Shown in pieces: positions 1-64,000 of a DNA stretch of 64,000 nt. The translations under genes were made by a program, and so were the position numbers. The stretch comes from Trichodelitschia bisporula (lineage: Eukaryota; Ascomycota; Dothideomycetes; Phaeotrichales; Phaeotrichaceae): assembly GCA_010356995.1 (NCBI GenBank), contig ML996700.1:628999-692998 (forward strand). Direction: 5' to 3'. The number at the start of each line of letters is the position of its first letter. The stretch's first letter is position 1. The notes below the pieces were generated by a model. That model had not been told where the DNA came from. It ran no database searches and was given only the letters and a program-made list of their open reading frames with translations.

Positions 1-2987
1 ATATCGATAAGGCGCGTGGTCTGCTTGAGCAAGAGCTCAGCGCACTTCTGGGCGAGTCCTATGACCGGGCCTATCTTCAGATTCTTCGCGTGCAGATGCT
101 TGCCGAACTCGAGGAAATCATGGTCTATAAGCAAAATACCAACAATCCCGAGAAGCTGGCCATTATGCGCGAGACCTGGATGAAGCGCCTCAGGGGCTGC
201 CAGGCGAATCCGGAAGTGTGGCAGCGCATGCTCAAGGTGCGCGCGCTGGTCATCTCGCCCAAGGACAACCAGCAGATGTTCATCAAATTCACGAATCTCT
301 GCCGCAAGAACCAGCGCATGGGCCTGGCCGAGAAGTCTTTGGCCGGGCTGTTGGACACCAACGACAAGGTTTCGGACGTAATCCAGCGGGAGAATCTCAA
401 CATTCCCTACCCTGTTGCCTACACGACGTTCAAGTTCATGTGGGCGAACAACGAGCGTGGCCTTGCGCTTGAAACACTCAAGTCCTTCAGTAGCCGTGTT
501 GCGGATGAGCTGCACGCTCGCGCCCGCGAGATCAACATGCACGCCACTGGCTCGGCCTCTGGTATCAACGGTGCCAATACGGCCATGTCGCTCGGCGCGA
601 ATAACGTCGCCCAAGCCCAAGCGCAGAAGGAGCTTACGGCGGACTACAAGCTGCTGGCGAAATGCTATCTCAAGCAAGGCGAGTGGCAGACTGTTATGAT
701 CGGCGGCGACTGGCACAGCGAGTATGCGCACGAGATCCTGGCTTCGTTCAATGCTGCTACGCGCTACAATACCAACTGGTACAAGGCGTGGCATGCGTGG
801 GCGCTGGCCAACTTTCAGGTTGTCACGTCTTACAGCAATCAGGGCGATCGCGAGAGTGTGGAGATTCCGATGTCTGTCATCTCGGGCCATGTTGTTCCAG
901 CAGTTGAGGGCTTCTTCAAGTCTATTTCGCTGTCGTCGACTAGCTCGCTGCAGGATACGCTGCGGCTTTTGACGTTGTGGTTCGCGCATGGCCACTACCC
1001 CGAAGTCAATTCCGCTGTCACTGAGGGCATAGGTACCGTTAGCGTCGACACCTGGCTCGAGGTTATCCCGCAGCTCCTTGCGCGTATCAACCAGCCTAAC
1101 ACGCGGGTCCGTAACTCCATCCATAAGCTCATCAACGAAGTGGGCAAGGCGCACCCGCAAGCCATGGTGTTCCCGCTCACCGTTTCGATGAAGTCCGATC
1201 AGTCGTCTCGGCGCTCCCGTCACGCGCGCGAGCTCATGGATGCCATGCGCCAGCACTCGCCGAACCTAGTGGATCAGGCCGACATCGTCAGCCACGAGCT
1301 CATCCGCATTGCCGTATTGTGGCATGAGCAGTGGCATGAGGGCCTGGAGGAGGCGAGCCGGCTGTACTTCGGCGATCACAACATCGACGGCATGTTTCAG
1401 ACGCTTGCTCCGTTGCACGCGATGCTGGATAAGGGTCCCGAGACGTTGCGCGAAATCTCCTTTATCCAGTCCTTTGGCCGCGAGCTCCAGGAGGCGCGGG
1501 ACTGGTGCCAGACGTACAAGACGTCGCAGGAGATTGGCGATTTGAACCAGGCTTGGGATCTGTATTACCAGGTCTTCCGCAAGATTCAGCGCCAGCTGCC
1601 GTCGCTTATGACGCTTGAGCTGCAGTATGTGTCGCCTAAACTTAAGTCGGTGCTGGATCTTGATCTTGCCGCTCCGGGTACGTATGAGAGCGGTAAGCCT
1701 GTTGTTCGCATTGTGTCGTTTGACCCGGTTGCGTCGGTCATTCAGTCCAAGCAGCGTCCGCGCAAACTGGTTCTCAAGGGTAGCGACGGAATTAACTACC
1801 AGTATCTGCTCAAGGGGCATGAGGACATCCGCCAAGACGAGCGCGTGATGCAGCTCTTTGGACTGTGCAACACCCTGCTGAACAACGACATTGAGTGCCG
1901 CAAACGCCACCTCAACATCCAGCGCTACTCTGCCATTCCGCTGTCGACACAGTCCGGCCTTCTGCGATGGATTCCCAACAGTGACACCCTGCACATACTG
2001 ATCCGCGAATACCGCGACAGCCGCAAAATTCTGCTCAATATTGAGCACCGCATCATGCTGCAGATGGCGCCAGACTACGACTCTCTGACGCTGATGCAAA
2101 AGGTTGAAGTATTCGGCTATGCGCTCGACAACACCACCGGCCAAGATCTATACCGTGTGCTCTGGCTCAAGAGCAAGAGCTCGGAGGCCTGGCTCGGCCG
2201 GCGCACCAACTACACGCGCTCACTCGCCGTCATGTCGATGGTCGGCTACATCCTGGGCCTAGGCGATCGCCACCCGTCGAATCTAATGCTTGACCGCATC
2301 ACGGGCAAAATTATCCACATCGACTTCGGCGACTGCTTCGAAGTCGCCATGCACCGGGAGAAATACCCAGAGCGCGTGCCCTTCCGCCTCACGCGCATGC
2401 TAACCTACGCCATGGAGGTCAGCAACATTGAAGGGTCCTACCGCACGACGTGTGAGCACGTCATGCGTGTCCTGAGGCAGAACAAGGAAAGTGTCATGGC
2501 AGTCCTCGAAGCTGTAAGCATAGCCCCCTTCTTTCTTAATTGGCCCGTGCCTGACAAGCGCTCTCCTTCGGGAGACGAGCAGTTCATTCACGACCCTCTC
2601 TTAACTTGGCGTCTCAACGCGCGGGAATCGCCCCCTGAACCGACGTTCCAGTCCGAGCGGAGGAACAGCATTATGGCCGGCATACAAGAGCGCCCTGGTG
2701 CGGCGGCGCTCGCGGACGGTGGGCGGCCTGATACCTTCCGGCCGCGCAATCGCAGCAGTGCGTTTGCGAGCAGTGCGGCGCGTGCGGCGGAGGACCCGGA
2801 GGCGAAGGAGGTGCAGAATGCGCGGGCTATTCAGGTGCTCGCGCGGGTGAAGGACAAGCTTTCCGGGCGCGACTTCAAGGGGCATGAGGACTTGCGCGTG
2901 GATATGCAGGTCGACAAGCTGATTCGAGAGGCGACGAATCTCGAGAATTTGTGCCAGCATTATATTGGCTGGTGTAGCTTCTGGTAG
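1..2987 (+). CDS. TOR: TOR serine/threonine kinase, C-terminal part (5' end outside window)
   Basis: This is the PI3K-related kinase at the core of TORC1/TORC2, which couples nutrients to growth. The reading frame is open from base 3. Visible in order are the end of the FAT domain, the FRB domain (about 1290-1610, with LWHEQWHEG and EEASRLYFG), the kinase domain (about 1740-2510) and the FATC end (about 2880-2985, finishing [11 protein letters not shown]). The kinase lysine region LLKGHED, the catalytic loop GDRHPSNL and the metal-binding IDFGD are intact. The FRB serine in EEASRLYF, whose change gives rapamycin resistance in yeast and human TOR, is present. A 69-nt intron (2514-2582) interrupts the gene after VLEA. 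It is a multiple of three and stop-free, so a naive translation keeps 23 foreign residues. After its removal VLEA joins [11 protein letters not shown], as in other TORs. About 971 residues lie in the window. It is convergent with HOM6. Confidence 0.97.
2514..2582 (+). other. TOR: In-frame intron of TOR
   Basis: The segment starts GTAAGC and ends CAG, with CTGAC as a likely branch site near 2550. It is 69 nt, phase 0, and has no stop in the TOR frame. Its translation has no counterpart between the conserved VLEA and [11 protein letters not shown] blocks of TOR kinases. Confidence 0.85.
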
Positions 2988-3283
2988 GGAGCTGGGGAGT
3001 GTGGGTGGGGTGGGGCGTTGTGCGGGGGTATATGCGGTGTTATGGGCGTACGGGGGCTACCTTGTCGGGATGGGTATAGGGGGCATAGGTTATGATCTTC
3101 GACAGCGGTAGGTGTTGGGATCTGGTTTGCTTCGGGTATCGATCGGTTGCGGGCGGGTTGCTAGATGGACCGTATAGGCCCGGGTATGACATGTGTGCTC
3201 TGCGGTTCGAATGGTGATGCATAGAAAGTGACTCCTTCGTCTAATTCTAACTTTTCCCCGCCAATCTCCCAAACACATCAAGT

Positions 3284-4449
3284 CTAATGCAACGCCCTCA
3301 GTATCCTGAGCACATCCGCCGTAACCCCCATAGCCGTAACTTCCGCCCCCGCCCCCGCACCCTGGATAATCAACGGATTCGCCCCATACCGCTCTGTATA
3401 AATGCTAACAATATTATCACTTCCCTTCAGCGCCGCGATCGGATGATCCACCTTGAAAATCTCAAGCAGACACCGCACTTCGCCCTTCGCCACATCGATC
3501 TTGCCCACGTACCGCACCACCCCGCCCATGGCTTTCGCTGTCGTCTCGTACGCCTTCATCTTGCCATCGTATTCTGGGAGTCGGGCCAGGAACTCGTCTG
3601 CCGATCCTGCGGACTCCAGTTCTTTGGGAATGAGAGACTGGACTTCGAATGAAGTCGGCGACTCGACGTCCACGCCCACCAGCCGGGCTAGGATCGTAAG
3701 CTTGCGCGCTACATCGAGGCCGTTCAAATCGTCCCGCGGATCGGGCTCCGTGTACCCCTTCTCCTTGGCCTCGCGCACAGCGGCGGAAAACGGCACGCCC
3801 GTCCCCGCCCCTGGGACGGGCTGGAAGGAGTTGAACAGGAAGGACATGGTCCCACTGAACACGCCTTCGATTTTGGTAACGCGGTCGCCAGTGTCGACGA
3901 GGTCGTGGATTGTGGTTAGGATGGGCAGGCCGGCGCCGACGGAGGATTCGTGGTAGATGTACCCCCCGCCTGTGTGGCCGTTGTTGGCAGAGGCGGATTG
4001 GATGGCGTTCCAGGTTGTGCGGGCGGAAAAGGCCTTTTTGCTGGCTGTGGCAATGTGGATTCCTTTTTGTAGGATGAGCGGGTAGGTATCCGCTAGTTCT
4101 TGGGAGCTGGTGTTATCGACTAGGATTATGGGGTCTTTGGATTTGGAGAGAAGGGACGCGAGGTCGGAGGGGGAGGGCGTGGGAGTGGTGCTGGAGGAGA
4201 GGGTGGACGTCCAGTTGGTAAAGCTGAGGGGGGTGAAGTCGTTGAAGAGCATTTTTGTGCTCCGGGCTAGGAGTACGAGGTTGAGGGATGTGGGTGAAGG
4301 GGCGCTGGCGAGACGCTTTGAGAGGGTTTCGAGCTGGGAGATGAAGGCTGTGCCGACGCCGCCGGTGCCTGTGGGGTGTTAGATATTTCGAAGTGAAGTC
4401 GAGGAGGGGACCAACCGATGACGGCGATGTTGACCTGGCGGGGAGGCAT
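3284..4449 (-). CDS. HOM6: Homoserine dehydrogenase
   Basis: NAD(P)-dependent reduction of aspartate semialdehyde to homoserine, the branch point to threonine, methionine and isoleucine. There are two exons, 4416-4449 and 3284-4368, separated by a 47-nt intron (4369-4415) that splits the dinucleotide-binding motif. The joined protein is 372 residues, the usual fungal length (yeast Hom6 is about 360). The spliced N-terminus gives the Rossmann motif IGTGGVG at residues 11-17. Further family blocks are HESSVGAGLPI, IEGVFSGTMSF and the substrate/catalytic region YTEPDPRDDLNG followed by RKLTILARL. The C-terminus carries the late NAD-binding/dimer block ending GAGAGAEVTAMGV. The start at 4449 (MPPRQVNIAVIG) fits fungal homologues. 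It is divergent from the CCDC174-like gene, with 303 bp between the two starts. Confidence 0.96.
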
Positions 4450-4752
4450 TTTGATAGCGAAAGGAGCGGTGCTGGTGCTGAAGTGGGTAATGGGCTGGAG
4501 AAGGGGAATTGGCGATCGGGATGCAAGGGAGACGTTTTATGTATCACGACATTCGCGAAAGCTTTTCACCGCGAGCTTCCCCGCTCCGATCCCGAGACAC
4601 CCCGCAATTGATGTGCGCCATAGCGTGCTGTGGCGCCGGTGGCGCGGCGGTACGGCAAGCCACACCCGCAACGACATCACCACTTCTCAACCTCATCAAC
4701 TTCATGGACTTCACCAGCGCACCCGCACCCACGCCTCTCTCACATCAACACC
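4450..4752. promoter_or_regulatory. Shared divergent promoter region of HOM6 and the CCDC174-like gene
   Basis: These 303 bp separate two divergent start codons, so both promoters must overlap here. I looked for a TGACTCA general-control (Gcn4/CpcA) site, which is common at amino acid genes, and saw none. No clear TATA box is visible. Confidence 0.5.
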
Positions 4753-5886
4753 ATGCCCCCAAAAGACTCCTCCCTCTACGGGCTCCCGCGCCCAAAAAAG
4801 ACCGCCACGGCAAAGCCCATATCCACCTCAACCCTCGCCTTCACCAGCACACTCAGCAGCCTCATCTCCTCGCGCAGCATATCCGACGCGCCCAAACCCA
4901 CCAAGAAGTCTACAGGAAAGAAGGACGACATCTTCAGCACCCACAACCGTGGCGCTCTCAAACGCGCCGCCGCCGATATAGCCCCCACTCCCAACGGGCA
5001 AACACACAGCACCGACTCGCCAGATCTCGACCCGCACACCCTGCGCCGCACACGCCGGAAGCTTGAGGAGAAGGCCCGCTTGTATGCTGCGCTTAAGCGT
5101 GGCGATGTGGATGATGCGGAGGGGAAGTATGCGGTCGATTTTGACCGCAAGTGGGCGGAGGAGAATCCTGAGGACAAGGAGGCGGTTTCGTCAGAGGGTG
5201 AGGACGACGACGATTCGGACGGCGACGAGATGGTCGAGTACGTGGATGAATTTGGGCGGACGCGGAAGGGGACGCGCGCGCAGGCAGCGCGGGAGGCGCG
5301 CTTAATCCGTGCCAGGGAGGAAGGGAGGGCGGAACCGGATATATTCTCGTCACGGCCTGCGCCGCCGTCGCAGCTGATTTACGGTGATGTGATCCAGACG
5401 GCGGCGTTTAATCCCGAAGCGCGGATCGCGGAGGCTATGGCTGAGTTGGCGGCGAAGCGGGATCGGCCGGATACGCCCCCGCCCGAAACGCATTTTGATG
5501 GAAGGGGGGAGATGAGGGAGAAGGGGGTTGGCTTCTTTCAGTTTAGTGCGGAGGAGGGGGAGAGGGAGAGGCAGATGGAGGAGTTGGCGGCTGAGAGGAG
5601 GGAGACGGAGAAGAGGCAGGAGGAGGCGAAGAGGAGGGTTGAGGAGAGGAGGAAGCTGGTTGAGGAGAGGAGGAAACTGGTTGAAGAGAGGAGGCGCGCT
5701 ATTGGGGAGAAGAGGGGCAAGCTCAAGGCGGATAAGTTTTTGGACAGTCTGGCGGGAGAGATGGGGGGAACGGAGAAGCCGGAGAGTGGGGGGAAGGAGG
5801 GGGACGTGGACAAGGGCAAGGGGCCGGAGAAAGACAGGGGCAAACATCGGGCTGTGGACAAAGGGGATGGGAGTTTTGGGCCTTGA
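4753..5886 (+). CDS. CCDC174-like nuclear coiled-coil protein
   Basis: A 377-residue, intronless, highly charged protein. The N-terminus MPPKDSSLYGLPRPKK resembles the SSLYGL start of the CCDC174 family, whose animal member associates with RNA-processing factors. A basic block around residues 98-120 (RRTRRKLEEKARLY) is followed by an acidic stretch (SEGEDDDDSDGDE) and the family-like motif DEFGRTRKG. The C-terminal third is a charged coiled coil with EERRKLV repeats. The methionine at 4753 was preferred over one in the same frame at 4630, because the family motif follows it directly and the extra 41 residues are low-complexity. Family assignment rests on these motifs only. The role in splicing or mRNA processing is inferred. 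Confidence 0.75.
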   Translation: MPPKDSSLYGLPRPKKTATAKPISTSTLAFTSTLSSLISSRSISDAPKPTKKSTGKKDDIFSTHNRGALKRAAADIAPTPNGQTHSTDSPDLDPHTLRRTRRKLEEKARLYAALKRGDVDDAEGKYAVDFDRKWAEENPEDKEAVSSEGEDDDDSDGDEMVEYVDEFGRTRKGTRAQAAREARLIRAREEGRAEPDIFSSRPAPPSQLIYGDVIQTAAFNPEARIAEAMAELAAKRDRPDTPPPETHFDGRGEMREKGVGFFQFSAEEGERERQMEELAAERRETEKRQEEAKRRVEERRKLVEERRKLVEERRRAIGEKRGKLKADKFLDSLAGEMGGTEKPESGGKEGDVDKGKGPEKDRGKHRAVDKGDGSFGP

Positions 5887-6159
5887 GCAGTACCATACTG
5901 GGAGAGCTCTCACACTACGATACCTCAACAACAGAATATGCTATCACCACGGCAAAAGCCACTTAGACGAACATCACCAGGCACTATAGCTCGAGGTTGA
6001 TGTAGCAAAACAAACATTAAAATTACTATGGTGCAAGATGCTACCCCGCCGATCTAGTGACCGTGTCGTAGATAGCAAAGCAGACGCGAAATAGAAGTGC
6101 GCGCTGAAAATACAATCTTATCATCGCAGCGCCTTGTCGTGTATGGTTCCAATCACCGA

Positions 6160-9100
6160 CTAGACGCTGCTTCCCCCTCCTCTAGCTTCACCGCGTTCTG
6201 CCCCCTCACCACGGGGTCTTCCTCCATTTCCACCGGGTCTTCCATCACGACGAGGTCTTCCATCACCGCCTGGTCTTCCATCCCCACGGGGTCTTCCCTC
6301 ACCACCTGGTCTTCCATCACCACGAGGTCCCCCATCATCACGCGGTCTCCGATCCCCTCTCCCACGGTTCTCCGAATCCCCTCTCCCACGTCCAATTGTC
6401 ACGGGTCTTCCGTCACCTGCATGCCCTTCACGCGGTCTCCCATCACCCCCCCGTCCCCTCTCACCCCCCCCTCCCCGTCCCCTATTCTCACCCCGTCCCT
6501 GTCCACGCCCACGATTCCGCTCCGCCGGCGTCGGCGTAGTTTGCATATTCTCCCTGCGCTGGGCCCGCCTATCAGCCGGCGGCACAGTTGACCATTCCGG
6601 CGTAGGTTGGGGCTTACCCGACGATGGCTCCGCAGAGGTACTATAGCGGGGGCTCTCCAGGCCCGACGGCGCAGGCGAAGGCGTAGTGCTGGGCTCAGTC
6701 GATGACGGCTCCGATGTCGTAGGCGTAGGACTGGGCTTAGCAGGCGTAGGGCTGGGCTTAGCCGGTGTAGGGCTGGGCTTGGCTGGAGAAGTCGGCGACG
6801 GTGAAAGGGTAGGCGTTGGTTTAGCCGGGGCGGGGGATGGCGAGGGCGTCGGGCCGGACTTAGGCAGGGCCGGTGCTGGTGAGGGCGTGGGGCCGGACTT
6901 AGGCGGAGTCGGCGATGGCGAGGACGTGGAACCGGACTTAGGCGGTGACGGCGACGCCGAAGGCGGAGGCCCGTTGCTCCAGGCCGGCTTAGCCGGCTGC
7001 AGAGCGGGCTTGAGCGGGGGCTCGGGTGCCTGGGGCGCGGGCTTAGGGGCCGGCTTAGGGGCCGGCTTGTGGGGGCCCTTGCCTCGCCCGTCGGCGCCCT
7101 TGCCCTTGCCCTTGGCCGGGCCACTTTGACGATCCCGCCGATTATCCCATTCGCCGCCTGGGGCGAACTTGGAATCGATTACACCGCTCCATTTCTTGTT
7201 GTCGGTCGCGGGCTTCTCGGGCGTAGGGTTGGACCGGCCCGAGGACGGCGCTGGCGAGGGCGTATGAGACGACTGACGCGACGAAGGCGTAGGGCTAGGC
7301 TTAGCCCCGGACGGCGATGTCCCGGACTGAGGCCGATTCCACGCCGGCTTGGCTGACGGCGCCGCGGGCTTCGAGGGAGCCGGTTTTGTGGACTGCCCGT
7401 TATTCGTCCGGTTTTCGGGGGCGAACCTCGAGTCTTCCAGAGTTCCGAGCGGTTTCTTGCCGGTCGTGGGCTCGAAGGGCTTGGTGTTGGGATTGAAGGG
7501 CTTGGATGTGGGATCGAAGGCTTTGGCATTGGGATCGATGGAGCTGGACTTGGTAGGCGTAGGGCTGGACTTAGCTGGAGACGGCGATGCCGAAGGTGCA
7601 GGGCTGGACTCAGCCGGGGACGGGCTCAATGCCGGAGGTGTAGGCGAGTGAGTGGCCCTGGTATGCTTAACGGTTTCCGTACTCACGGCCTTGCCGCCTG
7701 AGGTCTTTTTGTGAACCTGGGTGACATCTGAGGACTTCACAGGGGTCTGAAGCAAGTCTTCAAATAGCTGTTCTTCAAATGTGCGCAGGTTGGCGGCATC
7801 GGCGGCTTGAATAATCTTGGGCGCATTTTTCCAATCGGCAAGTGCGCTCGCCGGGGTCTTGCCGGGCGGAAGAGGCGTTGCTGTAGGGGCAGGCGTAGGC
7901 GTTGGCTCAGCCGGTGCTGACTCAGCCGGGGCCGTCTCCGGTTTCGAAGGCGAAGGCGTAGGCGTGGGCTCCAGCATGGATGGCGGGGTGGGAGCCTTCC
8001 ACGTCGGCTCGACTGGCGGCGGAGCGGGTGTGTGCACCGGAGACGGTGGGGTAGGCGGGCACTCCTCAAGCGGCGGAGACGGCTTCTTAATAGCCACCAG
8101 CTTCTTCTTGGCGGGCTTGGGCCCAGGAGCAGGAGCAGGCTCAGTAGGCGCAGACGCAGGAGCAGGAGCAGGTTCAGTAGGCGCAGACGCAAGAGCAGGG
8201 GCAGGCTTGGTAGGCGCCGTCGTAGGTGCCGACTTCTTCACTGACCTCCTGCGGCCCCTGGTCCTCTTCTTGGTAGGAAATCCCCACGGCGTGGTGGGAG
8301 CAGGCTCGAGCTCGGTGGGCGTAGAGCCCTGCTTCGACTTGCCCGGCGGGGTGTACAGCGGCCGCTTTGGCTTCTTGGTCGGTTTAGGGTCGATGGGCCG
8401 AGGGGCCGACTTCTTGGTACGCTTGGACTTGGCATGCTGCAGGTCATACTCACCGCTCGGGCCCCATTTGCTGTTAATTCCTAGCTCGCCGTCGTACGGC
8501 TCATTCATCGGCCCGTCCATTACTTCGCCTTCAGAGGAGCTGTCTCCTTCGGCGGGCTTGTCGGTCGAAACAGGAGGTAGTTGGTCCGGCTTCTTGGTCG
8601 GCTTGGGGTCGACGGGCTTCGGGGCCGGCTTCTTGCTAGGCCTGGACTCGGGATACTGAAGGTCATAATCACTGCCCTCATCCCACCTGCTGCCTAGTGG
8701 CTTGCCGTCGGACCGCGGATTTAACGCCCCGTCTACTATTTCGCCTTCAGAGGAGCTTTCTCCTTCAACAGCGTCGTTGGTCGAGGTAGGAGGTGGCCGG
8801 TCCGGCTTCTCGGTCGGATTGGGGTCGACGGGAGGAGGTGGCTGGCCCGGCTTCTTGATCGGCTTGGGGTCGACGGGCGGAGGAACCGACTTCGTGGTAC
8901 GCTTGGACTCGGTACGTTTCGGGGCCGGCTTCTTGCTAGGCCTGGACTCGGAATACTTAAGGTCATACTCACCACCATCACCCCACCTGCTGCCTAGTGG
9001 CTTGCCGTCGGACCGTGGATTTAACGGCCCGTCTACTATTTCGCCTTCGGAGGAGCTGTCTCCTTCAGCGGGATCGTCGGTCGAGGTAGGAAGTGGCTGG

Positions 9101-12100
9101 TCCGACTTCTCTGTGGGGTTGGACTCGGTGGGCTTAGGTGGCAGAGTAGGCAGTGCCGATTCGGAGTCAGGTTCCCCATTGGCCTTAGCTTGATCATCTT
9201 CTTGGAGCGTCTCCGTGGTGGGCGTGGGAGCGGGCTCGAGAGCCGGCGTCGGCGTGGGAGCGGGTTCGGGAGCCGGCGTCTGCGTGGCAGGCGAGCGGGC
9301 CATTTCCGCAGCCTTAGCCTGAGCACGCTCTCGGCTCTCCTCCCGTTGCTTCTCTTCGGCATCGCGGCGAGCAAGGGTGGACTTGATGTAAGGGCGGCGG
9401 TCCGGCAAGGGGCGTGGCTCATCTGAAGAATTAGTTGAAGGAGTGGTCCGGGCGGATTCTGGAATCGGAGTTTTCTTGAGGTACTCTTCTGCAAAGTTGC
9501 CCTCTTCGTCGGAGTCCAGGTCGTCCCAATGCTTCACCTGAGGTTCCGGTGTTACAGTAGCGTCATCAGTGGTAACCTCCTCAGTGGAAATATCCTCAGT
9601 GGTGACATCCTCAGTCGTAGCCTCCTCAGTCGTAGCATCCTCAGTCGTAACCTCCTCAGTAATCTCACCATGACCATCCTCCTCATGACCAGTCTCCCTC
9701 TCATCAGCTTCCTCCTCACCAGCCTTCCCCTCATCGGCCTCCTTCTCAGCAGCTTTCTCGAAATCCTCCTCATTCGTATAGCTTGCGGGGGGGTCATCGT
9801 TTGCGGAAGTTCTACTTTCGGTCTGCTGAGTTGTTTTAGCCATCTCTTCTTCTTCGAGGGTTTCTTGTTGCTTACGCTTTTCGGCGGCCTTACGCTCCAC
9901 CTCCTTACGCTTCATCTCCTTCCTTGCATCCATCGCCGCTGTGGCGTCCCGCATGGCCATCTCAAAGATCTCCTCCTCTATCGCCCGGGCGGCAGCGGCC
10001 TTTTCGGCGGCCTGGCGCTCCGCATCCTCCTCCGCCTTATGGGCATCTTCGGCGGCCTGGCGCTCCGCCGCCTTCTTTGCCTTAAGTTCGGCCTTTTTGC
10101 ATTCGCCCGCCTCCTTTCTCCGATCGCTTGAGACCTTCTTTGACCGCGCGCTCTCCGCATCGGCCTTCTCTGCTGCCGCCTTGTCAGCAGCGAGCTTGTC
10201 GGTGGCGGCCTTCTCGGCAGCGAGCTTGTCGGCGGCTGCCTTCTCGGCGGCCTGCTTCTCCTGAGCGGCCAGGTGCGCAGCAGCCTTCTCGGCCTTGTAC
10301 TTCTCGGCAAGGGCCATTGCGGCGGCCTTCTTCTCCTTCTTCTTCTCTTCCAGATTCCTCCATTTTTTTTGCTTGCGCGATAGAGGCTCTTCACTGCTGG
10401 GAGCGTCCAGAGTTGGCGCAGGAGCCGGACTTGGAGTGGACGCAGGAACCTGATTAGAAGTCTGAGGAGGAACGGAGGAGCGAGTGGAGTGACGGTTGAA
10501 ATCCTCAATGAGATCATTCATAAGGTCTTCCTTGGTGACCTGGGGATTGAGCACGGGCGACGACGGCGGTTCGTTCAACGAGTTATGACTGTCGTCATTA
10601 TCGTCGGCGTCGTCATCGTCCTTAGCGCTCTGCGTGTCACGCGGCTCCCAAACCGCAGGCGAAGGCACAGGAGCACGCAGAGCAGACTCGGGTACGACAG
10701 GCGTAGGCTTCGGTGCCTCCGCCGCCGGCTTCGGTGCTTCAGCCGTAGGCTTCGCAGCCGTAGGCTTTGTAGCCGGCGGGGGTCCGGAGAACTGAGGGAA
10801 AAGTGGCGTCTTCACGGGCGACTTAGGCTTCGGAGCTTTGGAGCTGGGGGTGAACTCAAATTTTTTACCTTTTCTGAGCAAGAAGCGCTCCGATGCGCCA
10901 GTGGCCGGAGGCAGGGGAGCAGGCGGTGCGGCCCCGGGAGCGGCAGGCCTCGGTTCAGTCGTTTGAGATGCTTGCTTCGGGATCTCAGGCTGTGTGGTCG
11001 GCTTGAGCACCTCAGCCGCTGGCTTTGAAGCTTCGGGCTTCTTAGCCGGCGGGGGTCCCGAGAACTGGGGTAACAACGGCGTCTTCGGTGGCACCTTCGC
11101 CTTCGGAGCTTTCCCGCTGAGATTGAACTCAAACTGCTTGTCTTTCTTCAGGGAGAAGGACTGCGGGGCGCCAATTTCCGGAGGCAGCTTCGCCGAAGTT
11201 GGGGCGGAGCCGGTCGGACCAGTGCTGGTTGGAGGGGCCGAGAGAGGGCTGTCTGGTTTTTTACGGAAGAGATCCTCAAACAACATGTTATCGAACGTCA
11301 CCGCGTTTGGATGCTTCGCCGTAAGGGGGACAGAAGGACGCTTCTTGCCGCCCTTCGTGCCTTGGCCCGCATCGTCATCTGCATCGGAAGACGACGAAGA
11401 CGAATCGGCCTTCTGTGGGATAAACTTCGTAAGCGACGGTAACTTGGACGTAAAGTCAAGCGGTTTATCAAAGACTGAAGGAACCCGAGCACCCGGCACG
11501 AGAGGAGGAGCGGCGAAGGGGGTGGGAGGAGCAAGCCCAGAGCTGGAGAGGGGCTCGCGGTTGGGAGCGGCTGCCTCCCGATCAAACTCGGTCATGGTGC
11601 CCGGCCTAACCCACGACGGTCGCAGCGGTATGATCTTGCGGCCCAGGCGCGGGTCATAAGTCGGACGTGGAGTGACAACGGGAGCCGGAGTCGGGGGAGG
11701 GACAGGACCCGAAGCCGGGGGAGAAATAGCATCAACATCTGATGTTTCTGACTCATCCCCAACATGCTCAAGCATATCATCAATATCATCCTCGCTGTTG
11801 ACGTAAGGTAGGCCGGCCGGGGGCGAGGGACTCGTACGCATAGGAAGAGGTGTAGAGCCCTCGTCAGAGTCTTCTTCAAATGTCTTCTCAATGGTTTCTT
11901 CTATCGTCCTCTGCCATTCCATCGCATCGCTATCATCGTCGGAGACCGGCGAATCGCTGCCCTTCACGGGCTCCTGGGTCTCTGTTGCGGGAGGATTGGT
12001 CTCGGTAGCTGGAGGATTGGTCTCAATGGCGGGAGGATTGGTCTCGATAGCGGGACGATTCTGTTCCGAAGTAGCCCTATTCTTCTCCATGAACTCCTGG

Positions 12101-14736
12101 TAGGCCGAGCGTCCAGTGCGCCTAAAGCGGGACGGACGAGGCATCGGCTTCGGGATGAATTTCGGTTTGGGCGCAGTCTCATGAGAAGCCTCAGGAGCCG
12201 GTTTATCATCCGCAGAAGAGTCGGAGGCCTCAGGCGAGGGTGTGCGTTCTCTCTCAACAGCTTCATCAATCACCTTCTCACTTTCCTTAGCATCACTATC
12301 AGTGTCGGAGCCCAGTTCGCTCAATGATGAGTCGCTGGCCTCCATGAGTTTCTGCACCTCCGTGGTGACTTTATCATCGCTCGTTGTTGGAGGAAATGAG
12401 CGCAGAGGAGTCTTGTACGTCTCAGAGAACTCCCTGTAGGTGGGGTACCCAGGGATGGAGGGGCGAGGCGGACGCAGCGGCTTGGGGATGAATTTCGGTT
12501 TGGCCATAGTATCAGAAACCGCACGAGCCGGTTTCTCATTCGAAGACTCGGAACGCTCGGAGGGCGAATCATGAACTTTCTCCAAGGCCTTTTCCTCCAA
12601 CGCTTTTTTCTTCAAGCTTTTCATCATTGCTCCCTCCATGGCCCTCACTTCTTCAGCGGTGGAAAAACCATCATCAACGGGGGAGGACAAATTACTATCG
12701 TCGGAGGGCAGTTCACCTGGAGCCGAGTCGCTGTTCTCAACATGTTCCTCATGCTCCGATTTAACAACACTTTCAGGCCTGGCTGGTTCTTTCTCTCCCT
12801 CATCGGAGGAAGGGCCATGGATTTCTCTAAAAGCTTCGTCGTCCTCGTTATTCGATGCGGGGCGATAGAGCTCCGAGTCCGGCTCAGGGGCTTCCTGGTC
12901 CTGATCCGTAATCGCCTCAGGAGCTGGAGGAGCCGGCGGCGTCAGAGCTGGCGGTGTCAGAGCTGGCGGTGTCAGAGCCCGGGGCGTCGGAGCCGGGGGC
13001 GTGGGAGCCAGTGGCGAGAGAGCGGGTGGGGTCTGCGCCTCTGGCGTCTGAGCCGGTGGAGTCGGCGTCTTCGGTGCCTTAGCCGGTGGCGTTAGCGTCT
13101 TGGGTGTCGGAGCCGGTGGAGTCGGCGTCTTGGGTGCCTGATCCGGTGGAGTCGGCGTCTTGGGTGCCGGAGCCGGTGGTGTCACCTTCTGCGGAGTTTG
13201 AGCCGGTGGCGTTGGGGTCTTCGGTTTCGGAGCCTCGGGCGTCGGAGCCTCGCTGACATGGTCGGGTGTAGATTCCCTAGAACTCTCTGTCCGGACATTT
13301 GTGCCGCTAGGGCTCGTCGTCTTCTCGACCCATTGCGCAGGAGGAGCTTTACCAAGGAAATTAGGAGGGTTCCTAACCCATTCAGGAGTGAGACGTGAGC
13401 TTGTCTTGGACTTCGAAGCGTCATTCTTGGGATCGGCAGCTGCGGTCTTCTTCGCTGGAGTAGTCTCATCAGCGGCAGACGCGGGAGCAGGCGCGGGAGC
13501 AGGAGCATCAACCGGAATCGCTGGCTCGGGAAGCTGAAGATCCTGAAGGGGAGGGGTGACAGCAGACACAGGAACAGACGCCAGGGTGGCGGAGACAGAA
13601 GTCGAAGGCAAATGTTTGTTCGAATCAACGGCCGAAATGAGCTTTCCAAGAATGTTCTCAATAGCCTTAGTGTTGGGAGAGATCAGCGGCGCCGGAGCCG
13701 GAGCCTGGGCAGGAGCCGGAGCTGCTGGAGCAGGCTGCACCGCGGTAGCACTCGAAGTAAACTTCTCAATGATCCGTCCAAGCGCTACGGCATTTGGAGA
13801 CGAGATCAGAGGGACCGGGGCAGGAGCCGGAGCCGCTGGAGCGGACTTCGCGGCAGAAACGGTCGAGGCAAACTTTTCAAGGATCTGTCCAAGCGCTCTG
13901 GCATTTGGAGACGAGATCAAAGTTACTTGAGCCGGAGCAGGGGCGAGAGCGGTTGTGGGAGCTGCGTTCGCATTGGATGTGACGGTGCCGGCAAGCTGCT
14001 CGAGCGCCCGGACCAAAGGCGACGGGATCGAGGGAGTATGGTTAACGACAATGACCGGCGTAGGATTGCGTCGAACCAAGGAGCGTCCACGGTGGTGAGG
14101 AGGAGACGCGGCGCGAGGGCGAGGACGGCCGCGAGGACTTGGGTCATCATCGTCATCATTGTTGTCAGATGGAGTGTCGTCGCGCGGCGCAGGTGAAAAG
14201 GGACCGGGAGTCTTGGGCTCCAGACGTGGCGGTGCCTTAAAGCGACGGCCTGGTCTGACATCAGGGTCGCGAGGCGTCGGATCGCTCGGTGGATTATCTG
14301 AGGAATTGTCAGGGGTCAATGTCTTAGACGGGGGAGACGGCGTGGTCGGTTTTGGACCAGGCTTACTTTCATCACCGGACGAGTCGCCATTGTCAGTTCC
14401 AGGCTTGCGCGTGATGTCCACTGGAGGCTGAGGCTTGGTGCTGTTGGCAAAATAGTTGCCATTCTTCCACAGGAAGATGTTGTCGGCAACTTTGCTCCGT
14501 CCATACTTTACCGCAGCCGCCAGCTCACTCTCGAGGTCGCTTGTGTCCATGATGGGAATGGGTGCCCGAGTCAAACGGCCGATGAAGACGATTGAAAGGG
14601 CCGAGAAAAACATGATTAGGAGCTGGGGAAAGAGAAAGGAAGCATAAGCTCCCTCAGAGAGGTGATCGTAAGCCATCGTATCAATCCGATACTGATAGGA
14701 GAAACCTGCGAGAGGTGTGTCGTTGGAAAACTTCAT
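6160..14736 (-). CDS. Giant disordered Pro/Ala/Lys/Glu-rich repeat protein with N-terminal membrane segment and RGG tail
   Basis: A single ORF of 2,858 codons with no intron. I do not recognise the family. Residues about 33-53 form one strong hydrophobic helix, then a small ordered-looking block follows (about 58-100, including AAVKYGRSKVADNIFLWKNG). The remainder is low-complexity: four SPN.RALGQILEKF units (13.64-14.04 kb); Pro-Thr-Pro repeats (12.92-13.25 kb); two KPKFIPKP...EF blocks (about 12.1 and 12.5 kb); two PLxPQFSGPPPA blocks (10.8 and 11.08 kb); a long Lys/Ala/Glu helix (9.83-10.39 kb); TTEDATTEE repeats (9.55-9.68 kb); three SSSEGE repeats (8.45-9.1 kb); and a Gly-Arg-Asp RGG/RGD-rich end (6.16-6.5 kb). 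A short motif S-[RK]-[WF] followed by a Gly/Asp-rich stretch recurs in the C-terminal half. A start at 14676 is also possible. The features suggest a membrane-tethered scaffold or RNA-binding protein, but this is inference. It is convergent with the CCDC174-like gene. Confidence 0.8.
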   Translation of the reverse strand: MKFSNDTPLAGFSYQYRIDTMAYDHLSEGAYASFLFPQLLIMFFSALSIVFIGRLTRAPIPIMDTSDLESELAAAVKYGRSKVADNIFLWKNGNYFANSTKPQPPVDITRKPGTDNGDSSGDESKPGPKPTTPSPPSKTLTPDNSSDNPPSDPTPRDPDVRPGRRFKAPPRLEPKTPGPFSPAPRDDTPSDNNDDDDDPSPRGRPRPRAASPPHHRGRSLVRRNPTPVIVVNHTPSIPSPLVRALEQLAGTVTSNANAAPTTALAPAPAQVTLISSPNARALGQILEKFASTVSAAKSAPAAPAPAPVPLISSPNAVALGRIIEKFTSSATAVQPAPAAPAPAQAPAPAPLISPNTKAIENILGKLISAVDSNKHLPSTSVSATLASVPVSAVTPPLQDLQLPEPAIPVDAPAPAPAPASAADETTPAKKTAAADPKNDASKSKTSSRLTPEWVRNPPNFLGKAPPAQWVEKTTSPSGTNVRTESSRESTPDHVSEAPTPEAPKPKTPTPPAQTPQKVTPPAPAPKTPTPPDQAPKTPTPPAPTPKTLTPPAKAPKTPTPPAQTPEAQTPPALSPLAPTPPAPTPRALTPPALTPPALTPPAPPAPEAITDQDQEAPEPDSELYRPASNNEDDEAFREIHGPSSDEGEKEPARPESVVKSEHEEHVENSDSAPGELPSDDSNLSSPVDDGFSTAEEVRAMEGAMMKSLKKKALEEKALEKVHDSPSERSESSNEKPARAVSDTMAKPKFIPKPLRPPRPSIPGYPTYREFSETYKTPLRSFPPTTSDDKVTTEVQKLMEASDSSLSELGSDTDSDAKESEKVIDEAVERERTPSPEASDSSADDKPAPEASHETAPKPKFIPKPMPRPSRFRRTGRSAYQEFMEKNRATSEQNRPAIETNPPAIETNPPATETNPPATETQEPVKGSDSPVSDDDSDAMEWQRTIEETIEKTFEEDSDEGSTPLPMRTSPSPPAGLPYVNSEDDIDDMLEHVGDESETSDVDAISPPASGPVPPPTPAPVVTPRPTYDPRLGRKIIPLRPSWVRPGTMTEFDREAAAPNREPLSSSGLAPPTPFAAPPLVPGARVPSVFDKPLDFTSKLPSLTKFIPQKADSSSSSSDADDDAGQGTKGGKKRPSVPLTAKHPNAVTFDNMLFEDLFRKKPDSPLSAPPTSTGPTGSAPTSAKLPPEIGAPQSFSLKKDKQFEFNLSGKAPKAKVPPKTPLLPQFSGPPPAKKPEASKPAAEVLKPTTQPEIPKQASQTTEPRPAAPGAAPPAPLPPATGASERFLLRKGKKFEFTPSSKAPKPKSPVKTPLFPQFSGPPPATKPTAAKPTAEAPKPAAEAPKPTPVVPESALRAPVPSPAVWEPRDTQSAKDDDDADDNDDSHNSLNEPPSSPVLNPQVTKEDLMNDLIEDFNRHSTRSSVPPQTSNQVPASTPSPAPAPTLDAPSSEEPLSRKQKKWRNLEEKKKEKKAAAMALAEKYKAEKAAAHLAAQEKQAAEKAAADKLAAEKAATDKLAADKAAAEKADAESARSKKVSSDRRKEAGECKKAELKAKKAAERQAAEDAHKAEEDAERQAAEKAAAARAIEEEIFEMAMRDATAAMDARKEMKRKEVERKAAEKRKQQETLEEEEMAKTTQQTESRTSANDDPPASYTNEEDFEKAAEKEADEGKAGEEEADERETGHEEDGHGEITEEVTTEDATTEEATTEDVTTEDISTEEVTTDDATVTPEPQVKHWDDLDSDEEGNFAEEYLKKTPIPESARTTPSTNSSDEPRPLPDRRPYIKSTLARRDAEEKQREESRERAQAKAAEMARSPATQTPAPEPAPTPTPALEPAPTPTTETLQEDDQAKANGEPDSESALPTLPPKPTESNPTEKSDQPLPTSTDDPAEGDSSSEGEIVDGPLNPRSDGKPLGSRWGDGGEYDLKYSESRPSKKPAPKRTESKRTTKSVPPPVDPKPIKKPGQPPPPVDPNPTEKPDRPPPTSTNDAVEGESSSEGEIVDGALNPRSDGKPLGSRWDEGSDYDLQYPESRPSKKPAPKPVDPKPTKKPDQLPPVSTDKPAEGDSSSEGEVMDGPMNEPYDGELGINSKWGPSGEYDLQHAKSKRTKKSAPRPIDPKPTKKPKRPLYTPPGKSKQGSTPTELEPAPTTPWGFPTKKRTRGRRRSVKKSAPTTAPTKPAPALASAPTEPAPAPASAPTEPAPAPGPKPAKKKLVAIKKPSPPLEECPPTPPSPVHTPAPPPVEPTWKAPTPPSMLEPTPTPSPSKPETAPAESAPAEPTPTPAPTATPLPPGKTPASALADWKNAPKIIQAADAANLRTFEEQLFEDLLQTPVKSSDVTQVHKKTSGGKAVSTETVKHTRATHSPTPPALSPSPAESSPAPSASPSPAKSSPTPTKSSSIDPNAKAFDPTSKPFNPNTKPFEPTTGKKPLGTLEDSRFAPENRTNNGQSTKPAPSKPAAPSAKPAWNRPQSGTSPSGAKPSPTPSSRQSSHTPSPAPSSGRSNPTPEKPATDNKKWSGVIDSKFAPGGEWDNRRDRQSGPAKGKGKGADGRGKGPHKPAPKPAPKPAPQAPEPPLKPALQPAKPAWSNGPPPSASPSPPKSGSTSSPSPTPPKSGPTPSPAPALPKSGPTPSPSPAPAKPTPTLSPSPTSPAKPSPTPAKPSPTPAKPSPTPTTSEPSSTEPSTTPSPAPSGLESPRYSTSAEPSSGKPQPTPEWSTVPPADRRAQRRENMQTTPTPAERNRGRGQGRGENRGRGGGGERGRGGDGRPREGHAGDGRPVTIGRGRGDSENRGRGDRRPRDDGGPRGDGRPGGEGRPRGDGRPGGDGRPRRDGRPGGNGGRPRGEGAERGEARGGGSSV
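6163..6520 (-). repeat. RGG/RGD-rich C-terminal repeat coding segment
   Basis: The end of the giant ORF encodes many degenerate GRPRGDGRPGGD-type units, arginine-glycine-rich and resembling RGG boxes of RNA-binding proteins. The DNA is a short-period imperfect tandem repeat seen on the plus strand as recurrent ggtcttcc(a/c)tca. Confidence 0.75.
8641..9066 (-). repeat. 300-bp tandem duplication inside the giant ORF (with an older third unit)
   Basis: The blocks at 8641-8766 and 8941-9066 are nearly the same sequence exactly 300 bp apart. Each encodes a copy of EGEIVDG.LNPRSDGKPLGSRW. A more diverged third unit lies at about 8440-8550 (EGEVMDGPMN). The 300-bp spacing keeps the frame. Confidence 0.85.
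13640..14040 (-). repeat. Four-unit repeat (about 115 bp each) inside the giant ORF
   Basis: Four divergent copies encode SPxxRALxQxxxKF followed by an Ala-Pro-rich linker, at about 14.02, 13.90, 13.78 and 13.66 kb. The amphipathic repeated helix is the only regularly spaced ordered-looking element in this part of the protein. Confidence 0.7.
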
Positions 14737-15250
14737 CGTTGCGGAAATGAAGAATTTGAAAACGACAGTGTGGTGTAGTTGTCAGGAGACGGAGCTCAGC
14801 AACAGAAATCGAGGACTATATCCTCAAAACGAGCAATCTTCCAAGACGCGCGGGCGCCGGTGCCAGGAGTTCGAAAACGGGGGGAAATGGAAAAACAATT
14901 GCAGCGCCTGCGCTGTCTGATGTTGCAAATGAGGGAATCAAGGGTGAGACGATAGCAACGTGACGTTGGATATGCCAAGGAGGTGGAAGCAACGAACAGT
15001 GTCCGAACAATTCCAAGGCCAATACCCGTGGGCTAAATAGTCCCGGGACAAAGGCTAAAAGCAACAATCAGTAGACAAGTGGCGATGCACAAGAGGGACA
15101 CAAGAACAAAGACACTCGAGCTGGTTGGGACGGCGTGACCACCAGAGGATGCCGACAACCACACAACAAAGGCCGACACAATGAGCGGTGAAAATCGAGT
15201 CCACAAGCAAGCGATCCAAAGGCCAGAGAGAACGAATGTTGATTGCATTA
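14737..15250. promoter_or_regulatory. Upstream region of the giant ORF
   Basis: These 514 bp lie between the giant ORF start and the DAP1 stop, with both genes on the minus strand. The region should hold the promoter and leader of the giant gene. I see no other gene and no motif I can name. Confidence 0.4.
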
Positions 15251-15715
15251 TCACGCGTCTTTCGCTTCGCTGCCCACGGCAACAAGCTTGCCAACAACCA
15301 GGTATTTATCCATGAAGCGCTCTTCCCAGCCTTTCAGCGCTTCCAATTGTTCGTCATCCAGGCCCTGAAGCGTATCCAACGGCCCGTTAAGGTCCTTAGT
15401 CAGCATGCTCTCGTCAAAGCTCCCGCAGGCCAGGCCACGACTGGCATCCCGTCCGGCGAAGTTGGCGTAAGGACCGCCGGGGCCATAGAAGTTGCGGCCC
15501 GAGCTGACGTCAAAGACCTTGCCACGCACAGCCAGGTAGACAGGCATACTGTTTTCACCATTATACGGGAGCAAGGTAGGCGGCGTGAAGGTCCGGAAGA
15601 CGACGGGAGGAGGGGGTGGGGGAATGGTAGCAGCCGTCTTGGGGCGTAGACGGAAGTAGACTGCCATGGCGAGGAGACTGAGCAAGATCAAGTTCAACGG
15701 GGTTGCGATGGGCAT
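15251..15715 (-). CDS. DAP1: DAP1/PGRMC-type membrane-associated cytochrome b5-like haem protein
   Basis: A 154-residue intronless protein of the membrane-associated progesterone receptor (MAPR) family. Residues about 5-22 form an N-terminal membrane anchor, and a Pro-rich linker follows. The cytochrome b5-like fold covers residues about 38-148, with the hallmark block FYGPGGPYANFAGRDASRGLA (about 81-101) including the tyrosines used for haem binding in PGRMC1. In yeasts, Dap1 binds haem and supports cytochrome P450 enzymes of sterol synthesis (Erg11 and Erg5), and its loss causes DNA-damage sensitivity. The same role at the ER is expected here by family. The length matches fungal Dap1 (about 150). 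Two TCACGTGA palindromes lie upstream. Confidence 0.95.
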   Translation of the reverse strand: MPIATPLNLILLSLLAMAVYFRLRPKTAATIPPPPPPVVFRTFTPPTLLPYNGENSMPVYLAVRGKVFDVSSGRNFYGPGGPYANFAGRDASRGLACGSFDESMLTKDLNGPLDTLQGLDDEQLEALKGWEERFMDKYLVVGKLVAVGSEAKDA

Positions 15716-15974
15716 CCTGAGAGCATTAGCGAGGGTGAAATTGATGATAGGGGTTCATACGCCTCCGCGGCCGGCGGATCGTAGGATTGACCTGAGTCTG
15801 GTTAGTAATGGCGCCCTGTCAGATTGGCAAGAAACACACCCATATCCTCAGAGTGCACAACGTCACAGCAGTTCAAGAGTGCGATATCACAAAAGCTGGT
15901 GGGGTGGATGGCACTTGGGAGTTAAAGTAGAGGGAGTGGGATGGCTTGACGTCGCGAGCTCCGCCTTGGCCTTA

Positions 15975-15982
15975 TCACGTGA
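15975..15982. promoter_or_regulatory. TCACGTGA palindromic E-box upstream of DAP1
   Basis: A perfect 8-bp palindrome 260 bp before the DAP1 start. Palindromic E-boxes of this kind can bind bHLH factors, including fungal SREBPs. Binding is inferred. Confidence 0.4.
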
Positions 15983-16126
15983 AACGGGATGACGTTAAAC
16001 GAAGATGGTGATGAGGATTTGGCATCTCAGAGCTGAAAGCTAGTCAACAGAGAGATTTATACATGATACAGTGAAAGATGAAGATTCATCTGCTACTCGT
16101 GAATACAATTTTCTTTGTGCTTCAAT

Positions 16127-16134
16127 TCACGTGA
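16127..16134. promoter_or_regulatory. Second TCACGTGA palindromic E-box upstream of DAP1
   Basis: An identical 8-bp palindrome 412 bp before the DAP1 start and 152 bp from the first copy. Confidence 0.4.
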
Positions 16135-17055
16135 TTCCGCGATACCCTTTCAGCTTCGTCTGCGACTTCATTGTCAATTCAACTCATCCTCTTCATCAAT
16201 CGACATGGTCTCTTTAGACTTCACGGAGGACTGAACCGGACAATAAGCCCAATTCAAATCAGCCTTCACTCAAGGTCTGAGAAGTTCATTCTCTCCGCTC
16301 TCAGCCGTCGCGATGCTTTGCCGCAGAAACGAGAGCGGCAAGACTTCAAAAATGTCCAACGACGTCGCAACCAACGCGACGTCATTCCTTAATATATAAT
16401 TCGTTATGTCTGAGAGGACCAAGCCGGTCAGTTCAAATGTTCTATAGTCCACTCCTGAGCAACATGTAAGCAGGAGCCGTCGCCTAGAAGTTTTGGCCTG
16501 ATTTATATCGCCAATGAAGCTAAGAATTTCTGTTAACCATCAAGTAAACGAGCCTTGCGCCAACCCAATTCTCAGAGAAGCCAGTGCCGTGGCCTGATAT
16601 TAGTGTCACAGAAAAGAGTATGTTGTCGACGAAGGCTTAAACTCACTGAACTCACCCGAATCCAAAAAATCACCTCGGTCGATCGCTGCACGAAGACTCG
16701 ACCTCTGACGCTTTACGTGAAGACCACGTCCTTCTTGGGGATTCTTGTTCCTCGACGATGCGATAGGCGAAGGGACTCTCGGAGTGAGGCCCATCCTCAA
16801 TGTAAGCTGAGGATCAGTATGTCATTCGCCGGTTCTGTATAGGTGGTATCAAGGAACCCATGGTAAGCTATGAATCGAGTGGGTTCTTCTGCGGACTTAC
16901 GAACAGACCTGCCGCTAACACCAGAACATTAATTTTCAAAGCAGCGTTCCTTACAAACCCTGAATGACGTGACTACTCACTCTGGATTTGGATATCGGTT
17001 GGATTGGAGTATAATGTACAAAAAGAGCCCTGTAGCTCCCTTACTACTTCATTTA

Positions 17056-19270
17056 TCACTCGAAACGCGCTGAAGGCGACGCCTGTTTGCGGGGCTTGAC
17101 ATCCAGAAGCCTCCCCAGACTCTGCCGCCCTCCAATACTCCTTTCCACCTCCTCCGATTTCACTCTCCCTCCTCTTTCCCCCTTCCATTCTCTTCTTCCC
17201 TTACCTTCCCTTCTCACCTCCTGTTGCCTTCCTTCCTTCCTTCCCCTTTCCACCCTCCTCTCAGCTTTCACACCATCACCAGCTTCTATCTTCTCTCCCT
17301 TTAACGTTGCCTCCTTCTCCTGCCCATGCTTTTTCGCCACCAGCTCATCCGTTATCACCGCCGTAATCTTGCTTTTTGCGTTCCGGAACTTTTCCTCCAT
17401 ATCCTTCCCATGCTCCGAAAAATCCCCGTGATCCAAGCACCGAGCACAGAGCCCATGCATCCAGCGCAACCTCTGCAACCACTCCTCCTTCTGACCCCCC
17501 GGCGCCTCCTTCAAATTCCTTATGCTTCCATCGACATAGTCCAGCAATCGCTCCACCCCACGGATGATGACCGGCTGGAATTTGCCGTCCAGCGCGAGCT
17601 TCATGTACATGTCCGACGCACTAGGATCGATTTCAGAAAGCCTCTCCTCCATAAGCAAGAACATCTCCGTCGCGTCTTTGATCGCCCTATGCGATATGCG
17701 GTTCCGCACCACCGTACTCATGGTAATACGGAACGTCTTCGCCGACAGCTGCATGTGTCCCATAGTGCTCTTCAAAAACGCAAGCGCCTCGCCGCTCGCA
17801 CGCGCCTGCCGCAATATCCTAAGGTAATAATGGCAGTTGTCCGAATCCGGCTTGATGTTGAACCCATTGGGGTCCGTGAATAGCTCCCAGTACTTCACTG
17901 CTGGGCCTTTGAGGAACATTTTCTGGCACGCCTCGAGCACAAGCGATAGTGTGCTATTTGAGGGACGCGCGTAGGTCAATACCGTGCCATCAGCTGGCAT
18001 GAGAGCCGAGCGCTGGACCGTCAGGCGCGCCGGCACAGGGGCAAATTCCTCGCCTGCGTCAGGGTCGTCTTCGTTGACGGGTGCGCGTTCTGAGTGGCCG
18101 TAAGGGGGTGGGAGGATTTTGCCGTCTGCGTCTCTCTTCTCGTGGCTGCGGAGGCTAGGGGCGCGACGGTGGATGTTCATCGTCTGCTTGAGAAGCGAGA
18201 ATACGTCATCCCAATCCTGAGGCAGCGTTCCGATGAGCAGGACGCGACCCATTGAGCACGCGAGGTTATCATCGACGGTCAAGAGGCCTTGGCGCCATTT
18301 GCTGATGATATCCTCCCACAGCCGCCGCGCTTGCATGACGGCTGATGCGAGGAGCTCACGTGCATCGGTGCCGTCGGTCTCCGCGGGCAGGCTTTTCAGT
18401 GCGTGCATTCGTATGGCGTGGAGGATCGTGGTGTAGGTTTGGCTATTCGCGACGACGGGACCAGTCTCTGGAATGGTTGCGACGACGCTCCAGAGGGCGT
18501 CCATGTCGTCTGCCATTGCGCAGGCTTTGAGGGCGGCGTTTATGTGCATTATCGACGGCTTAGTGGCGGATTTGGTGGATGACATGGAGTGGTAGATTGA
18601 TAGCGCCTTTGTTAACGCATTTTCAGCGTGCGCATTCGCTGCAAGGCCCTTGAGTAGGATGTGGTAGGTGTAGGCGTCCGGCGTCTGAGCGCGCTTCTTC
18701 ATCTTTGTCCGGTCAGCTAGCCATCCTGCTCCCCGGGCTGCATAATCGTACCTCATTGTAGATCTTGAGAGCAGCGTTTACCCGTCCATTCTTCAACAAA
18801 TGGTTGATCAAATGATTCCATGCCACCACGCACGACATATTTTTACTAGCCGCGCGCACCAACTCCGTTGCATCAACGTCCCTGTTTTCTCCGAGCAGAG
18901 CCAGCGTCCGAGCCGCCAACTTCATCGGATCTGGAAGCCACTCAAGCTCCCGGTGAATGCTTCCGCTGCTAAGGTGTCCGCCGGAGAAGCGCCTGTCAGG
19001 GTGCATACTTCCGGCATTGCCCTGGGGTGGATCTCTGAGGCGAGTGTCCCGCTCATTGTATTGATTTGTATTCGGCTGTCTGGGCTGCTGGGCAGCCTTT
19101 CCCCAAGCATCAGAGGCGGCGCGCCAGTCATCTTGGGGTTTCGCGCGGCCGGAGAGGTGCCCTCTGATTTTGAAGTCGAAGGTAGTGGGCGTAGGGGCCG
19201 CATAGGATCTTTGCCATTGCAGCTGGGGATTTCGGAGGCTTCGCCGGAGACAGGAGGAGCAGGTGAGCAT
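17056..19270 (-). CDS. Mitochondrial pentatricopeptide-repeat (PPR) protein
   Basis: Two exons, 18752-19270 and 17056-18702, with a 49-nt phase-0 intron, give 721 residues. The N-terminus (MLTCSSCLRRSLR, then RSYAAP) looks like a mitochondrial targeting peptide with a cleavage-type RSYA site. PPR-like helical pairs follow, such as VVAWNHLINHLLKNGRVNAALKIYNE and PDAYTYHILLKGLA, and continue through residue about 480. The last 90 residues are very basic and charged (KAERRVERGRKEGRQ), as is common for RNA-binding tails. PPR proteins of this sort act in mitochondrial RNA processing, stability or translation. I cannot say which transcript, nor whether this is the fungal CCM1/DMR1 orthologue. A foldback transposon ends only about 120 bp upstream of the start. 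Confidence 0.85.
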
Positions 19271-19380
19271 TGGAGAGCGCTGGGAGGGTTGGCGCAGATC
19301 GCGATGTTGTTGTCGATGTGAAATACGAGGGCCGGAAAATTATCCGATGCGTGGTCAGGTGACCGTAATGGTCTTTATCG

Positions 19381-20151
19381 ATTGAGGAATCGGTGAATGC
19401 CAAAATTAACTAAACACTTCAAGAATTGGACAAAATTAAACATCTTGAACTCAAAACACCTAAGCTAAACACTTGGCGTTTCTTTTTCATCAAAACGCTC
19501 CGATCTATAAGCCCTAGCCACACACGCCACGTATTGAGCGCACCCCCACCCCTAAACTAGATACCAGCCGCAACTGCCACACTAGCCACACCAGCCCCAC
19601 CAGCCGCAAAACCCCCCCCCCTGGTCCTTCCGCGTGCTCCGCTTTCGGAAGTACGTGATGCTTGGCATGGTGTTGAGTTTGAAGCTCAAACTTAATCGAT
19701 GTATATCTCGAGAACGAGTTGAGATATCGTCCTCGGAGTAGTCGGAATCGAATTCTAAGGTCTGCTTATACATAAATCTGACGCGTTTGGGGTTCATTTC
19801 TAGCTACCTGATTTACGTTGACTTTTTAGCTTTGAAAGTGAAACTTGATCAAGTTTCCTCAGCGAAAGCAAAGGATCATTTGGAGAAAAACACACTTAGG
19901 CCAGGAACTAGGTAGAGGCATAAATAAACCTCAAACGCGTTAAATGTACGTATGAACGGACTTCAGAGTTCGATTCCAGTAACTCCGAAGGCGATATCTT
20001 AGCTCGTTCTCGAGGTATACGTCGTTGAAGTTAAGCTAAAAACTCAACATCATGCCAAGTGTTTAGCCTAGGTATTTTGGGTTTAAAATGTTTTAATTTT
20101 GTCTAATTCTTGAAGTATTTAGTTTATTCGGTCATTCGCCCATTGTGGAAT
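19381..20151. mobile_element. Non-autonomous foldback element with long terminal inverted repeats (Mutator-like)
   Basis: The element 19391-20141 has inverted arms of about 235 bp at about 75-80% identity. The left arm is 19391-19477 plus 19661-19815, and the right arm is about 19902-20141. The spacer is about 90 bp and there is no coding capacity. Both arms carry ACTAAA(C/T)ACTTCAAGAATT near the ends. The flanks 19381-19390 (ATTGAGGAAT) and 20142-20151 (ATTGTGGAAT) match at 9 of 10 bases, as expected for a 9-10 bp target duplication. Long inverted repeats plus 9-10 bp duplications point to a MULE-derived MITE. Arm divergence suggests an old insertion. It sits in the 5' flank of the PPR gene. 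Confidence 0.75.
19478..19666. mobile_element. 189-bp insertion nested in the left arm of the foldback element
   Basis: The left arm is interrupted by 189 bp absent from the right arm. The interrupted arm reads CTTGGC at 19472-19477 and again at 19661-19666, while the intact right arm has one CTTGGCATG. The insert is C-rich (a run of nine or more C near 19612-19620) and GC-rich compared with the AT-rich host element. It has no ORF. It may be a small transposable element with a 6-bp target duplication, or filler DNA. Confidence 0.55.
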
Positions 20152-20389
20152 TGACGCGACGTCATTTTAACTCTCTCTGCACATTTCCGACGTCGTAGAA
20201 ACTCAACTTGCAACGAAGGCAATAATCCTTTTCTATCATGATGTAGACAGCATTATGGCAGATGTGTTCTCACGCACAACGTCTTAGACTCAACGATTGA
20301 CGACGAACGTTGGCTTCCCAAAAGAAACGCCGACGCCGATGTTCACCGACGACATTTCGAGTTACCAGGACAAGTGCAAATCAGCAGGT

Positions 20390-20595
20390 TGTCACGGTAT
20401 GACACCCGGTTCTGCAGCTCCATGGGCTCGCACCATCACCGGGTTTGCGTGAGGCTTGGCGCTGTGCCAAGCCGCCACACTCACACTCACACACCAGGCC
20501 TACTTACCCGCAGTCCCTGACATCTTTGCTCGTAGCTTTACAATCTACGTCTTACCCACATCTTGATCGTGCATGCGTGATTGTTGACGGTGACA
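20390..20595. mobile_element. Solo LTR, copy 1 (206 bp)
   Basis: The repeat begins TGTCAC and ends GTGACA, and is flanked by a perfect 5-bp direct repeat CAGGT (20385-20389 and 20596-20600). A second member lies at 55591-55798 and is about 94% identical by eye. Ends, size and target duplication are those of a short LTR left by recombination between the two LTRs of a retroelement. With no internal region the superfamily (Copia, Gypsy or TRIM-like) cannot be told. The orientation is unknown. Confidence 0.85.
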
Positions 20596-21336
20596 CAGGT
20601 TGAAGAAATACATAAAGAGTTAGTTTGTGCATTCTATAGACTTGGACCGGCTTGAAGACATGCTTCGATCAAACATCAATTGCCTAAGTAGGTACAGCAG
20701 TACAGTATAACGTAAGTGAGTGTAAGGCTCGTCCAACGTTGAAAGCTGCCAACGCGCTCATGCGTCTCGAGAACAGCCCATTCATTTCCGCTACTCTTTA
20801 GAGGGCAGGAGAGACCCGTCCTAGGTGATTCTAGGCTCAATTGCTACGGTAACGTTAGCATGAATATGATACCAGGAAGTGCGGAAGTCGATTGAGGAAG
20901 GCCGGACTGAAGTCATGCTCAGAGAGCCCAAAGCTGCACCCGCATGCGAGTTGCTGATGACACTGCTTTTCAACGAAGTGCAGTACTCATCGACCAGGGG
21001 GGTGCCATCACTTCCTGCACCAGCCCTTGGTCCTTACCCGTATGAGGAGTGTTCGACGCAGTTGAAAGCCGGTACATAAGGATAAACGAAAGTAACGATG
21101 GGATGAGAAAATGCCAGCAGTGGATAATGGACCGTACAAAGTTGTGGCATCGAGCCCTGCACCGAGATCACGGACATTGGGAGCCCTGAGCTGTGGGGGT
21201 TCCGGGAAGCTGGGCCCCACGGCACCATGACGTGGTCCAAGGGTCCATCGGGCTAGCGAGGCAGGGGCCGCTGATATCGGGGGAAAATCACCTCACTCGG
21301 CATGCATCAACATCACCTCTTGAATAACTATCCATT
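20596..21336. other. THI20: Intergenic region upstream of THI20-type gene
   Basis: These 741 bp should hold the promoter of the thiamine gene. I looked for the conserved parts of a TPP riboswitch (CTGAGA plus the ACCTGAT-type element), which controls some fungal thiamine genes through introns, and saw no convincing match here. Confidence 0.4.
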
Positions 21337-23417
21337 ATGAAACGTATACTTGTGATTGCTGGCTCGGACAGCTCGGGAGGAGCGTAAGAAGGTCAGCCTG
21401 GGTTGGCTGGAATCCACTGACAAATTCTGAGCGGCCTCGAGGCAGATCAGAAGGTTATCGCCGCACATGGCTGCTATGCCATGACGGCAACGACGGCCTT
21501 GACGGCTCAAAACACCAAGGGCGTATACGGGATTCACGAAACGCCGTCGGAGTTTGTCCAACAACAAATTGATGTCTGCATTGAAGATATCGGCGTCGAT
21601 GTCGTCAAGACGGGTGACCATCCTCGCTTCGGGCATTACGAGTAGTTTGCTCACGCCCTCAGGGATGCTGGCATCGGCCGCCACGGTATCCGTGGTTGCG
21701 GATGCTGTGAGGAGACACAATGTTCCCACTCTAGTTGTTGATCCTGTGCGTATTCATCGTCCAGCAACTGCCATACAGCCCGATCTTGCTCACACTTCAA
21801 GGTTATGGTATCAACTAGCGGAGCGCAACTACTCCCAGACGATGCTGTAGACCGGCTGTGGAGGGAATTGCTCCCTGTGACAACGATCCTGACTCCCAAC
21901 CTGCCGGAGGCGAAAATCCTACTGGAGCGAGCGAATCTGCCATTTGAAGAGCCTGAAACTCCTGAGGACTTGGTGGGCATGGCGAAAGCGTTGCAAACAC
22001 TTGGTCCGAAATACGTCCTGCTGAAAGGTGGACACATGCCATTGACGATAGACAGGAAGGTATCCCGCAATGAAGAAGACAAGCACATAGTGTTCAACAT
22101 CTTGTATGGGGAACTGAAAGCAGTCATTATGGAGAGCGAGTACTTGAACTCCCGAAACACTCACGGAACTGGATGCTCTCTTGCCTGTGAGTGGCTGGGA
22201 TATTAATACTCGCCCATAAGGAGCTGATGATATTTCAGCTGCAATTGCCTGTAACCTGGCCCTCGGTCGGCCAATGGAGGCGGCCGTCAAAGCCGGTAAT
22301 CGCTATGTTGAGGTCGGTATTAAAACGAGTGTCGACCTGGGTGGCGGGGCGGGGCCCATCAATCATTTCCACTCGCTCAATATCTTGCCTTTTTCGAAGT
22401 ATGTGACATATCTCTGGCGAGCACAAGGCTGATATAACCAGAGGGCACTTCGTCGAGTTTGTTCTCAGTCGGCAGGACGTACAAACTGTTTGGAAAGGAT
22501 ACACGGAGCACGAGTTTGTCAAGCAGATGGCCGACGGGACTTTGCCGCTCGAGAAGTTCAAGGAGTACCTCATTCAGGATTACCTCTTTCTCGTAAGTGT
22601 CCTGGAGTCGGCCAAGGGCTTAATAGCGAAAAGGTTGACGGCCTCGCACAGATACAATTCTCACGAGCCAATGCACTAGCGGCGTACAAATCGCAGTCTC
22701 TTGCTGATATCAACCGAGTATGGTCACAAGGCCCGCCCTGCTGGTTATCACTAACCCACACAGTCAGCGGACATCGTACGGCACGTATGCGAAGAGACAA
22801 ATCTGCACCTTACCTACTGCCAGGAATTTGGGTTGTCCAAGGAGGATATCCTCACTCGGAAAGAGAAGCAAGGTACTCCTCCCCGAGGGTCCAGGCACTG
22901 ATAACCAGCAGGCTAACCATGGACAGCCTGCACAGCGTATACAAGGTTAGTATCACGCCGACGACATGAAATTGCAACCACTGCTCATCGCCCGACAGAT
23001 ACGTTCTAGACATCGGCGTGAGCCAAGATTGGATGGCTTTGCAGGCTGCTCTTCTGCCATGTCTGCTCGGCTACGGCGTCATAGCAAGGCGCTTGTATGA
23101 TGATCCGCAGACGCTCCGAGTGGGGAACAGGTACTGGAGATGGATACAAAACTATGTGGCTCCCGACTATGTTGAAGCCGTGCGCCTTGGCTGCGGTGAG
23201 ACTGGATCCTAAGTTGCGCCCGTATTGAGATCTGATGCTCGCAGAACTCGTCGAGAGTCATGTGGCTAAACAGTCGCCATCGCGCATCGAAGAATTAGTC
23301 GAAATCTTCATTCACGCGGCCCGGGTGAGTTGGTGCTTGGGATACGATGTTTAGAGCGACAATTAACACCTGCAGATGGAGACTGGTTTCTGGGATATGG
23401 GAATCAGCAGCGCATAA
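21337..23417 (+). CDS. THI20: Hydroxymethylpyrimidine (phosphate) kinase / TenA-type thiaminase II fusion
   Basis: Twelve exons with eleven introns of 43-59 nt: 21337-21383, 21432-21613, 21663-21745, 21802-22186, 22239-22398, 22442-22592, 22652-22717, 22764-22872, 22927-22945, 22999-23195, 23245-23324, 23376-23417. All introns are GT-AG and phases agree throughout, giving 506 residues. Residues 1 to about 285 are a ThiD ribokinase-fold domain (AGSDSSGGAGLEAD at the start, VVDPVMVSTSG, and the anion-hole motif HGTGCS near 227-232), which phosphorylates HMP and HMP-P for thiamine synthesis. Residues about 290-506 are a TenA domain with the catalytic-type cysteine in TYCQEFG (C377), the LLPCLLGYG motif and the terminal glutamate in METGFWDMG (E495). 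This matches yeast Thi20. The gene looks intact, with no stop or frame conflict. The 19-nt exon 9 is notable. Confidence 0.93.
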
Positions 23418-24316
23418 ATAGCCGGTCAAGGCTGCGGTTCTGGTTTGCTGCTATTGGGGCAGAATCTGATACCGCAACGGCAAGACATCAGATCTGTTTT
23501 TGGGAAAACAAAGAGCGCTGAAAGACTGACTACAAGGAATAGCGGAAATACCTATGCTTAGCATGAAGCAGGAAGAGAAATACCTAACATCAGACACCAT
23601 CAAAAGCAGTGACTGTGTATTCTACCGTACTAGTAAGACGAACACATGTCCAAATCCGGTCTTTGATGTCATTGGCAAGTGCATGGTCCATTTGTCTCCA
23701 TCAACGAAAGTGTTGCCACCATTTGGGTATGACCCCGCACAGGGTAAGAAAAAATATCCACACGTTCATAGGGCTCGGAAAAGGATATCAACTCAGTAAA
23801 CTCATAGCAAACGTGGAGAGATTGAACAAACTCACTAGGCTCAGTAGCAATATTTAGATGTACCCGCATACCGAGTTTAGAAATTTATCGGTCATTGGTT
23901 GTGATTGTACATCCGTATTATCGTCGCGAACTCTGTCGGTCTACGAGTACGGATAGTACAGCGGGGAAGCGGCTTGTGTGAGCAATTTTTTTTGTCAGCC
24001 GCGTAGACGCCACGCCAAGCACACCTAAAACGTTAAAAACGGCAAGAGCAGCGGGAGACCCTGCCGGCGAAGGTTATTCCGCCCCGATCAAGGGTCTGGT
24101 ACAAACGCGCTTTGCCCCCGAAAGTTTTTTTCCTGCCCTACATCTTCCTCACCACCTCATCATCTCGCGCAGTTTTCCATCTGCCACTTCATTCTCTCTG
24201 CTCACTTACAACAAGTCGCCATCAACGTTTACGAATTCACATTCCTTGAACGTCGACTTCGCACCCCTCCAGCTCAGATTTCATCACACACTGCTCGCTC
24301 GCTCCAACTCGATAAG
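23418..24316. other. Intergenic region upstream of DBP2
   Basis: These 899 bp contain short ORFs without family features. The last 150 bp are CT- and CA-rich, typical of the leader of a highly expressed fungal gene, and should hold the DBP2 promoter. Confidence 0.4.
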
Positions 24317-26788
<2,472 letters not shown>

Positions 26789-27430
26789 GCTGTCTCTAAC
26801 GTGACGTGTCAGGGTGGTCCGGCGGCAACTCCGCTCCTGTCCGCAACAATCGGTGGTAGTCAAACATGGTTGGTTTTGCCGCCGTGATCCCTTGACACGT
26901 TTTACCACATTGGTTCGTTATTCGCGTTTCTCTGGAACGAGTCAGGATGCATTGTGTTGGCCTTCCAGTTCGACATTCTCGATGGACTGACGAGTACGGT
27001 GTCGTCAGCCAACATGACACCCCTCAACGTCTCTGAGTGTTTGCGAACAGGTAGGCCGAAAAGTGTTGTTTTTCAGCATGGGTGCATATTTGTGTGGGGC
27101 TTAGGGAGTTTCGGATCGTTCACTCTTACTTCTAGAAGCTCTTGTGTATGGACTTGTGGCAGTGGTTCACCGGCGCTCTAAGGAAATAGACTAATGGGAT
27201 TATCTGCCTTTGCATCTTTGCTGTGACATGCGACGCTTGATTTAGCTACGTGACCTTCCTGCTGGGCCGCACCTTCCACTGCCAACAAACCGCCTTCGGC
27301 ACAAGCCGCGCGCCACCCACCGAAGACTCAAGCGCAGCCGCATCGCGCGCGCCCAATCACCTTCCCGCGCCGCACGCGGATACACCTCGCAAGGCTGAAG
27401 CTGCAGACGGGCACGACGGCAGCAGGAAGG

Positions 27431-28186
27431 CTAACCGTGCCCGAGGAGCGAGGCCAGGTTAGTAACGGACGCGGACCGGACGACGGCCTTAGGTTCACGT
27501 ACGGCCTGGGGAACGGCCGGTCGTGCTTGGTTGTAGCTATGGTGCGCGCTTTCAGAGGTCTCGCCCTGTGCGGCTGGGGGTGGAGCTCGGTTTAGCTCGG
27601 GTGGTTCAGGGCGAGGATGGGAGGCGGGCATATACCGGGGGCGGAATGGGGAGACTTCGGTTTCGATTAAGGGCGGGATGCGCCTAGGCGAGCGGGCTGG
27701 AGAACGGTAACCGGCCTTGTTCACGCGCGGGATCGGCTAGGGGCCGAGGCTAGGCGTGGAGGGGTGTGGCATAGGGGGTTGGGGATCTATGATGTCGATG
27801 ATGAGAAAGGGGAAGGGGTACTTGGGTTCTGGGCTTGGTACTGCGTATTGCGGGAAGGCAGGAGGAGTGTACGGAGTAGGGGGAGTGCGGAATGGGCTGG
27901 TCGCGAGGGTTGGGCGGCGGTGAGATGATTGCTCGCATGATGGGTGCACAGTGTGGGTCTGCTCTCCGTTGCCCGGGGAGGGATCCGCGATGCTCGACGC
28001 TGGGCTGCTGGGCTGTGGAGCCGGGGACTTGGCGGGCGAGGCTGCGAGTCGTCTGACTGTGGCTCTTTTTTTATGCTGGGGTTTGGAGGAGTGGGTCTGT
28101 GGGGAGGCGATGTTACGGTTGCGTGGGAGGTTAGTGATGGGGAAGGGAGGTTGAGCGGGAGGGCGATATTGCTTGCCGTGCCCCAC
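27431..28186 (-). CDS. Possible proline/serine-rich hypothetical protein (two adjacent ORFs)
   Basis: Two minus-strand ORFs, 27737-28186 (149 aa, starting MGHGKQYRPP) and 27431-27724 (97 aa), follow each other within 12 bp in different phase. The first is Pro/Ser/Thr-rich with a hydrophobic patch (YPFPFLIIDIID), and the second ends ASVTNLASLLGHG. Composition is compatible with a fungal low-complexity protein with a small intron, but I could not find a convincing donor-acceptor pair. GC-rich DNA produces such ORFs by chance. Confidence 0.25.
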
Positions 28187-29625
28187 TCATGCTTCGTGCT
28201 TCGTGCTTGCTTGCGGGGCGGGTCCCGCGCGTGCTTGGGCGGGCGGGTTTCCGCGCTGCGATGTTCGGGCCGGCTCGGGTTGGGATGGGATGCAGGCCGA
28301 AGGGCCTGCGGTGCACATGATGTGGTACAGCGCCCTACGGCGGTGTACAGTACATTGCCGTACAGCGTGCAGGGCCTTGCGAGGGGGAGTCAGAGACAGA
28401 AGCATCGCCGCTGCGCGGTTGGACGAGATGCGGCATCTGCTTTTCTGCAGAACATTCGGGCCCCAAGGCGGGCCGGGCGTGCTGGCTTGGGAATTCGGCC
28501 TATCATGGGGAGATGCGGGGTCTGGCGTTGAGGCTGGGCCGTTGGGGGGTGCAGGGTGGGATCGCGGCGGGTGGACGACAGATCGATTTTTGGACGCGCT
28601 TTTTTTGGGAGTGATGCAGGGCGCTGGTGAGCTTGTCTCATCGCTGATTCTGCAGCTTGGAGTGGGACGTGGGGAAAGCTGTCAGATGTCAGGATAGCGA
28701 CGTTGCATGTTGCGTCACAGTCTTTTGCTTCCTCCCCCCACATCTTCGGGCATCAAGTTCGTACATTTCTGCGGCGGGCAAAAAAGGAAGTGTGCCCGGC
28801 GTCTTTTTTGCTAAACGAAGGAACGTCATGGAAACCCGGGAGGCTGGGAAATCTGCATCTGGCTATCCCACGCGCGACTCATGCGACGGCCGTCAAGGAG
28901 AGGTGACGCGTGGCGGGCGTTTGGTGCAGTTCTGCAGGCTTTGGGCCTGGTCCTTGAAGACCCTCTAACGGGAGCCACTCGGGTGATGAGAATGATCAGC
29001 GAAGGGGGAGCTTAGGTTGCCCGGGGACGGTTTGGGGGGGGGTGTCATGCCCGCCAGAGTGGTTGTAACAAGTTAACTTTCCTGATATGTATGCGGTTAC
29101 TTTTTTTTTCTGCACGTTTGCGCTTCTGCTGCCCTGAAGCAGTTGCATATACACAGTCGAAGGGCTGGGCGGCATTGCTGCTTCGAGGTGGAGGTACGTG
29201 ATTCGGCAACGAAGTGTAGCACATGCTATTTGCGTCCGGAGAGCTGGGGTTCGGCATCCTGTCATTGGCCGTCGGCTGCCCGGTGGAGGACACAGCCGGT
29301 ACATGTACGGTGCGCATTTGCTGCGGATCTGCGGGTCTCTTCTAGGAGGGCCACGGGAAGACGTCGACATGGCCTCAGGGATGCGGGAGATGCAGCTTCG
29401 AGACCTTGAGAAGAGAAATTAGGGGTCGAGCACGAGTGCGTAATTCCGAGAGTGTTCGACGCGGCAAACGCATCCTCCCCTGATGATGAAGCTCTCGCTG
29501 TCCGGGGCAAGCATCACTAGCAAAATTGTTAGCAAGGCGGAAAGTCATGACGCTACTGTACTCACCGTCCTTTGCTTAGCTATGACTAAATCTTAAGGAT
29601 CAAGAGACTTCATTTAGTCTCCGCG

Positions 29626-29873
29626 AAGTTTAACTCAAGCGTCCGCGTAGCCGCGAAACGCAAGCAAGGTACGCGACACTGTGACGACCACGGTGGTGCG
29701 AGTGTGAGTGGCCAAGCGCATTCTCTCCGCACCGCGTAACCACCAGCAAAACTTTAACTCAAGGTCCTTACGCGTTGCCGTGAAGCGCATGAAGGTATGG
29801 ATACATTGTCACCACCGCAGCACTCGTGGTTCGTCCCAATCTCTCCGCACCGCGGAACCGCCAGCGCGGCAAC
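29626..29873. repeat. Two-unit tandem repeat, 124-bp period
   Basis: The segments starting at 29626 (AAGTTTAACTCAAG) and 29750 (AACTTTAACTCAAG) are diverged copies. Both include a C-rich middle and end with TCTCTCCGCACCGCG(T/G)AACC(A/G)CCAGC. No coding role is evident. Confidence 0.7.
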
Positions 29874-29989
29874 GCCCGATCTTCGGAGATGGTTCGCGTC
29901 CGGGCCGAAAGCGTCAGTGCCACCTGCCACGCGCACGGTGCCCAGACCGCAGGGTTAGGGGTATCTGGGAAGACCGAGCGTTTATGATA

Positions 29990-30055
29990 CGGGGGACCTG
30001 GCGTAGTGGCAGGCCCGCGTCAAGGATTCGATTCCCTGACGGCCACCAGGCGGCA
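29990..30055 (+). other. tRNA-like segment with A-box and B-box look-alikes
   Basis: TGGCGTAGTGGC (about 29999-30010) resembles a Pol III A box and GGATTCGATTCC (about 30024-30035) a B box with a strong T-arm stem (CGTCA/TGACG), followed by GGCCACCA. The boxes are too close for a normal tRNA and I cannot fold a full cloverleaf. A tRNA fragment or SINE head is possible, adjoining the 124-bp repeat. Confidence 0.3.
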
Positions 30056-33000
30056 AGGCTGCAGCAACGCAATTAATCTACCTATCTGATGGTGGCCGAC
30101 GGGCGGCGTGTGGCTGGGAGTGTGGAGAAAGGCGCATAAATAATAATGCAACCACCCCACGCGAGTATGGCATCCGAATTGTGCGAGGAGCAGCAACCTG
30201 TGAACGGCGTTAAGAACGGCGTGCCGCTCTAGCCGTACATATCCCTCTTTTGCCAAGGAATGGCGTGCATACATGCCGCAATGCCGCGGTTCCTCCTTGA
30301 TACTCGTTCTTTGGTGGGCGGTAGATGCCCAATACCGCGTCACCAGCAAGTTATTTGCGCTTGGCGCGCGGCCGATTTACAGCGAGACGGAGATTCGAAG
30401 ATGCGCGTCGTGCGTCAGCGACAGCAGTACAGGAGAAATAACGTGAACAGATCCCTCGAGAGGGGCCGGTGACAGCATGAAATGGCGATAAGTGGAGAGT
30501 CGGAGGATCACAGCGAAGATGGACATCCCGCAGGATGGACACATCGCGATCCTAAGCTGAAGAGGCACAGAACAAAGGAGGAATCTCCCACGTTGTTTGG
30601 CGGCCGTGTACCGTAGTGGCCGCTGAGGTGCGGAGGTACGTCCGGGACACGCTGGCACGGCATCTTCCAGTGGCCGTGCTGTCTGAGCCTCTCCCGCTGG
30701 GCAACCTACCCCGCGTCGTCCAAGTGCCAAAACTGTGCACCATTAGCCTAAGATTCCCATGGACGATCGACGCCGATGCTGCAACCAGCTCGATGAGATG
30801 CGTCATCAACAGTTTCGCCCGTTCCCTGCTAGCTGCTCTACAAAGTTCTGTTCCTGTATATGAAAATGTGGTCTCAAAGCTGCGTTCTATGCCCGACCTC
30901 AGCGGTAAAAGCGGTTGCATCTCCGCTTCACAATGGCCCGGTAGATGGAAATATTCCTTCCAATGATTCCGCAATTGCTATCCCTGCCAAGACTGAATCC
31001 AGAAATAAGCACATGTGCATTCGGTTCGGCGAGACTTTGCATCAATTTACCCCGAACGACTCCACAAAGGATCAGGGGAACGGACGAGCTACCGTACAAT
31101 CCAAATAGTTCCAAATTCCAGGAGGGATGACGCGTGGGTGTAATGGTGTATGAAGACACTTCGGTATGGAGCGTCTGGATAACCGAGGAGCTCCTCCTGC
31201 AAAGCAGCTGAACGGGCGGACGTTTCGCCGACCATCCACGAGGCGAGGAGATCATTCAGCCCTTCCCTGTTGAGGTAATTGTGGCTTGTCGCTTGTCCTT
31301 GCTGGCACCCCACCGCACGCGCACATCTTGGCAGAGCGGGTCAGAATTGGCTAGGCGCTCTAACCTGATATGGGGAAAGCCGAGCAACTGCGAGCCAGGC
31401 AAAAGCGAGCCCGCAGGAAGGGCGGGGGAGAGGGGAGGAATGAGGGCAAACCTGTCACCGCTCAAAATCAGCGATCGGAGGTGCCGTATGACCGCCGTAT
31501 GCCCGTTCGCCTGTGTGGAAGGAAAAGTCTCCGAAGGGATGAGGTGCATCATATCTGGCGACATGTCCAAGGATTGCTCTGGTGTGCGCAATACGGTACA
31601 CATCGCAGATCGATGGCGCTTCCGCGTCTAAACTTAGCCTGTACGGTACTGTATCCTGCCTTCTTTAGGTACATGCCAGCTACCCTTCCTCCATTCCCGA
31701 GCAACGGCTGCTAAGGCAAACGGCCCTTGCACGACAGCAAATCCGGAGCGCGGAGGCTCAAAGTTGGCGCTATAACCGCCTCGGTCTCATGGGCATCTGA
31801 TATGTATGTGGGGAATTAACAAGGTCTGACTTCGGAGCAGTGGAACCAGCTGCCCGGATCTTGATTCCCCGTGGTAGCTCCTTACTGAAAGCCAAGCTCT
31901 TGAATTTGCCAAGGGAAATGTTGTGGCTTTCGCAGTCGTCAGCAGCCAGGGGTCCCTGCTTCGTCGCTTCTTCTGGGGAGCTTCGACGCCACCACTTTCT
32001 GGCATGCGCAAATCATCTTGGCTTTGCCAGTACCAGTGTTCCGCGGGATGCCTCGTTCGGCGAAACGTGGTGGGGAGCGGGGGAGGGGGTGGGGATATGA
32101 AGGGAGGCGGGGCAGCGGAAGCTCCACCAGATAGGATGGCATCAGCAACGTGACCTCATCTCCTCCCACCTGCATCATCCAGCCTTTCGATCGCCCATGT
32201 CGTGATTTGCCGGCCCGTGAGGTGGGACACATCGATTCCAGCCTCGGGCGCGTTATCGGAGTGGGCCGCTTTCTGCAGTATCGTTGTCATACCGTGCATG
32301 TAGTCGTATCTCCGTTGCCGAAAGAGGCCGAAATTTTTTGGGCACCACGGGGTACGGTACAGCGAAGACCCAACGTGCAGTAAAAGAAAATGCAAAGGCG
32401 GTTGACATTGATCTCACGGGACCTGTTAGGATGCACACAATGCATTGATGGCCGACTGGCATCGATGCACTGCACGGGTAGTATGAAGCATCCGCGTGGG
32501 ATATCGCGAGCCAGTACGGGAAGCCGATGCGCTGTTGCTTGCCCTCGCAGGGCCTCGCATCGATCTCCAATCAGCGCGGTTAGCCCGAGTCAAGTATGGT
32601 GGGTACCCCGGCGCACGCTGAAGCGGAACGCGATCCAAGCGACTCCTCCTCCTGATGACATTTTCTGCAGCCCGCTTTGCCGCCGAAACGGCGGAGAGGC
32701 CTCCATGTAGGATAATGATCCTTCGCCAGGGCTGTTGATGGGAGGGGAAGCAAGGCTACTGGATACTTCAGGCCTCGACGGCAAGGAGAAGTTTGCCGTT
32801 CAGGTGCCCTCATGACACTATGACAGGCATGCCGTATTGGACATGCCGCATCCCACCTCTCTAGGATATTTCGAGGTAGCATAGGATGCGTATGGAGTAA
32901 AATTGCTTCGCCTTTTGCCAGCAGGGTCTATGTGTTGCCGTCGGCGGCGCATGACAGCATGACATGTCTTCTCAGGCGTCGGTTGCGGGGGTGTGATAGC

Positions 33001-33599
33001 CAACGGTCAAAGTGCGCAGAGCGTCGGCTCAGTCAGTGTCCCAGTGCTCCCATGCGATGGAGGGATCAATGCGTGGCGAAATGCGTTCTTCTCAGACCCC
33101 TACAATGCTGGGTAGTGGAAGACTGTCGGGAGGCGCGGCTTTGACATGAGATGCTGGACTAGAATGGACGGGACCGTCGTGAGGCATCGTGTTGAAGGCG
33201 TCAAGAGCAGACTGCCGGCGTGCAGCTAAGACTCGGTCTAGGGAGGCTCAGAACGTCGAGGGGCTCAAGGAAGGGAGTCGCGAGTCGAAGTCGAGTCTAT
33301 CGCGTGTTTGGAGATAGGCCTGTGGGGAAATGTGAAGCTCTTCGGCCTCGATAGTTGTGCCTGTGTGTTCCGCCTCGAACGTCAGGCAAAGGATAGGGTA
33401 CGGAGTACTCGTACTTGTCGTGGCTGTGCGAGACAGGCACCTGTTCTTTGCAAAGAGCCCTTCCGAAACGTTTTCTGTTGGCTGCGTCGCTGCTGCCTCT
33501 CTTGGTCGATATGCAGCCATCCCATACTACCTTTGAAACGTCGCCTCCGAGAAGCAAACGAACGAATCTGTCGAGAAAATACCGGACGAAAAGGAAGCC

Positions 33600-36500
33600 T
33601 CTCAACACACACCACGATCCCCCATTCTCCATACAGGTACTCAACTCCTACTCCCATTCGTGCTGCTTCCTTCCCCCCCAATCCCCACCCAGCCGACCCA
33701 CTGCTGAACTCCCAAAGATCCCCGTGGGTCTCTTTCACCGCCCTTTGCAGCATCCTTCGCCTCTTGTCTCGCCCTTCGGTGTGCCGTGCCGAATTTGCCG
33801 CCTCTGCCGCCTCCGTCGCAGTCGATTGTCGAAGCTATCGTGGCAAGGGCCCTTCAAGAGCATTCATGACGTTGGGAAAGTGTGCGGGAACGTTGGGTCT
33901 TAGCGGCTAGCTTCTCGTTGGCTTCCGCCCGGTCCATCTTTAGTGGCATCGATTGCGCAGCTAAACCCTCAGTCTCAAGTAAACCCCTCCCTTCTCTTGT
34001 CCTCCACTCGCCCATTCCCTCATCCCCTTCCCTGGCACCCCCAGCACTTCCCTATCCTTCTCTCAGGCTTTGTTTTGTTTGAGGATGTGCATGTAGAAGA
34101 GAGAAAGAGAAAAAGTCAAGGCCTGGAACTTAAGAGGGCACATCAACGGTCTTGCTCCTTCAAAACAAGCGCCCCTCGTGCTAGTCTACCCGTAGACTAA
34201 ACTCTTGCGGGCCTGGCTCCAAGCGTGAAGCTGCCTATCATCGCACTTCAATCACTGCAGACTGGCTCTCGGGAGCTAACTGACAGTGCCATTTGGCTGG
34301 CGCTGAGCTTGATCTGACCTCCCGCACTAATAGCACCCCCATCGTCATCTTTTACCTTGACAACCCCGCACCTTTTGCACATCAGCGCAGGTCGCTCTGC
34401 CACGTTGCTGTTCTCGTGTTGCACCGTATACGAGTATTCTACACACCACGGAGGAACGAGATAGAGGGAGAAAAAAAAACCGAGGCTTAACCTTCAACGG
34501 CTGCAGTAAGAAGGCAAGTTCTCGCCCAGTCGCTTCGAAGCATTATTTCTGTCATCCACTATCCAATGCATCTCGTGTGGTGATCCCACCGCAGGCTGCA
34601 CGAGTTCTCATCTCACCCCTCCCCTCCCCCCCTCCTCAATCTCCCGCGCATTCCCCTCTGGTCAGAATCATTTTAATTGTCGCCCTTGCTTACGTCTGCA
34701 CCAAAGCATCGAGAAGTTTAGAAGGGACTCTCATTGCTGCTGCGGGTAGCCCGTCCCACCCAGTTTTCATTTCGCACGGTCCTTGAGTTCGTCGAACCAT
34801 CGACGGGTTTGCATGAGGTGCTAGCCGCTAGCTTCGCGTCCGTCTCCTCCGCTTGCCTGCCGAGATCTGCGACGAAAAGGCCCGTCATCATTGCCGACGG
34901 AAGCAAGCACGTATCAGGTAACCTGATAATCCACCCCTAACCGACCGCTCGGCTCCTCGTGGAACAGCAGGTGGAAGCGTGTGTGTGGTGGAGAAGGCGC
35001 AAGGAGCAAGCCATTGATCGCCAGTCGATACTCCACCAGAGGCACTAGCCAGCAAACCCCCGCCGAAGCCGTTGTGGGCGCCGCTTCCGTTTTCCCGCTC
35101 TTCACTTCGGTTCGGCAACGCGGCGTACCCGCTGGGGGGGGAAGAGAGCTAGGACCACTGCCTTTTTCTCATCATCTGGACAAGGATTGCCGCGAGATTG
35201 TCCGATTCAAGGCGCAAATCCACGTCAGTCGACAACGCCCCTTGAAGCAGAAAGTGGAAACGAGGCCATTTGGGGGAATCCGTGGGGACACCCCTTCCTT
35301 TTCCTCGCTTGTTGCTCAGGGTCTTTCCGGGGTTCCGGTGTTGCTTGGGGGGAAAGAGCATCTTTGCGACTGATAAAAAAAAGCTTCAAGAGTGTGAAAA
35401 AAGAGAAAAGGTCAGCCCAAATCCATCGACAAGGCAGACAGACTGGCAGCTGGCACGCGCACCTTTGTCATCCCTCCATAACCATCTAACCCCCCTCCCT
35501 CCATCCCTCACATCCCCCGCCAGCATTTGTCCACAACAAAAGAACAATTCGCACGTCTCTCTCTCTTGCAGTGCTGCAAATTACACCTCTTGCATGAGAG
35601 GGCAAGGGGGGCGGTGGAGTATTCGGTCCTTCTTCGCACCCTTGACAGCTCGAATTCGCCCGAGGACGAAGGTCATTGGACAGTACGGGGCTCCGCCACT
35701 CTTTCTATCGTCTGTGCTGGACCCGCCTATCCATTTTGTTTGTTGCCTGCCAGGCCTGCCACCCACGCAGTCGCGTTCCCCCTCCACTTCGCATCGTGCC
35801 CGCCCGGGGTTGAGTACCGGTGTTCGTCCTTCGTCGTCGTTGGTCAGCGCTCCCGCCGCAGTGCCCGTGCACCCGCCTCCCACACCACGGTGACCACCAA
35901 ACAGTACACCACCCCCACCAAAAGTGACCCGCCCTCATCTCGTCCGCCTTCGGAGGAACTCAATCAGCGAACTGCAGGATAGCATCTATCCTCTCCCACC
36001 ATTACAAGTCGTCGTGGGCAACCGAATATCTTGTCATTACCTTTTCTTCCGCCTTCAACTTATCAATTCTCTCTTCCCACTTTTGCTTGGGACACCTGCG
36101 CAACACTCTCATCGAAGCCTTCTCCGTCATCTCATCGCGGCGGCTTCAGACTCGGCGGCTTCACAATCGCGAAGTTGCTTCGGGTTGTGCACTAACGCCA
36201 AAGGCGCCGCGCGCCTCTCGTCGATAGTGGTGCCAATCCTGGCACTCCCGCCTCAGTCCCGTGCCACGACCACTGGGCCTTCATCCATACAACTGTCGTC
36301 GTAAGCACTTCCGCCACAGCGCGGCAGCTTTGACAGTAAAGGCGCGCCCAAGTAAAAGCTTCTGAGCGTCAAGGCGCTAGCATCGACTGTCAAGGGAGCA
36401 TCAGTTTCAGTTGGCAAGAGTGTTGTCACAGTGCCAATCCAGAATCAGGCACCGTAGACTCCCCTTTTGAGGACTCCCGAAAATCCCCTTCCCGGCTCTC

Positions 36501-38455
36501 TTTTTACGCACATCAGCGCGAGCGTGCGTGTCTCCTGGGATCATCGTCTCTCTGGTCAATCTGTTCAGGAGGAAGGAGGCTGTCGCTAGCCGTGCCTGAT
36601 CACTCGACTTTGTACTTTTGTTGTGCTCGTTGCTTGGTTGCAAGCGTGCAACCCCCGCCTGCCTTGAGTTCCCGTCGTCGCGCAAACTTCCCCGCTAAGT
36701 ACCGCGGGGCGCCAACATATCCTAGGAGTAGTGGGGAAGGGTCTGGCAACTTTAGTTCACCTACGAGCTAGCTTGGCTCTACGGGGAGGCTGAAGAGTGC
36801 CCCAGGGAAGCCAGTGTGCCAAGAAGTTGTTCCTGAAAGACCATCTCCGACAAACGGTGGTGGATCTGGGTCTTCGGCGAGATATCGAGACGTGGGATCT
36901 TGAGGGGGTGGATTTATACACCCTTGCGGTTCGTCCCGGGAAGAGGAGCGAAAGCCAGTTGAATTTGGTTGGATTGTGGCCCACCGAAGAAGGACCGCGA
37001 AGAGTCGCTGACCGTCCGCACCCGACGCTGCCGAAAGCTTGGGTCGCCGCGCACATCCACCACAGTAACCGGCTTCTGCATCTTCCATCATTGTCGCAAG
37101 ATCAGCCCTTCATCTGCTGGGGGGGGGGTTTTGTGGATTCGTAGGCGGCTGTTCTCGGTGAAATTTCGAAGAGGGTTGTGCGGCCAAGTAAAGGGCGAAG
37201 TCGAGTCACGACAGCGCTGCTTCTGCGCTGTGAACCGAGAGTTGCGCAATTGTCAGGAAAGAGGAGGATTTGAGAGTAACGACCAGACCACAGTTTACAA
37301 GCGGACAACGCAATCGAAAGAGAGAGAAGAACGAAAACGTGGAAGTGGCCTCGGGGTTTACGGCGTCTGTCGACATCGTCAAAGTTTGCCCGAGAGAGAC
37401 GTTGCGTGTGTGTGTGTGCTTGTGTGTGTGTGTGTTTTGTTATCTTGCAGAAGGCAAATCTGCCCAGCAGGTTACGAGTACGTCGGCAGCCTCGCAAAGG
37501 ATATTCAAAGCAATTCGAGGCGTTGGTCACCACTTACGGTATCTCCCCTTCCCAACCAAAAGTTTCTACCACGGTTTCTCTACCGAGTAACTACCTTTCT
37601 GCCACGAAGACCACCAGGGCCAACTGGATTCGCCAGCGAGTCATTCCACACAAAAAAACACACACAAAAAACGGCAAACCAAGAAAGTTCACAGGGCTTC
37701 GTCCGGCTGTTCTTGTACCGTACCCATTATCTGCGCAGCCACCATCACCTTATCCACGTACAGTACCCACCACCACCACCAACACCACCACCACCGCCAG
37801 CAACCACAACCCTCAAGCAATTTGCTCTCAACCCTGGTTACTGCGAAAACGTTGTGGTGGGCCCACACAATCAAGTACACTAGAGGCCAATATTCACCAA
37901 CCTCCGTTGCCACTAGCCTGCTCCCCAGATCATTCGTCTCCAAATTTTCAGTTGCCATCAAGGGCCCCGACAACCAATTACAGCGCTATTGCCCCTGCTC
38001 CCAGTCTACTGCCGAACGCCGGCCCACGCTCAATCCTCGTCAGAGCGAAGCCTGTCTGCAAGTCTGTAGGGACACTGCGAGAACAAGAAGTTAGTACCGC
38101 TCATCACTCCGCACTTCACGAACATCTCTTCCCATCTGCACCATACTCTGGTCCACGGGGTCCATACCAATTATCACTTTCCAAACGCACGTCACCACGC
38201 TCGATATCTCCTCCAGATCCGCATCTGAATCCCAAGCTCAAAGGACCCATTCGGGAGTCGGAGTGGCGGCTAAACCAAGACGACTCGTCTGCCCCACGTC
38301 TGCACACACGAATTTGGGAAGTTCTGAAGTAAACATTTAGCTTAAGTATCTGGGTTCCCGCCACCAAGCCCGACACCACCCCACTACGATCAACTACTAC
38401 GAACTTGTCCTTAGCTTGTGCGTCGAAGTCATCGCTTGCACCCGGCGGTAACCTT
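33600..38455 (+). promoter_or_regulatory. Long pyrimidine-rich upstream/leader region of the Con7-like gene
   Basis: About 4.8 kb with repeated CT-rich tracts (for example around 33.65, 34.0, 34.62, 35.48 and 36.05 kb), CTTGCAG-type acceptor look-alikes and many small upstream ORFs. It leads directly into the Con7-like start codon. A long, possibly spliced 5' leader is likely for this kind of developmental regulator, but its start cannot be fixed from sequence. Confidence 0.4.
37404..37439 (+). repeat. GT microsatellite
   Basis: An interrupted (GT)n tract of about 34 nt in the leader region. A (CAC)n tract follows at about 37757-37800. Confidence 0.85.
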
Positions 38456-40173
38456 ATGCCTGCGTCAAAATACGCGCCTCTCAACCCCGCGCACTTGGCC
38501 AACACCAACCCTAGCACCACCCGTTCCATGCATCAAAACGGTCACCAGCCGCCCATGGATAACAGACAGACGGAATATCCGCCCCCAGGTTTGACTTCAC
38601 CTTATCCACCATTCCCCGATCAGCAGTCTGAAGGCCATTCTACAGATCCGGCGTCTGCGCAGTACCCGCAGGCGCAAGACTCGCGCGCCCCGGCGAATTT
38701 CTCCTCCTCTGCCACGCCCACGTCCGAGTACGGGATGCCTCCTTCGTCAGCTCGCTCAGGTTCCTTCAACGACTATATGCGTCCCTACGCATCGCCTGCT
38801 GGGCCCGGAGCGCCTGGAGGTCCTATGCCTCAATCAAATAGTCCGTCTCTGCCTTTGCGGCCTGATGGTCAAGCAAACAACCATGAAACACATAACATGA
38901 AGTCTGACACCGAAGTTCCCATAGACCCTTCAATCGCCTCCGCGAGTCCGACATACACGGCGCCCCACGTTTACCCCCCGTACCAAAATCCTCACGAAAT
39001 GCAACAGCACTACGGCCCGCCTCCGCATCCTGTAGTGTACAGTCGTCCTGAGTGGGCACCTGGCAGCTTCCAGTCGCCGCATATGCAACAACATTATCAC
39101 CCGGCTACGACTGGCCCTCCTACGCCGAGCATGGTTTCTCCGGGCCACCGGCCGCCGGTGAGTGTATGAGAAACCTACAAACGATCTGTCGCCTTTTTGC
39201 GCCTCTAACATGGATACTCTAAGCAGAATAGTCACCCTCTCTCGACCGTTTACTCGTTCGTTCCCATTCCCGGCACAACGCAACATAAGCGGCCCCGTCG
39301 CCGGTACGAAGAAATTGAGCGCATGTACAAGTGCGGCTTCAATGGCTGCGAGAAAGCTTACGGTACTCTCAATCACCTGAACGCGCATGTTACGATGCAG
39401 TCCCATGGCGCAAAGCGGACCCCCGAAGGTGAGTCAGCCATATACGTTTCCCTGCGCGTGCGCACGTGTAGCACTTGTTAGATCGTTTTCGGCCGACGAG
39501 CCGACCAGTCCTCCCGCCGCTTGTCTTGGACCAGCCGAAGCCCATCACCTGTTTTTTGTTCCTGAGCGTTCTTGAACTTAGCCGCGCTGGGTGGAACGGG
39601 AGCTAGTTCAGCGTGTTCCCCCACAAACGTGGCGGTAGCCCACTTGCACAAGAGCTTGTATACTAACTTCATGCTTGCTAGAATTCAAGGAGATTCGGAA
39701 GGAGTGGAAGGCTAAGAAGAAGGAGGAGGAGGCACTCCGGAAGGCTGAGGAGGAGCGGCTGCGCCAGCAGGGCGAAGCACGTGGCGCGACGGACTCATCT
39801 GATGGCCCTGCTCAAGGCTATGGACAGATGCGCTCAACGCTTGGTCCGCCGCCTTCGATGGGTGGCCCGCAATTACCCCCAATCACCTCTGCGTACGGTC
39901 CAAGTGGTCAGTCCTACACGGCGGGCACGAGTGCTCAGACGCAACAACAGTACGCGACGACGGCTTCAATGGACGGCATGGGACAGTATGCGCCTACTTC
40001 CAACCATGTCTCCGGGAATGGCGGTAACAGTTACAGTAGCTATCCCCCGCCCGCCTACGGACAAGGTGGCAACGTCTACCAGCCTCCTCCTCCCCGTAAG
40101 GCTCCCTTTCCTTGATGATAGATGTGGTTAACACGATGCAGAGGATGAGAAATACAACAATTACCAGCAGTAG
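38456..40173 (+). CDS. Con7-like C2H2 zinc-finger transcription regulator
   Basis: Four exons, 38456-39157, 39227-39428, 39682-40095 and 40142-40173, give 449 residues. Introns are 69, 253 and 46 nt. The N-terminal half is Pro/Ser/Gln/Tyr-rich. A basic block KRPRRRYEEIERMY leads into one C2H2 finger with C270, C275, H288 and H294 in a strongly conserved context (KCGFNGCEKAYGTLNHLNAH). A charged helix then follows (EFKEIRKEWKAKKKEEE), and a Gly/Gln/Tyr-rich tail ends DEKYNNYQQ. The block matches the Con7 family, which controls cell-wall and morphogenesis genes and infection structures in Magnaporthe and Fusarium. Other Con7-like C2H2 proteins cannot be excluded. The last exon encodes only ten residues plus stop. 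The start at 38456 is the first ATG of the open frame, and an upstream coding exon cannot be ruled out. Confidence 0.88.
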
Positions 40174-43100
40174 ATGTGGTCTAGACGTGTTTGTCAACCC
40201 ATTTCGCTGTTTGCTCGTTGGCTACGGATGCAAGACCTCGCAATTGGAGTATACCCCTGATACTCGGACTTTAGTGAAAACTCACCGAAATTTATCAGTG
40301 TCGGGGTGGGTGGCACTTTAACTTTGCGCGTTAGGTTCAATTGCATTGTTGTGGCACAGAAGGGTTGCTCTTTTTTCGTCCCTTGGCTGTGTACCATGTC
40401 CTTTTGTCTATCGCCTTGCTTGTTTGTGCTCTCCTCGCGCTACGCTTTCCTTGTTCTTGCATTTTCAGCGGATAGGGGTGCCGGTAATCGGCTGGGTCCA
40501 AGGTGTTTGGGGACTGGGGGTTGGGGGGGCGGATCGGTGAAAACGAAAGGGGATTCTACGATTCCACGACCGTATTCATACGTGTCTACGGCCTACATAA
40601 TTTGGGATTTTGGGGTAGACTGGAAGGGTTGGGGAAAGGAGGGGAATTCAGCGAACAAGTTGTCAGAGGCCTGTTTTCTTCTCGGGACTTTTCCCGCAAG
40701 TTGCAATGAACCATTCTTGTTCGCGATGTTGTATTGGCTTGGGTCCCGAGATAACCAAACAAGGGAGGTCAATGGTCAGGTTGTACTCTTTTTTCTCATT
40801 CTTTTGAACGCGGAACTGCTCGCTTTTCTTTCATCTTCTCCCTTTGTCCCGATGCTTCACGTTGACGATTCGGGTGGCTAGGCAACGCTGTGGTTACAAC
40901 AGCTCACCGGCCCTCAATCCTCGTCGCTTGTACAATAACTAAAATCCGCTACGGGAGAAAATCGAGATTCGAGAATGAAAGCGATGGAACGCCCAACGCA
41001 AAGAACTGCCGCCTGTGTCCGACATCCTCTTGTCCCTCCCTCCCAATCGCCCTTCCCTTGTGTGTCCGCTCGTCCCTCCGTCTCTCACCTCACACAGCCA
41101 GCCCCTCCACCGGTGTCCAAGTCATGGATCTGGGTTCTTGAATGCACCACCGAGCTTCTCCGTCCCTTCGCACCCGTACGACCGCGACGTGGCGCCGGTG
41201 TCGCCCTGTGAAGCCCACATGACACCGCGGCCTCCGCTTCGGAGAGCAACTGGTGCCGGCGCCGTGAGTTTCGCGCGGTATAGACTAGGATCACTATGGC
41301 TGTGTGTGCCCTGCGCATGGGATTCTCGCCATCGCGGGGGCACTCATGCGTGCTACGGCATACTCGCCCGGTGTATACGGCGTTCTGTCCGATGTGTGGC
41401 GTGAGAGCGCGATGGGCGCCGGACGGGGTTGCCTAGTCATAGAGCCGGTGCTATGGCCCTGGCGATCGCGATTCTAGTAAGGACAGGGCGATGAGTCCGG
41501 CGATGGGGCCCACGATCTGGCGCGGGGATCGTGGTGCAGTTGACTAACCTTAGTTCTATGATGTAGTGAGAGACGGCGCGATCCCCGGCGTGGATTCTCC
41601 GCGCCGGTGCCGGCGCTGCTTCTAGAGGGACGCGTAGGGCTGGGACTAAGGGAGCTAAAGGGCTGGTGCGCGGACGGGCCACTTCAGGCATCGCGTGGCA
41701 TGTACGGATGTATACGGTACGTACGTAGTATATCTCCTTGCGCTCGTCCGTCATGGCTATCGCGGTATTCCGCATCGTCGTCCCTATCATCACTCCCACT
41801 CCCTACTGCACCGAACAGCCGTACCCCCCCCCCGCACAACGGAACTTGAAACACGGCCCTCACACCGGGGCCACCGCGGAGACAAGAACGCGAGGCCGGC
41901 AATAAGGTACGCGGCTTTTGGGCCGGAGCGCGCGTACCGCCCGGGCATGACCTCGTGCCACGGCGGGCTGCGCACTGCATGGGAAATGAGCGGACTGGAG
42001 AGGGGATTCTGGACCGAAGGCGTACTGCTGCCCCGCGGTGGTAAAGCGGGACGGCGCTTTTGAGTAGGGCCGCGGAGGCGTTGAGGGCGCGTTTTGAGGC
42101 GGGGTGGGGTGGTTCGGCTCGGGGGATGTGGTGCCGATGCGAAATACGGGACTCGGATCTGCCGAAGAGCAATACGGCGTGGTAACACCCCGAGGTTCAA
42201 TCGTAAGAATTGCTATTGCTATCACTTCTCCCTCCAAATCGCCATCGCAGTATCACAGTGTTAACACACCCCAGACACCCTCCCCACACACCCCCGCCGC
42301 GCCCACCCTGCAGCTCCCTCACACAGGCAGCCGGCGCCACAGCCCGTTTGACGGGTTGGTTACACAGCATGAAAGCGGGCGCGCGCCGTGCGGGCGCGGA
42401 CGGACTGAGGGTTCGCGGGGCCCGGGCGTTTTTTTTGTGAGACGTGGGCGTTGTGGGCGGCCAATCAGGGCGAGGGCATTCGCTGCCTTGGGGGGAGGGG
42501 GATTTAGCAAGAGGGGAGAGGGGGGTACTGTGTACGCAACTTAAGTTGCTTACACAGTGCGGTGGGCGGGTACGGCGGCCGTGGGGCCTTGGCCTACTAT
42601 GGGTACAGTGTACTTTGCTGGGCTTTGCTGGGGTGGGGAGCTGGAAGGGGCACGAGGGGTGTGTGAGGGAGGGGGATGCATGCGGTGCCCGCAAGCTGCA
42701 GATGGAGATGGAGATCTGGAGGTCGGTTGGGCGAGGGAGGGGTAAGGGGAGGGCGGGGGCGGTAGGGCAAGGCAGCCTGACCGAGCGCTGAGTGGCCCCC
42801 CCGCGTCGCCTGCAGCGCGTGGGGCGCGGGGGCGCCGGGCTCCGGGCGATCAAGCCCTATCAGCGAGTGGGAATATGGCCGTGAGGGCTGGGAATAGGGC
42901 CGCGGGGTGATATGGCTATTTCGCATTGCTCAGGAGGGAGAAGGGTTGGTTAAGCGGGTTGCGCTGCAGATACGGTGCTGTCGGCGAGGCCGGCGTGGCG
43001 GCGTGGTTGGGCGTGCGGCGTGAAGGAGGAGCGTGGGAAAGAGGAGGAGCGGAGTACCGGCCTGCCTGTGAGGCCGGGCTGCGTCTGCGGCGAGGCGGGG

Positions 43101-45900
43101 TCGTTGTCCATGCGGTGTGCCTGGTGGTTCGGGATGCCGAATGGGAAGGGGATCGGGAGGGGCCACGAGCGCCGTTGGGGGGGGACGGAGATCGGGTGGG
43201 TGCAGGCGAGGGGGTGATGGGAGGTTTAGGATGCGATGCTCGTGTGTCGGCGTCTGTGTGTCGAGGAACGCGAGTGTGGAAGGCGGAATTAGGCAGTGGG
43301 CCTAACAGCGGTCCGGTCCGGTGAAGGGGGTGGGGCAATTTTCTCCTGGACTCCTTCTGAATCCTTCGACTAGGGAGGATACGGCGAGGGGACCGGCTGG
43401 CAGGGACGCGCTACGTGATTTCACGGGGATGGTGGCGTGGTGAGATTTTGAGCCAAAGGGAAAGTAGGTACGAGCGGATAGGGAGGGACCTCCCTGCCGG
43501 GGTGTGTCTGGTGCTGATGTTGCATTTCAGTTGAGGGTTACGCGAGCGGGCGTTGCTGGCTCCTTCGTCCATTCCTTTCCTCTTGGTGCCGTGGTCCATT
43601 GCCTGCTTCCTGCAGGCCTGCTGGAGGTCACTGGGCTTTGTTCGGTGCTTTCCGAGTGGGAGAGAGCGCTTGCTGCAATGCTGCAGTGCTGTGTTTGTCG
43701 GAGGAAGGTGCCGAGTGCTTGGAACGGTTCAAACTGCTTGTTTGGCAATTGTTGCGACCTCATACTGACCTGTGCTCCTTCGGCGATAGGGCCTAGCGTT
43801 CAGTGGCGCTGCGGGCTGCTGTACCGGCATTGTAATCTCACCCGAACAAGCGAACGAGCCTTGGACCTTCTGACGGCTCACCTATCTTCGGTTTCGGGAA
43901 GCGGATGGGTGCAGCGCAGAGTGGTGGATCATGACGTTCCGTCGGCTGATGCTTCGTGCTGCCGCTGTCAATCCCGTCATCCCTCAATCTCCGGGAGTGA
44001 GTGGTTGATTTGGGAATTCGTCTCCGGCAGGCCCACACGCGAGCCGACCTGAGACAGCGATAGTATGCGATGTTTACGGTTTACGCTTGTTTGTCTCGCA
44101 CTCCATCGATCTGTGGATCCCGTTGGGGAAGGAGGTTACGCCGGATGTTTAACCCTCGCTCCTCGTGTCATACCGCCGACGGTCGCACGAGAAGAGGGGA
44201 ACTTGCATGAACTACAGTTCGTCTGGCCCCGTGGTGTGGGGAGGGCAATCTTGTCCTTTCGCCCTTTCCCCATCCAATTGCATGCCGCCCTTCAAATTGG
44301 AATAGTTGGCACAGGACTTGCTGCCCAAGTGCCACGATCCAATCCCGAGCTACTGGAGCGAAGCAACTCAGCACAACACCAATTGCGCTCGCAAATCAAG
44401 CGCAATCTTGACTCTGGTCGCAGAAAATACTACGGAGGCACCGCGGCCCCGCAGCTGAGACCTCAGCCCAGCGCTGGTGAACCAGCCCAGCCCGCGCGTT
44501 CCTGCGCCGCAGCGCGCGACGGGCGACCAGGCCGCTGTAGGCTTGATTTTTCCCAAGGATCGCTGCCCCTCCCGATCAACTGGCGGGCGACGGGCGACTC
44601 CTCCGTCACTGGCGGACAGTGCGTCTGCGTGTGGTGGAATCAGGACGCATGTCTTCACAGCAACAGCAATCCAGTCCAGTACGAGAGATTCGGATGTGGA
44701 AGGTGAAGGTGAAAGCATGCAGCTCGTCGCTGTCTCCGGCAACGGGAGGCTACTGCTCCCAGCGTGGTGCTGATGCTGGCCCTAGGCCGGACTAGTCTGA
44801 GGATCCGCCCGAGTGCGGGATCGGGCGCCGGGTGCTAGAATGGTGAGACATGGGATAGATAGTGGGAGGCGTTGTCGGGGGAGACGTCGGTACGTACCTA
44901 CCGTACGGTAGCAAGCTAACTAGCAGCTGGCGTCGGCGACATCCGATCCCGCGGGCTATCCGCAAGCGTGGTGCGCACGCCGAGCGGGAAGCGGGCCGGG
45001 CCATGGAGACGGTCTCGCACGCGGTTACTAGCCGCCCGGCCAACTATGGTCGGCGCGTGCAGAAAGTTTGGAACGGGTCCTGTGGGGTTAAGGTTAGGAG
45101 TGGAGCTGGAACGTGGAAAGTGAGGTTCGCGCTGTGGAGTGCGGTCCACCTTCTAGACTGCGCCGGCGCATTGTTCGTCGCTGATCTAGCGGGTAAGGCT
45201 GAGGGGCCTGGTGGGGTAGGAACCTTCTAGCGCTGTTCTGACGTTCTTTGCTCGCGCACGCTATCACGGCACTAGATCGGGTGCCGGCGAGCGGCTAGGC
45301 GTGTGCGCGAAGGCATGGCTGCGACGCAAGATGCGCCTAGTTTCTAGTTCTAGTCCTAGGACGCTGTGCACCAAGGGCTTGGGCCGCTCGTCCTAGTTCT
45401 AGTTCTAGTGTCCGACATCCGGGCCGAAGCAGTGTACGATGCCGCACTCGTGAATGGCGTGAAAGGATGCCATTGCCGACCGAGTATGTCGGCTCTAAAG
45501 GTGAGTTGCTCCGTTCTACATGTCGCCACACCGAGCTTGCTATTGGACGAGCTGCCTCCTACGTCGAGCTCAGCTGGCAATCTATCAGAAGCGAGTCAAC
45601 AATGTTGCTACGTACTAGTTCTAGCTGTTTTTATGCCCGGTCTGCCCGTTCTCCTCCCTCGCAGCTAAGAGGATACTTATGCCCAGTAGGAGGGGCGCCA
45701 CGACTTTTTGCGCCAGTCCTTTAGTTCCAATTCTAGGCCAGCGAAATGCCTGCTGGAACATAAAACAGCACGTATGGATGTGCGGGAAGGCCCTTACACC
45801 AACACCATTAGCAATAGTCTACAGCACAGCATCAAGTAACTCCATCATGCCCACCTCCTACGCCTCCTACACCGGAATCACACGTCAGTCAGACTGATCG
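40174..45900. other. 5.7-kb intergenic interval, GC-rich
   Basis: No supported gene. The first kb is the likely 3' UTR of the Con7-like gene. From about 41.4 to 45.3 kb the DNA is GC-rich with many overlapping chance ORFs on both strands. Short CTAGTTCTAGT repeats occur around 45.34-45.41 kb, and palindromic TACCGTACGGTA at 44899-44910. Confidence 0.5.
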
Positions 45901-45954
45901 CTTTAAGACTCGGGCGGATCGCTTTCAGACTGACTCCAGAGTGCCCTTGGTGGT

Positions 45955-48326
45955 CTAGAGCTCCGCCTTCGTCGTATCGAGCTCCGTATTGGTGCTTTCA
46001 AGCGTCGTCTTGGTAGCTCCAAGCTCTGTCTTCGTCGCCTCAAGCTGAGCCTCAAGCTGGCCCTTGACACGGCCGTATCCCGCCTGTAAGTCCGCAAGCC
46101 TGCCCTCAAGCTCGGCTTTCAGCGCCTCAATCGCCGCCGTATGGTCGGCAATGAGCTTCTCCTCAACAGCCTTGAACGCCGCCTCCTGATCACGAAGCTT
46201 GGCCTCATACTCTTCCTTTGTGGAATCGTTGTCATCGTCGGACTGGTCACATTTCTCCTCGGGCTGATCGCATTCCTCCTCGGGCTGATCGCATTCCTCT
46301 TCGGACCGATCGCTTTCATACTCGGAATGATCGCTTTCAGGCTCGGGCATACTATCTGCATCCGCTATCAGCATCGACATACACCGAGTAATCCGGAGAC
46401 CAATACCTGCGCAGAGATGGACATAGAGTCTACCCCGGATTTCACGGTTCAAAGCCCGGCGAGTGGTATCTCTCTCGGGTTTCGAGAAGTGGTTCGTACG
46501 GCCTAATTCAATATGAATGCGCAGGCCACGGTTGCCTGGAGCAAGAGTCTTGATGTAACCCATGGATCCGTCGGAGGTGAAATCGGCCCGTGACTCAAAG
46601 GCAAGTTTTCTTAAATATTTCAGTTTGCTGATAGACTTTAATGTGCCATCGTTAAACATGGATCCCCAGATGAGTAGCTCCTCCAGAAGCGGAAGGTTTG
46701 TAGCGATCGCTTCGATCATCTCGTTGGAAAAGTACTTTGAAATGCGCTGGAGGCTCAATTCTCGGAGTTGAGTGAGCTGGCAAACTGCGTGCGTGAACAC
46801 TTTATCTTTATGGCCATCCACTTTTAGAGGGTTGCTAGTAAGCGAGAGGCGTTGGAGAGAGGTTTGATTTGCCAAACCGTCAAACAGCAATGGCAAGTCG
46901 CAGTTCTCCAGCTGGTGGTCGAGGAGGCGTATGGCTTCCTCTTCTAAGACTGGTGCAACCATCGCGGAAGTGCAGCCCTGGTCACATAAATGAAGGGTAC
47001 TGAGATTACTGCACTTCTACAGCCAGGACGTGATCTCTACGCAGGTACTCGATAAGTCTTCGCAGTATTGGGGCCAGAAGTGGAGGCTAAGTTGAAGAGC
47101 TCTCGGAGTCGTGCAGCCCGTGAGATGCTTGAGGGCGGGAAACGTTTCGGAACGGACCACTAATTCTAGTTCCCGTAGAGACTCTTTGTGAAGGGCCAAA
47201 GCAGGGAAGCTCTGAGTCCCCAAACTTGTGGGCGCGATCAGTGAACGGAAGCGGTTCTCTGGAAGGGCCGCAAGTAACTGAGCCAAGTTTTTGTCCAGAA
47301 CTGGAGAATGACTAGAGAGGTTAGCTGGTCGTCTTATCGATGATGGAACAGAAAACGGGGCTTCGGATGCGAGATAACGGGGACCACCACGTCTACCGCA
47401 GCCGCAGCCGTAGCTTATACTCACTATTTGGGCAAGATCAGCGCCTCCAGTTTCGGGCAGAACTTGCCAATGATGGCCGGTATCCTCTCATCATCCAAGG
47501 AGCTGTCGTCACAAACTTGAATCTCACGCAGATTTGGCAGTTGGGGGAGCCAGGTGACAAGATATTCGGCTTTGACTGCATCGCGTTAATCTCCCAGGCG
47601 ACAGGGAATGAAAATATATTTACCCTGGCTAGGCACCCACAAACATTCCAATATAGGACATGCTTGCATCACTGCTACTGCGAGTTAGCTAAGTGAAGGA
47701 CTCGCGCTAGAACAGTCATTGGAGGCTCACATTCGCCAACGGCCCTAAGGACCATTGTGACGTCGTAATACGGCTTGAGGAAAGGGATTGGGCCTTCGAT
47801 GTTCCTCGCATATGGGAGAGATCACCGGAGAAAAGGTCTCTAACTATCGTTAATGCGGCCACAACTCAAAATGAACGGCTTGAAAATACCTGGATATCGA
47901 TGTTCCTTGAAATCCATAGCCGTGAAGCATATGCGCGAGACTGTCCCGATTGAGAGTTGTGATGTGTTTAGAATACGGGAACATCGTCTTCCCCATGCTC
48001 GAGAGAACAATGGACCGCCAAAGGATGGCCCATTTCTGGACGATCTAGGGCTTCTTGCGACGCAAGGCCCAAGACTTTCTGTCATCCCGGTGAAGTGGCG
48101 AGAGATGGTGGGCGCTGATAATAGTGAGCCGATGACTAGCGACTAACGGGGTGCTCTTTTGCAGTCTTCAACGTACCGATAGAGATACTTCGTAGTAGCA
48201 AGTGCCCAGCCCCGTGAGACGCAGCAGCATTTGAAGAGCGTGTTGAAATACTGCCTTTCCGACAGAACTTCGTACAGGACAAAGACAACGTCTAGAGACA
48301 AAGACAACGCCTAGAGGCAAAGACAT
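45955..48326 (-). pseudogene. Decayed F-box/LRR protein gene with acidic coiled-coil tail
   Basis: Reading on the minus strand, an F-box-like start (LDVVFVLYEVLSERQYFNTL, 48.17-48.33 kb) is followed by a KWAILWRSIVLSSMG segment (about 48.05 kb), leucine-rich parts (WLPQLPNLREIQV, 47.4-47.6 kb; about 47.02-47.29 kb) and a long final part (45955-46962) with leucine-rich repeats (SLQRLSLTSNPL, LRELSLQRISKYF). The family match is to the copies at 52.3-55.3 kb. Two lesions are visible. A 19-bp tandem duplication at 48286-48323 throws the F-box out of frame from the ATG at 48326, and a TAG at 47017-47019 stands where the copies suggest Gln in WLxxC. Past the usual family end the ORF continues into an acidic repeat (EECDQPEEECDQ) and a heptad coiled coil. 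It could still yield a shorter protein from 46962. F-box proteins normally recruit substrates to SCF ubiquitin ligases. Confidence 0.7.
48286..48323 (-). repeat. 19-bp tandem duplication at the F-box start
   Basis: Units 48305-48323 and 48286-48304 differ at two positions and follow directly after the putative start codon. One unit fewer would keep the F-box frame. Confidence 0.7.
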
Positions 48327-48777
48327 GTCGAATTGATGCCGAAAAGGATCGGCGAGTCAAGCTACCTATGTGCAGTGCTACCCCGTGGGCAGAGGATATG
48401 GCGAAGAAAGGAAGTGATAGAAGCGGTGGAGAGGTGATTGTAGGATTTTGCGAGTGACAACAGAAATGTTCGCTGATTAAATACGGTGACGCTGAAGGCA
48501 GTAGAGACGTGTCGTCTCTGGAGGACATGTTGGTGAGTCAATGGTGACGCGCGGCCAGTGATGAGGCTCGGGTCCTACTGGCAACTCTTTCGAAGGTACC
48601 TAATGCATAAGCTCATTTAGCGTACCTAGTTATATTCCAGAGATAAAAACGTCTGGATAGCCTCGTTTGCTCTAGGGCAGGACGCGTCTTCGTCGCGGCT
48701 TACACTTCCCCGATGCCCCGCCCTGACCCCTTCTCCGCTCAGGCAACAGCTCCAACAAACTGCCAACGCCTCTGAGA
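48327..48777. promoter_or_regulatory. Divergent upstream region of the F-box gene and RAD9
   Basis: These 451 bp lie between divergent starts. They are expected to contain the RAD9 promoter. I looked for an MCB-type ACGCGT cell-cycle box and saw none. Confidence 0.4.
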
Positions 48778-50360
48778 ATGGTAAAGCTAACCTTCACTCT
48801 GACCCCCGACGCCTCGGCAAGGCTGCACGACGCATTGTCCTGTCTGGGCAAATTCGGGGATTCAGTATCTTTTGAGGCTCGTAAGGATCAAGTACGACCC
48901 CAAATGTTTTTGTCCCTTTGCTCTTCGTTGACCGTCAATGCCAGCTGGTCTTGAGTACCCTGAACTCATCGAAGTCCGCGTATGCGTCTTTCAAACTTGA
49001 GCTCGGATTCTTCTCTGCATTCGACTTTGCATCGGATGTCGGGCAAGATGGAAGATTCACATGTTCCATCATGGTTAAGGTACGGGTATTGACCGTCCTT
49101 TGCGAGCGCACTGTCCCTGAATAGAGGAGTAGGCATTGTTGTCGGTGTTCAAGTCTCGCGCAGCAGAAGCACGCGGAAAGAATGCCGGCATCGAAAAGTG
49201 CGAAGTAGCAGTTCAAGAAACACCGGAGGAGGCAGAGTGCCGATTCATCGTCAAGATGATCTGTGAGCATGGTGCGGGTCCTCCCTCCCACCACTTTTGT
49301 CCCATTAACAATGCTCTAGGGGTCACGAAGACCTACAAGCTGACCTACGAACCTGTTGCCGTCGTACACGCCTTGTTTGACAGGAATCTAGCCACGAATC
49401 GATGGGTCATCCAATCCTCATTTCTCAAGGAATTTGCAGATTATTTCAGCCCAAAAGCTGAGCAACTTGACATATATGCCGAAGACGGCAAGGCCACCTT
49501 CATCAGCTTTACTGAAAAAGTAATGAAGAGCAAAAGCGGTATGGAAGGGGTGTGATCAATATATATGGCTACTAACGGAGGACAGAAGTTCTTAAGCATC
49601 CGCTGAAAACCGCAGTGTCAGTTAACTTATCCGACTTCGATCACTTTTCAGCGCAGGAGCAGCTCCATATCGTCATTAGCGTTAAGGATTTCCGCTCCGC
49701 AGTCATGCACGCCGACACCATGAACGCTTCCGTGAGCGCATTCTATTCAAGTCCCGGACGTCCCCTCCAGTTAGCCTATGAGAAGGACAGCCTCCAGTGC
49801 CAGATGACCTTGATGACAGCAGGCGACTATATCGGACCGACGGAGTCAGACGTACCATCCGCCGCCTCAACGCGCCCACAAACCAGAGGCCAGTCCTTCT
49901 CGGCGAGTGACTCACGGAGTGAGCGCCAGAATGACATGCCACCTCCGCGGCCTTCTAACCAAGCCATTCGAAAGGGGTTGCGCGGGCTGGGGCGCAACGA
50001 AAGTAGCGGCCAGGCCGCGAGCACACGACGGGTCAGCCAGGAGTCCGATTCTCTTTTTGTCCCACTTGAAGAATCTGATCGCAGGTGGGATCCGCCGGAC
50101 TATGAGAAAGTGGAGACGCTTGGCTGGGATGCTACTGCTGACAATGTACGTTTCGCTCGGTCTTACAGGCTTGACTGATGAATTGGAGGAAAATGAACCC
50201 CATCCGACCTTCCGAGATAGCAGGATTCCATCGGCTACCGATCTTAACAGTAACGAAATGCTGGAAGGTCTACCGCCGACTCAGCGGATCTCGCAGGTAC
50301 GTATCTTGTTGGGTGGAATCATTTTGTCTGACCGTTTCCTAGATCAAAGGAATCTGGTAG
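48778..50360 (+). CDS. RAD9: DNA damage checkpoint clamp subunit Rad9 (9-1-1 complex)
   Basis: Seven exons, 48778-48891, 48945-49079, 49133-49271, 49320-49538, 49586-50145, 50189-50296 and 50343-50360, give 430 residues. All introns are 43-53 nt and all phases agree. Residues 1 to about 260 match the PCNA-like Rad9 fold (MVKLTFTLTPDA at the start, LNSSKSAYASF, KLTYEP.AVVHALFD, HLxTAVSVNLxDFDHF-like block). A disordered Ser-rich phospho-tail follows (about 270-430), ending PPTQRISQIKGIW, as is common in filamentous fungal Rad9. Rad9 forms the sliding clamp with Hus1 and Rad1 that activates ATR/Mec1 signalling in the nucleus. The last intron-containing end is unusual, since the final exon encodes five residues plus stop. 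It is convergent with ATS1/KTI13, 146 bp apart. Confidence 0.93.
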
Positions 50361-50506
50361 TAAGAGGTTAGCGAGTGGCCACGAAAGGATCGTGGACTGG
50401 GAAGACAGAGGCACAGTAGCAAGACATCATTCCATTGTCTGTAATGCGAAGGGTGCCAGCTGACGACAAGCACAGAGCTGGATGTATTGGATGCACTTTT
50501 AACGTC

Positions 50507-51544
50507 TCATTCAATTGTTATCCAGCTTGTAGCACACCCGGCAAAGACGTTCTTGACCTTGGCTCCTGACATCAAAGTGTTCCAATCTCCCATGTCATCC
50601 CAGTCCTCCATCCCGCAATTGCCGTGCTCGCCCCATCCCCAGGCGATAACCCTGCCATCCTCAGTGGCCGCAATAACGTGCTCGCTCCCAGCTGCAAACT
50701 GTGTGATTTTAGGAAGATTGAGTGGAGAGAGCTGATGGAAGTTATCTCTACCCCAAGATATCAACTCTCCCGATTCAAGCAGAACGTAAATGGCCCCCCA
50801 GCCGGCCCCAATATCTTTCCAACCTGCGACCCTTGGTGGACAACGGGAGACCAGTGACCACTTGTCGGAGCCGAAGACTGCATGATTGCCTTCCACAGGC
50901 TCGCCTACGATGTACGTGAAGTCTCTACCACACACAGCGCGAGTAGCCCGGAAGGAAATGCCCTCGATCTTGCGCGGAGACCAGCAATTCACTGCAGGAT
51001 GACCTAGTTGCCCCTTGCGCCCCGAGCCCCAACCGTAGACTTCGCCATTTGACAAAACAGCAACGCAGTGGCTCATCCCTGCGGCAATGTGAACAACAGC
51101 CGTACCGGGGGGAGGAAAGTTAGGTATCCTTGAAGGTCCGGTACTCAGTGAAATGGCAGGACCGAGGCCGAGTTCGCCTTTGTTGCCAGTACCGAAACTG
51201 ACAACTCCTCCGTCGTCTCCGCGAGCGAGTATCGTTGCTTCCCAAGTTGCCGCACAGCCTACGAGCGGACATGATTCTGCGAAGCAAAACCAAGAGGGAC
51301 TCCCGAGGGTGTGGTCGAATATACACCTGCCATCACCACTTTGACCGCATGCATATATCTTGGTTTGCTCAGACTTGGAAAGAGCTAGTGTGTGGTTACC
51401 CCCGGCGACAATTATCCATTCGGAAGGGTCTTCGCCAGCGGGCAGATGCGTCACGCCTATCGGCTTGAACCTATCGTCCTTATGTCCGAGACCAAGTTGC
51501 CCGGAGCCATTTGATCCCAGTGCATAAAGCCCCCTCAGTTCCAT
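50507..51544 (-). CDS. ATS1: RCC1-repeat protein ATS1/KTI13
   Basis: A 345-residue intronless RCC1-like beta-propeller. RCC1 repeats are visible from the start (LYALGSNGSGQLGLGH, GGNHTLAL, VVSFGTGNKGELGLG, AAGMSHCVAVLSNGEVYGWGSGRKGQLG). The C-terminus WGWGEHGNCG...VFAGCATSWI matches the signature end of yeast Ats1/Kti13, and the length (yeast 333) agrees. Kti13 pairs with Kti11/Dph3 to support electron transfer in diphthamide synthesis on eEF2 and Elongator-dependent tRNA wobble modification. It is separate from the nucleotide exchange factor RCC1, which is larger. The start at 51544 (MELRGLYALGSNG) begins directly at the first blade, as in yeast. Confidence 0.9.
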   Translation of the reverse strand: MELRGLYALGSNGSGQLGLGHKDDRFKPIGVTHLPAGEDPSEWIIVAGGNHTLALSKSEQTKIYACGQSGDGRCIFDHTLGSPSWFCFAESCPLVGCAATWEATILARGDDGGVVSFGTGNKGELGLGPAISLSTGPSRIPNFPPPGTAVVHIAAGMSHCVAVLSNGEVYGWGSGRKGQLGHPAVNCWSPRKIEGISFRATRAVCGRDFTYIVGEPVEGNHAVFGSDKWSLVSRCPPRVAGWKDIGAGWGAIYVLLESGELISWGRDNFHQLSPLNLPKITQFAAGSEHVIAATEDGRVIAWGWGEHGNCGMEDWDDMGDWNTLMSGAKVKNVFAGCATSWITIE

Positions 51545-52260
51545 CTTGTGTCTGATTTGAATTCCGGCTTTCTGAGGACGGATGAGATGGGGATTCTAGC
51601 GTTGCGTAGCGTGACGGTGATCGTGATTTCACCTGTGGTGCAAGGCCGTTGATAATGTAACCTTAATGGAAGCTTGTAAATGCTGTGAGGTGGACGTAGT
51701 GTTGCCAGCTAAACTTGATGGCCGATTTTGTCGGTGGGGGCGAAGACTGAGTATTTATACCGGCGTCGGTGTGCGATCTCTGAGTGAGGAATGGAGCATG
51801 ATAGCAGCACGTGACTGCTACACCAAGACCTCGCGTCCAGGCGCACAGACCACACACGTAGATAGATCTGGGAGCAGAGCTTTCTCTCCTCTCTCTCCCT
51901 TGACATCATCAGTTCGCTCATTCACGTTTCGCTTTCTCTCATGCGAGTGACAACCTATGTTGCATGGTGTGGTTGATGATGTTGTGTTTGACATCTGATT
52001 TTGATGGGGCGACCAGGGGGGGAGGGTGCGTATGGAAGGTGTGTATGGAAAGTTTTGAGGTGTGTGTGCAATGGTACCCGGGCCGGTTGGCACCAGTATT
52101 GGGAGGTATGACTGACGATATTAGAAGGAGGCCTTGGGTATTGTTTGTGTCTACTAGTTCTAGGTAGAGGCGCCCGCTTTACGAACTGTTGGAGACTTGC
52201 GCCGCATTCATAATCTCGTACTTCCACTTAAGTAATCCATCGCTTAAATCTATTTCAGAT
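51545..52260. other. Intergenic region upstream of ATS1 and of the F-box copies
   Basis: These 716 bp contain no supported gene. The left side holds the ATS1 promoter. Confidence 0.4.
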
Positions 52261-53700
52261 ATGTTTTCTCCCGAGATCGTGCTCATAATATGCGAAGTGC
52301 TCAGTAAAAGAGATGAGTTTAACTCTCTCTTCACCTGCTGTCAAGTATCGCGCAAGTGGGAAAGACCGGCAGTTATATACCTGTACCAGTACGTTAAAGA
52401 CCCCAAACAAGGTATACTGTTAGTTCCTAGTTATCAGCTCACCATGAGGCTAGCATCTGTCATCGTTTGCCTGGTCATGAAGGCACCCCTCGCCATAGGC
52501 ATGGCGCGACGAAACGGGCCCTCCTCTGGAGGTCCGTTATTTTGTCAGCTATGGGATGCACGAGATACCCATATGCAGCGTTCATCAGAACACTCTATAT
52601 AGGCCGTCTCGAGGAAATACTTCATATTGACGAATTTCAAGCCTTGCTGACTAAGTTTGTTCCAGGTTATGCATTTTGAGACAGTCCTATTAATTGTATT
52701 AGGGACTTTGACTTGGACAAGCTCTCGGCCATGGACCCTCCACTGCTACTGGGTTGCAATACAGAGGAGATTAGCAAGTATCTCATCGATAGTAAGACTC
52801 TAACAGTTATTTAAACGCGTGTTATACAGCTAGCTAACTCATAGTAGCAGTTATCACGGCGAGCCCCATGCTACAAAGCCTGAAAGTACCTGAAGGAGGT
52901 AAGTCTATTCCCATTTTCTATCGCCTGGAGACTAATATAATAGTGGGGCCGAACTTCTCATACACTGACTTACCAAGCTGCGGAACCTCCGTTCACTAGA
53001 GGTTGTAAATGCCGACTCCATAAGCGAGCAGGGCATAATCTGTCGACACACCCCGAAACTTAAGGCGCTCGCTATGGGAATGGTACGTATAAACTACGAG
53101 CTCAATTTCTGTTCCATCAATCTTAGCACGATTAGCTAACCTCTCTAGGCGTTCGCACGGTTTAGACAAAAACGTGGCGAGGGTGATTGAAAACCTGCCG
53201 AAGAATCAGATACTGTCGTTTACCTCATGGGGTGCTTCGCGCTTGGTAGATCACACCCTCCCCACGCTAGGGAAACATAGCCAAACGCTAGGCGAGCTAC
53301 GGCTCTGTATTGATAAGGACACATTCAGCGCTCTGAGCCTTCTACGAGGGTGCACTACCCTCAGGTCCATCGCAATTTAGGCCCCATGGCCTTCAAGAAC
53401 ACATTGCGCCAGAGCTCTCTCGACGACCCTTACAGAGCTCACAAAATGGCTTACAGATTGCCATACTCTCAAAACGCTGGGCTTGCATGGAGACTGTTTT
53501 TCGTTTGAGATGCTTCAGGACGTCCTAAACAGAAAACAATTCGTCTACGTCACCTGGAGGCACACTACCTACGAACACCGTTTCGGTCGGACTGGTTACC
53601 GGGTCAGACCTTATTACGGAGAATTCTCTTAAGTCTTTAAGTAGGCTAAAACATTTGAAAAGGGTGTTCGTTGATTCCTGTAAGCGTTTCTGCGAGCGTT
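52261..53700 (+). pseudogene. F-box/LRR gene copy A, decayed
   Basis: The ATG at 52261 opens an F-box (MFSPEIVLIICEVLSKRDEF, then FTCCQVSRKWERPAVIYLYQ). A second exon (about 52515-52670) encodes KRALLWRSVILSAMG and RTLYIGRLEEILH. Further exon-like pieces carry LLLGCNTEEISKYLIDS (about 52.75 kb), SPMLQSLKVPEG (about 52.88 kb), LRNLRSLEVVNADSIS (about 53.0 kb), NLPKNQILSFTSWG (about 53.2 kb) and LTELTKWLTDCHTLKTLGL (about 53.44 kb). A TAG follows RSIAI at about 53378-53380 inside an otherwise continuing conserved stretch, and the normal C-terminal LRRs are replaced by unrelated sequence after 53.65 kb. Intron sequence (GTTATTTAAACGCG) is shared with copy B. Confidence 0.65.
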
Positions 53701-53959
53701 CCTATAAGCGTTGATTGTGCACGCGAATCGGTCAAAATGTACCTAAGTGTGTGGATTCGTGGTCATTGTTACGGGACCCTCACCGGCACGTGCCAATCAC
53801 ATGGTAGCCGCTCACATTACGATTGCCTTCAGTGATCGCTCATGGTTTCCACACACAGTCAGTGTGGATCGGCAGGATCCCCCAAGGCTCCTGCCATGAG
53901 CTGAGGCGTTGGAGGGTATCTATATCGTAGCATTGTTGACCTGCAAACCCCAACGCAAG

Positions 53960-55273
53960 TTTGTTGCAGCTGAACTACAACCTCTCAAAAGGTCTGTACA
54001 GTGCCCCAGTGACAGCCATGCATCTTAAGATAGTCCTGTTAACAATTTTTAGGTACTTCTCCCGGGCTGAGCTCGCGGATTTAGGCCTTCCACGCCGTAC
54101 GATCAAGGATTGCTGGCAACAACCGATCAGTACCGTAAGCCTGTTACCCGAGGTGAGCCTCTAGCGGTTATTTAAACGCGAGTTATTCCAGTTAGCTAAG
54201 CTCCCCAACCTCCGTTCATTGGAGGTTGCGAGCGGCGACTCCTTAGGGAGCGAGGGGGCAAATCTGCCAAAGCATTCCCAAGCTCGAGAAATTAATCATA
54301 TCCGGGTGGTGTGTATGAGCTACGAGCTTAATTGCTGTTCTATCGATAAGAGCACCACCTGCTGACCTCTCTAGGAGTTTTACCACCGCGGACAAAGATC
54401 TAGCAAGTATCTTCTCAGCCCTCCCCAAGAACCGGCCGTGCTCTCTTACGTCATGGGCGGGACGTAAGCCTGGCACCTCAAAGCCTTCCTGCCGTCACCC
54501 TACATGGTGAATCTCTAGGGGCACTACAATTGGATATTGATCGCAGGAGCTTTCACGCTCTGAGCCACCTGAAAGATTGTACCGCTCTAAGGACCGTCTT
54601 CATCCGGGCCCTCTTTCCTTCGTGATTGGAAAACAACGAAGCGCTCACAACGCTCACCGAGATTTCGTCCTGGCTTCAACAATGCCAGTCTCCAGATACT
54701 AGGTTCAAGCGGCGATGTCTTTTCGTACGAGATGGTTACACCCATCTTAAAGGAGATGAAATACACCTCCTTGAACTTACTCCTGAGTCCTGCCGGGGGG
54801 CATTTTGGTCGGACGGGTTGCTGTATCAGACCTCTCTACGAAGCCTCGCCCTCAAGGGTCTCAAGCGCCAATCCCTCAATCATGAAGAGAGCTAGATTCT
54901 TGCGGATCTAGTTAGTCAGCTCTCGCAGCTGCGAGAGCTGCGACTAGAAATCGAAACCCAGTTTTCGGACAAGCACATTGAAAGGCTGGCCATCAATCTC
55001 CCGTCTCTCGAGAAGTTACATACTGGTGGGCACGGGCTCACAGATCAAGCGCTGATGTCCTTAAGTACGCTAAATTACTTAAAGCGGGTGAGTGTTGAGG
55101 GCTCCCGCTTTACCTTTAAGGCGCTCATGGCCTACATTTTGAGCCTCGGCCCGATGAACAACGGCATGAGCATGACTATTGTACTAATGCATGACGATGC
55201 CTTGACAAGGAAGGAAAGTCGGGCCCTTCGTGAGGCGTTACATGATGCCGTTAACGGCCACATGTCCTTGTAG
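53960..55273 (+). pseudogene. F-box/LRR gene copy B, truncated and decayed
   Basis: This copy lacks the F-box exon. Family matches begin at about 54168 with the shared intron sequence, then LPNLRSLEVASGDSL (about 54.21 kb), a LSHLKDCTALRTVFIRALF block (about 54.57 kb), LTEISSWLQQCQSP (54.66 kb), LYQTSLRSLALKGL (54.83 kb), LSQLRELRLEIETQF (54.92 kb), NLPSLEKLHTGGHGL and a normal-looking C-terminus ending HDAVNGHMSL at 55273. Stops interrupt it, for example near 54363 and 54893. Together with copy A it forms a tandem pair in the same orientation. Confidence 0.65.
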
Positions 55274-55435
55274 GTCGGGAACGAATTTGTACACACTCTT
55301 TTCTTTGTCTCACTCTTACGTTCACCCCCTCACATGCAACTAATGAGAACCCGGCAAGTCTCGCACGACGATAACAGGGACTGCATACCGTAATTATGTA
55401 TCGCGGCGTCGAGAACTGAAGTCAAAATGGCGTTG

Positions 55436-55580
55436 GGCGCGAGCCCGAGCCTACGGTAAGCGCGAGCGTGAGACATACCGGCGTTAGGCGCGAGCATAAG
55501 GGCGTTCGGTAGAACCCGAGCTCAAGCGGGGTAAGGGGGCCGCGATGAGCTAAATGCGAGCTTAGCATGAGGGCGACATT
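55436..55580. repeat. Degenerate GCGCGAGC(C/A)-rich low-complexity repeat
   Basis: Recurring (g)gcgcgagc, gcgagcgtgag and ccgagc(c/t) units directly precede the solo LTR. No fixed period could be set by eye. Confidence 0.5.
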
Positions 55581-55590
55581 GAGATGAATG

Positions 55591-55798
55591 TGTCACGGTA
55601 TGACACCCGGTTTCTGTTGCTCCATGGGCTCGCACCATCACCGGGGTTGTATGGGGCTTGGCGCTGTGCCAAGCCGCCACACTCACACTCGTATACCAGG
55701 CCTACTTACCCGCAGTCCCTGACATCTTTACTCCGTAGCTTTACAATCTACGTCCTACCCACATCTTGATCGTGCATGCGTGATTGTTGACGGTGACA
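55591..55798. mobile_element. Solo LTR, copy 2 (208 bp)
   Basis: The repeat begins TGTCAC, ends GTGACA and is flanked by a perfect 5-bp direct repeat GAATG (55586-55590 and 55799-55803). It is the same family and orientation as the copy at 20390-20595. No internal retroelement sequence adjoins it. Confidence 0.87.
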
Positions 55799-55963
55799 GA
55801 ATGCGGGCTTGGTAGAAGCACGAGACAGAGCTTACGTAGTAGCATAAAGGCTCAGCATGGGACAAAGCAAGATCACGTCACAAGGCACAATACGAACAGG
55901 ACGAGAGGAACAATAAGATATTAATCCACATAGGGAAGCAATCAGTGAAATCAACAAGAGGAG

Positions 55964-56048
55964 ACGTATGAGCCTGAGAAACGCATAAGCGTAGGAAACG
56001 TATGAGTGCGGGAGACGAGTAAGCGTAGGAGACGAGACAGTACGAAGG
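55964..56048. repeat. 17-bp degenerate minisatellite, about five units
   Basis: Units follow the pattern ACG(T/C/A)A(T/G)(G/A)AG(C/T)G(T)(A/G)GGA(A/G), such as ACGCATAAGCGTAGGAA and ACGAGTAAGCGTAGGAG. The array fades on both sides. Confidence 0.65.
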
Positions 56049-56456
56049 CGTGAGCAAGGAGGCAAGTGTGAAAGCGCAGGTGGTCAAGATGAAAGTGACA
56101 AGAGAGTAAGGGAGAGTAGTAGGCGAGGGGGTTCATACGGATGCAGATCCCTCTGTCACAACATCAACACCCCTAACCGGGGCACACTGGGCTCCCACAC
56201 CCATCCCCACACGAGAGCAATCCAGTCATCTTGCTGTTCATTTCTCGCCGTGGTGTCCTTACCGTACCGTACGGTGGGGGGGCGTGCGCGGGTAGTACTC
56301 TGCTGGCACGTGGCTGGTGTGGCTGATAGGAGTGGTTGATCTTAGGAACAACGTTATTCCGGGGCCGTGCATAATCCCTGCCCCGGCACACGCTCGCCAA
56401 AATCGACGCTCATCAAAACCATTAAGCCTCAACCCAACCGCCAACGTACGTCAACC

Positions 56457-57185
56457 ATGGCTTCGACTCAGAGCGTCCAATGCGTGAGTATTGCACTTAT
56501 GGAACGAATACGAATGAATCGCTGACAATTTGCTACAGTTCGGCAAGAAGAAGACTGCTACGGGTATGTTTCCATTTTGTCTTCATGAAAAATGCCTGCG
56601 CTAACAAATGGATTGTAGCCGTCGCCCACTGCAAGGTACAACCCGCATACACACTCAGAATTGCAAAACAGCTCGCTCATAGTTTGTCAAATAGGCTGGC
56701 AAGGGCTTGGTCAAGGTCAACGGCAAGCCGCTCTACCTCGTCCAGCCTGAGATCCTCCGGTTCAAGGTTTACGAGCCCATCCTGATCCTCGGCCTCGATA
56801 AGTTCGGTACGCACGCGCAGCACAGAATCCGCAGTGGAATACACGGCTTACAGTTTATAGCGAACGTTGACATCCGTGTGCGCGTCTCCGGTGGTGGTCA
56901 CACTTCGCAGATCTACGCGATCCGCCAGGCGATTGCCAAGTCCATCGTACGTTCCTCGACCGGGCAGAGGGCTTTAACCTCGTATACTGTATATCGGAAC
57001 CGAGACTGACATTCGGCCAGATTGCCTACTACCAGAAGTTCGTCGACGAGCACGCCAAGAACCTGCTCAAGCAGGCGCTTGTGCAGTACGACCGGACCCT
57101 GTTGGTTGCGGACAACCGCCGGACTGAGCCGAAGAAGTTTGGCGGTCCGGGTGCGCGTGCGAGATACCAAAAGTCTTACCGTTAA
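56457..57185 (+). CDS. RPS16: Small-subunit ribosomal protein uS9 (RPS16)
   Basis: Six exons, 56457-56483, 56539-56563, 56619-56635, 56695-56806, 56861-56946 and 57021-57185, give 143 residues, exactly the length of yeast Rps16. The protein reads [27 protein letters not shown] at the start. It carries [43 protein letters not shown] and the invariant end [17 protein letters not shown], whose terminal arginine contacts P-site tRNA. Five introns of 54-74 nt in a 432-nt coding sequence include three in the first 70 coding bases, with exons of 27, 25 and 17 nt. Early clustered introns are usual for fungal ribosomal protein genes. Confidence 0.97.
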
Positions 57186-57642
57186 AGGGCTTCTCTTTGG
57201 GGGCGCATGCGGATGGGGATGGGGTTTCTTGTGCTGCATTTCAAGGGTTCTTGTTCTTGCTAGCCTTCATGATGTAGAAATGAAAGCGCCGGCGAGATGG
57301 GACTAGACACGGAACTTCTCTGCATTGTGCTTGAATACCACGATGACTGGCCGGTGGACATTGCGAGGGGAATATTTCACTTAACATCACGATTTTAGCG
57401 ACGAACCATTCCATTGCATGACTTGAATTAGCGAAGTTTCCCATTCGTAAATTTTATGGCATCATGGAGTCACCAAGGCAGCGCTGTACGACACGACTGC
57501 TAACGTTGTCCAGACCACCGTACCCTCCCCTAACGAACTCTGGAAATACAGGGCGACTCGGTCCCAAGCCCGAACAAGGGTTTTCATGAGCGCAGCGAAG
57601 ACTTCTAGTTCCTGAAGTATACAAAATCCATCAAGTTAGCGG
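57186..57642. other. Convergent 3' interval between RPS16 and the ChAP gene
   Basis: These 457 bp must hold both 3' UTRs. No gene or clear terminator structure is visible. Confidence 0.4.
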
Positions 57643-60041
57643 CTAACCCTCCGTCCCACTGCTGTGGAACGCCGCACAAAGAGCCGCATACTGGTGTGTA
57701 AGATCGAGGACATGTTGCTGTAGACTTGTGCCCTGGATGATACTGCGAACCTTGACCGCGCCCTCTTCCTCAATGAGCTTGCGGACGGTAAGCAGGAGTG
57801 CCGGTGAAAACTAGATAATCAGTATCCGTCAGACGCACCGCGCAAGCAGACATACCTCCGAATACCAGCGATACTGCCACGTGACAAGCCGAATCAGCGC
57901 GCCGAGCACCATGCGCAACTCCCCGTGCTGTTCGTACACCTTGAGCACGCCCTTCATGGCCTTAGGACTGAAGCGCATGCTCAGACACGCCTGGTACGCC
58001 TCGACCGCCTCCTCGGCATGGTGCAGGCGCTCAGCCAGCTCACCGAGGATCTCCCACTCCTCGGGCGACTTCTTGTAGAGCAGCTGCTGCTGGCGGTACT
58101 GCGCGACTTCGGTGCGCCAGATGGTGTACACGCGCAGATCTTCGTACAGGACCATGAAGAGGTTGTCTAGCCAGCGTTCGCAGAGGCGCTTGTTGCGGAA
58201 CTGCATGTATTCGGGCTGGGAACCCTCCGTGTGCGGCTGGCTTGTTAGTACGTGATAGTCATATTGATACGAAAGGTCACTAACCACGTCGCTACCGGCC
58301 AGCGCCTCCGCTGCTGCCATGCTATGTGCGGGCTTTTCGACCTCGGAGCCTAGATCGGGAGTGGCGTCGGGAGCAGGGGCCGGGGATGATTCCAGTGCGG
58401 TCTCGGGCGTGGCTTCCGACTCAGGTTCCGCCGATGGTCTACGCTCCGCCTCTGGTGACTCATGGCCGTTCAACCGCGGGCTAGGGCCGGGAGAGGGAGA
58501 TGGACCTCTTAGCGCGGTGGTGCTCGGGTTTCTGCTGTGCCCTGCTGCGGCTTTCCGCTCATGCCGATACTCCTCCTCCATGACGAAAACCTGGCTGCGG
58601 ATGCGCAGGAGCTGGTCCCAGCCGATCTTCTTGGTAATCTCAGTGAGAAGCTTGTACGCCTTGGAGAATGTGCCCTTGAAGCCTGCGGCGTGCAGTTTGC
58701 GTAGAGTGGGATGAACCTGCTCCATATCCGGGGTGGCCTGGCTGTCATCGATTTCGTCACAGATGGTCTCCGGCATGGTGGGCAGATGTGTTCGAAGCGG
58801 CTCGGGCATCCGGGGAGCGTCCTTGTCTTGGTAGGTGAACATCGGGCAAGAGTTGAGCGTTAGCAGAGCAAGTCCCCACTGCTCCAAGCTTACGTATATT
58901 TCGGCAAGGCGAGCCCATGTCCCGAATTCACTGGGGGCGGCCACCACGGCACGTTTGGCAGTTTCCAGTGCCAGATCCGCACGGCCCTTGTTGTTGAGGA
59001 ACTCGGCCTGACAGTCAAGTAGGGAATAGTCCATGGGGAGACTCTGGATACTCTCGTGAAGCAGCTGCACCGCCTTGACCTCTTCGTCAGCCGCAATGTA
59101 GACCCGAGCAAGGAGCGACGAAATCTCTGGGTCCCTGGTGCGAAGCTTCTCAAACAGGTTGATGCCCGATGTGTAGCGGCCAGTGGTGCGAATGTACTCC
59201 AACAAGCCGGTGGTGAGGTGGTTCGACACCAGGTTTGGAACCTGGATTTCGGGATCAGAGCCGAGCTGCCATCCCTGGAAGAATAGCCTCTCAGCTGCCT
59301 CCAGAAACTTGTGCTCGGCCTCCGTGCTGGTGATCGGGTTAAATCTCCGCACTCCCATGATTTTCTTGATAGTCTCGCCCGAGCCGTCGTCGGCGTACGA
59401 GTAGGCGCGCAACACGGCGCATAGGTACGTCTCCAACCACAAGGCATCTGTGGCTTCCCGCTTATCTCCACGCTCGTCGATGCAATAGCTCTCTACGGTG
59501 CCTGGAATCTGGACCTGGACCCGCATGTCGAGGCGGGAGAACGCATTGTAGCAGCTTAATCCCGTTAGCAACATCCGAAGACTTGAAGCCCTGCGTCCTA
59601 CCAATAGAGTCCTGAATTCACCTTATGACGGTCATGAGTGGGGTATGTGAGTGTGTTGATGTAGGCAGCTAAGCTGGCAGAGCTCGACGCGTCGACGCCG
59701 GTGACATGGTGGTATATGCCGAACTTGAAGTGACATTAGCTAACTTATTCCAGGACTGATGTAAAGTAGTTCCAGCGTACCTGCTTGTTCGCTCCCTTCT
59801 GGGGGGTCTTTACGAGGAGGACGAGGTCCGGCGGTCCTAGCTCCCGGAGAGACTGAAGGGATTCGGTTCGCAGATCGATGGTTGAGCCTAGTTCCTCCTC
59901 ATAGATCCTTTCAGAGCAGCAATGTTAGCCTCGGAACAGCAGCTATCATACGGCGAGAATGCGCAGCGCATGAACTTGCGCACCGGACAAGCCCCGAGCG
60001 GTGAATTAGACGTACTCTGGCACGCAAGGAACGGGAACCAT
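57643..60041 (-). CDS. ChAP-family exomer subunit (Chs5-Arf1p-binding protein, CHS6/BUD7/BCH-like)
   Basis: Exons on the minus strand are 60016-60041, 59781-59907, 59622-59723, about 57856-59554 and 57643-57810, giving roughly 700 residues. Family blocks are YHHVTGVDASSSASLAAYINTLTY, CYNAFSRLDMRVQVQIPGTVESYC, TPR-like helices (ALETAKRAVVAAPSEFGTWARLAEIY) and the conserved C-terminal part (YEDLRVYTIWRTE, then YSEFSPALLLTVRKLI across the last 45-nt intron). A Ser/Pro-rich insert lies at about residues 395-480. Exomer is the trans-Golgi coat that sends chitin synthase and other cargo to the cell surface, and filamentous fungi have one or few ChAPs. The junction between the third and fourth exons is unresolved: the third ends in phase 0 at 59622, while the next conserved block needs a phase-2 entry. 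The start at 60041 (MVPVPCVPE) is supported by splicing into EIYEEELGSTIDLRT. Confidence 0.88.
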
Positions 60042-60618
60042 TGTGCTGGTGCTCGCCCTTGAGATGGCGCAAAAGGGTGATGTAATGAAGTGAGCGGATG
60101 CAGTAGTTCAGGCTGCCAATTAAAGGTTAAGGAGGACAACTTTGCATACAGCTTCAAGTTCGTAACAAGCGGTGCTCCGATGTTTAGGGATACGTTGCCA
60201 AGCCACCCGTGCCTGCCCTGCCACTCATCTCTCCCCACCCGTGCCCACCTCCGTCTCCCCACGTCTCCCGCAAACTGTTCAACCCCAGCTGAGACGGAAT
60301 AAAGATGATCCATTTATATGGTAGCTCTGTGGCGGAGCGGGCGTACCTGGTGTGGCTGTTCCTCCACCATTTCGCGCGTCTCGAGCCTGGCCGCGTGTCG
60401 CTGCCCAAGGGCAATTCAGTGACGAAGCAAACGCGATGTCACCCCCCTCTTCGCTACCTCCACCCCCACTACAGTAGTCACACCAGCACCGTCTTCATTC
60501 TACATCCCGATCTCTAGCGCAAGGCAGTCATCTTCTACCCAGTTTCCAGTCTATCAACACGCTCCTTCCGAAAGCCTGAACGGATTGCGACTGTGTCGCG
60601 GGCGGTACACTCGTCAAA
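60042..60618. promoter_or_regulatory. Divergent promoter region of the ChAP gene and HIR3
   Basis: These 577 bp lie between divergent starts. CT/CA-rich tracts before 60619 look like the HIR3 leader. No named site was recognised. Confidence 0.4.
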
Positions 60619-63600
60619 ATGGTATGCAACATCATACCGTCGCTGCGGCCGCGCACCCGACATGCTTAACGTGCCTTATTCTAACAATTGCAAGTCTACC
60701 TTCACTGCCCTGAACATCGATTACGATAAGAACATCGCCGAACCCGATGTCGATGACACGAAAGAACTGCAGATCGAAGATGCTCTCAAACTCTATCAGA
60801 CTGCTCTGAAGTATCACATAGAAGGCCCGCGTTCATTTGACAAGGCCGCCGAAGCGTACAAGGAGCTCTTCGAATCAGAGATCTTCAAGTACATCGAATC
60901 GCAGTCAGAGTTCAGGCGGGAAGAGGTCGACGGCGCAATCGAAGGCTTGGAAGACTTCTCCCAGATCCTTGTCGACGTCGACCCCGTGCAACTGGTGACC
61001 TCCGGAGAGAGTGCGCCCAATACCCTCCCTCAGATTCTACATCTGTCCTACAAAAGCTATGGACAGTTCCTTCTCGACCAGCTGCCGCACAGCCTCGATC
61101 GCATAACCTCCCGCGCGAAGGAACCGCTGAACAACTTTGCCGAGGCTTTGGACAAGGATGACACCGATCTGGAGCTTTGGCGTAACGCTGCGACGGTGGC
61201 CAGCATTGTCGGAAGCGTCCGCATTGCGAGATACTGCCTGGAGTCGATGCTTGATACGGAGGAGGAAGGGATGGAAACGGCGCTGGGGATTCCCGCGATC
61301 GAGGAACTCTACGCCAAAGAGAAGTTGGAGGTTCTTGTCAAAGCGGTTCAGGACGATCTCGCCGGGTACCTTGTCCCACTCTCGGACGTTGGGCGGAAAC
61401 GACTTTCTGAGAAGCTGATGAAGCGGCTTGATGGCCCATTCCACGTCATACAGCCGTCCTACGAGACTATCGCCTACCGTAAATCGCAACCTGTTCAGCC
61501 TTCGCGCCACTTCTTTGCCGTCCCAACTCGAAACTGGGACAGCGTTGGGCGAGCTATCGTCAGCAACCGCATGCAGGAAGTTGAAGGTACTGTTTACAAC
61601 GGTCCGAATTTCGCAGTTGGGTTTACTTTGCCTGAACCCGAGGACACCGAAATCGAAAACGCCCCTGAAGTGGAATCTCCAAAGCATATCTCCGACTCAT
61701 CAAACGTGGTGGAAGACGTTCCGTCAGTGCCTGAAGAAGTCCCTGCTTTAGGCCCCGGATCTGACGCGGCAGTGGCCTCTGTGGCTTCAGCTGACGACCA
61801 GGACGTGAAGCTGGAGGAAGCTGAGGCACAAACCGAGACCTCCCATGCGGACCAGGCCACTCCCGAAGCCAAAGATGATGTCCCGAATACCGCAGAAAAG
61901 GGGAGGAAGCGCTCTACTGACTCTGCCGGGTTCCCTGATACCGTCGAAGGGGTCCGCCTTCGCAGTAAGCGTATCCGTGCACGGGAAACTCTGGATGGGC
62001 CGAGCGAGCCGGTTGTCAGCACCTCCAACAAAGACCAACTTGAAACCCATATCCAGTCGGATGGCTGGTTATTTGAGACAGTTGAGCAGCTATTCTCGAA
62101 GATCAACGTCGAGGGACTTGGACCCGTCCAAACCCTTGAGGATTTGGAAGACTCGAATGACTCAACAGCAACTTCCGTACAGGATCCTATGGCCCCTGCC
62201 AAAAAGGATCTTTACGAAGCTTCTAAGATTTCCTCTTTGCTAATGCTGAGACTATTAACAGATGGCGCTGAAGGGGACAACATAGATGATCTTGGAAGTG
62301 CATCCCGCAAAAACGGACTACATGCTGTTCTCGGTCACGCGAACGCGGGGGCATCGCGCGCTTGCAAAAAACCCGTGGTTGGGCCATCCGAAGGTTTGGC
62401 CAACTGGGTGGAAGCCATCAATACCAAATGGACTTCCGAGAACGAGGCCGCATGGGAGTTTCTCCTTGTGTTTCTGAAATGTAGCACCTTTCCTAGCGGC
62501 CTGGGCGCCAGCTCATCCAGCTACATGATGCATCGGTGGCCGGAAGCACTCAAGACGGTAATCGTGCAACTAGCGGTGGGGTTCGATGAGTTTGTCTATC
62601 AGGAAGCCTCAAATCTGATCACCGAAATCAGCGACAAGGTTCTCAAGCACGAGACCCTCGGCTTGGGCTGTCTTCTGGATGAAGATGAATTGGTCGTTAT
62701 CGAAATGGTGGAGAACTTCTTTGAGCTTCATCTCGATGTGTACTCCAGGATCAAGCATCCGGAGAGCGGAGTGGATTTGGAGAAGAGAACTGCACAGAAG
62801 CACACGTTGGACAGGTGGTCTCTGCTCGCAAACACGGGCCTAAATCTGCGCGGCGTCACGGAGCAGCTGGACGAACTTGCTCTCAGACACCTATGGTCGA
62901 CAGTCTTCCACCTCAGCGTTTCGGACGATGTTTCTCAATCCCAAATCATCGACTGTATGAGCCAGATGAAGGGCACGCTCCTCAGTCTAGGCGATCCTTG
63001 CATTGAGCTTCAGAATAACGCAGTTATCCCGGAGATTTCCGTTGCGGCTGTCAACCAGGAACTAAATAAGATCAGCATGAGAGACTTTTTCGTAAAACTT
63101 TTCAGCAATGAAAAGGAGGATCCGGCGACAGCGATCGAGAACCTCGAACCTCTTCTCGAGCTGGCTCTGTCGCATAGCACTGGGCAAAATTCTGGTCAGG
63201 ACGAGAACGCGAGCACCAGCGTCTCGCGCGGCCAGGTGTTGCCATTGGAAGAAATGAGCAGCTTTCTCGGCAAGACCGACTTAATTCTTCGATTATCGCT
63301 GTTACAGCGTCTGCGACAAGCCTATGCTGGCATCGATTACCCTCCAGGCGTTATTTTATCCTACTTTCGAAGCATCAGGCTTCTCGTTGATGAGCTGACA
63401 AGCCCCTCTTACTTGGACCTGCCCAGCGAGAAGCGGCGTCTCCTCATCTTCCGCTGGTTGCATCTTGCAAATGCATTTGTGGATAAGGTTTTGGTGCTTG
63501 TCAACGAGACGACTGAACCTTATGAATATCTCGGTGCCGATGACTTAGCGGCTACCATGACTTCCCTTGTTCGCTTGGTGCGACTGCTCCATTCGATCAA

Positions 63601-64000
63601 CCTCTACAACGACTCAATTCGAGCAGAACTGGTTCCAGCTCCGTCCATGGACGGCAGACGCAACATGACGTTTGACGTGATATGGACCAAGCTCAACAAT
63701 CTGCAACTACGCGTTTGGATTCTGCTCTATAGTCTTTTCAACGAAGCTATCGAGCAACATTCTGAAGCCTTTCCCACCCCAGCGGAGTGCAGACTTGAGC
63801 TTCTTCGATCTCTTCACAATGCCCTGGGCTACCGCCGTGTATGTGCCGCTGCCGGGAAAGAACTCCTGCTGCTGATGAAGGAAGAATTTCTCAAACTATC
63901 CGATCTCGAAACTGCGCATGATGAGCTGGGGCAGGTCTTGTTTGATCTTTACGGTCTGCGATGCTCGCCAGCCTCGGTGGAGCCTATTGACCACGGCTGC
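60619..64000 (+). CDS. HIR3: Histone transcription regulator 3 (HIR complex subunit, CABIN1-like), 5' part
   Basis: The first coding exon is the ATG alone (60619-60621), followed by a 73-nt intron (60622-60694). The second exon opens at 60695 and stays open to the window end, about 1,100 residues. The N-terminus MSTFTALNIDYDKN, then VDDTKELQIEDALKLYQTALKYH, is the Hir3 family start with TPR-like helices (LELWRNAATVASIVGSVRIARYCLE). An acidic, Ser/Glu-rich disordered insert lies near residues 315-430, with a basic KRSKRIR-like patch (RLRSKRIRARE). Helical repeats continue to the edge. The HIR complex deposits H3-H4 outside S phase and represses histone genes. Fungal Hir3 is about 1,700-2,000 residues, so roughly 40% lies beyond the window. 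Confidence 0.92.

Follow-up and report, generated by a model that had tools for sequence, protein, structure and literature searches.

A 2,858-codon open reading frame of Trichodelitschia bisporula for a giant, mostly disordered protein, possibly a membrane-RNA scaffold

In the 64,000-nucleotide stretch of Trichodelitschia bisporula contig ML996700.1 analysed here (positions 628,999 to 692,998; hereafter the window), a very long open frame raises two questions: whether it is a gene, and what its protein might do. A preliminary description had taken it for an intronless gene encoding a membrane-tethered, disordered protein with an arginine-glycine tail, perhaps one that holds RNA at a membrane. 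Taken as a whole, that observation was partly confirmed and that interpretation partly supported. We read the locus as a genuine, selected gene, single-exon or nearly so, for a giant mostly disordered protein. Coordinates of its features are window positions on the minus strand.

An uninterrupted frame among ordinary genes

The single open reading frame occupies positions 6160..14736, from an ATG at 14736 to a stop codon ending at 6160, and comprises 2,858 codons plus stop with no internal stop, as had been described for this 8.6-kb interval. In 30 first-order Markov simulations scanned in six frames, the longest open run averaged 236 codons and never exceeded 321; the ORF length is therefore far beyond chance. 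No open run was longer in the 173.5 kb of the tally, which covered the window and eleven loci; the next in length had 1,406 (length uncertain), 1,204 and 1,161 codons. This tally is biased because most of the loci were chosen for holding hits. Outside the tally, an open frame of 1,660 codons occurred at C14:582k. Synonymous codon use was then compared with a reference of nine coding stretches in full windows of 150 codons, the last few codons being omitted. Of the three forward frames, that of the giant scored best in 18 of 19 windows, the exception being the Arg/Gly tail. A reverse frame, however, outscored it in 12 of these windows and also when the ORF was scored as a whole (0.099 versus 0.083 for the true frame); the codon test alone is thus not decisive.

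The absence of introns was examined by scanning the ORF for strict donor, branch and acceptor candidates and comparing the count with 200 synonymous shuffles; two were observed versus 1.05 expected. One candidate is in frame, measures 69 bases (ORF nt 371-439) and carries donor, branch and acceptor motifs, whereas the other intron-like stretch, of 59 bases at ORF nt 8120, would put the tail out of frame if excised. The intronless claim thus held in that the frame is open throughout, but one in-frame intron is possible. These motifs could also be taken to mean that several genes or spliced pieces have been misread as one frame. With candidates not clearly above the shuffled expectation, a frame open from end to end and a tail that would lose its frame with the second candidate, we regard that explanation as very improbable.

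The giant is flanked by genes for TOR, homoserine dehydrogenase and a DUF4078/CCDC174-like protein on one side and for a Cyt-b5-like and a PPR protein on the other. The neighbours had been credited with an intron every 100-300 coding bases, and this proved overstated: long open exons lie nearby, as judged from exon lengths and not from a tally of introns per gene. We found open exons of at least 994 codons in the TOR gene, 364 in the homoserine dehydrogenase gene, 573 in the PPR gene and, further off in the window, 597 in the ChAPs gene, and frames open from ATG to stop of 377 codons in the DUF4078/CCDC174-like gene and 154 codons in the Cyt-b5-like gene. Because the flanks are ordinary genes and the copies described below occur as single short pieces, not as numerous elements resembling one another, a transposon was judged unlikely.

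A predicted N-terminal helix, repeats and an Arg/Gly-rich tail

The N-terminal block (residues 1-104; 14425..14736), pieces of which recur at C8, C3 and C16:576k in the same genome, contains a membrane helix predicted at residues 34-52 (14581..14637) by hydropathy and by AlphaFold. Residues 34-52 form the best Kyte-Doolittle 19-mer of the whole protein, and their score of 2.31 was reached by only 9 of 5,000 shuffles of residues 1-104; beyond residue 80 the best 19-mer scored 1.08, and no second hydrophobic helix was found on this scale. AlphaFold, given residues 1-127 alone, placed a helix at residues 10-56, with mean pLDDT values of 86 (31-40), 94 (41-50) and 75 (51-60); the overall mean was 61 and the rest of the model was weak. 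As a prediction, therefore, the one N-terminal membrane helix of the preliminary description was borne out. A PDB match of residues 1-127 to a tau entry (E 0.012, residues 53-75) was taken as chance. The positive-inside rule predicts the cytosolic side of a membrane helix from flanking charge; here acidic residues (D19, D24, E28) precede the helix and two arginines (R54, R57) follow it, and by this rule the pattern would fit a cytosolic C-terminal chain. In the C3 copy of the N-terminus, charged residues break the helix and the 19-mer score falls to 0.96 versus 2.31 in the giant. Membrane-RNA tethering is weakened by this result, because the helix is not kept in that copy.

Within the ORF, Tandem Repeats Finder listed over seven different arrays, in agreement with the at least seven internal repeat families first reported. 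They include a 111-base array (SSPNA..LG.I.EKF motif; 13707..13919), Pro/Ala/Thr tandem repeats with periods of 30, 60 and 90 bases (13020..13245) and a 216-base repeat (SSSEGE..DG.LNPRSDGKPLGSRW; 8369..8832; dN/dS 0.68). An F.LKK.K.FEF motif occurs twice, at residues 1194-1234 (11035..11157) and 1285-1325 (10762..10884), and this internal pair gave a dN/dS of 0.22. Over the six internal repeat pairs compared, that was the lowest value; of the others, three gave 0.48-0.68, one lacked silent changes and one had diverged too far. In mid-protein lies a Lys/Ala/Glu-rich segment (residues 1452-1628; 9853..10383), residues 1451-1640 being 28% A, 18% K and 17% E. Its richness agrees with the long Lys/Ala/Glu helix that had been described, and by composition the segment can be called helix-like. 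The tail (residues 2700-2858; 6163..6639) is Arg/Gly-rich by composition, with 28% G and 22% R, and its 16 RG place it among RG/RGG-rich sequences. RGG triplets are few (3 of the 16), and what had been named an RGG tail is better described as an RG tail. By charge-hydropathy, 46 of 56 windows of the protein were classed as disordered. The reading as one giant disordered protein, with a single helix at the N-terminus and a tail rich in RG, is supported.

A triple PAM2-like heptad repeat was found at residues 2398-2423 (7468..7545) with a relaxed pattern, which had been composed after the sequence was seen. Its three matches overlap in one repeat; shuffles averaged 0.108 matches, and none of 1,000 reached three. 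The exact PAM2 consensus xxLNxxAxEFxP is absent from the protein; the best matches to it have four of six letters, none with Phe, and the relaxed candidates three of six. GWW is likewise absent from the whole protein. These motifs bear on a comparison with Upa2 of Ustilago maydis, which the excerpt of PMC9249222 describes as an endosomal mRNA scaffold with four PAM2 motifs and a C-terminal GWW. Like this scaffold tied to mRNA transport, the giant might be a soluble mRNA scaffold, with the N-terminal hydrophobic stretch amphipathic or protein-binding and not an anchor. The triple repeat, the Lys/Ala/Glu segment in mid-protein and the loss of helix hydrophobicity in the C3 copy point in this direction. 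The giant, however, has only PAM2-like repeats, overlapping and recognized post hoc, with neither an exact PAM2 nor the GWW given for Upa2 in the same excerpt, and we consider such a soluble scaffold distinctly unlikely.

Relatives were sought with the whole protein, which matched no Pfam or NCBIfam family and no PDB chain at E 0.001, and with residues 1-104, which had no confirmed relative among 69 bacterial/archaeal and 13 viral contig stretches; the latter search used six short peptide patterns able to find close relatives only. The statement that the protein belongs to no characterised family thus stands, in a weak form, within Pfam, NCBIfam, PDB and the bacterial/archaeal and viral contigs searched. 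A literature query on fungal RGG/transmembrane tethers returned no such protein by title among the matches listed, and one on intronless intrinsically disordered basidiomycete proteins returned, among the titles given, a match on gene transfer only.

Pieces of the ORF elsewhere in the genome

When the genome (25.65 Mb, 30 contigs) was searched, nine short pieces of the giant were found at seven places. They span ORF codons -11 to 2324, with none from beyond codon 2324. Codons 44-102 (14433..14606) have a copy at C8:282017, and the interval from about 35 bases upstream of the ATG to codon 48 (14594..14772) has one at C3:922859-923039, where it opens a 220-aa ORF. Codons 2-42 recur at C16:576k, codons 799-847 (12197..12342) at C6:340922 with 92% DNA identity, and codons 2297-2324 at C11. 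At C2:390k, codons 200-392 (13562..14138) are represented by a collinear decayed copy with one in-frame stop. At C16:669-672k three pieces stand out of order: codons 1174-1215, as a decayed copy at C16:669k; codons 1363-1422 (10471..10650), at C16:671.8k; and codons 462-512 (13203..13352), at C16:671944. Simple decayed full-length paralogues would fit the collinear C2 copy but fail at C16:669-672k, and this explanation was rejected. We read the pieces as the probable trace of a history of copies that break up.

Several further matches were set aside. Those at C8:1022k, C16:699k and C22 were lost at E 0.01 with composition correction, under which the C14:582k match kept 21 residues of the LSRKQKKWRNLEE region (E 0.007). 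This last match (C14:582168-582479) is to the start of the Lys/Ala/Glu segment and falls in the 1,660-codon open frame noted above. Small extra rows obtained with low-complexity masking off were taken as simple-sequence matches and left uncounted; they include 59 bases at 78% on the other strand of the C3 ORF and rows to sequence outside the giant ORF. The C3 ORF itself (C3:922891-923553; 220 aa) starts like the giant (66%, residues 3-48), ends in a box shared with an ORF at C19 and has a weak match at C1:430k (E 0.08); it may be a live small gene. The long, low-complexity minus-strand ORF at C22 (locus L032, 4688-8905; length uncertain) resembles the giant in plan by inspection, having a hydrophobic stretch close to the start as well as repeats of Lys/Ala/Glu, and no homology between the two was detected.

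Six of the nine pieces were assessed for selection, each over between 31 and 58 codons. The dN/dS ratios were 0.18 for C8 (36 codons), 0.22 for C6, 0.26 for codons 462-512 at C16, 0.30 for C3 (39 codons), 0.48 for C2 (31 codons) and 2.35 for codons 1363-1422 at C16. Tested against neutrality, the shortage of nonsynonymous change gave P values of 0.002, 0.020, 0.004, 0.013, 0.18 and 0.93 in the same order, uncorrected for the six tests. Reduced nonsynonymous change was thus observed in several segments, and conservation was not confined to one of them: the pieces derive from nine parts of the ORF, and dN was below dS in five of the six tested. Under a model with one neutral branch and one constrained branch (dN/dS 0.2), only the C8 piece fell below 0.05 (P 0.039), the others ranging from 0.089 to 0.99. 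From the P values under both models, some copies probably remained coding sequence through a large part of their history, the stronger claim depending on the C8 piece.

A second gene carries one block of the giant as well. The W.NAPK block (residues 2296-2373; 7618..7851), part of which recurs at C11, is common to a gene at C20, with 37 of 84 positions identical (E 5e-15 pairwise); the genome search found the C20 match at E 4e-7 over a longer stretch, and the pairwise comparison gave no other significant shared segment. The C20 gene (L031:3599-7210) has 1,204 codons in one open exon and, by inspection, an apparent upstream exon with an intron near the 5' side. Also by inspection, its product is disordered and has an RG-rich tail after the W.NAPK block, the same order as in the giant. 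By DNA alignment score, the C11 piece is slightly nearer to C20 (94) than to the giant (86).

The giant is not alone in having stray pieces: the C20 gene and an orphan at C19 have them too. Those of the C20 gene, three in number and 79 to 122 bases long, are located at C9, C24 and C3, one of them spanning its inferred start codon. The C19 orphan (L008:127-2331; C19:282938-285139) is a 734-aa single-exon ORF that matched nothing in Pfam or NCBIfam; it has 15 further genome matches, six with stops, and a box in common with the copies of the giant's N-terminus at C3 and C16:576k. All three (giant, C19 orphan and C20 gene) have pieces in one 43-kb stretch, C3:903-946 kb. A 9.1-kb stretch taken from the end of the window as a control had 29 non-self hits, of which 28 belonged to one dispersed repeat and one to the first 91 bases; window positions 55803-64000, in which lie the ChAPs gene and a frame of 1,161 codons without a name, gave no hit elsewhere in the genome. 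The dispersed repeat, of about 208 bases (window 55591-55798 and 20390-20595), has 28 other hits, one inside the window, and several lie no more than 10 kb from the start or end of a contig.

These observations bring in the reading of the giant as a young, weakly selected orphan, repeat-expanded, in part put together from fragments of other genes, of little specific function and one of several single-exon orphans whose copies break up. Pieces scattered over seven places, with three out of order at one of them, would be expected of it, as would the similar behaviour of the C19 ORF and the C20 gene; one copy looks unconstrained, and most are compatible with the one-neutral-branch model. The ratios of 0.18-0.30 in four copies and of 0.22 in one internal pair, however, point to constraint, and an 8.6-kb frame has been retained free of stops. 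We regard a young orphan of this kind as possible, on the doubtful side.

A possible membrane-RNA scaffold

Our main reading, to which we give a probability of roughly 0.3, is that the giant is a membrane-RNA scaffold, with membrane, topology, RNA binding and function all inferred from features of the sequence. The N-terminal helix would insert in a membrane, leaving the short N-terminus outside and the chain of 2,800 residues in the cytosol, where it could act as a long multivalent scaffold. The Arg/Gly tail, perhaps with the PAM2-like repeat beside the W.NAPK block, might catch RNA or RNA-protein particles, and these would be held at the membrane much as p180/RRBP1 does for mRNA at the animal ER.

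According to the excerpt of PMC3362647, p180/RRBP1 holds mRNA at the animal ER and has an N-terminus of seven residues, a single membrane helix and a large cytosolic region with basic, tandem-repeat and long helical parts, of which the lysine-rich region binds RNA. Within that description it appears to be the closest plan to that predicted for the giant, one N-terminal membrane helix followed by a huge cytosolic chain, and the Lys/Ala/Glu segment, by composition, may be set beside the RNA-binding lysine-rich region. What links the two is a similar plan; neither a Pfam family nor a PDB chain matched the giant. Unlike p180 as described there, the giant has a terminal RG tail, a Pro-rich acidic chain and a helix-like segment in the middle, and 33 residues precede its predicted membrane helix versus seven in p180.

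A tether of another kind is known from Ascomycota. The excerpt of PMC5345055 presents Lah/leashin as the Woronin-body tether, a giant transmembrane protein of about 500 kDa whose membrane span lies in the C-terminal part and is followed by an extracellular domain, and notes that leashins of different clades are not homologous. The giant could likewise be a disordered organelle tether without an RNA role, anchored by one end in a membrane while its long chain would extend to a different structure, for example a septal pore or the cell envelope. By description, the two share size class, one membrane span and a tether-like plan, and a lack of homology across clades is what leashins themselves display. 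The membrane region of Lah is C-terminal, however, whereas the predicted helix of the giant is N-terminal; beyond residue 80, where no 19-mer exceeds 1.08, hydropathy shows no Lah-type C-terminal span, and the RG tail, not described for Lah in that excerpt, would have no obvious place. An organelle tether of this type seems to us unlikely.

For the membrane-RNA scaffold speak the ORF length, forward-frame codon use, low dN/dS, the helix and the charges beside it, the RG tail, the C20 block and the p180-like plan. Against it stand the loss of the helix in C3, the reverse-frame score, the copy with a dN/dS of 2.35, the three RGG, the lack of an exact PAM2, one possible in-frame intron and a one-neutral-branch model under which only C8 is unexpected. 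In a more specific and rather improbable form, a membrane receptor for RNA particles, similar to p180, would have arisen independently in the fungus: a lineage-restricted single-exon chain of 2,858 residues with its anchor at the N-terminus, the PAM2-like repeat as a catch and an Arg/Gly tail, in a family whose copies have been breaking into short pieces.

In our reading the locus is a real and unusual gene, without a family among those searched and with a plausible putative function. Even a weakly selected orphan would be instructive, as a case in which a very long frame stays intact and decayed copies lie at other places in the genome. If the membrane-RNA scaffold is true, fungi would have a membrane-anchored RNA scaffold without evident kinship to the animal one, and the giant would offer a simple case for how very long disordered genes arise, share blocks and lose paralogues.
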